From positions 1-64,000 of the forward strand of contig JACPZS010000100.1 in assembly GCA_016195385.1 (NCBI GenBank): a stretch of 64,000 bases of DNA. Direction: 5' to 3'. Origin of the DNA: Verrucomicrobiota bacterium (lineage in GTDB: Bacteria; Verrucomicrobiota; Verrucomicrobiia; Limisphaerales; JACPZS01). Of the stretch, positions 1 to 64,000 are shown piece after piece. Position 1 is the first letter of the stretch. Each line of letters opens with the position of its first letter. The position numbers and the translations under genes were made by a program. The notes beneath the pieces are model-generated. The model was not told the origin of the DNA, searched no databases, and saw nothing but the letters and a program-made list of their open reading frames with translations.

Positions 1-2
1 AC

Positions 3-452
3 ACCGCCAGCAAGGATTACAACGGCGTCAGCCTGTTTACGTCCACCGCGCTCTCGGTAACCACGGACGGCGACACCAGCGCAGGTTCCTCAGCCGCGTT
101 CTCGATGACCGGCGTAAACTTGGGCGCGAGTGCCTACACGGGTGCGACCGGCAGTGCCGTGAGCACGACCACGGCGGCCGCCAGTGCGCTGACGGCGGTC
201 AAATCGGCCATCACTCAACTCGCCACGGATCGCGCGACAGTCGGCTCAAGTATCGCCCGGCTGAACTACACCGACGAGCAACTCGGCATATTGCGCGACA
301 ACCTCTCGGCCGCCAGCAGCCGCATCAAAGATGTGGATGTGGCCGAGGAAAGCACCAGCTTTGCACGCTACAACATCCTCGTCCAGGCAGGCACGGCGAT
401 GTTGGCGCAGGCAAATGCCTCCCCGAACTCCTCGCTGCGACTCCTGCAGTAG
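3..452 (+). CDS. fliC: Flagellin, C-terminal part (5' end outside window)
   Basis: Open frame from base 3: TASKDYNGVSLF...; C-terminus RIKDVDVAEESTSFARYNILVQAGTAMLAQANASPNSSLRLLQ is the classic flagellin D0 helix. Confidence 0.93.
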   Translation, partial: TASKDYNGVSLFTSTALSVTTDGDTSAGSSAAFSMTGVNLGASAYTGATGSAVSTTTAAASALTAVKSAITQLATDRATVGSSIARLNYTDEQLGILRDNLSAASSRIKDVDVAEESTSFARYNILVQAGTAMLAQANASPNSSLRLLQ

Positions 453-476
453 CATCGAGGCTCGGATTGGCTCATG

Positions 477-513
477 GTTCGGGCGGCGCGCAAGTGCCGC
501 CCGAACTCTTTTC
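477..513 (+). terminator. Rho-independent terminator downstream of flagellin
   Basis: Perfect 11-bp stem GTTCGGGCGGC / GCCGCCCGAAC (477-487 / 496-506), 8-nt loop, followed by TCTTTT. Confidence 0.8.
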
Positions 514-540
514 CACCCCGAGCCGTCGTGGCCGCCCAGT

Positions 541-567
541 TAAAGGAAACGGCGCGGATGCCGATAA
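541..567 (+). promoter_or_regulatory. Sigma-28 (FliA) type promoter upstream of fliD
   Basis: TAAA-N15-GCCGATAA, matching the FliA consensus TAAAGTTT-N11-GCCGATAA at the TAAA and whole -10 box; 35 bp before the fliD ATG. Confidence 0.75.
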
Positions 568-602
568 TCCGATCAAAACGCGTACAATAAGAAAGCTTTT
601 AT

Positions 603-2309
603 ATGGCAGATTTAGGAGTATCCGGATTGGCTTCGGGATTTGATTGGCGTTCGCTGGTCGATCAATTAACCAATTTGGAACGGGCCCCCGAGCAGCGCTT
701 GCAAAGCGAACAATCCAAGCTGCAGCAACGCAACGCCGGCTATGCGAACCTGCAAACGCAGTTAAGCGCACTCAAGACCCGCGTGGACGCGTTGAAAGAT
801 CCGGCCCTCTTTGGCCGTCGCGCGACGGCCAGCGGGGATTCGACGGTGGCCTCAGCCACGGTGAGCGCCGGCACAGCGCTGGGGAGCTACGCATTTTCAT
901 TCACTCAACTCGCCACGGCTGCGGCACAACAGGGAGCTGGCAATGCCGGCGCGGCCTTGAGCGCGACGAATAATGTTTCCGGCCTGGGGTTAAGCTCGGC
1001 GGGCTTTGCGGCTCCGATTTCCGCGGGCATCTTCACGGTCAACGGCAAACAGATCACCGTGGCGGCCCCCGACACGCTGCAGCAAGTGTTCGACAACATC
1101 AGCACCGCCACGAACGGCGCAGTCACTGGCAGTTACGACGCGGCAACCGACAAAATCAGCCTCACGAGCGCCAGCCCAATCGTGCTCGGCACCGCCACCG
1201 ACACGAGCAATTTTCTGCAAGTCGCGCAATTGAACAACAACGGCACGGGCAGCATTCTCAGCAGCGCGGCGCTGGGCGCCATCAAATCCGCCGGCACGCT
1301 AAACAGCGCCAATTTTAGCACGCCGGTTTCCGATGGCGGCGCCGGCACCGGCGCGTTCATGATCAACGGAGTGACAATTAACTTTAATGCGGCGTCCGAT
1401 AGTGTCGCGAATGTGCTGGCCCGGATCAACAACTCGACTGCGGGCGTGACGGCTAGTTACGACGCGAGCAATGACCGTTTCACGCTGACAAACAAAACCA
1501 CCGGCGACGTCGGCATCGCGTTGCAGGATGTAACCGGCAATTTTTTGGCCGCCACCAAGCTTTCCGGCGGCTCGCTCCAGCGCGGCAGCAATTTGCTCTA
1601 CACAATCAACGGCGGCAGCCAGCTGGTCAGCCAATCGAACACGCTCACGGAAGCTAGTTCAGGCATCACCGGCCTTTCGGTAACCGCGCTCAAGCAGGGC
1701 GGCTCCACGACCATCAATGTGACGAGTGACGCGGCGAATATCAAAACAGCAATTGCCGACTTTGTGACGGAGTACAACAAAACGCAGTCACTCATTGATT
1801 CGTACACCGCCAGTACCACGGATGCGAAAGGCAAGGTTACAGCCAGCATTTTCTCCAATGATGGCGACACGCTGGCGATCGCCCAGCAACTGCGTTCGAG
1901 CATGACCGCCGACGTAACGGGATTAAGCGGCACGCTCAAGCGGCTCGAAGCGTTGGGCTACTCGTCCAACGGGACGGACAATTCCCTGGCGCTGAAAGAC
2001 GCGACCAAACTGGACGCGGTGCTGGCGAACAACCTCAACGACGTTAAGGATATTTTCAGCGATTCGGCAAACGGATTGGCCACCAAACTGAGCACGTATC
2101 TGGACAACACCATCGGCACGAATGGCTCCCTCGTCACCAAACAGAGCAACATCACCAAATCGATTGCCGACCTCAACACGCAAATCAGCGACCAGGAGCG
2201 CTTTGTTCTCGCTCGCCGCGATCAGTTGATCAGCAGCTTTGTTGCGATGGAATCGGCTTCGGCGAAAAGCAACCAGCAACTGCAATTCCTCCAAAAGCGG
2301 TTTGGATGA
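603..2309 (+). CDS. fliD: Flagellar hook-associated protein 2 (cap protein)
   Basis: N-term GVSGLASGFDWRSLVDQLTNLERAPEQRL and C-term coiled coil SDQERFVLARRDQLISSFVAMESASAKSNQQLQFL typical of FliD. Confidence 0.93.
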   Translation: MADLGVSGLASGFDWRSLVDQLTNLERAPEQRLQSEQSKLQQRNAGYANLQTQLSALKTRVDALKDPALFGRRATASGDSTVASATVSAGTALGSYAFSFTQLATAAAQQGAGNAGAALSATNNVSGLGLSSAGFAAPISAGIFTVNGKQITVAAPDTLQQVFDNISTATNGAVTGSYDAATDKISLTSASPIVLGTATDTSNFLQVAQLNNNGTGSILSSAALGAIKSAGTLNSANFSTPVSDGGAGTGAFMINGVTINFNAASDSVANVLARINNSTAGVTASYDASNDRFTLTNKTTGDVGIALQDVTGNFLAATKLSGGSLQRGSNLLYTINGGSQLVSQSNTLTEASSGITGLSVTALKQGGSTTINVTSDAANIKTAIADFVTEYNKTQSLIDSYTASTTDAKGKVTASIFSNDGDTLAIAQQLRSSMTADVTGLSGTLKRLEALGYSSNGTDNSLALKDATKLDAVLANNLNDVKDIFSDSANGLATKLSTYLDNTIGTNGSLVTKQSNITKSIADLNTQISDQERFVLARRDQLISSFVAMESASAKSNQQLQFLQKRFG

Positions 2310-2448
2310 TTTCGCCTCGGCGATCCAAGTCTGCCCCGCGGCCAACACAGGCATCCCTTGTTTTCGTTATCCAGATCCAACTTGATCAATCCTGGCCGCA
2401 GTTGTCAGCTTGATTCAGAAATGTCACAAGACAGTCGATAAATTGACG

Positions 2449-3126
2449 ATGCATGAAACCGTCCATTCCAGCACTGCGCCCACCGCAGCCGTGGTGACGT
2501 TGGATGATTGTCTGGTAGAAGTTCCGCGAGCGATTGCCGGTTCGCTGACGGACGTTTGCGAATTGCTTGAGCGCATGGCCATCCATTCCGGTTGCGTGCT
2601 GACGAATGTGATGATTGATGGAGCGAATCACGAATCCATCGGATCATTTCGCGAAAACACGCCATTCAGCCGAGTGGAGGCGAAGACAGTTAGCTTTCAT
2701 GCTTTCGCGGGTGCCGCCACCAGGCGGCTCGAAACACGGCTTAACGACATATCGGCCACCGTCGAAGAGACAATCTTGCTCGTCTTGATCAATCATCGGG
2801 AATTTGCGCGCGCGGCGTGGCAGAATTGGCTGGGCGAATTGCGCGCGATCTTGATCGAGTGCAACTTCCTGGAGGAATTGGCCGATTCGCCGCCGGCTCA
2901 CCACCGCATTGCTGGACACACCATCGAACGTCATTGGGAAGCCCTCCACACCATCAACGCGCTCGCCGAAGTATTGCTCGCGGATGATTTGTGCCCGTGG
3001 GAGTCCGGGCAGGCTGCGGCTTTCTCGACGGTGTGCGAACACCATTTCCTGGTTTGGCTGAACCGTCTGCGCCGCTTTTTTGCGCAGGCGACCAAGTATT
3101 ATGTTCATCACGACGAAGCCGAATAA
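2449..3126 (+). CDS. Hypothetical protein in flagellar cluster
   Basis: Long ORF; likely start MHETVHSS at 2449; no recognised domain. Confidence 0.6.
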   Translation: MHETVHSSTAPTAAVVTLDDCLVEVPRAIAGSLTDVCELLERMAIHSGCVLTNVMIDGANHESIGSFRENTPFSRVEAKTVSFHAFAGAATRRLETRLNDISATVEETILLVLINHREFARAAWQNWLGELRAILIECNFLEELADSPPAHHRIAGHTIERHWEALHTINALAEVLLADDLCPWESGQAAAFSTVCEHHFLVWLNRLRRFFAQATKYYVHHDEAE

Positions 3127-3817
3127 CAGGGACGAAAAGCGACGACACGGGCGGTTCGCGGCAGCGTTCCTCGCCGCGCTAGGCTTGCTCCTGACCGCAG
3201 TCGGGTGCGGCACGATTTCGTATTCGGAGCAGGCTTACATCGGCCCGGGCTATCAGCCGAAAAATGTATTCCGGCAAAGCGCGACGCTGCCGGAAACATT
3301 GCGGCGCGTGGCGGTGCTACCCCTGACAAGCGCCGGAGCGGATGCCGACAGCGACTCCGGACGAGAAACTCTCGCCATCACGCTGCGCCGCGAGCTGGGC
3401 AAACGAGCGGTTTTTGAATTGATCGAAGTGACACCAACGCAACTCAAGCAGTGGACCGGCCGTTCCAGTTGGCTTGCGGATGAGCCACTGCCGCCGGATT
3501 TTTTTGCGCGCTTGAGCGAGCCGACCGCTTGCGACGCCGTGCTGTTTTGCCGGTTGACCCACTTTCAACCGTCCAAGCCCATCGTCATCGGCTGGCATTT
3601 CAAGCTCGTGGATTGCCGGGAACCAAAAACATGGTGGTCGGCTGATGAAGTGTTTGACAGCGGGCAGGCGGCCGTGGTGAACGGCGCGCGCCGCTATTCG
3701 CTCGAACATTTCAAAGCGAGCGCCGGAGCAACCGATTCACAATTCATTTTGAATTCGCCGCAACGTTTCGGCCAATATACGCTCCACATGTTGCTGGAGT
3801 CCTTGCCAGCACGGTGA
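3101..3817 (+). CDS. Putative lipoprotein
   Basis: MFITTKPNNRDEKRRHGRFAAAFLAALGLLLTAVGCGTISYSEQ: signal peptide with lipobox-like TAVGC; start overlaps the end of the upstream ORF. Confidence 0.65.
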   Translation: MFITTKPNNRDEKRRHGRFAAAFLAALGLLLTAVGCGTISYSEQAYIGPGYQPKNVFRQSATLPETLRRVAVLPLTSAGADADSDSGRETLAITLRRELGKRAVFELIEVTPTQLKQWTGRSSWLADEPLPPDFFARLSEPTACDAVLFCRLTHFQPSKPIVIGWHFKLVDCREPKTWWSADEVFDSGQAAVVNGARRYSLEHFKASAGATDSQFILNSPQRFGQYTLHMLLESLPAR

Positions 3818-3826
3818 AATGATCGC

Positions 3827-3853
3827 TAAAGTTTTTGAGCAACCCTCCGATAA
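3827..3853 (+). promoter_or_regulatory. Sigma-28 (FliA) type promoter upstream of flgM-like gene
   Basis: TAAAGTTT-N11-TCCGATAA: exact -35, 7/8 -10, exact spacing. Confidence 0.75.
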
Positions 3854-3918
3854 AGTGACCATTAGAGTGAATGCGAACTGAAAAACTGGGCCTGCCAGAG
3901 AAAGCAAAGTGAGCTTGT

Positions 3919-4188
3919 ATGAAAATTGATCCTAACACAAATGTGGGGCGGGTCGATCAACCTTCGGTAAGATTGTCCGCCCAAGCCGCCGTGCGCCCGG
4001 CCGAGGGTGGAACTGACTTTGATCAAACTTCGGCCCTCAACCAAGCCCTGGCCCAGTCACCGGCTGTCCGTGCGGATGAAGTCGCCCGCGCCAAGGAATT
4101 GGTGAAGGATCCCGGTTATCCACCGCCTTATGCGATGACGCGCATTGCCAAGTTGCTCGGGATTCATTTGAGTTCTGACGGCAAGTAA
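3919..4188 (+). CDS. FlgM-like anti-sigma-28 factor candidate
   Basis: 89 aa, MKIDPN... N-terminus, C-terminal VRADEVARAKELVKDPGYPPPYAMTRIAKLLGIHL resembles the FlgM C-terminal helix region; between fliD and fliS and behind a sigma-28 promoter. Confidence 0.6.
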   Translation: MKIDPNTNVGRVDQPSVRLSAQAAVRPAEGGTDFDQTSALNQALAQSPAVRADEVARAKELVKDPGYPPPYAMTRIAKLLGIHLSSDGK

Positions 4189-4204
4189 CGCCTCCGTCGA
4201 ATTT

Positions 4205-4663
4205 ATGCCACGCTCCAATTCCTGGCTGTCGTACCGCCAGGTTGCCACGCAAACCGCCTCCCCTGGTCAGCTCATTTTGATGCTCTACGACGGCGCGCTC
4301 CGCTTCCTCGAACGCGCCCTGCTTGGCTTCAACTCAACAGACCCGCTCGAATTCAACCAGACGATCAACAACAACCTCATCCGCGCGCAGGCCATCATCA
4401 ACGAACTGAACGTTTCGTTGGACATGGAGCGCGGCGGTGAATTCTCCGACAACATGCGCCGGCTTTACGATTATCTGGATCGCCGTTTGCAGGAAAGCAA
4501 CATGCTCAAGACGCCCGATGGAATCCAAGAGGTCGTGCGCCGCCTCACCATCTTGCGTGAAGCGTGGGCCAAGATGCTCGCGAGCCAGGGCCATGGCGCC
4601 ACTGCCGGAGATATCGGCGCCCGCCCGGTCGAATCGGGTAGCGTGCTTTCCGCTCAGAGCTGA
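4205..4663 (+). CDS. fliS: Flagellar export chaperone FliS
   Basis: SYRQVATQTASPGQLILMLYDGALRFLERAL... is the FliS signature. Confidence 0.93.
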   Translation: MPRSNSWLSYRQVATQTASPGQLILMLYDGALRFLERALLGFNSTDPLEFNQTINNNLIRAQAIINELNVSLDMERGGEFSDNMRRLYDYLDRRLQESNMLKTPDGIQEVVRRLTILREAWAKMLASQGHGATAGDIGARPVESGSVLSAQS

Positions 4664-4688
4664 CTGTTTTTACAGGCCTAGTCGTAAC

Positions 4689-5081
4689 ATGAGTTGCCAG
4701 CAAACCATTCACGCCCTTTACGAGGATTGGCGCGTTCTTAGCGAAACGGAAGGCGAGGCGATCAGCGCGGGCGATTGGGAGCGAGTCAACGGATGCCAGG
4801 ACCAAAAGCAGCATCTGCAAAACCGCATTATCAAGGCCACCGAAGCCCTCCAAAACGAAGCCGTGGCTCAAGGCGTAAACCCCAAGCGAACCGAGCGCGG
4901 CCTGCGCCCCATCGTCGAGCGGCTCATCGCGCTTGAACTCCGCAATCAGGAACTCCTGTCGGCCAAGCGGCAAACGGCCGATGCGGAAAAAGCCGAACTC
5001 GAACGCAGCGAACGCAACCTCCGTCAAGTCCATCAATCCTACGGTGGAACACGGGAGGCGGCTTGGGAATCCTATTCCTGA
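4689..5081 (+). CDS. FliT-like flagellar chaperone/hypothetical
   Basis: 130 aa helical protein immediately after fliS; positional and composition evidence. Confidence 0.5.
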   Translation: MSCQQTIHALYEDWRVLSETEGEAISAGDWERVNGCQDQKQHLQNRIIKATEALQNEAVAQGVNPKRTERGLRPIVERLIALELRNQELLSAKRQTADAEKAELERSERNLRQVHQSYGGTREAAWESYS

Positions 5082-5193
5082 AACTCGCACCGACTGCCTC
5101 TGTTCTGAGTCCGCTGCAAACTAATCCTGCGGCATTGAGGCACGCGCTTCGGTGCTGTTTGCTCGTCACAAGAAAGGTTACTCGCTTGCAAGA

Positions 5194-7023
5194 TTACTTC
5201 GCCGAAGTCTCGTCTTGTTCGGACGACCGAAAGCGCAACGCTGCATCGATTTTTTCCTGCGACAACCTCATCGCAATTGCTTCGCGCATTCGTTTCTGCG
5301 TCTCCAGCCGTCGTTTCGTTTCAAAGTAGGGCTGGAAGATCATCTGGGCTTCGAGATCGTTCTTTTTAGCGGCTTCAATTTGCTTTTCACTCAGCTCGAA
5401 CTGCGCCCGGGCGGCTGCGGCCATGGCTCTGATCCCCGCCAGCACCCCATCCATGCGTTGGTTGATTTGCTCGGTAATTTTGGATTGCAGGGCCAAAGCT
5501 TGCTTCATTTCCACATGCTCCGGCGTTAGCTCTATTTTGAAGCTGGCCAGCGCCCGTTCGTTTTTCAATTTTTCTTCAAGCAAGTTGATCAAAAGCGTGT
5601 CGGGATTGGCAGTCGGCAGCACGTGCAACAGTTCACTTCTTGGGAGGCTTTGTAGTTTCTCAGAAAGCATGGTCAAACGTGTGTAGATTGACTCTGAATC
5701 GATTTTGATGTTTTCCAGCTTGCGGATTGTTTCAGGATCAAGAGTGGAGACGCTTTCGCTTTCCGCAATCTGCGTGGGTATTTTCAGTTCCTGACGAAGG
5801 CGATTTACGTGTTCCTGAAGATCTTCAATCAAATTGTTTTCATGGAACAACTCGGCTTCGAGCCTTTTGATTCCGCGCTGCCGGCTCTCGCTTTGTTGCT
5901 TCGTATCTTCCACCTGCCGATCGGGATTAGGGGCGGTTGCCTCTGGCGGGATGGCCTTCGCCGGCTCTTTTGGTTTTTCCGCTGCGCGCGTGAAGGTGAA
6001 GCAGCCGAGTAAAATCACCAGCAGCGCCAGTGCTGCCAGCGCGATGCGCGTGGTCGGTTTGTATTTTGTGATCATAATGATTCTCCGTTTTGTTTCCTGT
6101 TTGTTGTGGATGACTGGAGCCAGGCTTGGACAAAAGCCAGACACCGAAAAATCGTCCGCCAGTTTGATGAGCGTGTGACCATAGACGCGCCGCTCCTCGC
6201 CCGAAAGGCGATCCATGACCATCGCGTCGCAAACCAGTTCGCGGTCGGCGCGCAGGCGCTTGAGCGTCAGCCAGACCAGCGGGTTGAACCAGTGAAGCGA
6301 ACTGGCGAGGATCATCACCCAGTTCAGCAGGATGTCGCCGCGTTTGATGTGCGCCAACTCGTGCAGAAACACCAGCCGCAACTCGGCCTCCGTGAGGCGT
6401 CCGCCAATGTCTTCCGGCAGCAACAGGTGTGGATTCCAGAAACCGAAGACAGCCGGCGTGTTCAAGTCAGCGGCGGCGACCAATTTCACTCGCTGCTTCA
6501 GCCGCATTATCACCCGGCAACTTTCCAACAAGGCGAGGGTGCGTGGTTCGTTGATGGCGGGAAATTTTCGCACGCGTCTCGCGAAGGATTGTTGCCGCGC
6601 CAAAACCAGCGCCAACGATGCGAAAGCAAATCCAAGCCAAAGCCATTTGAACAGATGAAGCAGATCGTGTGGCGCGGCCGGCAGTTTCGCCGCGATTCGA
6701 GGCGCGATTCGTTCGCTTGGCGGTGGCGCGGCCAAAATGACGGTCGCAGGCAAAGCAGTTTCGCTATTCGTTTGTGGCTTGGTGGCTTGGTTGAAGGATT
6801 TACCGAGATTGAAAATGCTGAACGGGCTGGCCGGTGCGAACGGGAGCAGCAGGCGAATCAGCTCGAGCAGGCTCAGGGCGTAACGCATTCGTGGCGTCAG
6901 CCAGCTACGCCCCGTCCACTGCGCCGCCCAAACCAATGCGATCAACACGGCGGCGTGCAGGGAGGTTTCCCAAACCCAAAATGACGCGGCGTCCAGAACT
7001 GGAATGATAGATGAGATATTCAT
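5194..7023 (-). CDS. BlaR1/MecR1-type M56 peptidase with coiled-coil C-terminus
   Basis: LRLVFLHELAHIKRGDILLNWVMI zinc-peptidase motif, N-terminal TM segments; follows blaI-like gene with ATGA overlap. Confidence 0.88.
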   Translation of the reverse strand: MNISSIIPVLDAASFWVWETSLHAAVLIALVWAAQWTGRSWLTPRMRYALSLLELIRLLLPFAPASPFSIFNLGKSFNQATKPQTNSETALPATVILAAPPPSERIAPRIAAKLPAAPHDLLHLFKWLWLGFAFASLALVLARQQSFARRVRKFPAINEPRTLALLESCRVIMRLKQRVKLVAAADLNTPAVFGFWNPHLLLPEDIGGRLTEAELRLVFLHELAHIKRGDILLNWVMILASSLHWFNPLVWLTLKRLRADRELVCDAMVMDRLSGEERRVYGHTLIKLADDFSVSGFCPSLAPVIHNKQETKRRIIMITKYKPTTRIALAALALLVILLGCFTFTRAAEKPKEPAKAIPPEATAPNPDRQVEDTKQQSESRQRGIKRLEAELFHENNLIEDLQEHVNRLRQELKIPTQIAESESVSTLDPETIRKLENIKIDSESIYTRLTMLSEKLQSLPRSELLHVLPTANPDTLLINLLEEKLKNERALASFKIELTPEHVEMKQALALQSKITEQINQRMDGVLAGIRAMAAAARAQFELSEKQIEAAKKNDLEAQMIFQPYFETKRRLETQKRMREAIAMRLSQEKIDAALRFRSSEQDETSAK

Positions 7024-7427
7024 GATTGCTTGCCGTCGAGAATGCGCCGGAGTTCGGCGATCTCCGCCCGCGACAATTTTTCACGCTCCAGAAAGCCGGC
7101 GAGGAAAGGCGCAAGTTCGCCGTCGAAAACGCGGTTGAGAAAAGAACGGCTGGCTTCATGCACGCAATGGCGCGCATCCACGAGCGGCCGGAAGAGGTAC
7201 TCGCGCCCTTGCTTCTCAAAGGTCAGCGCGCCCTTTTGGACCAGCCGGCTCAACAAAGTGTGAATCGTTTTCGGTTTCCAGTGGATGCGGTTTTCCAGAG
7301 CCTGGACAACCTGACTGGTGCTGATGGGTGATTGTTGCCAGATGATTTTCATCACCGTCCACTCGGCGTCGGAGATCTGCGGGAGCGGCGGGACGGGTTT
7401 GGTCCTGGTCTTGATTAAGCGGGGCAT
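7020..7427 (-). CDS. BlaI/MecI/CopY family transcriptional repressor
   Basis: PPLPQISDAEWTVMKIIWQQSPISTSQVVQALENRIHWKPKTIHTLLSRLVQKGAL... typical BlaI HTH. Confidence 0.92.
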   Translation of the reverse strand: MPRLIKTRTKPVPPLPQISDAEWTVMKIIWQQSPISTSQVVQALENRIHWKPKTIHTLLSRLVQKGALTFEKQGREYLFRPLVDARHCVHEASRSFLNRVFDGELAPFLAGFLEREKLSRAEIAELRRILDGKQS

Positions 7428-7501
7428 GTGTCGGTTAAGATTTCGTCAAGTTGTGTCGCGACTCTGATTCACGTCCGGAGGCGGAACTCTAGTCATTCAA
7501 T

Positions 7502-7540
7502 TCTTACGTGTGTAAGATGTATTTCCTACAAATGTAGGAA
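7502..7540. promoter_or_regulatory. Tandem BlaI-type operators
   Basis: Two perfect dyads TCTTACgtgtGTAAGA (7502-7517) and TTCCTACAaaTGTAGGAA (7523-7540) upstream of blaI; TACA/TGTA half-sites. Confidence 0.72.
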
Positions 7541-7633
7541 TTGCAAGCGAAAACTTGAGGAACGCTTAAACCTTACCCGCAACTGTCGCCGGACGATGTC
7601 GTCTGTCTGCTGAGAGTCGATCTATCGAGAAAT

Positions 7634-8293
7634 CTATTTCTTCCTCACTTGTTCCGGAAAATCTTTTGCGTATCGCTTCAGTAACTTCGGCACGTCGTTT
7701 GGAACGAAGTAAATTTTTCCGCGCACCTTTTTCGTTTCGCCGGGCTGGAGGCCGCCGAGTCGGAAGTCACTGTGCAAACACGTGGCAACGCCTTGGAAAA
7801 GTTCCTGATACGGCTCGAACGCGGTCGCGAAGATCATTTTGTCATCCGCGCTGAAGCAGCCCGCCGTGCCCGTGAATTCACCGACGCGGATGCACGGCTG
7901 CGCCCAGTGCGCCTCGGAGCGTGTCGCCCTTGGATTGCGCGCGACGATGCGAAAATCCACTTCATCCGCGCGCGCAGTGATGGTGTGATCGACAATGACG
8001 CCATCAGTGAGCGTGCAATGCAGTTTGATTTGCCGGTGATCCGGACTCGCTGAGATGAGCGCGGTCTTGTGCCCGACGACGGTATGCTTCACCCAATCCG
8101 TCGTTTGCGAATTCGGACGACAATAAGCTTCGAGATATTGCACCTTCATTTCTTTGCCGGGCAGATGCTCGCCGCGAATGGTGAGAAAATTATTTTCCCA
8201 CGAAATCGTCAACGCGGGTGAAGCGGCGGCGTTCAGCGTCAAAATTGGGAGCGCGCTGATTCCGGCGAAAGCAATGGCAAGAAGTGACTTCAT
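7634..8293 (-). CDS. Secreted hypothetical protein
   Basis: 219 aa with signal peptide MKSLLAIAFAGISALPILTLNAAASP. Confidence 0.6.
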   Translation of the reverse strand: MKSLLAIAFAGISALPILTLNAAASPALTISWENNFLTIRGEHLPGKEMKVQYLEAYCRPNSQTTDWVKHTVVGHKTALISASPDHRQIKLHCTLTDGVIVDHTITARADEVDFRIVARNPRATRSEAHWAQPCIRVGEFTGTAGCFSADDKMIFATAFEPYQELFQGVATCLHSDFRLGGLQPGETKKVRGKIYFVPNDVPKLLKRYAKDFPEQVRKK

Positions 8294-8397
8294 AATTTTG
8301 GCGAGTCGCTGAATCTGATGCTGTGTTTGAGTTGAACGCGATCTAGCCGGGCGTGGCCGCGCTTGTCAACCGGCCACGCGCTGCCTACGCTGCGCGC

Positions 8398-9741
8398 ATG
8401 TTCGATTCCCTGAGCGGCAAGCTCCAGAATGTTTTCAAAAACCTGCGCGGTCTTGGAAAAATTTCCGAGACGAACGTCAGCGATTCATTGCGCGAAGTGC
8501 GTCTCGCGCTGCTGGACGCCGACGTGAATTTCAAAGTCGCGCGCGATTTCATCGAGTCGGTGAAGCAAAAAGCCATCGGCGCGGAGGTCGTCCAGAGCAT
8601 CCAGCCCGGCCAGCAGATCATCAAAATCATTCACGACGAACTGGTGAATTTGCTCGGTGCGTCGAACGCCGCGCTCGAGTTGAGCGGCAACCCGGCGTGC
8701 ATTTTGATGGTTGGCTTGCACGGCTCCGGCAAGACGACTTCCAGCGGGAAACTTGCCCGCCTGCTCAACAAGCAAGGCCGCCTTCCGTTGCTTGTCGCGG
8801 CGGATGTTTATCGTCCGGCGGCGATGGATCAACTCGCCACGCTCGCTCAACAACTCGAACTGCCGGTCTTCGTCAAGAAAGGCGAAACCGACGTGCTCAG
8901 GATCGCCCGCGAGGCGCTGGATTTCGCGCGCGCCAACAATCGCAATACGCTCATTTTCGACACCGCCGGACGGCTCCAGATCGATGAGCCGCTCGTCCAT
9001 GAATTGGTGCGGTTGCGCGACCTAGTAAAGCCGCAGGAAATTCTGCTCGTGCTCGACGCGGCCACGGGCCAGGAAGCCGTCAACGTCGCGACGCATTTCG
9101 ATCAGGCGCTAAAGATCACCGGTTCGATTCTCACCAAGCTCGACGGCGACGCGCGCGGCGGCGCGGCGTTGAGCATGAAGAGCGTCACTGGCAAGCCGAT
9201 CAAGTTCATGGGCGTGGGCGAGAAGCTCGACGACTTTGAGCCGTTTCATCCGGAGCGCATGGCCTCGCGCATTCTGGGCATGGGCGACGTCATCAGCCTC
9301 GTTGAGCGCGCGGCGGAAGCGGTGGATCTTGAAGACGCCAAGCGCATGGAAGAGAAGATGCGCAAAGGGCAGTTCACGCTCGAAGATTTTTTGGAGCAGT
9401 TGCGCCAGATGAAAAAACTCGGCTCGCTCGAAAGCATCGTCGGCATGTTGCCGGGCGGCTCGGACATGATCAAAGGCGCGGATTTGAGCAAGAGCGAAAA
9501 AGAATTCCGCCGCATGGAGGGAATGATTTGCGCGATGACCTTCCAAGAGCGGCGCAACCCGCAAATCCTCAACGCCAAGCGCCGGGTACGCATCGCCAAA
9601 GGCAGCGGTGTGTCCGTCGCCGAACTAAACAACCTGCTCAATCGCTTCGGCCAGATGCAGCAGATGATGCGCAAGATGGGCAAGTTTCAGAAGATGATGG
9701 CGAAGATGGGCGGCGGCATGCCCGGGATGTTGCGGCGCTGA
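8398..9741 (+). CDS. ffh: Signal recognition particle protein Ffh
   Basis: MFDSLSGKLQNVFKNLRGLGKISETNV, GLHGSGKTTSSGKLA, DTAGRLQID, TKLDGDARGGAALS and Met-rich M domain. Confidence 0.96.
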   Translation: MFDSLSGKLQNVFKNLRGLGKISETNVSDSLREVRLALLDADVNFKVARDFIESVKQKAIGAEVVQSIQPGQQIIKIIHDELVNLLGASNAALELSGNPACILMVGLHGSGKTTSSGKLARLLNKQGRLPLLVAADVYRPAAMDQLATLAQQLELPVFVKKGETDVLRIAREALDFARANNRNTLIFDTAGRLQIDEPLVHELVRLRDLVKPQEILLVLDAATGQEAVNVATHFDQALKITGSILTKLDGDARGGAALSMKSVTGKPIKFMGVGEKLDDFEPFHPERMASRILGMGDVISLVERAAEAVDLEDAKRMEEKMRKGQFTLEDFLEQLRQMKKLGSLESIVGMLPGGSDMIKGADLSKSEKEFRRMEGMICAMTFQERRNPQILNAKRRVRIAKGSGVSVAELNNLLNRFGQMQQMMRKMGKFQKMMAKMGGGMPGMLRR

Positions 9742-10052
9742 AGCGCCACGAAGGCACCAAGACACGAAGTTGAAGGGAAGTTCTTTGGAGCAAAATCCGA
9801 CTGAGTGTTTCTTTGATTTTGGGAGGCAATGCGGTCGCGAATTTTCCCTACAGTTTCTCTCCCTTTGTGACTTTGCGTCTTCGTGGCGAATCTGAAATTT
9901 ACGGAGAACGACAGGACGGAGAAACGCGTTGCGCAAATTTCTGTAACCTTTCACAGGGCTGGTGTGAACTATCCTGTAGAAACGAAGCGACGGTCGGCTG
10001 AACGTAATTGGAAGAATCCCGAACACACCGCTTCTCATCGAAAAATAAAAAC

Positions 10053-11111
10053 ATGAAACACGTGATATTTCTCTGCGCCGCGATGCTCGCCTGCCACAGT
10101 CCGGTTAAAGCCGGTCCGCTAATAAAGGAACAGATTCCCGCTGACGCCAAGTGGCTGCTGCACCTGGATGGAGATAATCTTCGCGGCACGAAGCTCGGCG
10201 ATTACCTGTTCAATCAAGTGTTGGGCAAGCAGCTTGCCGGCGCGGGTGAACAGTTCCATTTCGATTTCTCGAACGTGCTCCAAAAGGTCGGTTCTCTGAC
10301 CGCTTACGGGACTGATTTCAAGAAGGGGCCGGAAGCCAACGGCGTGTTGCTGATCAACTCGGACGGCGAAACCCGCAAGGCTTTGCAGGGATTGCTCGCC
10401 GCGCAGTTGCTGGCCGACACCAACGGGCCGGTCAAGAAGATGGAGCAGGATTCGCGGACGCTGTATTCAATCGCGAACGAGATTTTCCTCACGCTGGAAG
10501 CCGACCGCCCCGTGATCGTGAGCAAGTCCCGGTCTGAAATTGATCGTGTCCACGAAGTGCTGGCCGGCAAAGGCCCAAGTGTTGCCGCCAATAAAACTTT
10601 CAGCGGCTATCCGACCATGAGCAACGGCTTCTTCTTCATCGGAGTGGCGGAAGGATTTAGCGCCCCGGACATCATCCCGCCGCAAGCCAAAGCCCTGCAA
10701 ATGGCCGATGGCGGGCGACTCGCGCTGGGAGAATCCGCCGATCGGCTTTCACTCAACCTGAGCTTGCGGGGCAAATCCGCCGAAGTGACCAAACAGATTC
10801 AGCAGGTTCTCGAGGGGATGGTGGCGTTGATTTCGCTGGGGCAACCTGAAAACGAGGATTTGATGCAGCTGGCCCGCTCGACGAAAGTTTCTTCCACCCC
10901 GGAAATCGTGACATTGATGATGGAGTTTCCGGTTGCGAAAGCGCTCGCCATGCTGAATGAACACACGAAACCAGCGGAGCCCAAGAAACCGAAAGCCCGC
11001 CACGTCCGCCGCATTCCAAAACCGAAAGAAGAAGACGTGGAGCCAGCGAAGGAGTCGGCACCGGCGAAAGCGGCGGACCAGCAGAACGCAACTGAAAAGA
11101 AAGCCGAGTGA
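10053..11111 (+). CDS. Secreted hypothetical protein
   Basis: MKHVIFLCAAMLACHSPVKAG signal peptide; charged C-tail; precedes an ECF sigma gene. Confidence 0.65.
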   Translation: MKHVIFLCAAMLACHSPVKAGPLIKEQIPADAKWLLHLDGDNLRGTKLGDYLFNQVLGKQLAGAGEQFHFDFSNVLQKVGSLTAYGTDFKKGPEANGVLLINSDGETRKALQGLLAAQLLADTNGPVKKMEQDSRTLYSIANEIFLTLEADRPVIVSKSRSEIDRVHEVLAGKGPSVAANKTFSGYPTMSNGFFFIGVAEGFSAPDIIPPQAKALQMADGGRLALGESADRLSLNLSLRGKSAEVTKQIQQVLEGMVALISLGQPENEDLMQLARSTKVSSTPEIVTLMMEFPVAKALAMLNEHTKPAEPKKPKARHVRRIPKPKEEDVEPAKESAPAKAADQQNATEKKAE

Positions 11112-11179
11112 CTTGCAGTGCCATAGAGCGGCCCGAGTTATTTGAGTCAGCCGCAGCTTCGAGTGAAGGCGCGCCAGCC

Positions 11180-11731
11180 ATGACGTGCGGGAATCAAGCG
11201 GACATCGACATCGAACAGCTCGCGGCGTCAGCCAGGGTGGGCTGTCGTGAATCGTTCGAGCAAATCGTGCTGCACTTTGAAAAACGCATCTTTCACTTTT
11301 TATTGCACATGAGCCGCAACCGTCACGATGCCGAAGACCTGACGCAAATAACTTTTCTCAAAGCCTACCGTGACCTTCAGTCGTACGCTTCGGGCCGTTC
11401 ATTTGGAGCCTGGCTTTTCACCATCGCCAAACGAACGGCCCTGAACCACCTACGGAGTGCGCGGCGAACGGAAGAATTAACCGGCGACTTCGTGTCGCAA
11501 GCGGAGATGCCGAGCACCGCCTTGGAACGAAGCGATGGCCAGAAAAACATCTGGGAGCTGGCGCGGACTTTGAAGCCGCATGCTTACGAAGTGTTGTGGC
11601 TGCGTTACGGCGAAGGATTTTCGGTGGCCGAAACCGCGCGGGTGATGAATACGAATCAAATCCGCGTCCGGGTGTTGTTGCACCGCGCGCGCGCGGCCCT
11701 GGCCAAGAAACTGGAACGACGGAAAGAATAA
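11180..11731 (+). CDS. ECF-type RNA polymerase sigma factor
   Basis: Sigma70 r2 (NRHDAEDLTQITFLKAYRDLQSY) and r4 (YEVLWLRYGEGFSVAETARVMNTNQIRVRVLLHRARAALAKKL). Confidence 0.88.
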   Translation: MTCGNQADIDIEQLAASARVGCRESFEQIVLHFEKRIFHFLLHMSRNRHDAEDLTQITFLKAYRDLQSYASGRSFGAWLFTIAKRTALNHLRSARRTEELTGDFVSQAEMPSTALERSDGQKNIWELARTLKPHAYEVLWLRYGEGFSVAETARVMNTNQIRVRVLLHRARAALAKKLERRKE

Positions 11732-11786
11732 TTTAACACCGCCGGGCTTTCTGCTAATTTGCGCCCGGCTTGAATTGGAAATGACG

Positions 11787-12341
11787 ATGAAACTTTGCTG
11801 GCTTTGCCAAAAACTCATCTCCCGCCGCTCGGAAGCTGTGGAGCCAGCGCCCGCGTGGTTGCGCCACCATCTTTCACGCTGCGAAACATGCCGCGAATTT
11901 CGGGACGGGCAGCGTCACCTGACGCTGAGTCTGACGGAACACGCGCTCGCTCACGTCGCTTCGCCGTCGCAATTTCTCCACGGCAAAATCATGGCCGCGC
12001 TCGACCGCGACGCGGCTTTGCCGGAGAGCGCAAACAACGTGTTTGCTTTGTGGCGTCGGCTGGCGATTCCGGCGTTCGGCGTCCTGGTCGTGCTGATTAT
12101 CTGGCTGCGAAACTCGCTCCCACAATCTCACGACGCCCCGTTTCCGATGACCACGAGTTCTGTTGCATCCGGTGCCAGTGAGAAAAATTCAAACGCCGGC
12201 GAAAACTTTTTGACGTGGGGCAAAAATTTGAATCAGCCTTTGGAAACGGAACTTTACCTCGTCGCCAGCGATGCCAGAACGGCTTTGGCTTCGCTTACCG
12301 AAACATTTCTGCCGCGCGCCTACAACGCTGAAGCCAGGTAA
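11787..12341 (+). CDS. Putative anti-sigma factor (zf-HC2-like, one TM)
   Basis: N-terminal CWLC and HHLSRCETC motifs, TM LAIPAFGVLVVLIIWL; adjacent to the ECF sigma gene. Confidence 0.6.
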   Translation: MKLCWLCQKLISRRSEAVEPAPAWLRHHLSRCETCREFRDGQRHLTLSLTEHALAHVASPSQFLHGKIMAALDRDAALPESANNVFALWRRLAIPAFGVLVVLIIWLRNSLPQSHDAPFPMTTSSVASGASEKNSNAGENFLTWGKNLNQPLETELYLVASDARTALASLTETFLPRAYNAEAR

Positions 12342-12382
12342 AAACGAGTTGCCTGGACGGACGCACGCCGTCATTTCCAGAT

Positions 12383-12907
12383 TCAAACGACCGGCCGTAA
12401 TCCCAGGTTTTTGTTTTTCGCCCGCGACTCTGCAGCAATCCGCGCTTTGAATTTCAACAATCTCGTTCGCAGTGCCGCGTCGCTCGTGGCGAGAATTTTC
12501 ACCGCCAGCAATCCCGCGTTGCGCCCGTTGCCAATGGCGACGGTGGCCACGGGCACGCCCGCCGGCATCTGCACGATGGAAAGCAGCGAATCCATCCCTT
12601 TGAGCGCCTTCGTTTCGATGGGCACGCCGATCACCGGCAAGGGCGTGTGGCTGGCCACCATGCCCGGCAGATGCGCCGCCCCGCCCGCGCCGGCGATGAT
12701 CACCCGCAGTCCACGCGTGTGCGCGGCGCGCGCGTACTTCGCCATGTCCAGCGGCGTGCGATGCGCGGACACCACGCGCGCCTCGAACGGCACGCCAAAC
12801 TCCGCGCACGCCTCGGCGGCGAGCTTCATTGTCGGCCAGTCCGAGTCGCTGCCCATGATGATGCCGACCAACACCGGCGGTTTCGTTCGTTGCGAATTTG
12901 TTTTCAT
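12383..12907 (-). CDS. purE: N5-carboxyaminoimidazole ribonucleotide mutase
   Basis: [61 protein letters not shown]. Confidence 0.95.
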
Positions 12908-12927
12908 CAGCAATTCACTTTCGATCC

Positions 12928-14094
12928 TCACGCGTTGCCGAAACGAAGGCAATTGGCCGCGCGCTGGGCGGTCGCCAAAGCAGCCTCCACCGTTTCGCCC
13001 AGCGCCGTCACGTGTCCCATCTTCCGTCCGCGCGCGCTCGGCGACTTGCCGTAAATGTGCAACGCCGCGCCTTCGACCGCGAGCGCTTCCCGCCAGCCGA
13101 ACGGCTCGCCCGGGCCGGGACCCACACCGAGCAGATTGATCATCACCGCCGCCGGCGCGCGCAGCGCCGTGGAGCCGAGTGGCCAGCCGAACACGGCTCG
13201 CACGTGGTTTTCAAACTGCGAGGTAACACAACCTTCAATCGTGTAATGACCGGAATTATGGACGCGCGGCGCAAGTTCGTTGATCAAAACACGATCATCG
13301 GAAGTGAGGAAAAGTTCGACGCCGAAAGTTCCGATGCCTCCAACCGCTTCGACCGCGCGCCGTGCCACGTCGCGCGCGCGCGCCGCCACAGCGTCCGGCA
13401 AAGCTGCGGGCGCTTTGACAATGTGACAAATATGATCGAACTGCACGGTGTCCACCACCGGATACATCACCGATTCGCCGTGCTGCGAGCGCGTGATCAT
13501 CACGGCGAGTTCTTTCTGGAATGGAATAAATTCTTCCGCGAACAGCGCGTTTGCGTCCCCATTCAATTTTTCCCACGCGGCGGCAAGTTCAATTCCGCTC
13601 CGCACCGTCACGTTGCCTTTGCCGTCGTAACCGTCGCGACGCTTTTTCAGAAGCAGCGGCCAGCCGAATTTGTCCCCCGCAGCAGTGGCCTCAGCGGCGG
13701 TCGGCGTGTCGCAAAAGCGTGGCACCGGCAAGGACGCGTCGGCCAGCGCCTGCTTTTGCCCGAGCTTGTCTTGCACCGTGCGCATCGTGGCCGCCGTCGG
13801 CCAAACGAGATGGCCGCGTTCTTCCAATTCAGCCAGGCTCGTAGCATCAACAAATTCATTTTCCAAAGTTACGACATCCACGAGCGCGCCGAGTTTCAAC
13901 AACTCCGCCGGGTCATCCCAATCGCCCACGAGGTAATGCGACGCGAGGCCCGTGGAGGGACTGTGTTGATTTCGCTCCAGCACGACGACGTCGCAGCCGA
14001 ACTGCGAGGCCGCCTGCGCGGTCATCTTCGCAAGTTGACCGCCCCCGATTAAGCCGAGCGTGGGCGCGGCTTTTTGTTTCGGCTGAAATTGCAT
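12928..14094 (-). CDS. purK: 5-(carboxyamino)imidazole ribonucleotide synthase
   Basis: [65 protein letters not shown]; upstream of purE. Confidence 0.95.
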
Positions 14095-14211
14095 TTCGAC
14101 GGCTAAAAATTTCCGCCGCAAGACTCCGCACAATTCCTCGCGCTGCAAGTTTTTTGTGCCACGTTCCAGCGTCGCTCGCCGCTCATCCGCAGCTCGATGC
14201 CAAAGCGCGCG

Positions 14212-15654
14212 TCATTTCCAGCCGCGCTCGATGCTCCGCCGCTGGTAGAGAAACTCGAACATGTTCCCTTCGTGCGGCTGATCCCAGGAGATGTTCATCG
14301 TCGAGAGCGGGCCGAGGTTCAAGCGCTCGATGTGCGGAAATTCCAGAAGGTGTTCGGTGAAAGCCGCATCTTTGGTGATCGCGGTCACGGCGAGCGAATA
14401 ACCGATCTGCTTGAGCATCTCGCTCTGCGGCACTTGCACGACGCTGGCGTAGGGACAAAGAAACTCGCGATTGGCGAGCGGATGCGCGAACGAATCGCAC
14501 AGCGCAATCGTCGGACGCAGGTACGTGCCGCCGTCCAATTCCACCTTGCGCGGACCACCACGATATTTTGCCGTCACGTCGGTTGCGCCGGGAGTTTTCA
14601 AACCTTCGTCGATCTGTGTGTCGATGAATTCCGCCATCTTGGGATTCGCGAAACCGGCCAGTCGCGCGTTCGGATCCTCGGGCTTCGTCGGCTGAATCGG
14701 GCCAAGTTTCTGCGCGAGCGCGTCGGCGATTTCGGCGGCATACTTCGGCACAACAACCGCGCTGGCGTTGATGCAGGAACGCCCGCCGTTGTCCGAAATC
14801 GACGCCACCATGATGTCGAGGTAATCGCGCCAGTTCTCGATGCAGTCGTCGCCGATGAGAATTTTGCTCCAGCCGGGGCCGTGAATCTGGATCGCCGGGT
14901 TCTTCGCGTACTGCGCGGTGGTGTGCTTATCGCCAAAAATCAGCGCTCGCCCGCACTTCTTCAGAATTTCGCCCGCGCCCTCGTGATCGGTCGGATAAAA
15001 TCCGAACGCTTCGGCCGGCGCGCCTGCCGCGATGAACGCTTGAATCAGGCGGTACGGCGTCCACGGTTCTTCTTTGCCGGGCTTGATGACGACGGGTATT
15101 TTCAGCGCGATGGCCGGGAGCCAGAGCGAATTCACGGCCGGCGAATTACTCGGCATCACAAGGCCGAGCGCCTGAGTCGTGGGAAAATAACTGATGCGCG
15201 TGCCAAATTGCTCGCCGTAGCCGGAATCAATGAGCGCGAGATCCAGCCCGCGCGTGAGGCCGTTGAGCACAGTCGTCAAATTCGTGAGCGCGTGGTAAAT
15301 CTTTGCCATGTTGCGCCGCACCATCACGTGCGGCAGGCCGCTGGTGAGCGAGAGCGTTTCGATGTATTGCGGCGCCGATTGCGTGTGGCCTTTGTCACCG
15401 AGCGGCAGCGTGCCATTGAGAAAAAGATCGCCGGCTTTCGCGGAAATTTCGATGAGTTGCGCGACGGTGAATTTTTTCAACGCTGCGCGCGCGGACGCGA
15501 TCTTCGATAAATCTTTGCGCACGATGCCGGCGTTGATGGTCGAGATGTTGGCCAGCACCGCGCCGGAGCGGTGGTCTTTGACGGCACTTTTGTCGAGGCT
15601 GGCGTAGGGCCGGCCAAGCCGGAGCACTGGAATATGAGGGACAGCATTCATCAT
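14212..15654 (-). CDS. Aldehyde dehydrogenase family protein
   Basis: TQALGLVMPSNSPAVNSLWLPAIALKIPVVIKPGKEEPWTP and catalytic-Cys region DNGGRSCINASAVVVP. Confidence 0.85.
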   Translation of the reverse strand: MMNAVPHIPVLRLGRPYASLDKSAVKDHRSGAVLANISTINAGIVRKDLSKIASARAALKKFTVAQLIEISAKAGDLFLNGTLPLGDKGHTQSAPQYIETLSLTSGLPHVMVRRNMAKIYHALTNLTTVLNGLTRGLDLALIDSGYGEQFGTRISYFPTTQALGLVMPSNSPAVNSLWLPAIALKIPVVIKPGKEEPWTPYRLIQAFIAAGAPAEAFGFYPTDHEGAGEILKKCGRALIFGDKHTTAQYAKNPAIQIHGPGWSKILIGDDCIENWRDYLDIMVASISDNGGRSCINASAVVVPKYAAEIADALAQKLGPIQPTKPEDPNARLAGFANPKMAEFIDTQIDEGLKTPGATDVTAKYRGGPRKVELDGGTYLRPTIALCDSFAHPLANREFLCPYASVVQVPQSEMLKQIGYSLAVTAITKDAAFTEHLLEFPHIERLNLGPLSTMNISWDQPHEGNMFEFLYQRRSIERGWK

Positions 15655-15789
15655 TTATTGGGGGCGCAATCTAGGCGTTTGCGCTGACGCGAAAAGAAAA
15701 ATCAGCACGCCAAAGTATGCGCAAAGCCGAGCGTGTTCCCGACACGTAGATTGGACTTGGAAAATATGTTCGAGAAGACTGCGCGGCGA

Positions 15790-15942
15790 CTACGACTTGC
15801 AACCGATGGCGGCGAACAAAAGAACATAAACCAATCCACCGATCGCAAGCAACCACAGGTGTCCATGCACGGCCATAAGAATGCCGGCTCCCAGGATCAA
15901 AGCGATGACGAGATATGCAAACGTCGCTGATAAAAATTTCAT
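15790..15942 (-). CDS. Small (50 aa) membrane protein, absent from the supplied ORF track
   Basis: Hand translation: MKFLSATFAYLVIALILGAGILMAVHGHLWLLAIGGLVYVLLFAAIGCKS*; two hydrophobic segments. Confidence 0.5.
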   Translation of the reverse strand: MKFLSATFAYLVIALILGAGILMAVHGHLWLLAIGGLVYVLLFAAIGCKS

Positions 15943-15994
15943 GCGCGCGATGATAGTGGCACGGCTGATTCGATCAAGCCCCTTTCACTCGCGC

Positions 15995-18346
15995 TCATGG
16001 GCTGCCGGGTGTCACGCGATGGTAGCGGTTGATGGCCGGTGAAACGAGGCGGGTGCGTTGGCCATTTGGCCAGATGATTTCGGCGCTCGCCACCTCGGTC
16101 AATTTTCCCAAACCGAAATGAGCGGTGTTCGCGTGTTGCGCCCGATAAGAATCTCCGGTGACGAAGCGGCGGATTTGTTTGCCGCGCGCCGTCGTTAAAA
16201 TAATTTTCGCTCCCACCGGCGAAAAGCCGCGGCCCTCTTCGCGCAAACGAAAGCCAATCCAGTTCCCACCGTCCGGAGTGAAGTTGGGGAAAAGATGCAA
16301 CGACTGGCGCATCGTCGGCGAGCTTTGGAAAGTCGTCGCCAGCAATTCTAGTTTGCCATCGCCGTCGAGATCATCACTCACGACGTTCCGGCAATCCTCC
16401 TCCAGCGCGACGCCCGCCAGATAAGCCGCCTCCAAAAACGCTGCGCCGGCTTGATTGAGGAGCAACCGGTTCTTTTCAAATCCGCCGTAAGACATGCCCG
16501 AGCCTTGCTGCTTCATTTGCGTCGAGCGGAAAAATGTGTCCAGCGCGGGATCGTCCGCCGAGTTGGCCGTGTAAATGTCGTGCCGCCAGAATTGCGATTC
16601 GTAGTCGCGCGCCGTTTGGCCGCTGATGTGACCGTTGACGACATAGAGGTCCAGCCAGCCGTCATTGTCGAAGTCGCCGCCAGTCACGCCCCAGGACCAG
16701 CCCGTGCGCGCGACTTGCGTGCTCAAATTCGTGTGCCGAAAACCGGCACCGCGCCGAGTCAGCAACCGGTTTCCGTAGGCCATCTTGGGGCGCATGCGCT
16801 GCCACTCGGCGAACGCCGTATCCGTCGGACCGAGTCGCATTTCTTCCAGCCGGTTGGCGGCAAAGGAATGCATCCCGACGACGAACAAGTCCAGTTGGCC
16901 GTCACCGTCAAAATCACCGAACGCGTGCGCCATGCCGAAGGCGTGCGCCTCATCGAGCCACGCGCTCGTGACTTCCGTGAAGTGCCCCGCGCCGTCGTTG
17001 CGATACACATCGGCTCCCGCGAAGTCGCTCACGACGAGCAGATCCAAAGCGCCATCGTCATCGAGATCCACGAATGAGCAACTGTACGTGCGCCGAAATC
17101 GCTTCTTCGCCAAACCGGCGGCTTCCGTTTGATCCGAAAAATTACCCCGGCCGTCGTTCCGCAGGAGGAACGAGGGATGGCCGTCGTTCGCATCAAAATA
17201 CGGCGTGGGCATCTGGCCGCCTTGATACGGCGGCTTGTATTGCGCGAGCCAGACATCGAGATCGTCGTCGCCGTCCACGTCTCCGGCCGTCATCACAAAT
17301 GGATTCGCCAGCTCCGCAGGCGCTTGCCACACGCGCTGACCAGCCGTGCGAAAATGTCCGGTCGCGTCGCCGGCGAAGAGAACCAGACCCGCCGCGTCCA
17401 CGCCCAGCAAATCGACGCGGCCGTCGCCGTCGAAATCGGCGAGCAACGTGGCGTTCAGCCCGGCCAGCGGATGCTCGCACAACGGTTCGTTGCGAAATTT
17501 TCCTCGGCCAAGATTCCAATAAACCAGATTGCGGCGCGGCAAGATGATCTCGGACAACCCATCGCCGTCCAGGTCATAAAGCAACAACGACGGCTCAAGC
17601 AATTTCGGGTCTGGCTTCTCTGGTGTGATGTCGGCGACAACTTTGTGATCGAACGGCGTGACGCCATCGCGGCTGAGGACTTCAAGATCGTTCGCCGTGA
17701 TGACTTCGGGAAACGGTTCCTCGGTGGCCGCGCCGCCACGCCGCCAGGAGACGCGCAGATCGCCGCGCACAATCCATCGCTGCTCCGGTTCCGCACGGCG
17801 CACATGCAGCGTCAGGGCGAAGACCGATGAAGCCGCGCCGTTGGTTTCACTGACGAAGCGCGCGTGACGCCATTCTGATTGCTCCAGCCGGAAGCCGTTT
17901 TCTTTCCAGTCGCGCAAAAGTTTCAACCATTCCTCGCGCCCTAAACGCCGCGTGGGATTTTCCAAGTGCCGCTGAAGAATCGCCTGACCGGTGTTCGCCG
18001 GCTTGCTTAGTGTGCCCAGGACTATGTCTCCCTGCGAGAACCGGTCACAGACTCCCACAAAATCTTCGCTCGCCCGGAGTTGATCCCAAAGCTTGATGAA
18101 AACCTGTTCGTGCCGTTGCGCTTCCATTTCTCTCGCCCAAATAGTTTGATCCTCTTGCGCTTGCTTGCTTTCGAGTTCAAGAAATCGTTGCGCTTCTGTT
18201 TGCGCCATCGTGGGCACGCCGGGCGCTGGCGATGGTTTGATGTTTCCAAGCTTCGGCTGCGTCACGGAATTCCTGTCCCGCAGAAAAGCCAGAGCGATTC
18301 CCACGGCCACTTGAAGGCCCAGGATGAGTGCGGTTCGCTTCGTCAT
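15995..18346 (-). CDS. FG-GAP/VCBS repeat protein, CRTAC1-like
   Basis: Repeated DFDGDGRVDLLGVD, DVDGDDDLDVWLAQ, DLDDDGALDLLVV motifs; C-terminal VGAKIILTTARGKQIRRFVTGDSYRAQHANTAHFGLG (ASPIC/UnbV type). Confidence 0.88.
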   Translation of the reverse strand: MTKRTALILGLQVAVGIALAFLRDRNSVTQPKLGNIKPSPAPGVPTMAQTEAQRFLELESKQAQEDQTIWAREMEAQRHEQVFIKLWDQLRASEDFVGVCDRFSQGDIVLGTLSKPANTGQAILQRHLENPTRRLGREEWLKLLRDWKENGFRLEQSEWRHARFVSETNGAASSVFALTLHVRRAEPEQRWIVRGDLRVSWRRGGAATEEPFPEVITANDLEVLSRDGVTPFDHKVVADITPEKPDPKLLEPSLLLYDLDGDGLSEIILPRRNLVYWNLGRGKFRNEPLCEHPLAGLNATLLADFDGDGRVDLLGVDAAGLVLFAGDATGHFRTAGQRVWQAPAELANPFVMTAGDVDGDDDLDVWLAQYKPPYQGGQMPTPYFDANDGHPSFLLRNDGRGNFSDQTEAAGLAKKRFRRTYSCSFVDLDDDGALDLLVVSDFAGADVYRNDGAGHFTEVTSAWLDEAHAFGMAHAFGDFDGDGQLDLFVVGMHSFAANRLEEMRLGPTDTAFAEWQRMRPKMAYGNRLLTRRGAGFRHTNLSTQVARTGWSWGVTGGDFDNDGWLDLYVVNGHISGQTARDYESQFWRHDIYTANSADDPALDTFFRSTQMKQQGSGMSYGGFEKNRLLLNQAGAAFLEAAYLAGVALEEDCRNVVSDDLDGDGKLELLATTFQSSPTMRQSLHLFPNFTPDGGNWIGFRLREEGRGFSPVGAKIILTTARGKQIRRFVTGDSYRAQHANTAHFGLGKLTEVASAEIIWPNGQRTRLVSPAINRYHRVTPGSP

Positions 18347-18501
18347 TCCACCGCAGGCTAACAGTCGGAAGCCAGCCCGTCGATCCGCAAACCTTCAGTC
18401 TGACCGCATGGCGGGATTCTTCCTGGCAAAGTTGTTCTGCGCACTTTCGCGCCCCTCGAAATGACTTTTCGTTTCCCCGCTCCTGCGGCTTAATCAGCGC
18501 G

Positions 18502-20643
18502 ATGAGCAATGGCACGGAAGAGCGCAAGCTGGCGGCGATCATGTTCACGGACATCGTGGGGTACACGGCGTTGTCGCAGCGCAATGAGGCGCTCGCTCTC
18601 GAATTGCTCGAAGAACACCGCCGGTTGCTCCGGCCCATTTTCCCCAGACATCAGGGCACCGAGATTAAAACCATGGGCGACGGCTTTCTCGTCCAGTTCA
18701 ACAGCGCGCTCGCGGCGGCGCGTTGCGCAATTGAAATTCAGAAAGTTCTTTTCAGCCGCAACGCGAGCGAGCCAACGGAACCGAAGATTCAAATTCGCAT
18801 CGGCATTCACGTGGGCGACGTGATTCAGCGCGAGGGCGACGTGCTCGGCGACGGTGTGAACATCGCGTCGCGGTTGCAACCGCTCGCGGAACCGGGCGGG
18901 ATTTGCATCTCGGTGGATGTGGCGCGGCAGATTCGGCACAACCTCGAAGCGAGTGTGGTGACGGTCGGCCACGCGGAGTTGAAGAACGTGCAGTTGCCGC
19001 TCGAGGTGTTCCGCATCGTGCTGCCGTGGGAAGAAGCCAAGGCAGAAGGAAAAGGGCAAAAGGAAAAAATCACTGCGGAGGTGGGGCGAGGCGTCCCGCC
19101 GAGCCGGGCGGGCGGGTTGAAATTGGCTGCGGCCGTCGCCGTTGTGTTGCTCGCGATCGGAATTGGCTGGTGGCTCGTTCATCAATCCGGCTCGGCGACG
19201 AAGCAGGTTGCAAGTTCGCCGAGTGCTTCTCCTTTACCCGCCGCTGTCGCGCCGGTCGTAGCCGACCAAAAGTCCATCGCCGTGCTTCCGTTCGTGAACA
19301 TGAGCGCGGACAAGGCGGACGAATATCTCAGCGACGGCATGACGGAGGAATTGCTCAACGTGCTGACCAAAGTGAAAGGATTGCGCGTGCCGGGGCGCAG
19401 TTCGTCGTTCGCTTTCAAGGGCAAGAACGAGGAAGGCATCTTCCGCAAAGTGGGCGAGCAACTGCACGTGAGCGCCGTGCTGGAAGGCAGCGTGCGCAAA
19501 GCCGGGAATCAACTGCGCATCACCGCGCAACTCATCAACGTGGCCGATGGTTTTCATCTCTGGTCGGAAACGTACGACCGCGACATGACGAACATCTTCG
19601 CCATTCAGAGCGACATCGCGGAGCGGGTCGCGCTCGCGCTGAAAGTGCAACTCGGTGTCGAAGAAACGCGCGCGTTGGCGAAGAAGCCGACCGAGAATAC
19701 GGAAGCCTATCGGCTCTATTTGTTGGGCCGCTACCATTTCGCCAAGTTTACACAGGAAGGATGGACCAACGCCATGCACTCGTACAATCAAGCTCTTAAA
19801 CTCGATCCAGGGTATGCACTTGCCTACTGCGGACTGGCTGACACCTATGGCTGGATGGGAGGATTTGTCATGCAGGGCAAGAGTGCTTGGGCTGAAGAAA
19901 AGAGACTGGCGCAGAAAGCTCTGGCGCTCGATCCCGATTTGGCAGACGCACACCTCTCTCTTTTTATAGCCCTCGCCGCCGCTTTTGATTGGCAAGGTGG
20001 TGAGAATGAAATCAAACGGGCACTCGAATTGAACCCTAATTTGGCATTTGCCCATGATCAATATGCGTGGCTCTTGACCGTATATGGACGGTTTGATGAA
20101 GCAATAGCGAACGGGCAAAAGGCTGTGGAACTGGATAGCCTATCCCCATTGATGAATGTTGACCTCGGTTGGCAACTACAACAGGCACGCCGATATGGTG
20201 AATCGATTGCTCAACTCCGCAAGACGCTGGAGTTGGACTCGAATAACGCAAATGTCCACCATTGGTTGGCTTGGTCCCTTCTCTTGAAGGGGGAATCGGT
20301 GAGTGCCATTGCTGACTTCCAAAAGGCCAAAGTTCTGGATGACCTGCCATGGTACGAAGGTAGCCTCGGCTACGCCTATGCAATTTCAGGCAATCGCACA
20401 AAAGCTGAACAAATCTTGCGCGATGTGGAAGATCTGGCAAGACGGCGGTATGTCGCTCCCGGGGTACGCATGGCTGTCTATCTGGGCTTGGGCGAAAAGG
20501 ACAGAGCCTTGGACTGGTTGGAGAAATGCTATGACGAGCAGGATACTTACTGTTGGTATCTCAAAGTAGATCCGCTTTACGACAGCGTGCGCAAAGAGCC
20601 ACGCTTCCAGGCGCTGCTGAAAAAAGTGGGCCTCGACAAATGA
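18502..20643 (+). CDS. Class III adenylate/guanylate cyclase domain protein with TPR repeats
   Basis: MSNGTEERKLAAIMFTDIVGYTALSQRNEALALELLEEHRRLLRPIFPRHQGTEIKTMGDGFLVQFNSA; VAVLPFVNMSADKADEYLSDGMTEELLNVL; TPR-like C-term. Confidence 0.9.
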   Translation: MSNGTEERKLAAIMFTDIVGYTALSQRNEALALELLEEHRRLLRPIFPRHQGTEIKTMGDGFLVQFNSALAAARCAIEIQKVLFSRNASEPTEPKIQIRIGIHVGDVIQREGDVLGDGVNIASRLQPLAEPGGICISVDVARQIRHNLEASVVTVGHAELKNVQLPLEVFRIVLPWEEAKAEGKGQKEKITAEVGRGVPPSRAGGLKLAAAVAVVLLAIGIGWWLVHQSGSATKQVASSPSASPLPAAVAPVVADQKSIAVLPFVNMSADKADEYLSDGMTEELLNVLTKVKGLRVPGRSSSFAFKGKNEEGIFRKVGEQLHVSAVLEGSVRKAGNQLRITAQLINVADGFHLWSETYDRDMTNIFAIQSDIAERVALALKVQLGVEETRALAKKPTENTEAYRLYLLGRYHFAKFTQEGWTNAMHSYNQALKLDPGYALAYCGLADTYGWMGGFVMQGKSAWAEEKRLAQKALALDPDLADAHLSLFIALAAAFDWQGGENEIKRALELNPNLAFAHDQYAWLLTVYGRFDEAIANGQKAVELDSLSPLMNVDLGWQLQQARRYGESIAQLRKTLELDSNNANVHHWLAWSLLLKGESVSAIADFQKAKVLDDLPWYEGSLGYAYAISGNRTKAEQILRDVEDLARRRYVAPGVRMAVYLGLGEKDRALDWLEKCYDEQDTYCWYLKVDPLYDSVRKEPRFQALLKKVGLDK

Positions 20644-20870
20644 GCACCAGCACCGCACCACGCAAGCTCGCCGCGATCCTGTTCACGGACATGGTGGGCT
20701 ACAGCGCCGCTGGTGCAGCGCCACGAGAAGATTGCGCTCGAACGCTTGGAGGAACCATCGCTGGATCATGCACGGTCTTCTGTCCAAACACTCTGGGCGG
20801 GAGGTCAAGACGACGGGCGCTCGGTTATTCGTCATTGCGCAGTATAGTATCGAGGCCTTGAGAAACCCGG
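20640..20870 (+). pseudogene. Degenerate second class III cyclase gene
   Basis: MSTSTAPRKLAAILFTDMVGYSA, then other frames give LVQRHEKIALERLEE and HGLLSKHSGREVKTTGARLFVIAQYSIEAL: cyclase motifs spread over frames. Confidence 0.7.
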
Positions 20871-20907
20871 CTTGCCACGGTTCATGTCCCAACGTAATTT
20901 TGACGCC

Positions 20908-21159
20908 ATGAAGACTAGCAGCCTGACGATCTCTGTTTCGCCGGCTTATGCCGCGATCATTCGGAACTTTCGCAAGGCCGGCCGCTACCCGACCAACGCC
21001 GGGGTGGTCCATGCGGCACTGTGCCGGCTGCAAGATACGGAATGGGATCCCGACGCATATCCACCTGGCAGCCTGGCCCATCTGTACACGCCTTCGAGAA
21101 ATCGAGAGGAAAGGATGTTGAATCAAGTCAGCACGTTAATGGTGAACCACGATGACTAA
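20908..21159 (+). CDS. Ribbon-helix-helix-like antitoxin candidate
   Basis: MKTSSLTISVSPAYAAIIRNFRKAGRYPTNAGVVHAALCRLQ; overlaps start of PemK-like ORF. Confidence 0.55.
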   Translation: MKTSSLTISVSPAYAAIIRNFRKAGRYPTNAGVVHAALCRLQDTEWDPDAYPPGSLAHLYTPSRNREERMLNQVSTLMVNHDD

Positions 21160-21456
21160 ATGTCAGTGGGACATCTGGGCCCTGGATTTTCCCGGACGTG
21201 GCATCCATCCAGCCGTGCTGGTTTCTCACCCAGACCGCTGCGCCCGGTCAGCAGTGGTGAACGTGCTCTACTGCACCAGCCAACGGCAGGGCAGAGCGCC
21301 GATGGATTGGAGTGGGAAACTTTCTGCGTCTGCGACCATCTGTACTCGATAGAGGCTTCACAATTGAAGGGCCGGCGCGGTCGCGTAAGTTCTGAACGGC
21401 GTCGCGCAATTCGCCGGAAGTTGATTCAATTCTACCGCCTGTTGGTTGACGACTGA
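21152..21456 (+). pseudogene. Frameshifted PemK/MazF-like toxin
   Basis: Frame 1: MTKCQWDIWALDFPGRGIHPAVLVSHPDRCARSAVVNVLYCTSQRQG; then shifted frame: SADGLEWETFCVCDHLYSIEASQLKGRRGRVSSERRRAIRRKLIQFYRL. Confidence 0.65.
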
Positions 21457-21563
21457 TGCCGAAGTGCGACAGAACCAAGCAATCTGACCGACATCATGTT
21501 CACTGTCAGCTCCAGTTGAATGAAGCCCAAGCTTTACCTGGAAAGCTGTTTTCAATTTGAAGT

Positions 21564-21773
21564 ATGAAGAATCCGATTATTTCCGAACTACGCCGCATCC
21601 GGGATGCGCGCGCCCGGCGGCACAACTTCGATATCGAGGCGATGGCGCGGGACTTGACGAAGCTTGAGCCTTGGATGGAAAAGCAGACCTACACTCTGCG
21701 TCGCGGTCGGATGATCTCTCTCGCGTCAATTCGCCGAAGAAAGCCGAGCCGAGCCACACAACCTCGCAGCTAA
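21564..21773 (+). CDS. Small hypothetical protein (antitoxin-like composition)
   Basis: MKNPIISELRRIRDARARRHNFDIEAMARDL resembles a family of small TA-associated proteins; weak evidence. Confidence 0.35.
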   Translation: MKNPIISELRRIRDARARRHNFDIEAMARDLTKLEPWMEKQTYTLRRGRMISLASIRRRKPSRATQPRS

Positions 21774-21790
21774 AAAACGAACCTCGATAA

Positions 21791-23677
21791 ATGAGCGCCA
21801 GCACCGAACAACGCCAGTGTTGCGAGTGGCCCGCGCACGTTCGTCATCAATCCGGCCGCCGGATTGTTGTAAGCAGAGCGAGGAACTTTGACGCGTTCGC
21901 GACGTGTTCGTTCATCACGCGATGGCTGCTGGCGGTTCTTTTCCTGACCGTCGTTTCGCAAGCGCCGGCCCAATTCCCCGGCCAGAAGACCTACTGCAAT
22001 CCACTCGACATCGACTACAAATACAACTTCGAGCAAAAGGCGCGCGGCATTTCGTATCGCGCCGGCGCGGACCCGGTCATCGTCAATCACAAGGGTGAAT
22101 ACTTTTTGTTTGTAACGATTTCCGGCGGTTGGTGGCACTCGAAAGACTTGGTCAACTGGCGCTTCGTGAAGCCCGATGTCGCCCCACATCAATGGCCCAA
22201 GGAAGACATGTGCGCGCCGGCGGCGCTCTCGGTCGGCGACAAACTCTACCTGTTTCAATCGACGTTCGAGCGCCGGCCCATCTGGGTCACCAGCACGCCC
22301 GCGACCGGCCGGCTGGAACAGTTCAATCCGCTGCTGCCGCAAGTGCCCGGCGCGCAGGGGCCGTGGGATCCAGCGATTTTTCACGACGACGACACGGATC
22401 GTTGGTTCATGTATTTCGGCTCGTCGAATGTGTATCCGATTTACGGCATCGAACTCGATTCCACGAATCGCCTGACCTACCTGGGGAATTCTATCGAGTT
22501 GATCAAACTGCATCCCGACCAGCACGGCTGGGAGCGCTTCGGCCCGAATCACACGAGCACGATCACGCCGTTCATGGAAGGCGCGTGGATGAACAAGCAT
22601 AACGGCAAATACTATCTGCAATATGGCGCGCCCGGCACCGAGTACAACGTGTATGCCAACGGCACTTATATCGGCGATGGCCCGCTGGGGCCGTTCACCT
22701 ACGCGCCGAACAATCCCATTTCCTACAAGCCGGGGGGCTTCGTCACCGGCGCGGGCCACGGCAATACGTTCGCGGACAACTTTGGAAATTATTGGAACAC
22801 CGGCACGCCGTGGTGGGCGGTAAATTTTGATTTCGAACGGCGCATCGCGATGTTCCCAACCGCGTTCGACGGCGACGGACTGCTCTTCGCCGACACGCGT
22901 TTCGGCGATTTCCCGCATTACATGCCGACGAAGAAATGGCAGAACAAGGACGAACTGTTCACCGGCTGGATGCTGCTTTCGTATCGCAAGCCGGTGACCT
23001 CGTCATCGTATCGCGATGTCTTCGCCGCCGCGAATGTGACGGACGAAAACCCGCGCAGCTTCTGGGTCGCCGGCTCGAACAAACCCGGTGAATGGCTCAT
23101 CCTCGATCTCGGCCATGCGTGTGAAGTGCGCGCGGTGCAGGTGAATTTCACGGACTACAAGTCGGGCATTTACGCCAGCGACGAGCGCGTTTACACGCAG
23201 TTCAAACTGCATGCCTCGCTCGACGGCAAAAGCTGGAGCGTCGTTGCCGACTTAACGAACGAGAAGCGCGATCGACCTAACGCTTACATCGAGTTGCCCC
23301 AGGCAGTGAAAGCTCGCTATGTGAAATACGAGCACGTCTATGTCGCGTCGCCAAATCTCGCCATCAGCGACCTTCGCGTGTTCGGCAACGGCGGCGGTGA
23401 AGCGCCACGAACCCCGGCCAACTTCCAAGTGCGCCGCGATGGCAACGATCCGCGCAATGCGTTCATCACTTGGGAAGACGTGCGCGGCACCGTCGGCTAC
23501 AACATTCTCTGGGGCATCCGCGACGACAAACTTTATCAAACGTACCAAGTTTTCGCCGACCAACGGCCTGTGCTCGAACTACGGGCGCTGACAATTGGGC
23601 AGAGGTATAGTCTCGCCATCGAAACGTTCAACGAAAACGGTGTTTCCAAGTTAAGCAAGCCGGTACGAATCGAATAA
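21791..23677 (+). CDS. GH43-like glycosidase with discoidin (F5/8 C) and Fn3-like C-terminal domains
   Basis: YCNPLDIDYKYNFEQKARGISYRAGADPVIVNHKGEYFLF, GPWDPAIFHDDDTDRWFMYFGSSN; discoidin DLGHACEVRAVQVNF. True start may be downstream of 21791. Confidence 0.8.
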   Translation: MSASTEQRQCCEWPAHVRHQSGRRIVVSRARNFDAFATCSFITRWLLAVLFLTVVSQAPAQFPGQKTYCNPLDIDYKYNFEQKARGISYRAGADPVIVNHKGEYFLFVTISGGWWHSKDLVNWRFVKPDVAPHQWPKEDMCAPAALSVGDKLYLFQSTFERRPIWVTSTPATGRLEQFNPLLPQVPGAQGPWDPAIFHDDDTDRWFMYFGSSNVYPIYGIELDSTNRLTYLGNSIELIKLHPDQHGWERFGPNHTSTITPFMEGAWMNKHNGKYYLQYGAPGTEYNVYANGTYIGDGPLGPFTYAPNNPISYKPGGFVTGAGHGNTFADNFGNYWNTGTPWWAVNFDFERRIAMFPTAFDGDGLLFADTRFGDFPHYMPTKKWQNKDELFTGWMLLSYRKPVTSSSYRDVFAAANVTDENPRSFWVAGSNKPGEWLILDLGHACEVRAVQVNFTDYKSGIYASDERVYTQFKLHASLDGKSWSVVADLTNEKRDRPNAYIELPQAVKARYVKYEHVYVASPNLAISDLRVFGNGGGEAPRTPANFQVRRDGNDPRNAFITWEDVRGTVGYNILWGIRDDKLYQTYQVFADQRPVLELRALTIGQRYSLAIETFNENGVSKLSKPVRIE

Positions 23678-23764
23678 GAATTGCCCGGTAGAATTCAACG
23701 CGACCCGAAGTACTCTGCTCGGGAAAACGGATTCAAAAACAGTTGAACGAAATTGAATTGATGA

Positions 23765-23795
23765 TATGGCATCGATGCCATACTTTGGATGCCAT
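23765..23795. promoter_or_regulatory. Palindromic operator upstream of vapB
   Basis: Perfect 18-bp palindrome TATGGCATCGATGCCATA (23765-23782), plus a third half-site ATGCCAT (23789-23795) overlapping the vapB ATG. Confidence 0.65.
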
Positions 23796-24051
23796 GAAGA
23801 TGACGTTACACATTGACGACGCCTTGCTCGACAGAGTGATGGCGGCGACCGGTGCCAGCACCAAAACCATGGCCATCGATCTTGCACTCAGAGAAATGGA
23901 CAGGAAAGCCACACTCGTGAAACTCACGTCCGAAGGATTGGGCATGGAGCCAGACGCATTGAGAGACGCGGTTGATCCCGCTTACGAATTGGAGGCGCTT
24001 CGCAGACACGAAACACCCGTGAGCTATGGCCGCAAGTCCCGTTCTCGCTGA
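23794..24051 (+). CDS. vapB: VapB-type antitoxin
   Basis: MKMTLHIDDALLDRVMAATGASTKTMAIDLALREM; overlaps downstream PIN toxin. Confidence 0.8.
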   Translation: MKMTLHIDDALLDRVMAATGASTKTMAIDLALREMDRKATLVKLTSEGLGMEPDALRDAVDPAYELEALRRHETPVSYGRKSRSR

Positions 24052-24424
24052 CAGCAGCTATTACATCCGCCTGCTGCGAGAACGGCGGGATCCGTTGCGC
24101 GCGCTGGCACTGGCGGCGGCCACGCGCGATCTTGTCGTCTGCGGAATCGTGAGGTGTGAAGTCGGTCGCGCGCTGCGTGAACCCGAGATGCTCAAGCGTT
24201 TTCAGGCAACTTGGAACGTCATGGTCAGTGTGCCGACGGACAACCGCCTGTGGGAAGATGTTGAGCGGATGCTCTGGCGGCTCGATCGCGAGGGAAACGT
24301 GTTGCCTTTAACCGATGTCGCCATCGCCTGCTGCGCGATGCGAGTCAATGCGGTCGTGTTGACGTTTGACACCGACTTCGCGCGCATTCCCGGCGTGCGC
24401 GCGGTGAGCCGGCTCGATTCATGA
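24026..24424 (+). CDS. vapC: VapC-type PIN-domain toxin
   Basis: VLADSSYYIRLLRERRDPL... LTDVAIACCAMRVNAVVLTFDTDFARIPGVRAV; PIN acidic residues. Confidence 0.82.
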   Translation: MAASPVLADSSYYIRLLRERRDPLRALALAAATRDLVVCGIVRCEVGRALREPEMLKRFQATWNVMVSVPTDNRLWEDVERMLWRLDREGNVLPLTDVAIACCAMRVNAVVLTFDTDFARIPGVRAVSRLDS

Positions 24425-24876
24425 AAAAAAACCTCAGCCATCTCGATGCGAAAGGCGAAGCCAGCATGGTGGATGTCTCACGCAAGCCAATACAATTGCG
24501 CGAAGCCGTGGCGCGCGGTGAAATTCGTTTGCAGCCCGCGACGCTCGAACTCATCAACTCCGACCGCATCGCCAAAGGCAACGTGCTGGCGACGGCGCGG
24601 CTCGCCGGCATCATGGCTGCCAAGCGAACCGGCGAACTCATACCGCTTTGCCACCCGCTGCCGATTACGCATTGCGAAGTGAATTTTGAAATCCCCGACA
24701 GTGGAGATCGCATCCTGATTACCGCCTCCGCAAAAATCGCCGCGAAAACCGGTGTGGAGATGGAGGCGCTTACGGCTGTAAGCGTGGCCGCGCTCACGGT
24801 TTACGACATGTGCAAAGCGGTGGACAAGGAAATGCGGATTACAGACGTAAAACTCGTTTCAAAAACGAAAGTCTGA
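24421..24876 (+). CDS. moaC: Cyclic pyranopterin monophosphate synthase
   Basis: LSHLDAKGEASMVDVS; RTGELIPLCHPLPITHCEV; KTGVEMEALTAVSVAALTVYDMCKAVDKEM. Confidence 0.96.
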   Translation: MKKNLSHLDAKGEASMVDVSRKPIQLREAVARGEIRLQPATLELINSDRIAKGNVLATARLAGIMAAKRTGELIPLCHPLPITHCEVNFEIPDSGDRILITASAKIAAKTGVEMEALTAVSVAALTVYDMCKAVDKEMRITDVKLVSKTKV

Positions 24877-24903
24877 GACGAAACGAAACGGTCGAGATGA
24901 GTC

Positions 24904-25446
24904 ATGGGCGAAATACAAATTCACATTGCGCGCGGAGAACTCGAACTCGGTGTGCTGCCAATGAGCGAAGTCCGTGAACTGCTCGCTTCTGAATTTTTGC
25001 TTCCAACCGATAGTTACAAGAACCCCGGGCAGGTTGGCTGGCAGCCACTTTCCGAATTACTGCCCGTAGTTGAAACAAAAACTGCGTCCGTCTCCTCGAA
25101 AATACGGAGCACGTTAGCGGGCGCATCAAGCGTAGTGCGAAAAACTGCGAATGACGTTGCGGCGAAAATCTCATCCGCGGCCGAGCACAAGAAAACGCAA
25201 ATGGCTGCCGCCTCGAATCGGATGCTCGAAGATTTTATTCCCGCGTTGCGGTCGCTCGTCGGTACCGCACTGGCAAAATCATCGCAAACTGTTGAAGCAG
25301 CTTTACGCGACGAGGCGTTGCTTCGGAAGGTCTTCGGCGCAGTTTACGATTTACTGCCGAAACCAGTGCGCCGGTTCGTAAGCGAGGAAGTGTTCGTAGA
25401 GTTCTGCCTGGGGCATCGACAGCGGTTGCTCAACAAATCCTCGTGA
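24904..25446 (+). CDS. Hypothetical protein, GYF_2-like N-terminus
   Basis: IQIHIARGELELGVLPMSEVRELLASEFLLPTDSYKNPGQVGWQPLSEL resembles GYF_2; between moaC and mogA. Confidence 0.5.
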   Translation: MGEIQIHIARGELELGVLPMSEVRELLASEFLLPTDSYKNPGQVGWQPLSELLPVVETKTASVSSKIRSTLAGASSVVRKTANDVAAKISSAAEHKKTQMAAASNRMLEDFIPALRSLVGTALAKSSQTVEAALRDEALLRKVFGAVYDLLPKPVRRFVSEEVFVEFCLGHRQRLLNKSS

Positions 25447-25477
25447 CCTCACTCACGGCTTTGCTAAAAAGAAGCCC

Positions 25478-25960
25478 ATGCAAATTCACGTTGGCATTAT
25501 TACGATTTCAGATCGCGCGTCGAAGGGACTTTACGATGACCTCGGCGGGCCGGCCCTCAAAAAGGCCGCCGCAGGTTACGGCTGGAAAATTTTGACGGAC
25601 GCGCTCGTGCCCGATGAGAAGCGCGACATCCAGCGGGCAATCCGCGAACAGATTACCAAGGGCTGCTCGCTCATTCTCACCACCGGGGGCACGGGTGTGG
25701 CGTTGCGCGACGTGACGCCGGAAGCCGTGCGTGAAATCGCGACGCGTGAACTGCCCGGCTTCGGCGAAGTGATGCGGATGGAGTCCCTGAAAATCACCAA
25801 GAACGCAATCCTCTCTCGCAACCTCGCCGCTGTGGTGGACAAAGCGCTGGTGATTTGTCTGCCCGGCAAACCAAGCGGCGCAGTGGAGTGCCTCGGCTTC
25901 GTCATTGGCGCGATCCCACACTGCGTCGAGGTGCTGCAAGAAGTGCCGACGAGTTGCTAG
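25478..25960 (+). CDS. mogA: Molybdopterin adenylyltransferase
   Basis: VGIITISDRASKGLYDDLGGPAL; LILTTGGTGVALRDVTPEAV; AVVDKALVICLPGKPSGAVECL. Confidence 0.92.
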   Translation: MQIHVGIITISDRASKGLYDDLGGPALKKAAAGYGWKILTDALVPDEKRDIQRAIREQITKGCSLILTTGGTGVALRDVTPEAVREIATRELPGFGEVMRMESLKITKNAILSRNLAAVVDKALVICLPGKPSGAVECLGFVIGAIPHCVEVLQEVPTSC

Positions 25961-26014
25961 GCAGAACTTTTTGCCGCGAGATCTCGTGCATCCAAACGTT
26001 GGTTCTCTTGCGAA

Positions 26015-29000
26015 TCAGTCTTGCGGCACGGCACGGTAGAAGCACTGACTCATGTGGCTCGCCATGGAATCGCGCAATTGGATTAGGCCGTCTCTCGCGA
26101 CGAAAACACCGACATCGCTCCAGTGCCGCAAATCAGCCGACGCCTGGACGAGAAAACTGCGTCCAGTTTCAGCGGGAAATGAAATCAAGCACTCACCGTC
26201 GCCAACAAGCATCAAACAGCTCGGCGGCGCAAAATTCGCAACGAAATTGTCCCCGCCAGCCACGCCGACCTCCTGGCCATCAAAAGCAGCTCGGCCGGAG
26301 AAAACGGCGTTATTGTTCAACGCCGGCGGGTTATTCAAATGGTAAAACAATGAACGCGTTGCTGGTTCGTGGAACACGCCCCACCGAATCGTTCGCGAAG
26401 ATTCGTCGAAAACGCCGTCGCTGCTGATTTCGGAAATTGCCCAGCCTGTGGGGATCGATTCTTCGACTGCGTAAGCTGCCGCGAACGGCGACGGCGTAAC
26501 AAGCAGTTCAATTTCAAGTTCATCACCAACAGGCGACTTTGCACCGATGAACCGTTTGACTGAATTGGCTGCCCTTAACTCCGTTGAAGCGCCAATGCCG
26601 TTCTCCGTCACCGACTGCACTCCTGGCCCTTTCTTGTTCACCCACCAGAGCGGTGCCGGTCCCGCCTGCGGATCGAAAACGTAATCCTCGCCATTCTTCC
26701 ACAGTTCGCCGGCGCGCGTCACATAGTTCAACGGGATCGGATTCGGTCCGATGGGCCATGCCTCATTCTTCTTCCACGCGGCGGCGTATGCGGTCAATTC
26801 GGCAAGCGTGATGCGGTGGTCGGCGGGGTCGATATCGGCGGGATGCAACTAAAATGTTCCAAGCGTGTCGTCACCGACGACTGCGCTTTGCACGCCATCG
26901 GATGATGCGTTGCCGTTGAATTTTTTCGCACCGGTTTCTTTCGCCGGCGGAGTCACTTCGTAGGTCAACGCGCGCGGTTTGCTGTCGAAGAACGGGCCGA
27001 ATTTCACGCGCCCGTGCGCCGAATCGAACACGCCGCCATCACTGATCGCGCTCACGATCCAGCCCGCCGGCGGTTCGTCTTCAACGGCATGAGTCACCGT
27101 GTTTTCATTCGGCCCGGTTTGCAAAATCACCTGCAACGCCTGCCCCGGCACGTAGCCGGGTGGCAGTCGGCGCTTCACGAAAGGAACGGTTGGCACAGCC
27201 TGGACGATCACGACCACCGCCGATGATGAGATGGCCATGTCGCCGCCGAGGATCGCAGAAGCAACGAGCTTGTAAGTGCCGGGTGGAACATTTCTCCATA
27301 CGAATCCGTAAGGCGGAGCCGTGACCACGGCAAGGAATTGGTCGCCGATGGAAAAGCTGACTTGATCGACCCGCTCCGCGGCGGCGGTAATTATCGCGGT
27401 AACCGGGATGTCGCTTCCAGATGGAAACACTACTCCGTTCTTCGGACTGCTGATCTCAATGGCAGGCCTTGGATTCGGCACTGGCGCGTCAAGAATCGTG
27501 ATGGTCGCGCTCTTCGGCGAACCGACGAAGTAATCATCCTCCGGCCCTGGCTTCACGATGAAGACCAATTGAGTCAACGTCACAATCACGGTTTCATCGC
27601 CTTCGGAAATTTTGTCGGGAATCGGCACGACTTTGATTTCCACCTCGTCTTCGCCAGCAGGAATGACGGCTTCACCAGAAAGTTTTTCGTAGTCCACGCC
27701 GTTCTGCGCGGAACCACTCACCGAGTACCGCACGTTGAGTTTCGTGCGCGGCTCGCCCGTCCGCGAGATTTTGAAACTGCCAGGATTCTTCGAGTTCGCC
27801 TCCGCAACCGTTTTGTCCTTGGCGATGATCGTCACCGTCGGGGTAAGATTTTGTTCGACGACTTTAATCGTGATGGGCGCGGACTTCGTGGTCGCGCCTT
27901 GATCGTCCTTCGCCTCCGCGGTCAATTTGTAACTCCCGGCTTTGACGTTGTGCCAGGTGATGCGGAACGGTGATTTGGTGTCCACGCCCAGCAAATTTCC
28001 GTCGGCGAAGAACGAAACCGAAACGACTTTGCCATCCGCATCCGCTGTTGCGGCCTCGATCACCAAATTCGCGGGCGCGACAAATATCTCACCGTCTTTG
28101 GGCACGGTGATGTCTACTTTCGGTGGGATATTCGTGCTTGGCTTTTCCGTAATCGTGACAGTGGCTGAATCCGGCTGGCCCACGGTGTAATCATCCTCCG
28201 GTGGCGGCTGTTGGATGAAAACCAGTTGCTGAAGTTTGAGCGTGACGGTTTCGTCGCCTTCGATGGCTTTGTCGGGCACGGGCACCACGTTGATGTTTGC
28301 CGATGCCGCTCCCGCCGGAATGACCACCAAGCCGGAGAGTTTTGCATAGTCCACGCCGTTACTTGCCGTGCCACTGACGGCATAGCGCACGTTGAGTTTC
28401 GTTTGCAGACTCCCGGTCCGCCGCACGGCGAATTTCCCGGGCGCTCCTGGGTTCAATTCCGTGGCCAACGGATTCGTCGCGGTGATGGTCACAACATTCG
28501 GAACCCGCTCCGCCAGCACGCGAATGGCGACCGGCACCGAAGTCGTGGTCGCTCCCTGATTGTCCGTCGCGATCGCGGTCAGCAAATACACTCCGGGCGT
28601 GCTCTTCTTGAAGCTGAGTTGAAAAACGTCAATCGGTTTCGCACTGGCAGGATTATTTGTCGCGACGCCGAGCGATTTCCCGTTCGCAAAAAATTCCACG
28701 GACTTGACGGTTCCGTCTGGATCTTGCGCGCTGGCGGTAACTTGAATTTCCGCGCCAGCCTGAAAAAATTGCCCGTTCGTCGGCGAGAGAATATTTACCC
28801 CCGGCGGCAGAGTCACCGCCGACTTGGCGTCGAAAATCGTGACGGTTGATTTGGGCACCGTTCCCAGCAACGCCCGGACGCGGTCGAATTGGTATCGCCA
28901 CGCCGAAGCACCGTGACCGTCACGGTCGAATTCGTTTCACTCACCAAAAAATGAGCCGTCGCAAACTCCAGCACATTCGTTGTCGGCGCTGGAATCGGCG

Positions 29001-29109
29001 GCAGCGGTGGCAACTCCGCCGAATTCGCGACCGTCACCGGCAGCGCGCCGGCGAGCAGCGCCACCGCGATCAGAAAATTTGAAAAACCGGCGAGAGTGTT
29101 CCTTTTCAT
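26015..29109 (-). pseudogene. Calx-beta/Ig-like repeat secreted protein, split by a frameshift near 28.9 kb and an in-frame TAG at 26849-26851
   Basis: Signal peptide MKRNTLAGFSNFLIAVALLAGALPVTVANS starts at 29109 in one frame; body 26849-28870 in another; downstream ORF resumes at 26848 in the same frame as the body directly after the amber codon. Confidence 0.75.
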
Positions 29110-29356
29110 GGCATCACAAATTTTGAAGATTGACTGACTCACTGACATCACTGACCGAATCACGCGTCCATGCTCGCCCACAGGGCAAGCGGAGGGAACG
29201 CGACTGAGATTTCGGCGTCGGTGATTGCATTCGTGCTTTTGTTCGGCGCTAAAGTAGCGCAACCGCGCCGCATTGCAAATTGCCGGAGTCGTGATCGCAG
29301 TTGAACTTTTCCGGAATCATGTAAACAATGCCCGCGTTGCAAATTTCGATTCGCGC

Positions 29357-30598
29357 ATGAAAACAACTGCCTTCTTCGTGAGCATCCTGTTCGCCGGCCT
29401 GCTCTGCGCCGCCGCCAATGAATCAGGATTGATCATCAATCGTCCGGCTACTCCGGCCGCCAAGCCACCGCCGGGCGTCGAGGCCGCGCAGGCGCTTTCG
29501 ACCATCACCGGTGTCGCGATTTCGCCGCTCGCGGGCATGGGCGCCGTCGGCGCCTGGAAATACTTCAAGGCAGCGCCCGAACGCCGAACGCGGCTCGCGT
29601 GGTACGCGCAGCCGTACTTCTGGCTGCCGGCGTTGATCGTTGTCGTGCTGGTCGGGTTGAAAGACATCCTTGGCACCGCCGCGCCGCCGGGTTTGAAAAA
29701 GCCGTTCGATGTGGCCGAAGTTATCGAAAATAAATTGAGCGGACTGGTCGCCGCCGGAGCCTTCGTTCCGCTTGTGGCGTCAATTTTTTCGCGCCACGAC
29801 GACGCGGCCAATTTTGGCGGCAGCGCGCTCGCCGCGTTCGGCCTCCACAACGCAGGGCTGGCGATGATCGATCTACCGGCGGTGGGCAACGTGCTGCTGA
29901 TGCCGTTCGCCATCGCGTCGTTCGGCCTCGTCTGGCTGGTGTCGCACACGATTCACATCCTGATTTTGATCAGCCCGTTCGGAGCGGTGGACGCCGCGCT
30001 GAAAGCATTCCGGACGTTTCTCGTTGGCGCGCTCACCGTGACGTCATTCACGAATCCCTATCTCGGCGCGGTCATGTCGCTGGTCATCATCGCGCTCGCG
30101 TATTTTCTGGCCGGGTGGTCGTTCCGTTGGATGGTTTTTGGCTCCGTGTTTACGTGGGATTTTTTCACCGGCAGCCGGCATCGTTTCGCGCCGACGACGA
30201 ACAACGCCTGGATGTTTTCCGCGCTCAAGTTCGACCAGACGCCCGTGCGCACTTACGGAAAATTGTCGCGCGATGAAGCCGGCCAGCTTCGTTTTCAATA
30301 TCGCCCCTGGCTCGTCGCGCCGCGGCGCAGCGTCGCCCTGCCTGCCGTCGAACCATCAGTCGGGCGCGGTCTGCTCCACTCCGAAATCGTGTCAGCCGAA
30401 CGAGCCGATGCGCCGCAGCGAACGCTGTTCCTCCTCCCGCCGCGCTACCGCAATCACGAAGCCGAACTCGCGAGCCTCTTCGCTTTGGAAGGTGTGTGCG
30501 ACATCGGCCTGCGCAAAGGATTCAAAGCAATCTGGCGCTGGTGCGCCGGAATTTTCGGTGTTCGTCCGAAAGCGCATTCGCTGAGTGCGGGTACGTAA
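29357..30598 (+). CDS. Hypothetical membrane protein
   Basis: MKTTAFFVSILFAGLLCAAANESG signal; multiple TM stretches. Confidence 0.65.
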   Translation: MKTTAFFVSILFAGLLCAAANESGLIINRPATPAAKPPPGVEAAQALSTITGVAISPLAGMGAVGAWKYFKAAPERRTRLAWYAQPYFWLPALIVVVLVGLKDILGTAAPPGLKKPFDVAEVIENKLSGLVAAGAFVPLVASIFSRHDDAANFGGSALAAFGLHNAGLAMIDLPAVGNVLLMPFAIASFGLVWLVSHTIHILILISPFGAVDAALKAFRTFLVGALTVTSFTNPYLGAVMSLVIIALAYFLAGWSFRWMVFGSVFTWDFFTGSRHRFAPTTNNAWMFSALKFDQTPVRTYGKLSRDEAGQLRFQYRPWLVAPRRSVALPAVEPSVGRGLLHSEIVSAERADAPQRTLFLLPPRYRNHEAELASLFALEGVCDIGLRKGFKAIWRWCAGIFGVRPKAHSLSAGT

Positions 30599-30621
30599 TC
30601 TGTTAGGCCGCACTACGCCCT

Positions 30622-30981
30622 GTGCCATATTTCATCATCCTACCAGCCTATGTTGCGCTCCTGCTATTCCTCATCATTGCAGCGGTCGTCACGCGCTGCG
30701 TTGCGAGGTGGCGCGCGGCTAGCGGCTACATCGTTGGCGGCACAGTCGGCACTTTGCCCGGCTTCATCATCGCCAACGTCATCGTTACGCTGGCGGGCAT
30801 CTTGCCTGTCTTGGTCACACAGAAGATTTCACCGCCGCAGTGGTTGCAGCAGGTCGTTGCCATCATCGTCGGGTTCATTCTCATTCTCGGGCCGTTCGTC
30901 GCCTCAGCCATTGGCGTCGTCCTCGGATTCGCAGCCGGGGCGTTCTTTGTCCTCAAGCGACGGAGGAGACGTGCGGCCTAA
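30622..30981 (+). CDS. Cassette 1 ORF: small membrane protein
   Basis: 119 aa, GTG start 20 nt after the start of the R' box; several TM segments; stop codon lies inside the attC R'' box. Confidence 0.65.
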   Translation: MPYFIILPAYVALLLFLIIAAVVTRCVARWRAASGYIVGGTVGTLPGFIIANVIVTLAGILPVLVTQKISPPQWLQQVVAIIVGFILILGPFVASAIGVVLGFAAGAFFVLKRRRRRAA

Positions 30982-31068
30982 CCATGCGCTGCAGCGAACC
31001 CGGCCATCGCGTCCAGGTTGCAAGCGAACGCCCTCGTGGGCCGGGTCGCTGAGCTTGGGTCGTTAGGC
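30976..31068 (+). repeat. attC recombination site
   Basis: R'' GCCTAAC / R' GTTAGGC (7-bp complementary); L'' CAGCGAACCCGGCC / L' GGCCGGGTCGCTG pair over 13 bp with a single bulged A. Confidence 0.85.
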
Positions 31069-31080
31069 GACTTCGCGCGT

Positions 31081-31323
31081 ATGTCAGACACCTCGGATCA
31101 TTTCACTGTGAAGCTTGGCAAGCTAGCGCGGACGATTGATTACGACGACCCACACGGCCATATCCTTTTCACGTTTGACGCTGGATCGAAAGGCAACACG
31201 TCACTCTGTTTGGAGCATCACGCTCCGCAGACTTCGCGCACTCCGCGTTACGCCATCGCCTTTGAGCGCGCGAAGCAGTATTTGGAGTCATGCGGATACG
31301 AGGTTGAGATTTATGGTGAGTAG
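31081..31323 (+). CDS. Cassette 2 ORF: 80-aa hypothetical protein
   Basis: MSDTSDHFTVKLGKLARTIDYDDPHGHILFTFDAGSKGNTSLCLEHH...; begins 19 nt after start of R'. Confidence 0.6.
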   Translation: MSDTSDHFTVKLGKLARTIDYDDPHGHILFTFDAGSKGNTSLCLEHHAPQTSRTPRYAIAFERAKQYLESCGYEVEIYGE

Positions 31324-31335
31324 TCACGACAAGTC

Positions 31336-31429
31336 ACTTAACCATGCGCTGTTACCTAACCCGGCCATCGCGCTCCGGTTGCAAACGAACGCCCTCGTGG
31401 GCAGGGTCGTCGAGCTTGAGTCGTTCGAC
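31336..31429 (+). repeat. Second attC-like site (degenerate)
   Basis: R'' ACTTAAC; core CATGCGCT...CCCGGCCATCGCG..GGTTGCAA.CGAACGCCCTCGTGGGC..GGGTCG shared with attC1; 3' boundary GTTCGAC deviates from GTTRRRY. Confidence 0.65.
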
Positions 31430-31641
31430 CAGGCGCGAAAGCGAGCACGCCTTCAATTTCCGCATCCGCCTGAGCGACTTCCATCAAAAAGCTCGGAGCA
31501 GTTCATTTGAATCGGTCTTGTTCTTTTGTTCGCTTGAATGAGCGCCACTAAAAACACCGCTTTTTTTCTTGCTGCGCGACAACTTTTCGACAAAGCGGTT
31601 GGAACTTGCGGCCCGCCGCAATTTCTAAGAAAGTCGGCGGC

Positions 31642-31902
31642 ATGAACATCGGTTGGATTTACAAGGATGGCGAAGTGATTGAACTTCCGTCGCTCTCGGC
31701 CGTCATCCACAAAGAGGATACCTGGCACGTCTCCACCTGCCCGGAATTGGGCGTGGCCAGTCAAGGCAAGACCCGCAAGGAAGCGTACGCCATGCTGGCG
31801 GAAGCCGTGGAACTCTGGCTGGAAACCGCCAGCTCCAAAGAGATCAAACGCCGGGTAAAATTGGGCGGCAGCGTTCAGCCCCTCAAATTGGCTCATGCCT
31901 AA
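31642..31902 (+). CDS. hicB: HicB-family antitoxin
   Basis: AVIHKEDTWHVSTCPELGVASQGKTRKEAYAMLAEAVELWLE is the HicB fold signature. Confidence 0.85.
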   Translation: MNIGWIYKDGEVIELPSLSAVIHKEDTWHVSTCPELGVASQGKTRKEAYAMLAEAVELWLETASSKEIKRRVKLGGSVQPLKLAHA

Positions 31903-32119
31903 ACTTCGTCCGCTTTCCGCTGCCGAAGTCGGCCGGCTTCTTGGCAAGCATGGCTTTGCGTTCGTGCATCAACGTGGCAGTCATCTCATCTACCGCAGAC
32001 AGTTGCCGGCGGGCGACAGCGCCACCGTTCCCGTTCCCAACCGGCGCGAAATTCCCGTGGGCACGCTCAAATCCATCATCAGCCTGAGTGGCTTGGACGA
32101 AATGTTGTTCCGCAAGTGA
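31895..32119 (+). CDS. hicA: HicA-family toxin
   Basis: LSAAEVGRLLGKHGFAFVHQRGSHLIYRRQ...VPVPNRREIPVGTLKSIISLSGL. Confidence 0.87.
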   Translation: MPKLRPLSAAEVGRLLGKHGFAFVHQRGSHLIYRRQLPAGDSATVPVPNRREIPVGTLKSIISLSGLDEMLFRK

Positions 32120-32154
32120 AGTCGGAAAAGTTGCGGTGAAACAAATTGCGCGTC

Positions 32155-32316
32155 TCACTTTTCTCCGCGCGGCGTGGGACGGAATTCGTTGAGATCCAAT
32201 TTGCCATTATGCACCACGCGGATGCGTGAGCCGAATTTGCCCTGCGCGTAAAGCAGACTGTCCAGGCGGTAATCTACTTTCTGCGACTCAATGATGGATT
32301 TGATGCGCCGGCCCAT
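32155..32316 (-). pseudogene. 3' remnant of an unidentified gene
   Basis: Open frame TQPITVYLRNISMGRRIKSIIESQKVDYRLDSLLYAQGKFGSRIRVVHNGKLDLNEFRPTPRGEK*; no plausible 5' end. Confidence 0.4.
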
Positions 32317-32338
32317 CGAAATGTTCCGCAGATAAACG

Positions 32339-32900
32339 GTGATCGGTTGCGTGACCGAACCGAGGCGCGGGGCGCAGACACTTTTTTACTGCGGCCCCAT
32401 CAGCACGCACGCGAGCATGACGAATGTAATTCTCGCCCGCGCGCGTGACATCATCGAGCAGCATCCCTTCCCGCGCGCGCCGAAACCCAAGGACATCGCG
32501 CTGTTCATCGCCGGGCACGGCACGGGCAACAACGAAAACTCGCGCGTGGCCATCGAACGCCAGGTGGAACTCATCCGCGCGCGACGAATACGCCGAGGTT
32601 CACGCCGCGTTCATGGAGGAAGACCCGCGCATCGACGAATGCTACCGGCTTGCGCAGGCGAAGCACATCGTCATGGTGCCCTTCTTCATCAGCGACGGCC
32701 TGCATTCCTACGAGGACATCCCGATGCTGCTCGGCGAAACGGAGAAAACCGTGCGCGAGCGGATGCGCTGCGGCCAGCCGACCTGGCGCAACCCGACCGA
32801 GAAGAATGGCAAACTCGTCTGGTACACCGCCAGCATCGGCAGCGAACCCCACATCGCGGAGGTGATTTTGGAACGCGTTGGTGAGATGGCAATTCTGTGA
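32339..32900 (+). pseudogene. Sirohydrochlorin cobaltochelatase (CbiX)-like, 5'-truncated and frameshifted
   Basis: Frame 1 ...KDIALFIAGHGTGNNENSRVAIERQVELIRA; frame 2 RDEYAEVHAAFMEEDPRIDECYRLAQAKHIVMVPFFISDGLHSYEDIPMLLGE. Confidence 0.7.
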
Positions 32901-32943
32901 GATTGAATTTTGCGAACGAAGATTTTTTGCTATCGTTCCGTCG

Positions 32944-34488
32944 ATGAACTTTCCAGGAGTAAGGCCGAGTAAACTGTTTCAACGGCTGCAACTATTGCTC
33001 TTGGCCAGCCTCATGCCGGCACTCGTTCTCGCGCAGCCGCCCGGCCCAAACACTCCACCGACGATTTCCAAGATCGCCGACCAGACCACGCCGGAGAGCA
33101 CGGATACTGCATTAATTCCTTTCACGATTTTTGATCTGGAAACGCCCGCGACCAACTTGATTCTTTCCGCTTCCTCCTCAAATCCGCAGCTTGTGCCGAA
33201 CGAGAATATCTTCATCAGCCAGGGCGGCACCAATCGCTGGATGTTTGCCACTCCCGCCCTCTGCCAAGCTGGCACCGTCAATATCACGGTCACGGTACAA
33301 GACGCCGATGGCGCGACGGCATCACGCTCTTTCAAGCTCGCAGTTACGTTTCTAAACAGCCTTCCAACCATTACCTCCATTACCAACCAAGTAGCCATAG
33401 CCTCCACAACCGTTGGGCCTTTGAGTTTTCAGGTGTTTGGCGTGGCCGGTTGTCCGCTCGGGGGTGCTGGCCTCGTAGTTGATGGTTACTCGTCGAACAC
33501 CAACTTGGTTTTGAATTCCAACATCGTGCTCGGAGGCAGCGGCACAAACCGGACGGTCACAATTACGCCCCTGCCAGACCAAACCGGCCAGACGCTTATC
33601 ACGATTTTCGTCACGGACAAAGATGGAGCCAGCTCCTCCACTCAATTCAACCTCACCGTTATCTCGACTAATCAGCCGCCGAGGATTTCCCTGATTGCAA
33701 ATCAGATTTTGAATGGCAACGGAGCCGGCCTCGTTAATTTCCAAGTGTCAGACGAAGAGACGGCCGTAACCGATTTGGAAGTCATGGCAGCTTCTAGCGA
33801 CTCAAGTCTTATCCCCGAGGCGAGTTTTCAATTCAGTGGTAGTGGCACTAATCGGACTCTGTATTTTGAATCGGCCCTTTGCAAATACGGTGCGTCCATC
33901 GTCACAGTAACAGTTCGAGACACCGGCGGCGCAGTGGCGAGTACGAGTTTCTTCGTTGGGGTTCAAGCCTGCAATGGAACACATACAATTTCGCGAATTG
34001 AGGATCGAATCATCTCCGCGAATACCACTGACGGTCCATTTGTTTTCCGTGTTGGGGCAGCTTGTGGCTGTTCTGGAAAGGAACTGCAATTGAGTGGAGC
34101 TTCATCCAACACAAATCTCGTTCCCAACGAGAACATCCAATTTGCCGGCACCGGCAGCGAACGACGGGCGCTCATCATTCCTGTGCCGGATCAAGTTGGC
34201 GTCGCAAACCTCACATTTACGGTTTCAGATGGCAGTCTGAGTGTATCCACAACATTCAAAGTGACCGTCGTGCCGGCTCCCAGCATCAATATCACCAACC
34301 AGCAGTTCCATTTCACCCAGAGCCTGCCGCCGGGAAACGTCGTCATCGAGGCGTCAACCAATCTCGTCGCTTGGCTGCCGGTCGCGACCAACAGCGTCGC
34401 CGGTGGCGTGTTGAACTTCACCGATGTCAGCGCCTCGAATTTCGTCGCGCGCTTCTATCGTCTCACGTCACCAACCATCACTCCGTAG
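32944..34488 (+). CDS. Secreted Ig/cadherin-like repeat protein
   Basis: Signal peptide; repeated PTIS.I.(D/N)Q....F.V.D..T....L..SSN..LVP..NI...G.GTNR modules. Confidence 0.75.
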   Translation: MNFPGVRPSKLFQRLQLLLLASLMPALVLAQPPGPNTPPTISKIADQTTPESTDTALIPFTIFDLETPATNLILSASSSNPQLVPNENIFISQGGTNRWMFATPALCQAGTVNITVTVQDADGATASRSFKLAVTFLNSLPTITSITNQVAIASTTVGPLSFQVFGVAGCPLGGAGLVVDGYSSNTNLVLNSNIVLGGSGTNRTVTITPLPDQTGQTLITIFVTDKDGASSSTQFNLTVISTNQPPRISLIANQILNGNGAGLVNFQVSDEETAVTDLEVMAASSDSSLIPEASFQFSGSGTNRTLYFESALCKYGASIVTVTVRDTGGAVASTSFFVGVQACNGTHTISRIEDRIISANTTDGPFVFRVGAACGCSGKELQLSGASSNTNLVPNENIQFAGTGSERRALIIPVPDQVGVANLTFTVSDGSLSVSTTFKVTVVPAPSINITNQQFHFTQSLPPGNVVIEASTNLVAWLPVATNSVAGGVLNFTDVSASNFVARFYRLTSPTITP

Positions 34489-34905
34489 ATGAAACTGCGC
34501 CTCCTGCGTTTCGCGTTGTTCGCTTCGGCCATCGCTTGGGGCGTGTCGATTTTCGGCGTCGTGCTGCCGTGGGAGCGCGCGGAAGCTCTGCTTGAAGGTC
34601 TCGGCGCGAGGCCGGTTCCGCACGATCCGATGCTCGATTATTGGCTGCGCATGGCTTCGGGCGCGTTCGCCTTGGTCGGCGCGATTTACCTGCTGCTCGC
34701 GCTCCAACCGCGACGATTTGCGAGCATCATCCCGGCGATGGGCTGGCTCATGTTGGTTGAAGGCGTTTTCCTTTTGGTTCACGGCGTGCGGCTCGGCCTG
34801 CCGCCGTATCCATTTTATTTCGACACGAGTTTTTGTTTTGCCGCCGGTGGTGTTATTGTGGGCTGCGCGAACGCAGCTCCATCGCCAACGAAGTCCAAAT
34901 GTTAA
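34489..34905 (+). CDS. Hypothetical membrane protein
   Basis: MKLRLLRFALFASAIAWGVSIFGVVLPWERAEALLEGLG; TM segments; its 3' end is duplicated at 35462. Confidence 0.65.
   Translation: MKLRLLRFALFASAIAWGVSIFGVVLPWERAEALLEGLGARPVPHDPMLDYWLRMASGAFALVGAIYLLLALQPRRFASIIPAMGWLMLVEGVFLLVHGVRLGLPPYPFYFDTSFCFAAGGVIVGCANAAPSPTKSKC
34831..34892 (+). repeat. Direct repeat copy A (3' end of the 34489 gene)
   Basis: 62 bp, 3 mismatches to 35462-35523; first 41 bp identical. Confidence 0.9.
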
Positions 34906-34990
34906 AATTCCCCATAAACTCGCAGGACTGTGCGAGCGTTGCTTCAAAAGCGAACAGCCAGAGACGAGAGCACTTCATGGCTCGGCCTGG

Positions 34991-35185
34991 TCAATCGCCC
35001 GGTGGAATTGGCACGGAGAGATTACGACAGATGGAACGTGCCAGATGTTTTTTGATTTCGTTGTGCCGAGGGATGGATTCTTTGCGTCCCGTTTGTGGAT
35101 TGCTCCAAATTGAGTGACTGCCGCCTTCGCGCACCGGGACACATCCGTGTTCTTGCAGATGACCGAGCAACGCCCGGCGTTTCAT
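34991..35185 (-). CDS. hicA: HicA-family toxin
   Basis: MKRRALLGHLQEHGCVPVREGGSHSIWSNPQTGRKESIPRHNEIKKHLARSICRNLSV. Confidence 0.87.
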   Translation of the reverse strand: MKRRALLGHLQEHGCVPVREGGSHSIWSNPQTGRKESIPRHNEIKKHLARSICRNLSVPIPPGD

Positions 35186-35400
35186 GTCAGAAGCAGTTCT
35201 GCCGTTTCCGCTTTGGGATCGAGTCGGAAAACTTCTTCGCGTTCCGTTTCCAACATGAGTTTTACAGCTTCGGTGAGATCATGAAGACATTCTTCTTTGG
35301 TCTCCCCTTGACCATTTGCGCCAGGCACTTCGAGGCAGGTCGCCCAAAAACCACCCTCGCCCGGCTCACCGCGATGAACAATGGCTGTAAATTTTTTCAT
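35182..35400 (-). CDS. hicB: HicB-family antitoxin
   Basis: MKKFTAIVHRGEPGEGGFWATCLEVPGANGQGETKEECLHDLTEAVKLMLE; overlaps hicA start by 4 bp. Confidence 0.87.
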   Translation of the reverse strand: MKKFTAIVHRGEPGEGGFWATCLEVPGANGQGETKEECLHDLTEAVKLMLETEREEVFRLDPKAETAELLLT

Positions 35401-35461
35401 GCAGATGTTCATACTCATTCCCGCTGGGAAAGTGAATTGTTTTCGGAAGCCAGGATGCCTG

Positions 35462-35523
35462 TTTTGTTTTGCCGCCGGTGGTGTTATTGTGGGCTGCGCG
35501 AATGCAACTCAATCGCCAACGAA
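35462..35523 (+). repeat. Direct repeat copy B
   Basis: TTTTGTTTTGCCGCCGGTGGTGTTATTGTGGGCTGCGCGAATGCAACTCAATCGCCAACGAA, near-copy of 34831-34892. Confidence 0.9.
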
Positions 35524-35539
35524 ACCAGAATAAATTTTT

Positions 35540-37008
35540 ATGCCTTCTCCCAAACTGAGCACACCGCCGTCGCCCGAAGAACTCCAGCGCAAGCTCCAGG
35601 AATTCTTGAGCGCACAGTTTCCCAACGCGCATATCGCCGCCACAACGACGGAAACAAGCGGCGAACCCGAAGCGCCGGCGAGCGAATCCAAACCGGTCGA
35701 ATTCGCGTTCAACTACAAGCCGCGCGACGTGACGGCGCACCTCGACCGTTTCGTGATCCAGCAGGACGAGGCGAAGAAAGTTTTGAGCGTCGCGCTGTGC
35801 GATCACGATCACCACGTCCGGCTCGCGCTCGCGGGCCACGAGTCGCCGAATTACGCGAAGCAAAACATCATCCTCGTCGGCCCCACCGGCGTCGGCAAAA
35901 CGTACCTCATCCGCTGCGTGGCGGACTTGATCGGCGTACCGTTCGTGACGAGCATGGCATCATTTACATCGACGAGATCGACAAGATCGCCGCGGCGAGC
36001 AACGTGTCTGGCCGCGACGTGAGCGGGCGCGGCGTGCAGACAAACCTGCTCAAGCTCATGGAAGAAACCGAAGTGCCGGCGCGCTCGACGAATGACATCG
36101 CTGGACAAATCCAGGCGATGATGGAGATGCAGCGCGGCGGCAAGAAATCGCCCGCGACGATCAACACGAAACACATTCTCTTCGTCGTCAGTGGCGCATT
36201 CGACGGACTGGAAAAAATCGTCCGCCGGCGGATGCGCGAGGCGACGATTGGTTTTTCGGCGACGGAACGCGCGTTGGAGAATGCCGAGAAGTGGCTCGAC
36301 CAGGCGCAGACGCGGGACTTCATCGACTTCGGTTTCGAGCCTGAGTTCATCGGTCGCCTGCCCGTGCGCGTCGTTTGCCAGGCGCTCGCGGTGGACGACT
36401 TGTTTCATATTCTCAAAACTTCCGAGGGCAGCATCATCCGGCAATACGAACAGGACTTCGCGGCGTACGGCATCGAAGTGCTCTTTCGCGACGAAGGCTT
36501 GCGGCGCATCGCCGAACTGGCGGGCCAGGAAAAAACCGGCGCGCGTGGCTTGATGACGGTTTGCGAAAAAGTGTTTCGCGAATTCAAATTCGAGCTGCCC
36601 TCGACGCTCGTGAAGCGCTTCATCGTGTCGCGCGAACTCGTCAACGATCCCGCGAGCGCGCTGAAGGAACTGCTGGCCGAGCACGCGAACCAGGAACGCG
36701 AAGTCGCGCGCCAGCTCGTGCATGAATTCGCGCGGCGCTTCCACGAAACGCACGGACTGAAAATGCGTTTCACCGACGAAGCTGCCGACACGCTGGTGTC
36801 GCAGGCGCTGCGCGAAGGCAAATCAGTGCGCGATTTGTGCGCCGCGAAGTTCAAGGATTATCAGTTCGGATTGCGACTCATTTCACAGAACACCTCCCAA
36901 ACGGAGTTCGTGCTCGATCGCGACGCTGCCGAAACGCCGGACAAAGTCTTGAGCGATTGGGTCGTGGCCAGTTATCGCCAAAGCGGCAAAAACGCGGAGA
37001 TGAAGTAA
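35540..37008 (+). pseudogene. ClpX-like AAA+ ATPase without Zn finger, with internal deletion plus frameshift near 35945-35955
   Basis: Frame 1 ends ...QNIILVGPTGVGKTYLIRCVADLIGVPFV; other frame resumes EHGIIYIDEIDKIAAASNVSGRDVSGRGVQTNLLKLMEE... to RQSGKNAEMK*; the pore-loop (GYVG) segment is missing. Confidence 0.8.
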
Positions 37009-37009
37009 A

Positions 37010-38428
37010 TCACTTTGCGGGGATGGCCTGCGGTGACGGAGTATTGGGACGCGGCGGGCCAGTGCGTTGGATGACTTCGTCGAATTTCAACTGAAGGTCG
37101 CCCGCGGCGGAGTATTTTACCGTGGGCTGGGCTTTGGTCCATTCCTCGTGGGAAACCTTCCGCGTCTCGTGCAGAAAAACGTACGTGCCTTTCTTGTTGC
37201 CGATGATGAGGTCGGGCTTTCCGTCGCCGTTCACGTCCGCCACGCCGATTTGACGGCCCACGCCGGAGTCGTCGTCGATGAGATGCGGCACCCAATCAAC
37301 CTTGCCGCCCGCACCGCGAACAAGTTGGAACCAGTACAGCACGGCGGGCGCGGTGGGATCCGGATCGCCGGCGGGTCCGTGCGCCCAAAAGCATTTCCCG
37401 GTGACGATGTCCTTGAGTCCATCGCCATCCACGTCCACCAATTCGACGGCGTGAAGCTGCGAGAAGGCGACGCCGTAGCGATTCTCGGACGGCTCCTTGT
37501 TCATGAAGACGTGCGTCTTAAACTGCGGATGTCCATCCGCGTCTTTCGCACGCAACTGCTCATACCAGCCCAGCCCGTAACCATGCGCCGCGACGCTGGT
37601 GATAACGTCGTTCAAGCCGTCGCCGTTCACGTCGTAGGCAAACATCTGCGCGCCGCCGCCGGGACTGAACGCCGCCGGATGCCGCGTCCACGTCGCGCTC
37701 GCGCTGCCCGCTTTCGGTTGCTCCCACCACGCGCCGCGTTCCAAAACGTCCATCCGCCCGTCACCGTTCACGTCGCCAAGGCCCAGACCGTGATTGAAAT
37801 TGCCCCACGGCCCTTTGCCGGAGATGGAAACGAACGGCCATTTCGCGGTCACGTTCTTCCAATCCGGCGCAGCGTAGCCGAAGGTGCCATCCGAGTTGCA
37901 AATGATTTCCGGGCGTCCATCCCCGGTCAAATCGGCAAAGGTCGGCGATTCATTGTCCACGGCGTCGAAGACCGTGTGCCGCTCCCAATGCTGCTCTTTC
38001 CCTTGGGGATTCAAATAAAGGTACGCGGGCGTGCCGGGCAAACCGAACGTGAGCACGTCGTTCCAGCCGTCGCCGTTGAAATCGTGGACGAACGTAAAAA
38101 AATTGTCTGTCGAGTAGGCGTTCTTCTTGCCGAAAACTCCTTCAAAACCCGGCAGCTTTTCATCGGTGCCATCCGCCTTTTTCAAAGTGAACGTGGTAGT
38201 GGGCGGATAAAGCTCGTGCCGTTTCTCGAAGCGCGGACCTTCCCACCAGTACGGACCGGAAATGGCGTCCGGCTTTCCGTCGCGATTCAGATCGCCGAAA
38301 TTGGCGCCCTCGCTCCAGTAATACTTGTCGAGGTGCAGCTTCTTGAAGGAGTGCAGGACGTGATCGGCAGCCGGCACTGAAATGCTCGCGGCCAAAGTTG
38401 CCACGGAAAGCAAGAACGTGGATTTCAT
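37010..38428 (-). CDS. Secreted VCBS/FG-GAP repeat protein
   Basis: Signal MKSTFLLSVATLAASISVPAADH; repeated DLNRDGKPD, DVNGDGRMD, DVNGDGKPDLIIGN motifs. Confidence 0.87.
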   Translation of the reverse strand: MKSTFLLSVATLAASISVPAADHVLHSFKKLHLDKYYWSEGANFGDLNRDGKPDAISGPYWWEGPRFEKRHELYPPTTTFTLKKADGTDEKLPGFEGVFGKKNAYSTDNFFTFVHDFNGDGWNDVLTFGLPGTPAYLYLNPQGKEQHWERHTVFDAVDNESPTFADLTGDGRPEIICNSDGTFGYAAPDWKNVTAKWPFVSISGKGPWGNFNHGLGLGDVNGDGRMDVLERGAWWEQPKAGSASATWTRHPAAFSPGGGAQMFAYDVNGDGLNDVITSVAAHGYGLGWYEQLRAKDADGHPQFKTHVFMNKEPSENRYGVAFSQLHAVELVDVDGDGLKDIVTGKCFWAHGPAGDPDPTAPAVLYWFQLVRGAGGKVDWVPHLIDDDSGVGRQIGVADVNGDGKPDLIIGNKKGTYVFLHETRKVSHEEWTKAQPTVKYSAAGDLQLKFDEVIQRTGPPRPNTPSPQAIPAK

Positions 38429-38575
38429 GCTGAGTTTGTCGCAGGCTTTGACCCGCGAGTCAATGGTGCGCTGAACGATCCAAACATAGAATTTCCCCAA
38501 GCTCAATTCCGACGTTCCGAAGGCCGATTCCGGTGTTCCAAATCCTGATTTTGGCTTTTCGAGGCCCGACGCCGC

Positions 38576-41023
38576 TCACTGGGCGGGCTTGGTGAGCAGG
38601 CGGCGGATTTCCTCGCGGGCGGGCCGACCCTGACCTGGCCCGAGTCCTCCCTGGCCGGGGGTATTTGCCAAATCGAGCGGCGTCTGTCCGTTGGTGTTTT
38701 TCAGAGTGGCGTCGGCTTGATGCGCGAGCAGCAGTTTCACGATTTCCACCTGATTGCCATTTACGGCTGAATGTAACGCGGTCGAACCCTCTGCGTTTTG
38801 GGCATTGATATTCGCCTTGTGCGCCAGCAACGCTTCGACGAACGGCCGGTTCCCGTTCTGTGCGGCACGCTGGAGCAAAGTGTTTTCCTTCGATGGCGTA
38901 AGATTCACATCCGCGTCTTGTTTCAGGAGCCATTCGGCAGCGGCTTCGTAGCGGTTAACATACGCCAGCCAAATCGCTGTCATGCCGTTGGCATACTGCG
39001 CGTTCACGTCCGCGCCGTGCGAGCGTAGCAATTCCAGCAACGTCAAATCACCGCGCATCTTCACCGCCTCGGTATCAAGAGCGACTAACATGAGCGGCGC
39101 GAATTTGGATGCGTCTTTCAGTTTAAGATTTGGATCCGCGCCCGCTTTCAACAGAACTTCAGCGAGTTCCGTGCTTTCGTTCCGGATGGCTTGATGCAGC
39201 GGCGTCCACCCATTGTCATCCACGACGTTCACTTCGGCCTTGTTCTCCAACAGCCAATTCAACACCGGCCTGCGAGTGGCTTCGAGCGCGAGAAAGATTG
39301 GCGTGCGGTCGCGATCATTGCGCGCGTTCACGTCTGCTCCGGCGGCAACAAGCAACTCAACCAAATCCTTTCGACCAAAGGCCACCGCGTAGAACAGCGG
39401 CGTGGCGCCGGGCCATTCGTTGGGGTCCTTTGAATAATCATTCGGGCGTCGCGCGGCTTTCGCATTCACGTCCGCTTTGTTAGCAAGCATCACCTGTGTC
39501 AAAAGTTTGTGGCCTTGTTCGACGGCGACATGGAGCGGAGTGCGCATGAATCCCTTCAAGTTTAGTTCCTTCATGTCGCCGGGGTCTCCGAGTGCGTTCA
39601 CATCCGCGCCATGAGCGATGAGCAATTCCACCATGCTCTTGTGACCGCTCCAGGCGGCGAAGTGGAGGGGCGTCGCGCCGACCCGGTTGCCGGTGCTGCC
39701 GTTGATGTCGGCCTTGTTGGCCAGCAGAAACTCCGCGACGACGAGGTGACCGTTGTTGGCCGCGCGCTGCAATGGCGTGAAGCCACGGTCGGGCGCGTTC
39801 ACCAAATCCGGGCTGTCTTTGATGATGGCCTTGATGCGTTGCAGTTCCTTGGCTTCGTCGTCGGTCGCGGGCGCGGCGGACTCTGGCGCTGGCTCGCTGT
39901 TCGCCGGGACCGCGCTCGCGAGGGCGTTCGTTTTCGGCGGCACCTGGATGTCGAGAATATCCTTATCCGGCTTAATCGCCAGCAGTTCGCGTTTGAGCGC
40001 GAGAATTTCGCGCTGGAACTTGATCAAGTTGTCCGGCGGGGCGGTGCCATTGTCCACTTTCCTCCGTTCGCTCTGAAGCTGCTGCTCGACCAGCCGAATC
40101 TCCTCCTCGATCAATTCTTTCCGCTGCTGGCTGGCCGGGCTCAGGTTTCGCGATTCGTTACCGCCTTCTACAGCCGCAGACAAAGCCGAAAGCTTGGTTT
40201 GTTCCGCCGCGAGTTCGTTTTGGTATTTCTTCCGCTGTGTCCGCAATTCTGCTAGAATTTGCTCCGCTTGATTCACGCGATTCTCCGCAAGATTCAGCGC
40301 TGCCTTAAGTTTTGGGATATGCAACTCGTTAATCCAGTGCCTGAGTTGATCCCGGAGATACTGCAACTGAGCTTCGTGATTCTTTTTCTCCTCATCGGTG
40401 GTCGGCTGGACGATAGCTTCTCGCGCATACGCCTGCTTCCATACTCTGAACTGCTCAGTCTCGGTTTGAATTGGCAGGGCATACGGAGGATAAGTGTTTG
40501 CTTCGTCCAAAAGTTTCCGCGCTTCGTAGAGTTCCTTCAAAGCCGTAGCTTGCTGTGCGGTGGCTTGATCCATCCGCGCATTAAGCGAACTGACCGTTTC
40601 CTGCAAATCGTTCACTCGCGTCTGAATCTCCGCCCGTTTCTGCTTGTCCGCTTCGGACTCGCCACCGGTCCCTTTTGCCGCCACTTGAGGCGGCGCGAAA
40701 GTCCGGCTCAGGCGCGCGAGTTCCGTCTGGTCGGCGAAGTCGCGCAGGATGCGCTGGTAAAACGCGGCGGCTTCGTTCGTCTTGCCCTGCTTGCGATAAC
40801 ATTCGCCCAGCCGGAAAACGGCGGTGGCCGTCGCCGCGCGCTGCGCGTCGAACTGCGTGACGAGCGCCTGATACGCTTCGATGGCCGCCTTCAGATTGTG
40901 GTTGGCCTCCTCCTCGTAAAGACCTTTTTGCAGCAAGCCGCCGCCGGCCGGTTCAGCCGCAGACGCAGCGCGTGGCGCGGTGAGCAAAGTGGTGATGAAC
41001 AGAATTGCGAGCGGTGTTTTCAT
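38576..41023 (-). CDS. Secreted TPR/coiled-coil and ankyrin-repeat protein
   Basis: Many G.TPLH.A...G......LL...ADVNA repeats (e.g. GATPLHFAAWSGHKSMVELLIAHGADVNALG); signal peptide at 41023. Confidence 0.9.
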   Translation of the reverse strand: MKTPLAILFITTLLTAPRAASAAEPAGGGLLQKGLYEEEANHNLKAAIEAYQALVTQFDAQRAATATAVFRLGECYRKQGKTNEAAAFYQRILRDFADQTELARLSRTFAPPQVAAKGTGGESEADKQKRAEIQTRVNDLQETVSSLNARMDQATAQQATALKELYEARKLLDEANTYPPYALPIQTETEQFRVWKQAYAREAIVQPTTDEEKKNHEAQLQYLRDQLRHWINELHIPKLKAALNLAENRVNQAEQILAELRTQRKKYQNELAAEQTKLSALSAAVEGGNESRNLSPASQQRKELIEEEIRLVEQQLQSERRKVDNGTAPPDNLIKFQREILALKRELLAIKPDKDILDIQVPPKTNALASAVPANSEPAPESAAPATDDEAKELQRIKAIIKDSPDLVNAPDRGFTPLQRAANNGHLVVAEFLLANKADINGSTGNRVGATPLHFAAWSGHKSMVELLIAHGADVNALGDPGDMKELNLKGFMRTPLHVAVEQGHKLLTQVMLANKADVNAKAARRPNDYSKDPNEWPGATPLFYAVAFGRKDLVELLVAAGADVNARNDRDRTPIFLALEATRRPVLNWLLENKAEVNVVDDNGWTPLHQAIRNESTELAEVLLKAGADPNLKLKDASKFAPLMLVALDTEAVKMRGDLTLLELLRSHGADVNAQYANGMTAIWLAYVNRYEAAAEWLLKQDADVNLTPSKENTLLQRAAQNGNRPFVEALLAHKANINAQNAEGSTALHSAVNGNQVEIVKLLLAHQADATLKNTNGQTPLDLANTPGQGGLGPGQGRPAREEIRRLLTKPAQ

Positions 41024-41042
41024 AAAATGAACTGGTTTGCTG

Positions 41043-41178
41043 ACGTAGGACAGGCGTCGCGCCTGTCTCTCACTTTCTGTCGTCCGTTTCCTGCCGAACA
41101 GTTTTCTCGACAACAAATCGCCCACGATCCGTGGGATGCTTCTGAAAGCAGAAGACAGGCGCGACGCCTGTCCTACGT
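41043..41178. repeat. REP/BIME-like inverted repeat pair
   Basis: Perfect 26-bp inverted copies (41043-41068 ACGTAGGACAGGCGTCGCGCCTGTCT and 41153-41178), each with an internal GACAGGCG-TCG-CGCCTGTC dyad. Confidence 0.85.
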
Positions 41179-41277
41179 GAAGGATTGCGCCTCCGTAATA
41201 GCTTTGGATTAACTCGTTCGCGAATGGCTCAATTCTCATGCTGTGTTTCACCATGCAAAAATTTTCCGCGCGACTTG

Positions 41278-41976
41278 TCACGGTTTTGTAAAATCGGACG
41301 GCTCGAAACGGTAGCCGACGCCGTGGACGGTTTTGATCCAGCGCGGGCGCTCCGGATCGCGTTCGAGTTTGCCGCGCAGACTGGCGATGTGGTTATCGAC
41401 GGTGCGCGTCGTGGGAAACGAGTTGTAGCCCCACACGACATCGAGGAAGCGTTCGCGCGACACCGGTTCGCCGGGCGACTCCAACATCAGGCGCAACATG
41501 GCAAATTCCTTCGCGGTGAGATGCAGCAGCGTTTTTCCGCGCCAGGCGAGTTGTTGCACGAAGTCCAGCCGCACGTCGCCGAGGCGAAGGTCTTTCGGTG
41601 CAGCCGAAATTTTTTGCCCACGACGCAGCCGGGCGCGCACGCGCGCGAGCAATTCCTCCGTGCTGAACGGCTTCACGAGATAATCGTCCGCGCCAGCGTC
41701 CAGGCCGCGCACGCGATCCTCGACCTGACCCTTGGCGGTGAGCATGAGCACGGGCACGGGATTCGCGAGACGGCGCAACTCGGCGCAAAGCGCGTAGCCA
41801 TCGAGCCGCGGCATCATCAAGTCGAGGAGCACGAGGTCGGGCTTTTCATCGAGCGCGCGGCGCAGGCCGGTCTCGCCGTCGGCGGCCGTGAGCACGCGAT
41901 AGCCTTCGGCGGTGAGGCAATCCGCGAGCGCGGTGCGCATCGGCAACTCGTCTTCAATGATCAGGATGCGGGACAT
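41278..41976 (-). CDS. OmpR/PhoB-family response regulator
   Basis: ILIIEDELPMRTALADCL, VLLDLMMPRLDGY, GADDYLVKPFSTEELLARVRA, C-terminal winged helix TRTVDNHIASLRGKLE. Confidence 0.94.
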   Translation of the reverse strand: MSRILIIEDELPMRTALADCLTAEGYRVLTAADGETGLRRALDEKPDLVLLDLMMPRLDGYALCAELRRLANPVPVLMLTAKGQVEDRVRGLDAGADDYLVKPFSTEELLARVRARLRRGQKISAAPKDLRLGDVRLDFVQQLAWRGKTLLHLTAKEFAMLRLMLESPGEPVSRERFLDVVWGYNSFPTTRTVDNHIASLRGKLERDPERPRWIKTVHGVGYRFEPSDFTKP

Positions 41977-42108
41977 GGTGGGAAAATGTCGAAAGTCGAA
42001 TGACGAATGACGAAAGAAATCCGAAGCCAGAATGACAGAAGAAATCTTCGGAGCGCAATTCGAGTTTCATAATTCGACATTCTTTCGTCATTTGGCATTT
42101 GGATTTAG

Positions 42109-44454
42109 TCATTGTTGATTGGTCTGGTTTGAACCGGCTGCCGTGGCGTCGCCCGACAGTGGCAGTTCCAGCGTGAAGCGGCTGCCTTCGCCCATCGCGC
42201 TGCGCACCACGACGCGACCACCGTGCGCCTCGGCGATGTGTTTGACGATAGCCAGGCCGAGGCCAACTCCTTGCGTCTCGCGGCGCAGTTCGGAGCCGCG
42301 CCGGTAGAAGCGTTCGAAAATGCGCTCGTGATCTTCCGCTGGAATTCCAGGGCCGCGATCTTCGACCCACAGCAGAAAAGTCGAGGGGCGAGAGCCGAAA
42401 ATCGATTGACCGATGGACGTAGCGGCGGAGTTCACCGGAGCGGGAGACTCGTTCGCGATGACGCTCAAACCAATCGTAACAGTTGTGCCGACGGACGAGT
42501 GTTTGAGCGCGTTGTCGATTAGATTGACGAGTGCTTGTTGAATCGCGCGGCCGTCGAGCGTTGCTTGCACCGTGACATCGGCGGATTCGGTGGCGAGGTG
42601 TTCGACCGTGAGTCTTACCTGTCGTTCGGAGGCGTAGGCTTCCATGAGCTTGACGGTGCTCGCGACGAGCGCGGTGACGTCGGTCGGCTCGAATTCGTAT
42701 TCTTTGCGGCCTTGTTCGATGCGCGAAAAGTCGAGCACGTTTTCGATGAGCGAAGAGAGGCGGCGGCATTCCTGCACGATGAAACGGAAATACTCGTTCT
42801 GCTTGGCCGGCTCGCGGACGCGCCCGCTGTCGAGACCCTCCGCGAGCAGCCGGACGGATGCGATGGGCGCGCGCAGTTCGTGCGACACACTCGAAACGAA
42901 ATTGCTTTTCATTTCGTTAAGCCGCTGCTGGCGGACGAATGCGCGCCACGCGGCAACCAGTCCAATCAAAGCCGCGAGCGCTGCCAGCGCGATGACGGAG
43001 CCGAACCAAAACGTGCGCGCCCGTTGTCGCGCAAAGAGCGCGTCTGGGCTGGTGAGACGGACATTCACGGAAAGGATTTCTTCGTTGTCGACGAGTTTGC
43101 GACTCGTCGCGAGCACGGCGGCAGCCGCCGTATTCGCATCGAGAAATTCCTGTCGCGTTCCACCGCCGCCACGTCCGAAATAACTCGCCCGTCTCCACAC
43201 TCGCAATTGGTAAGGATCAGTGAGATTCCTCCCGGCCAGCGCGACTTCAATTTCAAAATACGAGGGCACATTGAAGACAGAGACAACCGTCATTTCCACT
43301 TGCTCGCGAACCGCAGACTCCGATCGGCATTTGATCCAGAGCACGGGAGCTTCGAAGGAATGAACTTCGGCCAGCCAATACTCGTTGGTGTTGAGCGCGG
43401 CGCGGGCTTGCGCGAAAACATTCGTCGAGTTGCTCGAAGTTTCCGCCGGCACGCCAAACCAAAATCGTCGCGGGCCATTGCGTCGGCCGGGAACTGGAAC
43501 GGCGCTGGAGGTTTGGTTCGATGCCGTGGCGGAAGCAAACTGCGGGTCGCTCATCAAGCCCGTGATGGTGGAACTCGCTGAGCCGATTCCCAAGAGCGAC
43601 GGCCGCGCCGCTGCGTGGAGGCGTCGGGCGCGTTGGTGCGTCTCCCAAATCCAGCGGTACGGGCTGACGATGCCGGTGAGTCCGAGCGTGGTTTCGATTC
43701 GCGGAGTCTTGGCCAGCAAATGCTCCGTCAGCGGCGTTGGGTGAAAGACGAGATTCGAGCAGAATGTCGCGAGCGCAGCGGAGGAATCGACGAGCACCCG
43801 ATTGGTGTTGGCGAGGGTGATTTGAAATTCCTTCAGCCGCGCCAGCGGCGCGAGCGCGAGTCCGCTTTCTCCGGCCGCGTCGGGGTGTTCGGTCACGATG
43901 CGCTCGAAAAGCGCGATGGCTGCTTCGGATTGATTTGGCCCGAGCAGCAAACCCAACGAGAAGATCGCGCTGGCCGCAAACGGCTCCGGCGGCGTGACGG
44001 CGAGAAATTTTTCGTAAGCATCGGTGGCGGTGGCGGAATTCCCGCCGTTGAATTCCGCATCACGCCCTGCCTGCCACAGACGCGCTTGCTCAGGATTCAA
44101 CGAATTCACGTCGAGGGACGCGGGCGTGGGCAGTTCGACGATGGATGGTGGCAGGAGAAGTTCACCATTCGGAGCCGTTTTGAAAATGACCGCGTTGTCC
44201 GAGTCGCGTGACAAATCAGCGAGCGACACGTTCGTGGGAAACGCCGCCGTTTCGGCAAGCTGAAGCGCATCGAAGACTTTTTGACTTACGTCATCCGCGA
44301 TCACTTGCGCGCGTTCCCTGGCTTCGAGTTCCGCGAGAATGCGATCCTGCCGCAGCGAAATGAGTCCCACAGTGGCGAGCGCGATGACCGGCAAAAGAAT
44401 GAGCGCGGCCTGCCAGAAGAACGCGGGGCGCTGGGCTGGGCGGGTTGAATTCAT
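42109..44454 (-). CDS. Sensor histidine kinase
   Basis: FVSSVSHELRAPIASVRLLAEGL (H box), LVNLIDNALKHS (N box), VEDRGPGIPAEDHERIFERFYR, GVGLGLAIVKHIAEAHGG. Confidence 0.94.
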   Translation of the reverse strand: MNSTRPAQRPAFFWQAALILLPVIALATVGLISLRQDRILAELEARERAQVIADDVSQKVFDALQLAETAAFPTNVSLADLSRDSDNAVIFKTAPNGELLLPPSIVELPTPASLDVNSLNPEQARLWQAGRDAEFNGGNSATATDAYEKFLAVTPPEPFAASAIFSLGLLLGPNQSEAAIALFERIVTEHPDAAGESGLALAPLARLKEFQITLANTNRVLVDSSAALATFCSNLVFHPTPLTEHLLAKTPRIETTLGLTGIVSPYRWIWETHQRARRLHAAARPSLLGIGSASSTITGLMSDPQFASATASNQTSSAVPVPGRRNGPRRFWFGVPAETSSNSTNVFAQARAALNTNEYWLAEVHSFEAPVLWIKCRSESAVREQVEMTVVSVFNVPSYFEIEVALAGRNLTDPYQLRVWRRASYFGRGGGGTRQEFLDANTAAAAVLATSRKLVDNEEILSVNVRLTSPDALFARQRARTFWFGSVIALAALAALIGLVAAWRAFVRQQRLNEMKSNFVSSVSHELRAPIASVRLLAEGLDSGRVREPAKQNEYFRFIVQECRRLSSLIENVLDFSRIEQGRKEYEFEPTDVTALVASTVKLMEAYASERQVRLTVEHLATESADVTVQATLDGRAIQQALVNLIDNALKHSSVGTTVTIGLSVIANESPAPVNSAATSIGQSIFGSRPSTFLLWVEDRGPGIPAEDHERIFERFYRRGSELRRETQGVGLGLAIVKHIAEAHGGRVVVRSAMGEGSRFTLELPLSGDATAAGSNQTNQQ

Positions 44455-44620
44455 TTCCGTGACTGGCAAATCTTTTAGCGAAGATAGGCCGATCCGCCGA
44501 GCGAAAATGTCACGGATTTGCAAAATCAGCGAAGCGCTTTGATCCAAGGCCTTCAGGTCGGCCAACGCCCGCACTTTCGCTTTTGCCACCGATGCCCGGC
44601 CTGATAGCGTACTGCAAGCA

Positions 44621-45376
44621 ATGAGAACTGACGGCAGCGAAAAAACGTTCCGCCCACCGGAGGCAACTGCGTTCAACACGACTCATTGGTCGGTGGTGTT
44701 GAACGCCGGCGACGAAGCCGCACCGCAGGCCAATGCCGCGCTCGCCCAGCTTTGCGAAACGTACTGGCCGCCACTCTATGCGTTTCTGCGGCGCGACGGT
44801 CACGATCCCGCCAACGCGGAAGATTTGGTGCAGGGATTTTTCGAGTGCTTCCTGGAGCGAAAATATCTTCACGACGTGGATCGCGAGCGCGGACGCTTCC
44901 GTTCGTTCCTGCTTGCGGCACTGCGGCATTACGTGATGAACGAGCGGCGCGATGCGCGCACGCAACGGCGCGGCGGCGGCGCGACGCAACTCACGTTCGA
45001 TGTTCCCGGTGTCGCCGAACGCTGTGAAGCCGCCGCGAAAATCGAACAGGAACCACACCTCATTTTTGATCGCGTCTGGGCCGAAACCATCATGGAAAAC
45101 GCCGCGCGCCGGTTGCGCGCCAACTACTCCGAAGCGGAAAAAACTCAGCTTTACGAAACTCTGCGCGTGTGGCTGGCGACGGAAGCCCGGCCGGGCGACT
45201 ACGCCGTCGCTGCCCAGACTCTCGGCGTCAGCGAGGGAGCCATTGCCGTTGCCGTGCATCGCCTGCGGCAGAATTTCCGACGGCTCGTGCGCGCGGAAGT
45301 CGCCCACACCGTGTCGTCCCCCGCCGAAGTGGATGAAGAAATGCGCCATCTTTTGCGCGTGCTCACAACTTCATGA
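44621..45376 (+). CDS. ECF-type sigma factor
   Basis: ALAQLCETYWPPLYAFLRRDGHDPANAEDLVQGFFECFLERKYLHDVDRERGRFRSFLLAALRHYVMNERR; region 4 HTH. Confidence 0.88.
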   Translation: MRTDGSEKTFRPPEATAFNTTHWSVVLNAGDEAAPQANAALAQLCETYWPPLYAFLRRDGHDPANAEDLVQGFFECFLERKYLHDVDRERGRFRSFLLAALRHYVMNERRDARTQRRGGGATQLTFDVPGVAERCEAAAKIEQEPHLIFDRVWAETIMENAARRLRANYSEAEKTQLYETLRVWLATEARPGDYAVAAQTLGVSEGAIAVAVHRLRQNFRRLVRAEVAHTVSSPAEVDEEMRHLLRVLTTS

Positions 45377-45418
45377 AATTTCCTCCGTAATCGCGCGCAG
45401 ATTTTCGTTCAGTAAACC

Positions 45419-48400
45419 GTGACTGTGACCGCCGCCAACAAAAACTGTCCGCGCTGTGGCGCGCCGCTTAACGCCGGCGCCGTCGAAGGCTTTTGTCAAA
45501 GCTGCCTAGCGGCCGTGGCTTTCGGCGCAGCAGACGAAGTTCCACCTGGTGCCGATCAAAAAACTTCCTCGCGACGGCTCGGCGACTACCAACTTCTGGA
45601 GGAGATTGGCCGCGGTGGAATGGGTGTCGTTTATCGTGCGCGCCAGCTCGGACTGGAACGCGACGTCGCGATCAAAGTGTTGCGGCACGGGCCGTTTTCC
45701 GCACCCGAGGAAGTCGCACGCTTCCGCCGCGAAGCCGCGGCGGCCGCCGGATTGCATCACGCGAACATCGTCGCGATTCACGAAGTGGGCGAAGCCGACG
45801 GCCATTTGTTCTTCTCGATGGAACTCGTCGAAGGTCGGACGCTCGCGGAATTGACACGCGACGGCCCGCTCGAATCGGAACGCGCCGCGCGCTACGCGCT
45901 GGCCATCGCCCGCGCGATTTCCGCTGCGCACGATCGGCATATTCTCCATCGCGATCTCAAACCACCGAATGTCATCATCGACGCTGCCGATCAGCCGCGC
46001 GTGACGGACTTCGGCCTTGCAAAACGTCTCGACGCACCGGACGCGACAACGACACGCGACATCATGGGATCGCCTGGTTATCTGCCGCCCGAACAGGCGG
46101 ACCCGGCGCGCGGCGCGTTCTCGTTTGCCAGCGATGTGTATTCGCTCGGCGCGCTGCTTTATCACCTGATCACGGGCCGGCCGCCGTTCGCCGCCGCCAC
46201 GGTCACGGCGACCATCGCGCAGGTGTTGCATAACGAACCGGTTCCACCGCGCCGCCTCAATTCGACGGTGCCGCGCGATTTGGAAACCATTTGTTTGAAG
46301 TGCCTGCGCAAAGAACCGGCGCGCCGCTACGATTCCGCAAAAAATCTGGCCGCCGACTTGCAGGCGTTTCTGGAGCATCGCCCCATCGCGGCGCGGCCGG
46401 CCTCCGCGCTTGAGCGCATCGCACTTTGGCATCGTCGGAAGCCCGCGCAGGCAATTCTCAGCGGGTCGGTGCTGCTCGCGGTCTTGGCCGGCTTAATCGG
46501 CGTGGGCTGGCAGTGGCGGCGCGCGGAGCATGAAGCAGTGATCGCGCGGCTCAATGCTTACGCTGCCGATATGAGCGCGGCGGGGGCAGCGTGGCGCGAA
46601 GGCGACTGGGGACTGGCGCGGCAGCTGTTGAGTCGGTACACGAATGGACCGGCTGCCGGTCAACGGGGGTTCGAATGGTTTCTGCTCTGGCGTGAAACCC
46701 GTGGAACGGCAGAGCGAAGCTGGCAAGCGCACGGGGCGGGCGTGCGCCAAATCAGTTTCACGCCGGACGGTCGCAGCCTTCTCACTCAAGGCCGCGAGGC
46801 ACTCGCTTTGTGGGACGTGGGCGTCGGTGAGCGGCGGTGGATTTCTCCACTCGTGGGCGGGCCCGGTTCGGCCTTCGTGATCGAGCCAGATGGCGCTACC
46901 ATCACTACGACCGGCTCAAACTGTTTTCGGCGATTAAGCCTCGAATCTGCTGCCACGCTGGGCGAGCATCCGTTTGCTTCCGCGCGGCCTTTTCACCAGG
47001 TTTTCTTCGGCGGTGGCGCTTACTTCGCGGCCGACGACGTGATGGCTGTGTCTTGGAAACCAAACGCCACAAATTTTGAAAAATTGGAGGCGTGCCATGC
47101 TCCCGCGGCACTCTCGCCGGATGGAACGATATTCGCCGCCTGCGGCTCGGCGGGCATCTGGCTTTGGTCGGCGACTACGGCGCAATGGCTGGGTGAATTG
47201 GATGATCAAGACGCGGGTGCGGCCCACGCCGCCCCGGCACTAGCCTTTTCGCCGGATGGCCGGATGCTCGCGCTGGGAACACGGAGCGGGCTGGTCAAGG
47301 TGTGGAATTGGCGTGAGCGCGAGACGCTCGCGCTCCTCACGAACTCGCCGGGCCAAATCGTCTTTTCGGTATGCTTTTCGCCAGATGGTCAATGGCTGTT
47401 CACGGGGAGTGGCGATCAGGCCATTCGTCGGTGGCGCACGAACGATTGGACGCAAGCCACGCCGCTGCGTGGCCACGGAAACGAAGTTTGGTCATTGGCC
47501 TTTTCACCGGACCACAGACGGCTCGCCAGCGGCGACAAGGATGGCGTGATCAAATTCTGGCAAATGGACGCGGAGGTTGAGACGCATCGGTTCGTAGTTC
47601 CGAGTGGATTCATTGATTGGACGTTTATTAGCGCGGAAGAGCAAATTTCATTTGCCACTGCTCCCGGTGGCATTCGGTGGGTGCGCCAGCCGTACCACAG
47701 CACGAACACTTCCGCCGCCGGTTTTTTGCCGGGTTGCGAAAAATTCTGGGACTCACCGCGCGCGCGGTTTCTGGTGACGCGGAACACGAACGCGGTGTTG
47801 GAATTGCGGGAACTGGGGCGGGACCGCGTGCTTTCGACGTTCAAGCCTTCGGAGCGAGAGGTAATAAGCTGGATTCAGTTTTCCGCAGATGAATGCACAG
47901 CCATCGCGGGGACCGGCGAGGACACGGTGACGTGGTTGAGCGTACCCGGACTGCGGCCGTTTCAACGCCTCAAATTGCCGGCGCCATTTTATTACGCTGA
48001 TAAAGACCGCCTGGTGACACACGCCGCGGGGGAGCCGTTTGGGCTGGATCTCTGGCGACGCGCGGACGGCGCGTTCATCGCCCGGTTGCAAGGCCATCGT
48101 CTTGGCGTGTGGCCCGCAACCGGCTCGCCGGACGGACGGTGGCTGGCGAGTCCAAGTGAAGATGGCACCGTTCGCGTGTGGTCCTTGGCTGATGGCCGGC
48201 TTCACCATGTCTTCCGGGCTCAACGTCAAGGGGTATTCGTCTGCGACTTCTCACCGGACGCGGGCACTTTGGCGGCGGGCGGGCAAGACGGCACCGTCAC
48301 CCTCTGGCATCTGCCCACGGGCCGCTTCATCACCACGTTGGACGCTCACGAGCCGGGCCACCAAATCCACTGGCTGCGCTTTGTGGAAGACGGCCAGGCG

Positions 48401-48463
48401 CTCAACGCGTACCTCGGCGATAAAATCAATCACGTCTGGCGCGCGCCACGAAATTCTCCGTAA
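45419..48463 (+). CDS. Serine/threonine protein kinase with WD40 repeats
   Basis: [51 protein letters not shown]; WD40-like blades [24 protein letters not shown]; GTG start. Confidence 0.93.
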   Translation: [1014 protein letters not shown]

Positions 48464-48491
48464 TCGCTCCCGCAAAACCGTTCTGTAGAGG

Positions 48492-51400
48492 GTGATGAAA
48501 ATCTTTCCTCTTGTTTTGGTCGGCGTCGCGCTTCTTTTACAGCGATTGATCAGTTTCGGCACTACCGAAGTACTCCAAAAATTTGACGCCATCAGTTGCA
48601 ATGGTACGAACGTCTTCGTCTTCACCGGCACGAACGTGACCTCGCTAGGAAGTTGGGCGGTGCCACCTGACACGCATGGAGCCGTCGGCCCCAATGGCAT
48701 TCTCAGCACGGTCAATTGGGGGATGGCCTATTATCCCAAGACTGGAGCGACGAATTTGACACCAATCTGGTCCGCAAACTTCGTGAACACCAACTCCGGG
48801 TTCTGGGCGTTCCTTCCTGGCTACACCGCCGGCGGCATTGCTGATCCCAAAGTGATGTTCGATCCCGACAGCCAGCGATTCTTCGTCATCATGCAGGAGA
48901 ATCCGAACGACCAATCGTTTCTAGACGTCGCCGTTTCGCGGAATTCCGATCCCCGTTCCAGCTCGGGTTCGGACTGGTTGTTCTACCGTTGGAACGTGAC
49001 GGAACGGTGGGACTTTCCAGTAGTGGGCGAGGTGGAGGTGGGGATCGATTATCCGGGAATGCTCGTGGACAAACGCACCCTCACCGTGAGCTACAATGTC
49101 TTTACCCTCGATGAAATTAAGGGGCTGAATGGAGCGGAAAATGTCGGCGCGCGCGTGTACGTATTTGACAAACAGAAGCTCTTGTCCGGCCAGGGAGACC
49201 AACCGCGAAGCTGGCGAAATTCGGCCCCGTTTGATCTGCCGCTCAACGCCAACATCACGACGACCATCCAACCGGCGCAACCCATCGGCAAATCCGATCC
49301 CGGCAACCGGATCTTCGCCGTGGAAATGCACCTTAAATTTCCTTACTTCCTCGATCAGTGGGCGATTCGCCTGCACACCTTCAACGATCCGCTCGGAGAG
49401 TTTAATCATCAAGATGAAGACATGGACGTGGATATCGATCGTCCCCCCGGCGTCCCGGCGGGAGCTCCGCAGCCGGTGGACAAGACGAGGCCGCTCACGG
49501 CCGCGCCGATTGATATTGCGGCCCTCAAGCCAATCTCGGCCTGCTTCTTCGATGGCAAAGTGTGGATGACCTACGCTCAATATGGCGACAAAGGTAACTC
49601 CATTATTCACTGGCTCGCCGTGCAACCACGCACGGCGGATGATGGCGGTTCCGTTATCATCGAGGATGGCTATGTCGATGCGGGGGCCGGCGTCTGGACC
49701 TACATGCCCACTTTGAGCGCGGGGCCGCGCGGTGATCTGTGCCTGATCTACACGCAGTCCAGCACGAATGAAGCGCCGGCGACTTACTTCATCTTGCGCC
49801 CCGCTGGCAGCCAGGTTTGGGAAACCCCCGTCAGACTCCAAGCGAGCACGAGTTCAACCATGTCATTTGACTCAGTTAAAAGCCTTCACCGCTGGGGCGA
49901 CTATGCGGCGGTCGTGACCGATCCCGTGGACGACACTTTTTGGGTCAGCCACGAATACGTGAACACGGGCGGGACGAACACTTGGACAACTTTCTGGGCG
50001 CAGATCGCCGCCTGCCACTGGCCCGTGATCCCTTTTCAGCCGCAAAGCATCACGACCACCGCCTGCGTGGCTCAGGTGAGTTTCTCGGTCAGTGTGCGCT
50101 CCGTCGGCGCCGACCCGAACGATCCGGACCCGCCTGGCATTAACCAATTCACCTGGCGGCACAATGGCACCGCCATCGCGCCAGACGGACATTTTCTGAT
50201 CACGAGCAACAACCTGGGCAGCACTCTGACGATTTTGCGTCCGGGCTACGCCGACGAAGGTTGGTACGACGTGAAAGTCGTCAACGAATGCGGCGATAAG
50301 TACGCCGTGGTTAGTAAACCTGCCTCCCTGCTCATCACTCCCTTGCCCTCGTGGGCGACGATCGAGCCGAGGTCGATTGATCCACAGCCCTTGAACCGCT
50401 TCGATCATAAAATGGTTTACGACCAGGAACGACGCGTCACTCTGATGTTCGGCGGGGAAGTGTATGAAGAGAACGTCGGGCGCTTCACTCACGGCGACAC
50501 TTGGACTTGGGACGGGAGCCGGTGGTCACCACGATCCCCGGCATTGAGTCCTCCGTCACGGCAAGGCTTCGGCATGACCTGCGACAGCCGACGCAAACGT
50601 GTCGTGCTGTTTGGCGGGCGATTCTTTCAGAACGGGACGAATGTGATTCATGGCGATACTTGGGAATGGGACGGGAGCAACTGGCAACTTAGGGCCGCCG
50701 CGGGCACCAACACTCCGCCGGCCCGCGCTTATCCCACGATGGCTTACGACTCAGCGCGGGGTGAGACGATTTTGATTGGTGGCGATCTCCTCGACCCCGC
50801 CGACGTAAACAAGACCTGGGCTTGGAATGGAACGAACTGGTTACTTCGTTCGACTCGGGTTCCCTCCGGAGGCGCAGCTCCATTTACAGTTTATACCGGC
50901 AACGCCATGGCTTTCGACGATCGTCGCGGGATCATGGTTCTCTTCGGTCCGTTTTTTGGCTCTGACAATCTCGTCTGGGAGTGGGATGGCAGCGGCTGGC
51001 TGGCTGTGGCTCCGCCGATATTAACGCCGTTTGATGGCGTCGGTGATTCGCGCAACGCCGCCGCGTTCTACGATCCCCAGCGCGGCATGGTTGCCTGCGT
51101 CGGCGGAAACAACGGCGCGTCGGTGTGGTGTTGGGATGGCCGTAAATTCTATCGCTTTGACGCGCAACTCGACGGCATCCCTTCGCCGCCGACGGTCTTC
51201 CCCTTTGCGGCGGGCGTCGCCTTCGATACCGACCGCCGCGCGCTGGTGTGGTCCGGCGGCGGCCAGGAGTTTCTTTCCTTCTCGCATCGCACCCGGGAAA
51301 TTCGTTTCGCGGACGGCCCGGTTATCATCCAAAGCCCCGCCGATACCAGCGTGGAACCTGGCCAAGTCACGACCTTGCACGCGGCGGTGAGTGGGGCCGG

Positions 51401-51773
51401 GCCGTTGACCTACCAATGGCGCGTGGATGGCGCGCCGGTGCTTCCCAACGACCGCATCAGCGGCGTCAGCACGCCTACGCTCGCGTTCAATCCCGCTCAA
51501 GCCATCGACTCGGGACATTACAGTTTGTTGGTCGCCGGACCTTGCGGAACCATCTCCAGTGCTCAAGCCCGTCTGGCGATTGGGCCATTCCTAAACTTAG
51601 GCAGAGTTGGGAACGGGTTCCGGCTCACATGGGTTGGCACGAACGTAATTGTGGAGGAAGCAATGACTCCGTTGGGACCCTGGATCCCGCGACCAAGTTT
51701 GGTCAGTCCATTCGACTTGCCGGTGGGCCAACTTGGTGCGGGCTTTTACCGCCTGAGAACCCTGATCCCATAG
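48492..51773 (+). CDS. Secreted protein with Kelch-like and Ig-like domains
   Basis: MVYDQERRVTLMFGGEVYEENVGRFTHGDTWTWDGSRW, VVLFGGRFFQNGTNVIHGDTWEWDGSNW; Ig-like PLTYQWRVDGAPVLPNDRISGVSTPTLAFNPAQAIDSGHYSLLV. Confidence 0.8.
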   Translation: MMKIFPLVLVGVALLLQRLISFGTTEVLQKFDAISCNGTNVFVFTGTNVTSLGSWAVPPDTHGAVGPNGILSTVNWGMAYYPKTGATNLTPIWSANFVNTNSGFWAFLPGYTAGGIADPKVMFDPDSQRFFVIMQENPNDQSFLDVAVSRNSDPRSSSGSDWLFYRWNVTERWDFPVVGEVEVGIDYPGMLVDKRTLTVSYNVFTLDEIKGLNGAENVGARVYVFDKQKLLSGQGDQPRSWRNSAPFDLPLNANITTTIQPAQPIGKSDPGNRIFAVEMHLKFPYFLDQWAIRLHTFNDPLGEFNHQDEDMDVDIDRPPGVPAGAPQPVDKTRPLTAAPIDIAALKPISACFFDGKVWMTYAQYGDKGNSIIHWLAVQPRTADDGGSVIIEDGYVDAGAGVWTYMPTLSAGPRGDLCLIYTQSSTNEAPATYFILRPAGSQVWETPVRLQASTSSTMSFDSVKSLHRWGDYAAVVTDPVDDTFWVSHEYVNTGGTNTWTTFWAQIAACHWPVIPFQPQSITTTACVAQVSFSVSVRSVGADPNDPDPPGINQFTWRHNGTAIAPDGHFLITSNNLGSTLTILRPGYADEGWYDVKVVNECGDKYAVVSKPASLLITPLPSWATIEPRSIDPQPLNRFDHKMVYDQERRVTLMFGGEVYEENVGRFTHGDTWTWDGSRWSPRSPALSPPSRQGFGMTCDSRRKRVVLFGGRFFQNGTNVIHGDTWEWDGSNWQLRAAAGTNTPPARAYPTMAYDSARGETILIGGDLLDPADVNKTWAWNGTNWLLRSTRVPSGGAAPFTVYTGNAMAFDDRRGIMVLFGPFFGSDNLVWEWDGSGWLAVAPPILTPFDGVGDSRNAAAFYDPQRGMVACVGGNNGASVWCWDGRKFYRFDAQLDGIPSPPTVFPFAAGVAFDTDRRALVWSGGGQEFLSFSHRTREIRFADGPVIIQSPADTSVEPGQVTTLHAAVSGAGPLTYQWRVDGAPVLPNDRISGVSTPTLAFNPAQAIDSGHYSLLVAGPCGTISSAQARLAIGPFLNLGRVGNGFRLTWVGTNVIVEEAMTPLGPWIPRPSLVSPFDLPVGQLGAGFYRLRTLIP

Positions 51774-51978
51774 TGGTGTCACGAGCCAGCTATTGGCCGC
51801 GATTGACAGTCGGCAAGCTTCGTCACGGTGGGCGAGCGCGGAACCATCCTCCAGTCTCACGTCGCTTGCTGAACTTCTACGTTCAGCGAAAACTTTCAAG
51901 GCCGGATTGGTGAAGTCAAAATGGCTTGCGGCGACGAGCGCGTTTTGACTGCGCAAAAAGAAACCCGGACACTTGGTG

Positions 51979-53046
51979 CTATCGTGGCCACTCCGCGCCC
52001 GTGATCGAGCGCAGATTGAACTTCGCCGGATCCATCACGACGTGCCGGATGCGCTCGCGTTTCCACGTATAGGTCGCATGCACGAGTCCGTCGGAAGTTT
52101 GAATGACGGCGGGATACGAGAATTCGCCCGGCTCATTTTCGAGCACGAGCGCCGCCTGCCAGTCCGTTCCGTTTTCGGACACAGCGACATTCAACATGCT
52201 GCGTTGGTCGGTTGAGTGATTGTAAACGAGCAGCGAGCGTCCATCGCGCAACTTCACGGCATCGATGCCGCTGTTCGGATTGGGCAGGCTGGTCTTCTTG
52301 AGCGGACTCCACGACTTGCCGCCATCTTTCGACCAGCTCTCGACGACAAAGTGTTGCTTGGTGCGGCAAAGAATTTGAATCTGCCCGCCGGCGTGAACGA
52401 GAATCGTCGGTTGAATCGCGCCGAATTCCAGCGCGCTGTTCAACTCGGAAGTGCGCGTCCAAAATTTTCCGTAACTGCGCGTGGTTTCCATGTGAATGCG
52501 CCAGCCGGCGTCTTCGGTGCTCGCGCCGCAGAGCAGCACGCCGTCCGGCAATTCCACCGGCTTGTTGCGCACCGGGCCGATGATGTCGCGCGGCAGCCGC
52601 GTCGGAGCCGACCACGATTTGCCATTGTCCCACGACGTCATCAGCATGCCCCACCACTCGGAAGGACTCGGCCCCACTTTGTAGAACAGCAGCAGCGGGC
52701 CGTTCTTCGGCAGAAACAGCACGGGGTTCCAGCAGGGATAGCGGCGGCCTTCGTCGGCGTAAATGCCGTTGGCAACCTCGGCCGGCGCGGACCAGCCGTC
52801 GCCGGTGTTGCTCGCGATCCAAATTCCGACATCCGGCGAGCGTTCGCGTGAACCGCCAAACCACGCCGCCAGCAGGCCGTATTTCGTTTCGACAATCGTC
52901 GAGGCGTGGCTCGCCTTGAACGGCGGGTTGTCGAGGATGAACTCGCGTTTCAGCAGGCCCGCTTGCACGGCAAGGTTATCTTGGGCGTGCGCCATGTCTG
53001 CGGACATTAACACGATCAGACTCAGAGCCAGGAAAACATTTTTCAT
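51979..53046 (-). CDS. Sialidase-like (BNR repeat) exported protein
   Basis: FKASHASTIVETKYGLLAAWFGGSRERSPDVGIWIASNTGDGWSAP; TSWDNGKSWSAPTRLPRD. Confidence 0.85.
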   Translation of the reverse strand: MKNVFLALSLIVLMSADMAHAQDNLAVQAGLLKREFILDNPPFKASHASTIVETKYGLLAAWFGGSRERSPDVGIWIASNTGDGWSAPAEVANGIYADEGRRYPCWNPVLFLPKNGPLLLFYKVGPSPSEWWGMLMTSWDNGKSWSAPTRLPRDIIGPVRNKPVELPDGVLLCGASTEDAGWRIHMETTRSYGKFWTRTSELNSALEFGAIQPTILVHAGGQIQILCRTKQHFVVESWSKDGGKSWSPLKKTSLPNPNSGIDAVKLRDGRSLLVYNHSTDQRSMLNVAVSENGTDWQAALVLENEPGEFSYPAVIQTSDGLVHATYTWKRERIRHVVMDPAKFNLRSITGAEWPR

Positions 53047-53172
53047 GCGAACGGAATCTTTATTGCAGATGGGCAGCCGAGTCGAGCCGGAATCATGCGC
53101 GTGCTTCGGCGAAATTAAATTGTCGCGCGCAGGCCGGGTGTTTTAACGTGCGGCCACATTCACCGAACAATT

Positions 53173-54138
53173 ATGAAAGTTGGACTTTTCACCATCATCC
53201 TCCGTTCACAGAAATTGGAGCAAGTTCTTGATTACGTTGAGGGCCTAGGCGTGCATGCCGTGGAACTCGGCTGCGGCGCGTACGCGGGCGTCGATCATTG
53301 TCCCGTTGATGAACTCCTCAAAAGCGGGCGCAAAGCGAAGGCGTTGCTCGACGCGGTTCATTCACGCGGTCTCAAAATTTCCGCGCTCAATTGCGCCGGC
53401 AATCCGATTCACCCGAACCGAAAAATCGCCGCCACGCATGACCGCGATTTTCGGAAGGCACTGCGCCTCGCCGAACGACTCGGCGTCGAAGTCGTCATCA
53501 ACTTCAGCGGTTGTCCGGGCGATCATCCCGGCGCGAAGTGGCCGAACTGGGTCGCGTGCCCGTGGCCGCCGGACTATCTGGAGATCCTCAAATGGCAATG
53601 GAGCAAAGTCGTGATTCCGTACTGGACAAAGACGGTCGCCTTCGCGCGGCAGCACGGCGTAAAAAAGATTGCCCTGGAGATGCACCCTGGCTTCGTCGTT
53701 TACAATCCCGAGACGTTGCTGAAACTCCGCGCCGCCGTCGGACCGGAGATCGGTTCCAATTTCGATCCATCGCACCTTTTCTGGCAGGGCATCGACCCGT
53801 GCGCCGCCGTGCGCGCGTTGCGCGGGGCGGTGTTCCACGTTCACGCGAAGGACACGGCGATTCACGAATGGAACTCGCGCACCCACGGCGTGCTCGACTC
53901 GAAACATTACGGCGACGAGTTGAATCGCTCATGGATTTTCCGCACGGTCGGCTACGGGAATCCGCGCCGCTTCTGGTGCGACTTCGTTTCCGCGTTGCGC
54001 ATGACCGGCTACGACGGCGTGCTCTCAATGGAACATGAGGACAGCCTGATGACGCCGAAGGAAGGTTTGGAAAAAGGCGTGCGCTTTTTGCAAAGCATTC
54101 TCTTGAACGAAGCCAAAGGCGCGGTGACGTGGGCGTGA
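53173..54138 (+). CDS. Sugar phosphate isomerase/epimerase (AP endonuclease 2 TIM-barrel)
   Basis: LDYVEGLGVHAVELGCGAYAGVDHCPVDELL; IALEMHPGFVVYNPETLLKLRAAVGPEIGSNFDPSHLFWQGID. Confidence 0.88.
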   Translation: MKVGLFTIILRSQKLEQVLDYVEGLGVHAVELGCGAYAGVDHCPVDELLKSGRKAKALLDAVHSRGLKISALNCAGNPIHPNRKIAATHDRDFRKALRLAERLGVEVVINFSGCPGDHPGAKWPNWVACPWPPDYLEILKWQWSKVVIPYWTKTVAFARQHGVKKIALEMHPGFVVYNPETLLKLRAAVGPEIGSNFDPSHLFWQGIDPCAAVRALRGAVFHVHAKDTAIHEWNSRTHGVLDSKHYGDELNRSWIFRTVGYGNPRRFWCDFVSALRMTGYDGVLSMEHEDSLMTPKEGLEKGVRFLQSILLNEAKGAVTWA

Positions 54139-54328
54139 ATCACAAAGCCAGGAAACCACACTTCGCTACGACGACTGAGTCTGCCATGGAATGGCGAGCA
54201 ACGCAGCGGAAGGAGTGGGAGTCAACCCGCAGCAGGACAACAGTTGAAGAAGTCCATCGCGGCGACCGACCGCAAGCTCGCGCAGCGCATCGCGGATGAG
54301 TTGGGTACCCATTTTTATGAGCTGCGGC

Positions 54329-55762
54329 TCAATTCTTTTTCTTCGTCTGCAACTGGTTGAGCAAATCCCGGAATCCCTGATTGTCCGGGTTGGACTTGAT
54401 CGCGCTCTCCGCGACCGGAATTGCATCTTCAATGCGGTTCTGTCCAACGAGCAGGTTGACGTAGCCGAAAACTGCGTCGGGACTTCCCGGACCAATTTGC
54501 GTGGCGAGTTGAAATGTTTGTTCGGCTTCGGTCGTGTAATTACGAGCGAGTAAGAGCGCCGCCTGGCTCGAAGCCAGCTTGGCGTAAGACAAACTTACCT
54601 CGCGCGAATCGACTGCCTGTGAGTCGGCCAGCAACTGCTGGGAGGTAGTGCGCCAGTAATCGACGGACTGCGCGGCGCGTTCTTGTGTCAAAGCGTTTTG
54701 TCCATCCGGCGCGCGGACTTCCATGATTGGGCCGGCCGGCACGGCGCTATCGTAGGTGGATTTGAACGGAAAGGATTGTTCGATGGCGAAGGAAACGTCG
54801 GGATTTTTGTCCATCATGGTCTGGAACAATTTCTCGTTGATGGCCATGACAGCGACCTGGCCACTGACCTGGACCCTGCCGTCGGTGACGCGGATGTCTT
54901 CTCCCGGACGAACTTGCTTCGGCTCATCGGGAAATTGCGTGTCGTGGTCGAGGCGCTTCTGCGCGTCCGTCACGTATTCCTGAAAGGCGCGCTGGGAATC
55001 TTCCTGCGTCAACGTCGCCATGCGATCACCGTAGAGCGTGTTCATGAAATCCAGATACCTGGCGTCGGCGAAGGCATTCTGTGTGACGATGACATGCTGT
55101 TCCCCGCCGCTCGTTTCGTTCAAGAGTTCAGGTATCCATCGGCCGGGATCCGTGCCGCCCACATAGACCATCCCTGGACGCAACGTGTCGAGAATGGCGT
55201 TGCCATAATCGAGGAGTTTTTGCGCGGGCCAAAGGTGCGCCTGCTCAGCCACGCCGTAGGCGTCGAGCACCGCCGGCCAGAAATCGTCGAGTTCCGGCGA
55301 GTGCGTCGAACCTTCATACTGGCCGGATCGTTTGGACAGCGCTTTCCATTGCACATCGATTTCCTCCCAACGCCCCGCCTCGATGGCGTCAAAGAATTTT
55401 TCAATCTCCGGAGGAACATCTTTGTTGGATCGACGCGCGATTGTCCGAACCAGTTCCCGCCGGTTGCGACCAAACTGGTTAACCTTGCCGGCGACAATTT
55501 CCTCCGCCGTGTTTGTCGTAAGAGAACCAGAACTGTTTGCCAGCCGAAGGCCACGCCAGGACGTGGATGCCGCGCCCGCTCCACTTGCTTCAGTCGGGTT
55601 CCGTGTAGCTCTGGCAACCACCGAATCATCTTGGAGAGAGCGGCGAAAGATGCCGACGAGAATCACCAGCGCGCAACCGGCGATGAGGAACCATCGCCAG
55701 CGTGCCCGCAGGCTGGAAGTTTTTGGCGAAGTTGAATCGAACGGATCGGGATTGGGATTCAT
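54329..55762 (-). CDS. TPR-type membrane-anchored hypothetical protein
   Basis: N-terminal TM; C-terminal TPR-like AEQTFQLATQIGPGSPDAVFGYVNLLVGQNRIEDAIPVAESAIKSNPDNQGFRDLL. Confidence 0.7.
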   Translation of the reverse strand: MNPNPDPFDSTSPKTSSLRARWRWFLIAGCALVILVGIFRRSLQDDSVVARATRNPTEASGAGAASTSWRGLRLANSSGSLTTNTAEEIVAGKVNQFGRNRRELVRTIARRSNKDVPPEIEKFFDAIEAGRWEEIDVQWKALSKRSGQYEGSTHSPELDDFWPAVLDAYGVAEQAHLWPAQKLLDYGNAILDTLRPGMVYVGGTDPGRWIPELLNETSGGEQHVIVTQNAFADARYLDFMNTLYGDRMATLTQEDSQRAFQEYVTDAQKRLDHDTQFPDEPKQVRPGEDIRVTDGRVQVSGQVAVMAINEKLFQTMMDKNPDVSFAIEQSFPFKSTYDSAVPAGPIMEVRAPDGQNALTQERAAQSVDYWRTTSQQLLADSQAVDSREVSLSYAKLASSQAALLLARNYTTEAEQTFQLATQIGPGSPDAVFGYVNLLVGQNRIEDAIPVAESAIKSNPDNQGFRDLLNQLQTKKKN

Positions 55763-55922
55763 CGTCAGCAAGTTTTGTCTTCACTCACAATGACACCGTG
55801 CCAGCACGGATTTGTATAATGAAAGCAAAGAAAGCCAAGGAAGGATCGTGCAGCCATGCTTACCCGCAAAAATGTTTCCAGAGATCAATGCCGACTCGCT
55901 TCGGCAGTTTCGGACTCGCCGC

Positions 55923-56855
55923 TCAGTTGTTTTTCGCCAATCCCTCCAAGTGGCCGAGGTTCTTCACCGGCTTGAAGATGGCCAACACTTCGGCGAGCAA
56001 CGATTGATCGATTGGCTCCGCCGCCCATTTGGCCCAGTTGCGGATATTGTCCGGGTTCGCGCTGCCGGCGATGGTGGTCGCGATGTCCGGGTTCGCGAGG
56101 CTGAATTGCAGCGCAAGCTTCGCGATGTCCACGCCCTTCCCAGCACAAAGCGCGGCGGCCTTGCGCGCGGCGGCTTTCACGGGTTCCGCTTCCTTGAGCC
56201 ACGCCGGAAGCGGAGCGTTCGTGAGCAGGCGCGCGCTGAACGGGCCGGCGTTCATCACGCCAATGCCTTTGGCTTTGAGATACGGAATCGTCTCGTCGGC
56301 AAAGCGTGTATTTTGCAAAGTGTATTGGTTGTAGCTCAACACGCAATCCACAGCGGTCTGGTCGCAGATGAACTTGAAAATTTTCTGCGGATAGCCGCTG
56401 AACCCCACGAAGCGAACTTTGCCGGACTGCTGAATTTTTCTCAGTGCTGGAATGGTTTCATCGACGATTTGTTGCATCTCCACAAACTCGATGTCGTGAC
56501 AAAGAATGATGTCGAGATGATCCGTGCCAAGCCGGTGCAAGCTGACATCGACGCTCTCGGCCACGCGTTTGGCGCTGAAATCGAAGTGCTGAAGATCGTA
56601 GCGACCAAGCTTTGTGCATAACTTGTAGCTGTCGCGCGACACTCCACGGAGGGCGATGCCCAGCAGCACTTCGCTCATGCCGCGTCCGTAAAACGGCGAC
56701 GTGTCGATGAAGTTCAGTCCACAATCCAGCGCGACGCGGACACTCTGAAGTGCATCGTCCAGCGTCACGCGGCGGAACTCTTGTCCGAGTGACGAGGCCC
56801 CGAAGCTGAGGATGGGAAGTTGCAGGCCGGTGCAGCCAAGCGTTCGCGTTTGCAT
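55923..56855 (-). CDS. Aldo/keto reductase
   Basis: MQTRTLGCTGLQLPILSFGASSLG; GLNFIDTSPFYGRGMSEVLLGIAL; LHRLGTDHLDIILCHD. Confidence 0.93.
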   Translation of the reverse strand: MQTRTLGCTGLQLPILSFGASSLGQEFRRVTLDDALQSVRVALDCGLNFIDTSPFYGRGMSEVLLGIALRGVSRDSYKLCTKLGRYDLQHFDFSAKRVAESVDVSLHRLGTDHLDIILCHDIEFVEMQQIVDETIPALRKIQQSGKVRFVGFSGYPQKIFKFICDQTAVDCVLSYNQYTLQNTRFADETIPYLKAKGIGVMNAGPFSARLLTNAPLPAWLKEAEPVKAAARKAAALCAGKGVDIAKLALQFSLANPDIATTIAGSANPDNIRNWAKWAAEPIDQSLLAEVLAIFKPVKNLGHLEGLAKNN

Positions 56856-56935
56856 TGTGCAGAAATTGCCTGTGCGCGCCGCTGGTGTCGCGACAAAAAT
56901 CTTGGTAAGCTTTGCTCAAAATCATCCGCCCGATC

Positions 56936-57739
56936 TCAGCGCCGGTAGAATTTTCGCTCCCATTTCTTCTGCTTTTCGCCGGCTTCGCGCAGGAAGGGCG
57001 CGAGCGCGCCGATGCTCAAAAGCATTTCGTTCAACGAATGGAACGGAAATCGGAGCGGGCGTGCGAAATCGACAAACAACACGACACGGCAGCCGTCGGT
57101 GTCATTCCACACTTCGTGGTTGAACGTGTCGTCGAACACGAGACTCCGGCCTTCGGACCAGTGGCGGAATTCGTTGCCGATGCGGATGCGGCATTTCTCC
57201 TCCGGCTCCGGCACGAGCAGACCCAGGTGCAAACGGAGCACGCCATTGAACGCGCCGCGATGCGCGGGAATGTGCTTGTGCGGCGAAAGTATCGAGAAAA
57301 ACGCGGTCTTCATGCCGGGAATTTTCTTGAGCAACCGCATGGTCTCAGGACAGCGCCGGGCATTTTCTTCGCAGTTCATCCCTATGCCGGACAGGAAAAA
57401 AGTCTTCCAGTTGTGGTCGGTCGTGATGGTACTGACCTCCTTGAGAATCTCGTGAAAACTCGGCAAGTCATCGCGGAACTTCAGCACTTGATCCAACTCG
57501 ACGCGAATCTTCGGCCACTCTGCTTCGACTTGAGCGATCCACGGAAACGTCGCGGTGTCGTAGATCGGCGGATCGCCATGCAGCGAGAGTTTAGCAACGC
57601 AGGTTTCCAACAAATCCTGTAGCGCCAGCAACGTGCGTCCAACGAAGCTTGTAGGCGCGTTCAAGCGATGTTTGCGATCGCAAAAATCGAGCGCGAGCTT
57701 TGGATCGGCCAGCGGGGTTGATTGCCAGGTCTGTTCCAT
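56936..57739 (-). CDS. Aspartyl/asparaginyl beta-hydroxylase family protein
   Basis: FFSILSPHKHIPAHRGAFNGVLRLHLGLLVPEPEEKCRIRIGNEFRHWSEGRSLVFDDTFNHEVWNDTDGCRVVLFVDFARPL. Confidence 0.9.
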   Translation of the reverse strand: MEQTWQSTPLADPKLALDFCDRKHRLNAPTSFVGRTLLALQDLLETCVAKLSLHGDPPIYDTATFPWIAQVEAEWPKIRVELDQVLKFRDDLPSFHEILKEVSTITTDHNWKTFFLSGIGMNCEENARRCPETMRLLKKIPGMKTAFFSILSPHKHIPAHRGAFNGVLRLHLGLLVPEPEEKCRIRIGNEFRHWSEGRSLVFDDTFNHEVWNDTDGCRVVLFVDFARPLRFPFHSLNEMLLSIGALAPFLREAGEKQKKWERKFYRR

Positions 57740-57959
57740 GTGCGTTTTGCTCAGGCGATAATATTTCTCAAATGAAGGCCAAGAAAAAATCAAAACAAGG
57801 GTGGAAGTAAATAAATTTTTTGAAGCCACCTGCCTGGCTCGTCGCGTGGTCGTGTGCGCAAATTGCCACGAGCTTTTCCGTTGCGCCCCGCTTTGGCTTG
57901 TTCGTAATGTCGCTGCCGACGCGGGTGACCAACCACTCCGCCCGCGCTCCGCAAGATTT

Positions 57960-59261
57960 ATGAAGCCCGACAAAAGTCGTTCTCCAAAAAACAGAAAGCC
58001 GGCGGCCAAAGCTGTTCCCAGTGCCGCCAAACCAGCCGCGCGCGCGGCGAAGAAAACGGACAGCGCCGTTCGCGCCGTTTCGGCTCAATCCGCATCCCGC
58101 AAAAAGCCCGTCAAAATTCCCGCACTACTGCTGGAAGGCGACACCGCGCCGACGCCCGCCGCGAGCGGGCCGGGCCAACGCTATGCGCTTGGACCGGGCA
58201 GCGCGCCGCCGCATCTGCGCGCGGAGGATTTGCCGGCGGAATTGCCCGAAGCCTACGGCACCAAGGCGCTGTTGCTCACCGCGCGCGACCCGCACTGGCT
58301 CTACGCGCATTGGGATCTCACGCGCGAACAACTCCGCCACTACAACGCGCTTTCGCGCGACCGCCATCTCGTCGTGCGCGTTTTTCTCGACGTGCCCGGC
58401 GGCCAGCCCTTCGCGGAAGTACATGTGCATCCGGAATCGCGCAACTGGTTCATCCACGTCGGGCGCGGCGGCGCGAAGTTTTTTGCGGAACTCGGCTACT
58501 ACGCGGCCGATGGCGCGTGGTCAACGATCTCAAGTTCCAAAGCGACGCTGACGCCGCCGGACGATGTTTCGGCGGATGCCTCGGCGCGATTCGTCAACAT
58601 CCCGCTGGAAGTTCCGTTCGCAGAAATTCTCCGCGCCGTCGAAGAATCCGTCGGCGAAAGCAAGCCGCTGGCGGAGGCGATTCACGAATTGCGCGCGACG
58701 ATTTTTCCCGACTTGCCGGAAGTCGCCGCCGCCGCGCTGCCCGCGCGCTGGACGCCCGCTCAGGAACGCGCGCTGGCTCAGGCCGTGAGCATGGACGAAG
58801 TGCGGCGCGTGTGGATCGGTTCGCTCGAAATCACCGAGTTGATTCGCCGCCAGCTTCGGCACGATGTTTCGTCGATGGCCGCCGCGCAGTTCTCTGCGCC
58901 GACCTCGCCCGCGCGCGCGCTGGGCAGTGTTTCAAGTCCGTTCGGCGGAGCGGCGGAGCGCAAGCAACAATTCTGGTTCAACGTCAACGCGGAGTTGATC
59001 ATCTACGGCGCGACGGAGCCGGACGCGCGGGTCAGCATCGGCGGGCGGCGTATCAAACTGCGCAAGGATGGCACGTTCAGCTATCGCTTCGCGCTGCCGG
59101 ACGGCAAATACGAACTGCCAGCCGTGGCGGTGGCTGCCGACGAGAGCGATGGCCGCGCCGCCGTGCTCCAATTCAGCCGCGAGTCGGATTATCACGGCGA
59201 AGTCGGCGCGCATCCGCAGGACGCCGCGCTCAAGCCGCCGCGAGTCGAGAATGTGGGTTAA
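57960..59261 (+). CDS. DUF4912 domain protein
   Basis: LPEAYGTKALLLTARDPHWLYAHWDLTREQLRHYN... HVGRGGAKFFAELGYYAADG; GH57 gene downstream. Confidence 0.8.
   Translation: MKPDKSRSPKNRKPAAKAVPSAAKPAARAAKKTDSAVRAVSAQSASRKKPVKIPALLLEGDTAPTPAASGPGQRYALGPGSAPPHLRAEDLPAELPEAYGTKALLLTARDPHWLYAHWDLTREQLRHYNALSRDRHLVVRVFLDVPGGQPFAEVHVHPESRNWFIHVGRGGAKFFAELGYYAADGAWSTISSSKATLTPPDDVSADASARFVNIPLEVPFAEILRAVEESVGESKPLAEAIHELRATIFPDLPEVAAAALPARWTPAQERALAQAVSMDEVRRVWIGSLEITELIRRQLRHDVSSMAAAQFSAPTSPARALGSVSSPFGGAAERKQQFWFNVNAELIIYGATEPDARVSIGGRRIKLRKDGTFSYRFALPDGKYELPAVAVAADESDGRAAVLQFSRESDYHGEVGAHPQDAALKPPRVENVG
59155..59256 (+). repeat. Direct repeat copy 1 (3' end of DUF4912 gene)
   Basis: 102 bp, 4 mismatches to 59783-59884. 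Confidence 0.92.
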
Positions 59262-59304
59262 TAACATTACTTGAGGCCCATGCGTTGCTTGATAAACTGC
59301 CCGC

Positions 59305-59541
59305 GTGCCGGAAGTCTTGCGCGTACGTGGTTTTCGCTTTTTCTTCTTCAGTCGAGAAGGATTTGAGCCGCGTCATATTCACGTCGAGCGTGCCGAGAAA
59401 TACGCCAAGTTTTGGTTGGATCCGGTGGCGCTGGCCGAGTCGCGGTCGTTTCGCAGCCATGAGTTGACCGAGTTACGGCGCTTGATTGAAGAACATCGAG
59501 AGGAGTTTATAGATGCCTGGAATGAACACTTTAATCGTTAA
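59305..59541 (+). CDS. DUF4160 domain protein
   Basis: MPEVLRVRGFRFFFFSREGFEPRHIHVERAEKYAKFWLDPVALAES. Confidence 0.82.
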   Translation: MPEVLRVRGFRFFFFSREGFEPRHIHVERAEKYAKFWLDPVALAESRSFRSHELTELRRLIEEHREEFIDAWNEHFNR

Positions 59542-59761
59542 GCCGGTTGCCGACGTGGTGGACGTGTCGTTCAGCGAAGATTCAATCATCGTCATTCTTG
59601 CGGATGGACGGCAAGTGTCAGCGCCACTGGAATGGTTTCCACGTTTGCGGCGCGCGACCCCCAAGCAGCGACGGAACTGGCGCTTGATTGGCGGCGGCGT
59701 AGGAATCCACTGGGAAGATGTGGACGAGGATATTTCCGTCCGCAGTTTGTTGGCGCAGTGA
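59513..59761 (+). CDS. DUF2442 domain protein
   Basis: DVVDVSFSEDSIIVILADGRQVSAPLEWFPRLRRATPKQRRNWRLIGGGVGIHWEDVDEDISVRSLL. Confidence 0.85.
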   Translation: MPGMNTLIVKPVADVVDVSFSEDSIIVILADGRQVSAPLEWFPRLRRATPKQRRNWRLIGGGVGIHWEDVDEDISVRSLLAQ

Positions 59762-59782
59762 AAAATGACCTGACATTGAGAT

Positions 59783-59884
59783 GCGCCGCCGTGCTCCAAT
59801 TCAGCCGCGCGACGGATTATCACGGCGAGGTCGGCGCGCATCCGCAGGACGCCGCGCTCAAGCCGCCGCGAGTGGAGAATGTGG
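59783..59884 (+). repeat. Direct repeat copy 2
   Basis: Encodes VLQFSRATDYHGEVGAHPQDAALKPPRVENVVQ*, an alternative DUF4912 C-terminus. Confidence 0.92.
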
Positions 59885-59908
59885 TTCAATAAGTTATTAG
59901 GTGCCTCA

Positions 59909-60628
59909 ATGTCCATTTCCAAGGACGACCGAACGGCAGTGTATTTTTTGACTGCGTGGAAAGCATTCAAGTCGTGTTGGAGCGTCTTTACGATCTCGAT
60001 GCTGGTTCTCTTTGCATCTTGGGTCGCGCTTGAGCTGGCAGTGTTTGCCCTTCACCGCTTCGGTATTTTCCCGTGGATCTTCTTACACCTCGCGTTCCTG
60101 TTGTCTTTTTCGGGCTTGATGGTGGGACTGCACGGAATGGCTCTGCAATCGACGTATGGCAAAGCGCCAGAATTGCGGCACCTGACCTGTTTATTTGCGC
60201 GTGGCCCAAACTTCCTTCTCGCTTTCTGCATTTACACCGTGGCAGTGGTTGGCGGTCTTGTGATTTTGGTGGTGCCGGGCGTCTATGTGGCTGTTCGGTA
60301 TGCACTGTTCGGCCAAATTTTTGCAAGCAGACCAGCAACTGCGCTAGAGGCGCTGCGGGACGCCTCAACGCTATCGCACGGCCGGTGGTGGTCGTTGTGC
60401 GGTGCCCTGCTGATGGCCTTGGCGATAAATCTATTCGGGGCGGCACTTCTCGGCGTGGGACTACTCATCACTTTTCCGGTCACGCTTCTCGCAATTTCGG
60501 GCCTTTATCGGTCTCTACAGCGGCCATCGCCATCACTCAAAAGAAGGCCGCCTCTCGATAAGTACGCTTCAACGAGCCGCCGTAGCGGTTTTCCTCCTGG
60601 CACTGGTTGCTCCGTGCTGTTCCATTGA
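59909..60628 (+). CDS. Hypothetical integral membrane protein
   Basis: Multiple TM segments (VFTISMLVLFASWVALELAVFAL; AFCIYTVAVVGGLVILVVPGVYVAVRYALF). Confidence 0.7.
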   Translation: MSISKDDRTAVYFLTAWKAFKSCWSVFTISMLVLFASWVALELAVFALHRFGIFPWIFLHLAFLLSFSGLMVGLHGMALQSTYGKAPELRHLTCLFARGPNFLLAFCIYTVAVVGGLVILVVPGVYVAVRYALFGQIFASRPATALEALRDASTLSHGRWWSLCGALLMALAINLFGAALLGVGLLITFPVTLLAISGLYRSLQRPSPSLKRRPPLDKYASTSRRSGFPPGTGCSVLFH

Positions 60629-60661
60629 ATTTAAGATCTGCGGCCATTGCTCAGACATTTT

Positions 60662-62236
60662 ATGCCCGGCTACCTCTCTCTCGTTCTTCACGCGCACCTG
60701 CCGTTTGTCCGGCATCCTGAGCACGAAAAGTTTCTCGAAGAGAACTGGCTCTTTGAAGCCATCACCGAAACTTACTTACCGCTGATTCAGGTCATGGACG
60801 GCTGGCTGCGCGACGGGATGGAGACGCGGCTGACGTTGACGCTCTCGCCGACGTTGTGCGCGATGTTGCTCGATCCGCTCTTGCAGGATCGCTACGTGCG
60901 CCACCTTGACGGCTTGATCGAACTGGCCGAAAAGGAAATTCATCGCACGCACTGGGATCATGCGTTTCAACCGCTCGCGTGGATGTATCACCATCGCTTC
61001 ACCACGCTGCGCGACACGTATTTTGCTTACGGCCGAAATGTTGTCGGCGCGTTCCGCAAGTTCCAGGAGCAGGGCAAATTGGAAATCATCACCTGCGCGG
61101 CGACGCACGCGTTGTTGCCGCTGCTCGCCGGGCATCCGCCGTCGATCCGCGCGCAAATTCTCACGGCACGCGATCATTACCGGAGTTCTTTCGGCTGCGA
61201 CCCGCGCGGCATCTGGCTCCCGGAATGCGCCTACGCGGAAGGCGTCGAAACCGTTTTGCAGGAAGCGAACATCCGGTGGTTCATCGTGGATACGCACGGC
61301 GTGCTGCACGCGCGTCCGCGTCCGCGTTACGGTGTGTTCGCGCCGATCTACACGCCGAACGGCATCGCGGCGTTCGGACGCGACCTCGATTCCGCGAAAC
61401 AAGTCTGGAGCAAGCACGAAGGTTATCCGGGCGACGTGCGCTACCGTGATTTCTATCGCGACATCGGTTTCGACTTTGATTTCGATTACGTGAAGCCGCA
61501 TTTGCCGTCCGCGGAGCATCGGGGCTTCACGGGGATAAAATACTTCCGCATCACTGGCGGCAGCGGCGCGAAGCAGGTTTACGATCGTCAGGCGGCGCTT
61601 GAGATTGCCGCCGAACACGCGGGGCATTTTCTCGGCGCGCGAATCGCACAGATCAACCATCTCGCCTCGGTTATGGATCGTCCGCCGCTCGTGCTCTCGC
61701 CGTATGACGCGGAATTGTTTGGGCATTGGTGGTACGAGGGGCCGGAGTTTCTGGATTTCTTCGTGCGGAAGGCCGTGTTCGATCAAAAGGAATTTGCGCT
61801 CACGACGCCGGAAGAATTTCTGCGGCGACATCCGAGCCAGCAAATCGCCACGCCGAGCGCGTCGAGCTGGGGCGAGGAAGGTTACTGGCGTGTGTGGCTG
61901 AACGAAACGAACGAGTGGATTCAGCCGCATCTGCACGTCGCGCAAGAACGCATGACGGAATTGGCGCGGCGTTTTCCGAACGCGGATGGACTGACCGAAC
62001 GTGCGCTCAATCAAGCTGCGCGCGAGTTGTTGCTAGCGCAGGCGAGCGACTGGCCGTTCATTTTGCGCACCGGCACGAGTCCCGACTACGCGCGCAAGCG
62101 GGTGAAGGATCACCTTTCGCGCTTTCTCAAATTGTACGAGCAACTGACCGCCGGCCGGGTTGATGAAGCGTGGCTGGCATCCATCGAGTGGCGTGACAAC
62201 ATTTTCCCCGACGCGAATTATCGCTACTGGGCGTAG
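60662..62236 (+). CDS. GH57/DUF1957 family (alpha-glucan branching-type) protein
   Basis: GYLSLVLHAHLPFVRHPEHEKFLEENWLFEAITETYLPLI; GIWLPECAYAEGVETVLQEANIRWFIVDTHG; APYDAELFGHWW-like LSPYDAELFGHWWYEGPEFL. Confidence 0.92.
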   Translation: MPGYLSLVLHAHLPFVRHPEHEKFLEENWLFEAITETYLPLIQVMDGWLRDGMETRLTLTLSPTLCAMLLDPLLQDRYVRHLDGLIELAEKEIHRTHWDHAFQPLAWMYHHRFTTLRDTYFAYGRNVVGAFRKFQEQGKLEIITCAATHALLPLLAGHPPSIRAQILTARDHYRSSFGCDPRGIWLPECAYAEGVETVLQEANIRWFIVDTHGVLHARPRPRYGVFAPIYTPNGIAAFGRDLDSAKQVWSKHEGYPGDVRYRDFYRDIGFDFDFDYVKPHLPSAEHRGFTGIKYFRITGGSGAKQVYDRQAALEIAAEHAGHFLGARIAQINHLASVMDRPPLVLSPYDAELFGHWWYEGPEFLDFFVRKAVFDQKEFALTTPEEFLRRHPSQQIATPSASSWGEEGYWRVWLNETNEWIQPHLHVAQERMTELARRFPNADGLTERALNQAARELLLAQASDWPFILRTGTSPDYARKRVKDHLSRFLKLYEQLTAGRVDEAWLASIEWRDNIFPDANYRYWA

Positions 62237-62306
62237 CGAGGATGAATCGTTGACGCGAGGAACATTTCCTTGAGTTCGCCTGTCTGTTTTGTTTGGGTGA
62301 AATTCG

Positions 62307-63002
62307 ATGATCGAATATCTCTTCAAGCTGGACAGTGGCGCGAGTCTGCAATTCAAGGTCGATAGCCAGCGCGCGGAAACGCCCGCCGCCAGCGCGGGCG
62401 AACCTGCCTTCTGGACCCGGCTGGAGTTCAACCAATGCAGCAATTGCCCGTTGCAGCTCGTGCGCCAGCCACATTGTCCCGTGGCGGTGGACGTGGAGAA
62501 AATCATTCTTCAATTCAAGCATTTGTTTTCGTACGAAAAGGTTTGGATGCAGGTCACGACGCCGGAGCGTATTTACACCAAGCACTGCGACGTCCAGTCC
62601 GGGCTGCGTTCGCTGCTGGGTTTGGTGATGTCCACCAGCGCGTGCCCGATTCTCTCGCGGCTGCGCGGGCTGGCGCACTATCATCTGCCGTTTGCGTCGG
62701 CGCCCGAGACGCTGTTCCGCACCGCCGGCGCGTACTTGCTGCAACAGCATTTTGTTTTCAAGGCGGGCGGCAAACCTGATCTGGAGTTGCGCGGATTGGA
62801 CGAACTTTACGATCAATTGATGATCGTGAATCGATGTTTCAAAGGCCGGATTGACGCCGCGTCGGAGAAGGACGCCAACATGAATGCCATCGGACAATTA
62901 TTTTTTCTGTCGATGGCGGTGTCCAACTCACTCGAAGATCAATTGGCGGAATTGCGTCCGTTGTTCGACTCGCTCGCGAGTGAGCCGATCCCGTTGGCCT
63001 GA
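62307..63002 (+). CDS. Conserved hypothetical protein
   Basis: 231 aa ORF with clear coding composition; ...CSNCPLQLVRQPHCPVAVDVEKIILQF... . Confidence 0.65.
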   Translation: MIEYLFKLDSGASLQFKVDSQRAETPAASAGEPAFWTRLEFNQCSNCPLQLVRQPHCPVAVDVEKIILQFKHLFSYEKVWMQVTTPERIYTKHCDVQSGLRSLLGLVMSTSACPILSRLRGLAHYHLPFASAPETLFRTAGAYLLQQHFVFKAGGKPDLELRGLDELYDQLMIVNRCFKGRIDAASEKDANMNAIGQLFFLSMAVSNSLEDQLAELRPLFDSLASEPIPLA

Positions 63003-63011
63003 AGCGCCGGG

Positions 63012-63992
63012 ATGAACAAAAACAGTTTCCCCTTGGCCCGGCGTCCCGGCCTCCACTATAACCGGCGCGTGCCCGACTCAGCCGGTTCATCGATCAACGC
63101 GACGACACGCTTGTGCGCGGTGTACGGGCATCCCATCAAACACTCGGCCTCGCCCGCGATGCACAACGCCGGCCTCGCCGCGCTCGGCTTGAACTGGCGC
63201 TACCTCGCGTTCGACGTGGCTCCGGGCGAACTGCGCGCGGCCATTGCCGGAGCGAAGGCGATGAAGTTCATCGGCCTCAATCTGACCGTGCCGCACAAAT
63301 TGCTCGCGCTTGATTTGGTCGATGAACTGGACGCAACGGCCAAAACCTGGGGCGCAGTGAACACGATTCGTTTCGAGACGCGAGTGGCAGACGGTGGCTG
63401 GCGACCCTTGGCGGAAGTGGCGACGGATGATGCGAACGAGCTCCGCGCGGTGGGTTTCAACACCGATGCGGATGCGGTAGTGCGGGCCATCGGCGAGGAT
63501 TTGAAGCTTGAACTGCGCGGTGCGCGCGTGCTGTTTCTCGGCGCAGGCGGGGCGGGACGCGTGGGCGCGTTGCGACTTGCCGCCGAAGGCGTGGGTGAAC
63601 TCGCGTTGGTTAATCGCACTGCGTCGAAGGCCGTCGAGCTGGCCAAAGAAATCCGGCAACGATTTCCGATGTGCGGTGTTTCGGTTGGTTATCCGGCAGG
63701 CAAAGTTGATCTGGTCGTGAACGCGACGTCGCTCGGTTTGAAACCGGATGATGGTTTGCCATTCGATCAAAATCAATTTGCGCTCACCGATGCCGGCGCG
63801 GTGTTCGACATGATTTATCGCCCCGCCGAAACGCCGCTCCTACGTGCCGCGCGGCTGGCCGGATGCCGCATCGCGAATGGCTTGGGAATGTTGCTGCATC
63901 AAGGGGCGCGCGCGCTGGAGATTTGGTGCGGCCAGCCCGCGCCGGTGGCAGTGATGCGGTGCGTACTCGAAGAAAATATTTATGGCAAATAA
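63012..63992 (+). CDS. aroE: Shikimate dehydrogenase
   Basis: LCAVYGHPIKHSASPAMHNAGLAALGLNWRYLAFDV; GLNLTVPHKL; VLFLGAGGAGRVGALRLA; VVNATSLGLKPDDGLPFD. Confidence 0.95.
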   Translation: MNKNSFPLARRPGLHYNRRVPDSAGSSINATTRLCAVYGHPIKHSASPAMHNAGLAALGLNWRYLAFDVAPGELRAAIAGAKAMKFIGLNLTVPHKLLALDLVDELDATAKTWGAVNTIRFETRVADGGWRPLAEVATDDANELRAVGFNTDADAVVRAIGEDLKLELRGARVLFLGAGGAGRVGALRLAAEGVGELALVNRTASKAVELAKEIRQRFPMCGVSVGYPAGKVDLVVNATSLGLKPDDGLPFDQNQFALTDAGAVFDMIYRPAETPLLRAARLAGCRIANGLGMLLHQGARALEIWCGQPAPVAVMRCVLEENIYGK

Positions 63993-64000
63993 TCCCCAAC

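Follow-up and report, generated by a model that had tools for sequence, protein, structure and literature searches.

Within the window, the whole 64,000-nt stretch analysed here (contig C161), we identified two integron gene cassettes on the + strand at positions 30602-31429 (Table 1). Each carries a single ORF in the same orientation that ends at or in an attC site, as expected of integron cassettes; the ORFs begin 20 and 19 nt inside cassettes 1 and 2, respectively, and the second ends 12 nt before its R″ box. This layout bears out the initial annotation, which had proposed that GTTAGGC at 30602 and 31062 opens two cassettes, each with one short + strand ORF starting about 20 nt inside and ending at or near an attC, the first with its stop codon (TAA within GCCTAAC) inside R″. 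Approximately 0.2 kb behind the array lies a hicBA-like pair, whose first ORF matches DUF7387 and, weakly, HicB-like families and whose second matches HicA (PF07927) in Pfam; it is possibly a stabiliser of the cassette locus. Between 28900 and 32300, no sigma-70-like promoter was found, and terminator-like sites occurred at near chance level.

Table 1. Features of the cassette locus and its flanks (positions in the window).
Feature	Position	Strand	Description
Upstream host gene	29354-30598	+	414-aa membrane protein, function unassigned; intact; terminates 4 nt upstream of the insertion point
Left recombination junction G|TTAGGC	30602-30603	+	putative attG-type target G joined to cassette TTAGGC
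Gene cassette 1	30602-31061	+	counterpart in another genus (L165/L172, G306), 80% identical and located between other attC sites
Cassette 1 ORF	30622-30981	+	GTG start, 119 aa, about three hydrophobic segments, TAA inside R″
attC1	30976-31068	+	R″ GCCTAAC 30976-30982, R′ GTTAGGC 31062-31068
Gene cassette 2	31062-31425	+	left end GTTAGGCGACTT pairs with its own R″ extension AAGTCACTTAAC, 10/12
Cassette 2 ORF	31081-31323	+	ATG start, 80 aa, function unassigned
attC2	31336-31429	+	hybrid R′ box GTTCGAC at 31423-31429
Right flank	31424-31641	+	presumed target DNA from TTCGACC onward
hicBA-like toxin-antitoxin pair	31642-32119	+	downstream of array, outside any recognisable cassette

Analysis of the two recombination sites revealed that attC1 combines complementary R″ and R′ boxes (RYYYAAC/GTTRRRY) with paired L″/L′ arms, and that its bottom strand folds into a long imperfect hairpin containing both the R″/R′ and the L″/L′ stems (z -3.4). 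The two elements, 93 and 94 nt long, are 88% identical over 68 nt. In attC2, R″ reads ACTTAAC, the R′ box (ending exactly at 31429) is degenerate and unpaired with R″, and the whole site adopts no attC-type fold by MFE. The covariance model R1, made from the genome's own attCs with both window sites among its seeds, accepts attC1 at 115.6 bits and attC2 at 74.7 bits, the outcome that the initial annotation had proposed to check; the next best score in the window was 14.8 bits, and R1 detected no further attC there. No Rfam 15 family matched the attC at gathering score. The evidence for attC identity is the whole 93-nt folded site rather than the seven-base motif. As a bare 7-mer, GTTAGGC (+ strand, 30602-30608 and 31062-31068; complement GCCTAAC at 30976-30982) was rejected as evidence, being at chance level with 3 matches versus 2.49 expected.

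Complementarity also reaches the cassette ends. In cassette 1, the left end (GTTAGGCCGCAC) and R″ (GTGCGGCCTAAC) make up a 12-bp inverted repeat without mismatch, and in the arrays of this genome, left ends pair with their own R″ at 58 of 90 extension bases beyond the 7-nt core (shuffled mean 34.5; 0 of 20000 shuffles as high). The terminal R′ box (GTTCGACC / GTTCGACCAGG) matches the complement of the cassette 2 R″ at 5 of 13 positions. The 26 full-length attC copies from the genome aligned well; because RNAalifold alone chose a shifted outer stem, the classical R″/R′ pairing was counted directly. When this pairing was imposed, 91.6% of cells were paired versus 85.5% in shuffles, changes on both sides occurred in 19 cells versus 4.5, and the covariation score was reached by none of 500 shuffles. 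The L stem has switched as a unit from CCCGGC/GCCGGG to CGGCGG/CCGCCG, with compensatory changes.

A search for the attC core at other loci, which the initial annotation had suggested, recovered the same family throughout this genome: BLAST with attC1 gave 42 matches on many contigs (E down to 6e-42), and R1 gave about 41 sites at E<1e-3. Reading contig by contig, we found several other attC arrays, with copies arranged head to tail and some located next to intI. In a sample of 58 genomes from the order (this one and 57 others), 39 have R1 sites, the nearest named match being a Pedosphaera MAG; in the phylum sample, 16 of 195 genomes have them, this one included. An integron integrase above the family cut-off was detected in 19 of the 58 genomes of the order; R1 sites are found in 17 of these 19 versus 22 of the 39 without one (Fisher one-sided p 0.011). 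In seven genomes (G003, G017, G023, G028, G042, G049 and G055), an R1 site lies ~0.3-2 kb from intI in divergent orientation. In G005, weaker R1 sites are scattered over many contigs, 36 in all and scoring 55 bits at best; no intI there exceeds the family cut-off. Among plasmids, the attC matched weakly in a single case, a Nostoc plasmid (77% identity). Contigs classed as viral in IMG/VR (L146, L137, L145, L158 and others) also carry attC arrays of the same family, at up to 102 bits; L158 displays at least seven GC-rich attC-like sites of ~125-130 nt in a regular series.

The same genome encodes an intact integron integrase on contig C183 (L071:5735-6904; TIGR02249, 392 bits, cut-off 265), from which an attC array diverges. 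The protein aligns over its catalytic domain with the solved integron integrase 2a3v (E 1.4e-80) and possesses a segment of that alignment which we take to be specific to integron integrases. Near the N-terminus, at about residues 80-110 (...PPSPPTPLPRERGA...), it contains an unusual extra stretch resembling a common LTPNPSPQREG-type repeat inserted in frame; because of this insertion, its activity is not certain. Two further intI genes were identified, one broken (C231) and one partial (C54). The array had initially been described as integrase-less, which is correct locally, as no integrase adjoins it, and incorrect for the genome.

An attI-like sequence with a hairpin and ...GCTCACYTA..TG stands before the first cassette on C183, C107, C180, C231 and C214. 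The attI-like regions of C231 and C180 (L072 and L074; G000) are identical over 110 bp and are followed by different cassettes, C180 ending within ~130 bp; the difference probably reflects strain-level variation of first cassettes in a metagenome assembly, or two copies. The C183 array also includes, near L071 2915, one R1-negative site with a different attC core (AACAAAATCGGTCGAGCGAACGGGGATGAGCCG...), so that attC types are mixed within one array.

A copy of cassette 1 was found in G306, a genome from a different family of the order, on a short contig. The DNA match runs from precisely 30602 to the attC R′ box, with an identity of 0.97 across the first 40 nt of the unit and of 0.30 across 40 nt outside it. 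Because the match stops at the cassette ends while the flanks differ, there is good evidence for cassette 1 as a discrete mobile unit with boundaries at G|TTRRRY, as opposed to a REP element. G306 likewise has an intI above the cut-off. The ORF of its copy retains the GTG start and the stop inside R″, and the membrane protein of 119 aa is probably under purifying selection, given dN of 0.18 versus dS of 0.57. Homologs of ORF 1 occur in 7 other genomes of the order, and those of ORF 2 in a single other genome among 293 of the order (56% and 42% identity), with no flanking R1 match there. Neither cassette ORF matched Pfam, PADLOC or PHROGs.

The host gene preceding the array is conserved, with orthologs in 22 of 57 relatives (46-55% identity), and gave no Pfam match. 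In 18 of 19 orthologs examined the protein terminates at a similar position, to within about 18 residues, the remaining one having a longer tail. Of 11 relatives that carry this gene, none has any of the window's adjacent genes next to it. At the array itself, neither an attI-like hairpin nor an intI remnant was detected, and the matches listed for C161 include no tyrosine recombinase (PF00589), in keeping with the earlier remark that no tyrosine integrase is visible in the window. Elsewhere in the genome, a single cassette on C200 begins 13 nt after an ORF that we read from its sequence as LacI-like.

Collectively, these observations make it likely that the two cassettes were inserted outside an integron, at a chromosomal G|TT site, by an IntI encoded elsewhere, and they provide suggestive evidence that the insertion was of the attG type. 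We favour this reading because the array lacks any attI or intI remnant, starts 4 nt past an intact gene and ends in an unpaired R′ box. A circular cassette, through its folded single-stranded attC, would have been recombined by the C183 IntI into a chromosomal G|TT located 4 nt after the stop codon of the conserved gene, and cassette 2 would have followed in the same way, either in tandem or subsequently. On the left side, this would place the cassette's TTAGGC... behind the target's G; on the right side, the target's TT(CGACC...) would come to lie behind the G of the last attC, producing a non-pairing terminal R′ box. GTTCGAC looks like such a hybrid, an attC G followed by target TT..., and is suggestive of insertion at a non-att site more than of integron decay; point-mutation decay could have altered the box instead. 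Counting against off-target insertion, attC2 in its present form has no attC fold, and the activity of the C183 IntI is uncertain. Because no empty-site relative was found (a contig scan gave only a Pedosphaera MAG, at 51% identity), we infer the insertion step; the predicted empty site is GTAATCTG|TTCGACC, that is, GTAATCTG joined to TTCGACCAGG, and the predicted target site sequence is GTAATCTGTTCGACC. With neither attI nor Pc, any expression of the cassette ORFs would depend on read-through from the upstream gene.

The array could alternatively be the remnant of a formerly complete integron whose intI and attI were deleted, which we consider unlikely. The broken and partial integrase genes on C231 and C54 indicate that integron decay does occur in this genome, and the degenerate attC2 fits such a history; however, an intact conserved gene stops 4 nt short of the left end, the array has no attI-like hairpin, and the matches listed for C161 include no tyrosine recombinase. 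Less probable still is a piece of a larger array carried here by chromosomal rearrangement (inversion or translocation). In its favour, the genome does hold several other arrays, and the upstream gene's neighbourhood is unshared in 11 relatives, but the left boundary coincides with the exact IntI cleavage point of a cassette and the right one falls precisely on the GTT of the terminal attC, and breakpoints of a rearrangement are not expected at both. A REP-like or transposon-derived repeat unrelated to cassettes is scarcely credible: the element is palindromic, about 93 nt long and present in about 40 genome copies, but these stand in head-to-tail arrays adjoining intI, pair with left ends across whole cassettes and, with an ORF, form a block in two genera, so that the data contradict it. 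The possibility of a genome-wide REP family, against which the initial annotation had set its own proposal, thus gives way to the integron's own attC family, seen beside intI on C183 and in several relatives.

Extending the preferred reading, off-target insertion, to the order as a whole is a tentative step. It is conceivable that IntI in this order routinely seeds cassettes at G|TT sites throughout the chromosome, directly downstream of host genes, that the cassettes borrow host promoters, and that the dispersed attCs constitute a genome-wide reservoir rather than one array.

A CALIN comprises at least two tandem attC sites, with one ORF each and no integrase nearby, in the usage of IntegronFinder. 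The window locus is alike in all essentials, with two attC sites and no neighbouring integrase, and the earlier label of a CALIN-like array is apt: it is an ordinary but clean CALIN, a known kind, here as a two-cassette case in a genome of the Verrucomicrobiota, a phylum that has received little study. The arrangement of a complete integron, intI and attI next to the array, is absent from this locus and present on C183. That integron resembles the sedentary chromosomal integrons of the Vibrio type in having intI divergent from an array of similar attCs, whereas the window locus has neither intI nor attI and the arrays of this genome are short. Integrons in Verrucomicrobiota have already been listed, and among the origins proposed for CALINs is off-target insertion by an IntI located elsewhere (PMC8618304). 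The shortest motif for IntI is GNT, which can be extended to GTTRRRY (PMC10127599), and attG sites have been described in work cited by PMC12444791 and PMC12901181.

This genome offers a natural Verrucomicrobiota case with an intact IntI, many scattered attCs of the same family and cassettes just behind host genes, and hence a setting in the wild for studying the origin of CALINs and the expression of cassettes that lack Pc. A close parallel is the attG insertion of integron cassettes that Loot and colleagues (Loot et al. 2024, Nat Microbiol 9:228-240) reportedly obtained experimentally in E. coli. In each case cassettes occupy a chromosomal site that carries a GTT triplet and is neither attI nor attC; the two differ in that the E. 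coli insertions were produced by experiment, whereas the event at the window locus, in another phylum, is deduced from its junctions alone.

Follow-up and report, generated by a model that had tools for sequence, protein, structure and literature searches.

The end of a small membrane-protein gene in the window (the whole 64,000-nt stretch of DNA analysed here) is present twice, with a hicB-hicA pair between the two copies, and this arrangement recurs with many toxin-antitoxin (TA) families and many core genes across Verrucomicrobiota. The account that we consider probable is a recombinase-free insertion of TA modules with long target duplication, followed by reshuffling through recombination between gene ends.

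Duplicated gene ends in the window

The features of the two cases found in the window are given in Table 1. In the first case, the two copies of the gene end align over 62 bp with 59 identical positions (95%), the first 41 bp without a mismatch, at an offset of 631 bp, exactly as the preliminary description had reported. The E value of the pair in a BLAST comparison of the window with itself (2.6e-18) rules out a chance origin of the repeat. The host frame is open in both copies, which read FCFAAGGVIVGCANAAPSPTKSKC (copy 1) and FCFAAGGVIVGCANATQSPTKPE (copy 2), each followed by a stop. The host ORF is real: it has homologues in up to 52 of the 293 genomes of the order, the strong ones mostly at 50-65% identity. 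Two further observations of the preliminary description hold as well, namely that there is no host ORF upstream of copy 2, and that the copies enclose only hicA and hicB, both on the minus strand, with no recombinase gene.

Table 1. Features of the two duplicated gene ends in the window.
Feature	Position	Strand	Evidence or remark
Intact host gene for a 138-aa small membrane protein, with copy 1 at its end	34489..34905	+	ORF and homologues
Copy 1 of the duplicated 3' end, within the intact host gene	34831..34892	+	Self-BLAST E 2.6e-18
hicA toxin gene	34991..35185	-	Pfam HicA_toxin 2.4e-11
hicB antitoxin-like gene	35182..35400	-	Start set where homology ends; Pfam weak
Copy 2, orphan 3' end	35462..35523	+	Frame open to stop 35531-35533
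Downstream ClpX-like AAA gene, interrupted, about 105 nt lost near 35955	35540..37008	+	
Second host gene, DUF4912	57960..59261	+	Pfam 3e-22
Second case, copy 1 of the gene end, 110 bp, 95%	59155..59264	+	
DUF4160 gene, TA-like cargo	59305..59541	+	Pfam 6.7e-19
DUF2442 gene, TA-like cargo	59522..59761	+	Pfam 1.2e-21
Second case, orphan copy of the gene end	59783..59892	+	

The stop codon that closes copy 2 is separated by 6 nt from the start of the ClpX-like gene (an ATG), a spacing typical for operon neighbours, and for this reason we take copy 2 as the native tail and the insert as the newcomer. Copy 2 is thus probably the original host tail, displaced, in a family that is represented by one genome and offers no close relative with an empty site for the locus. 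The mismatches between the copies are concentrated at the 3' end, a crowding that decay and a foreign donor fit equally well. No further copy of the window repeat was found elsewhere in the source genome. In one homologue of the host gene (L068), the 3' end of that homologue recurs about 2.5 kb further downstream. The ClpX-like gene has lost the GYVG region with its missing segment and is frame-shifted relative to the orthologue L092, as a pseudogene or through an assembly error.

The enclosed pair combines a HicA domain with a short adjacent HicB partner, and by these features it would be a HicBA type II TA module, with a predicted toxin activity of HicA. The hicB gene adjoins and overlaps hicA, has homologues in many genomes, and finds a weak UPF0150-like match (0.0073) among curated models. 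Its homology to other genomes begins at an ATG near 35400, and the start listed at 35418 probably lies too far upstream. Among about 15 genomes the homology of hicBA ends at the ORF boundaries (the start of hicB and the stop of hicA), which leaves no recognisable element end to cut. At the window locus we found no pair of terminal inverted repeats and no conserved ends of a transposon, and the hicBA region has no DNA match in plasmid and phage collections. In the second case, the last 110 bp of a DUF4912 gene are repeated behind it and enclose a DUF4160/DUF2442 pair.

The window contains further repeats. An attC-like site of 93 bp (GCCTAAC...GTTAGGC, 30975-31067) and a degenerate second copy (31339-31425) surround a 101-aa ORF, and just past these sites lies a second hicBA pair (31642-32119, plus strand) without gene-end repeats. 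Several contigs of the source genome carry attC-like arrays spaced 0.3-1 kb, and integron cassette arrays seem to be present in this genome. A tandem 452-bp repeat (27473-27924 and 28130-28581, 62% identity) probably represents paralogous genes.

Recurrence at toxin-antitoxin genes

The preliminary description proposed a search for hicBA flanked by other gene ends, and many such loci exist. We flagged a locus when same-strand direct repeats of at least 25 bp lay within 1.5 kb around a HicA gene. In the order, 33/123 HicA loci are flanked in this way, against 42/1562 control positions in the same regions. Restricted to usable loci, the figures are 33/112 for HicA and 24/315 for control genes of up to 350 aa (p 5e-8), or 20/145 when the controls are small genes only (p 0.003). 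Several of the flagged control genes are TA genes themselves (BrnT, ParE, DUF4160), and others fall in the repeat-rich loci L202, L208 and L231. By our judgement, about 7 of the 33 flagged HicA loci fall within repeats that are dispersed or multi-copy (L202 twice, L208, L216, L231, L238, L254), and about 26 are left once these are removed. In L202 and L231, hicA and other small genes lie amid many densely arrayed repeats of 50-1000 bp. In the rest of the phylum, outside the order, 13/58 HicA loci are flanked and 0/42 control genes. With DUF4160 as the starting point, 9/30 loci are flanked, one of which (L441) bears an attC-like motif and is to be discounted, against 0/27 cold-shock control genes. 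One flanked locus from outside the order (L374) lies in a single-contig genome of 4.15 Mb, so the general cause of the repeats is not assembly error.

Among genes of at least 100 aa, a copy of the 3' end is found downstream of the gene in 19 cases and a copy of the 5' end upstream in 4, and no 3'-end orphan was found upstream of its gene. The 23 orphan 3' copies have a median length of 101 bp and a median identity of 89%, and repeat length ranges from 26 to over 400 bp. For all but one of the 23, the end lies in a range from 17 bp ahead of the stop codon to 15 bp past it, and the exception ends 42 bp before it; under a looser overlap rule 22/23 again fall in the stop-codon range, the one exception being in L202. 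Mismatch gradients between orphan and host copies are too mild to separate a donor from decay. In the 5'-end version, the start of a LysR-type gene occurs in three copies (L272), and the start of a sulfatase-like gene is duplicated upstream with hicBA between the copies (L374).

The host genes in the order include purQ and purL (both by sequence), trpB, and genes for glucokinase, a D-2-hydroxyacid dehydrogenase, a MoxR ATPase, a MutL C-terminal domain protein, UbiD and a NifU-like protein; outside the order there is a guaA-like gene (L388). At least eight families of TA or TA-like genes are represented in the cargo: HicBA, BrnT, ParE, PIN, PemK/MazF, MNT/HEPN, RelB-like, DUF4160/DUF2442, DUF433/DUF5615 and HigBA (assigned by sequence). 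The first gene of the module is co-oriented with the host in 15/18 modules, the window hicBA being one of the three exceptions. Serial arrays with several copies of the gene end occur at L245, L264, L186 and L252; the order in L264 is gene, hicBA, end, DUF4160/DUF2442, end.

Empty and occupied sites between purQ and purL

The preliminary description also suggested comparing related genomes for an empty site with one repeat copy. For the window locus there is no direct empty site, because the homologues of the host gene share no conserved synteny with the ClpX-like gene and none of the relatives compared has this ClpX-like neighbour. Such sites are found between purQ and purL in genus g43, where purL directly follows purQ in six genomes (start at +12 to +14), while other genomes of the genus carry hicAB, DUF4160/DUF2442, HigBA or mixtures of these between the two genes. 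The occupied sites come with or without an orphan purQ end, and purQ-hicAB without an orphan is seen in L310 and L326.

When the insert state is placed on a purQ tree of 551 columns with weak support, which gives an indication rather than proof, 9 carriers require 8 changes, no better than shuffled labels; this points to fast turnover at purQ. In most of 8 cases, the purQ orphans are nearer to the purQ ends of other strains than to their own, on a comparison of 78 columns that is likewise an indication: the L300 orphan scores 0.91 against the purQ end of the empty-site strain L316 and 0.83 against its own. The four DUF4160/DUF2442 inserts at purQ have one common orphan breakpoint behind DUF2442, from which it follows that a module and its orphan can travel together.

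Proposed routes of insertion and known systems

Our favoured account, recombinase-free insertion with long target duplication, would run as follows. A two-gene TA module, hicBA in the case of the window, would insert immediately after the stop of a host gene and duplicate the target over a length of about 60 bp at the window locus and a median of about 100 bp elsewhere. The host gene would thereby keep an intact 3' end, and its former end would persist as an orphan near the old downstream gene. No recombinase and no conserved element end would take part; in our opinion, incoming DNA is joined by illegitimate or homology-facilitated recombination. Once in place, the insert would persist, since any recombination between its flanking direct repeats would remove an addiction module. 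These repeats may in turn serve as short homology arms for adding, swapping and losing modules at one gene end, so that new sites would be reached by insertion and occupied sites altered by homologous exchange. The core of this account was already in the preliminary description (an insertion that spares the host C-terminus and deposits a TA pair without a recombinase), and it gains support from the recurrence at many genes and from the empty and occupied purQ-purL sites. The evidence comes from genome comparison; we saw no excised form of an insert, and no insertion was watched. Best cross-family HicA matches have a common neighbouring gene in 10/179 cases, with 0.85 expected, which indicates that host-gene-guided transfer occurs, yet that most moves go to new genes. 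In one comparison of genomes from two families (L181 and L182), the neighbouring gene has 100% protein identity over 1251 aa, as a result of recent transfer or of contamination.

Simple random insertion as a full account fails to explain why the repeats stop at the stop codon. The fit is tighter than random insertion and selection alone require, and this may favour a donor fragment that already carried both host gene and TA module. An explanation built on such a donor is homology-facilitated recombination with DNA in which the TA module already lies behind the same gene: homology within the gene would join one end, and an illegitimate event a little before the stop would join the other, with no target duplication at insertion. 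It would account for repeats that stop at the stop codon, for purQ orphans that resemble the purQ ends of other strains, for the breakpoint common to four inserts, for purQ-hicAB without an orphan, and for the same TA type at purQ in two families, and a related model has been published for the T6SS arrays of Vibrio (PMC5361080). Most related hicBA pairs, however, are at different host genes, so homology explains only a part of the spread and the first arrival at a gene needs another route; we regard the donor explanation as unlikely.

We find it still harder to credit a minimal integrative element that depends on a tyrosine recombinase supplied in trans, in the manner of islands at tRNA or guaA ends. 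The intact 3' end, the displaced tail and the guaA-like host gene would suit it, but there is no integrase between the repeats, the target genes are many and unrelated, repeat lengths vary more than tenfold, 5' ends are also affected, and no common core or cassette end is seen. That gene ends undergo ordinary local duplication, with TA genes present by chance, is very improbable: these genomes are rich in repeats and some flagged loci do lie within repeat arrays, but the enrichment at TA genes over controls is strong and none of the cold-shock genes is flanked. Least probable of all, to the point of being negligible, is an integron gene cassette with attC sites. The genome has 36 attC-like matches, one of them in the window, but the attC end boxes occur in none of the 33 flanking repeats nor in the two window cases, and the flanking repeats are host-gene coding sequence.

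Beyond recombinase-free insertion with target duplication, a wider generalisation may be offered, tentatively and at somewhat less than even confidence. On this view, gene-end cassette arrays of TA modules from many families would be a general class, integron-like but recombinase-free. The modules would insert at the stop codon of core genes, whose 3' ends would be portable homology arms for stacking and for exchange between species, and addiction would hold the modules in place.

The preliminary description likened the window locus to gene-end-targeting integrative elements. This likeness stands for the outcome, in that the 3' end of the host is restored and the old end displaced, and fails for the means: such elements need an integrase and a fixed site, neither of which is found at the TA loci, conserved cassette ends are absent, and some 5' ends are duplicated. 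Integron TA cassettes are similar in forming arrays of small TA modules separated by repeats, but those repeats are attC sites, whereas here they are copies of the end of the neighbouring gene. Mitochondrial mobile ORFs with a replacement C-terminus (Allomyces, Rhizophagus) carry a host tail and displace the old one; they are driven by a homing endonuclease, unlike the cargo here, which consists of an RNase-type toxin and an antitoxin. For the orphan immunity arrays of the Vibrio cholerae T6SS, serial insertion by homology-facilitated illegitimate recombination has been proposed (PMC5361080). Those arrays and the orphan 3' regions of Rhs genes (PMC5361080) resemble our loci in the serial additions behind a conserved gene, with older 3' parts pushed downstream; there, however, the host gene is the toxin and is replaced, whereas here it is an unrelated core gene and stays intact.

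The fixation of horizontally acquired chromosomal TA modules has been described as not yet understood (PMC2654758). These loci are a readable record of it, with empty sites, fresh inserts with identical repeats, decayed inserts and arrays. With them one can test whether repeat-flanked DNA is shielded from deletion by addiction, and whether the ends of core genes act as safe harbours and as shared homology for transfer between species. A gene-end repeat next to a small gene pair is also a signature that could find unknown TA systems, with DUF4160/DUF2442 and DUF433/DUF5615 as candidates.

Our search of the openly accessible literature turned up no account of minimal TA modules placed at duplicated gene ends. 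Insertion with long target duplication is known for restriction-modification systems. According to the passages of PMC3874152 and PMC3031569 that relate the work of Nobusato 2000 and Furuta 2010, these systems insert with a long and variable target duplication of the order of 100 bp. This is a closer precedent than the gene-end-targeting integrative elements. As far as those passages describe it, it shares with our loci a two-gene addiction module, long variable direct repeats of the same order, the lack of a transposase, and its derivation from genome comparison. It differs in that the cargo here is not a restriction-modification system but consists of minimal pairs, type II TA or TA-like, from many families, in that gene 3' ends and stop codons dominate among the duplicated targets, and in the serial arrays and the phylum in which they occur.
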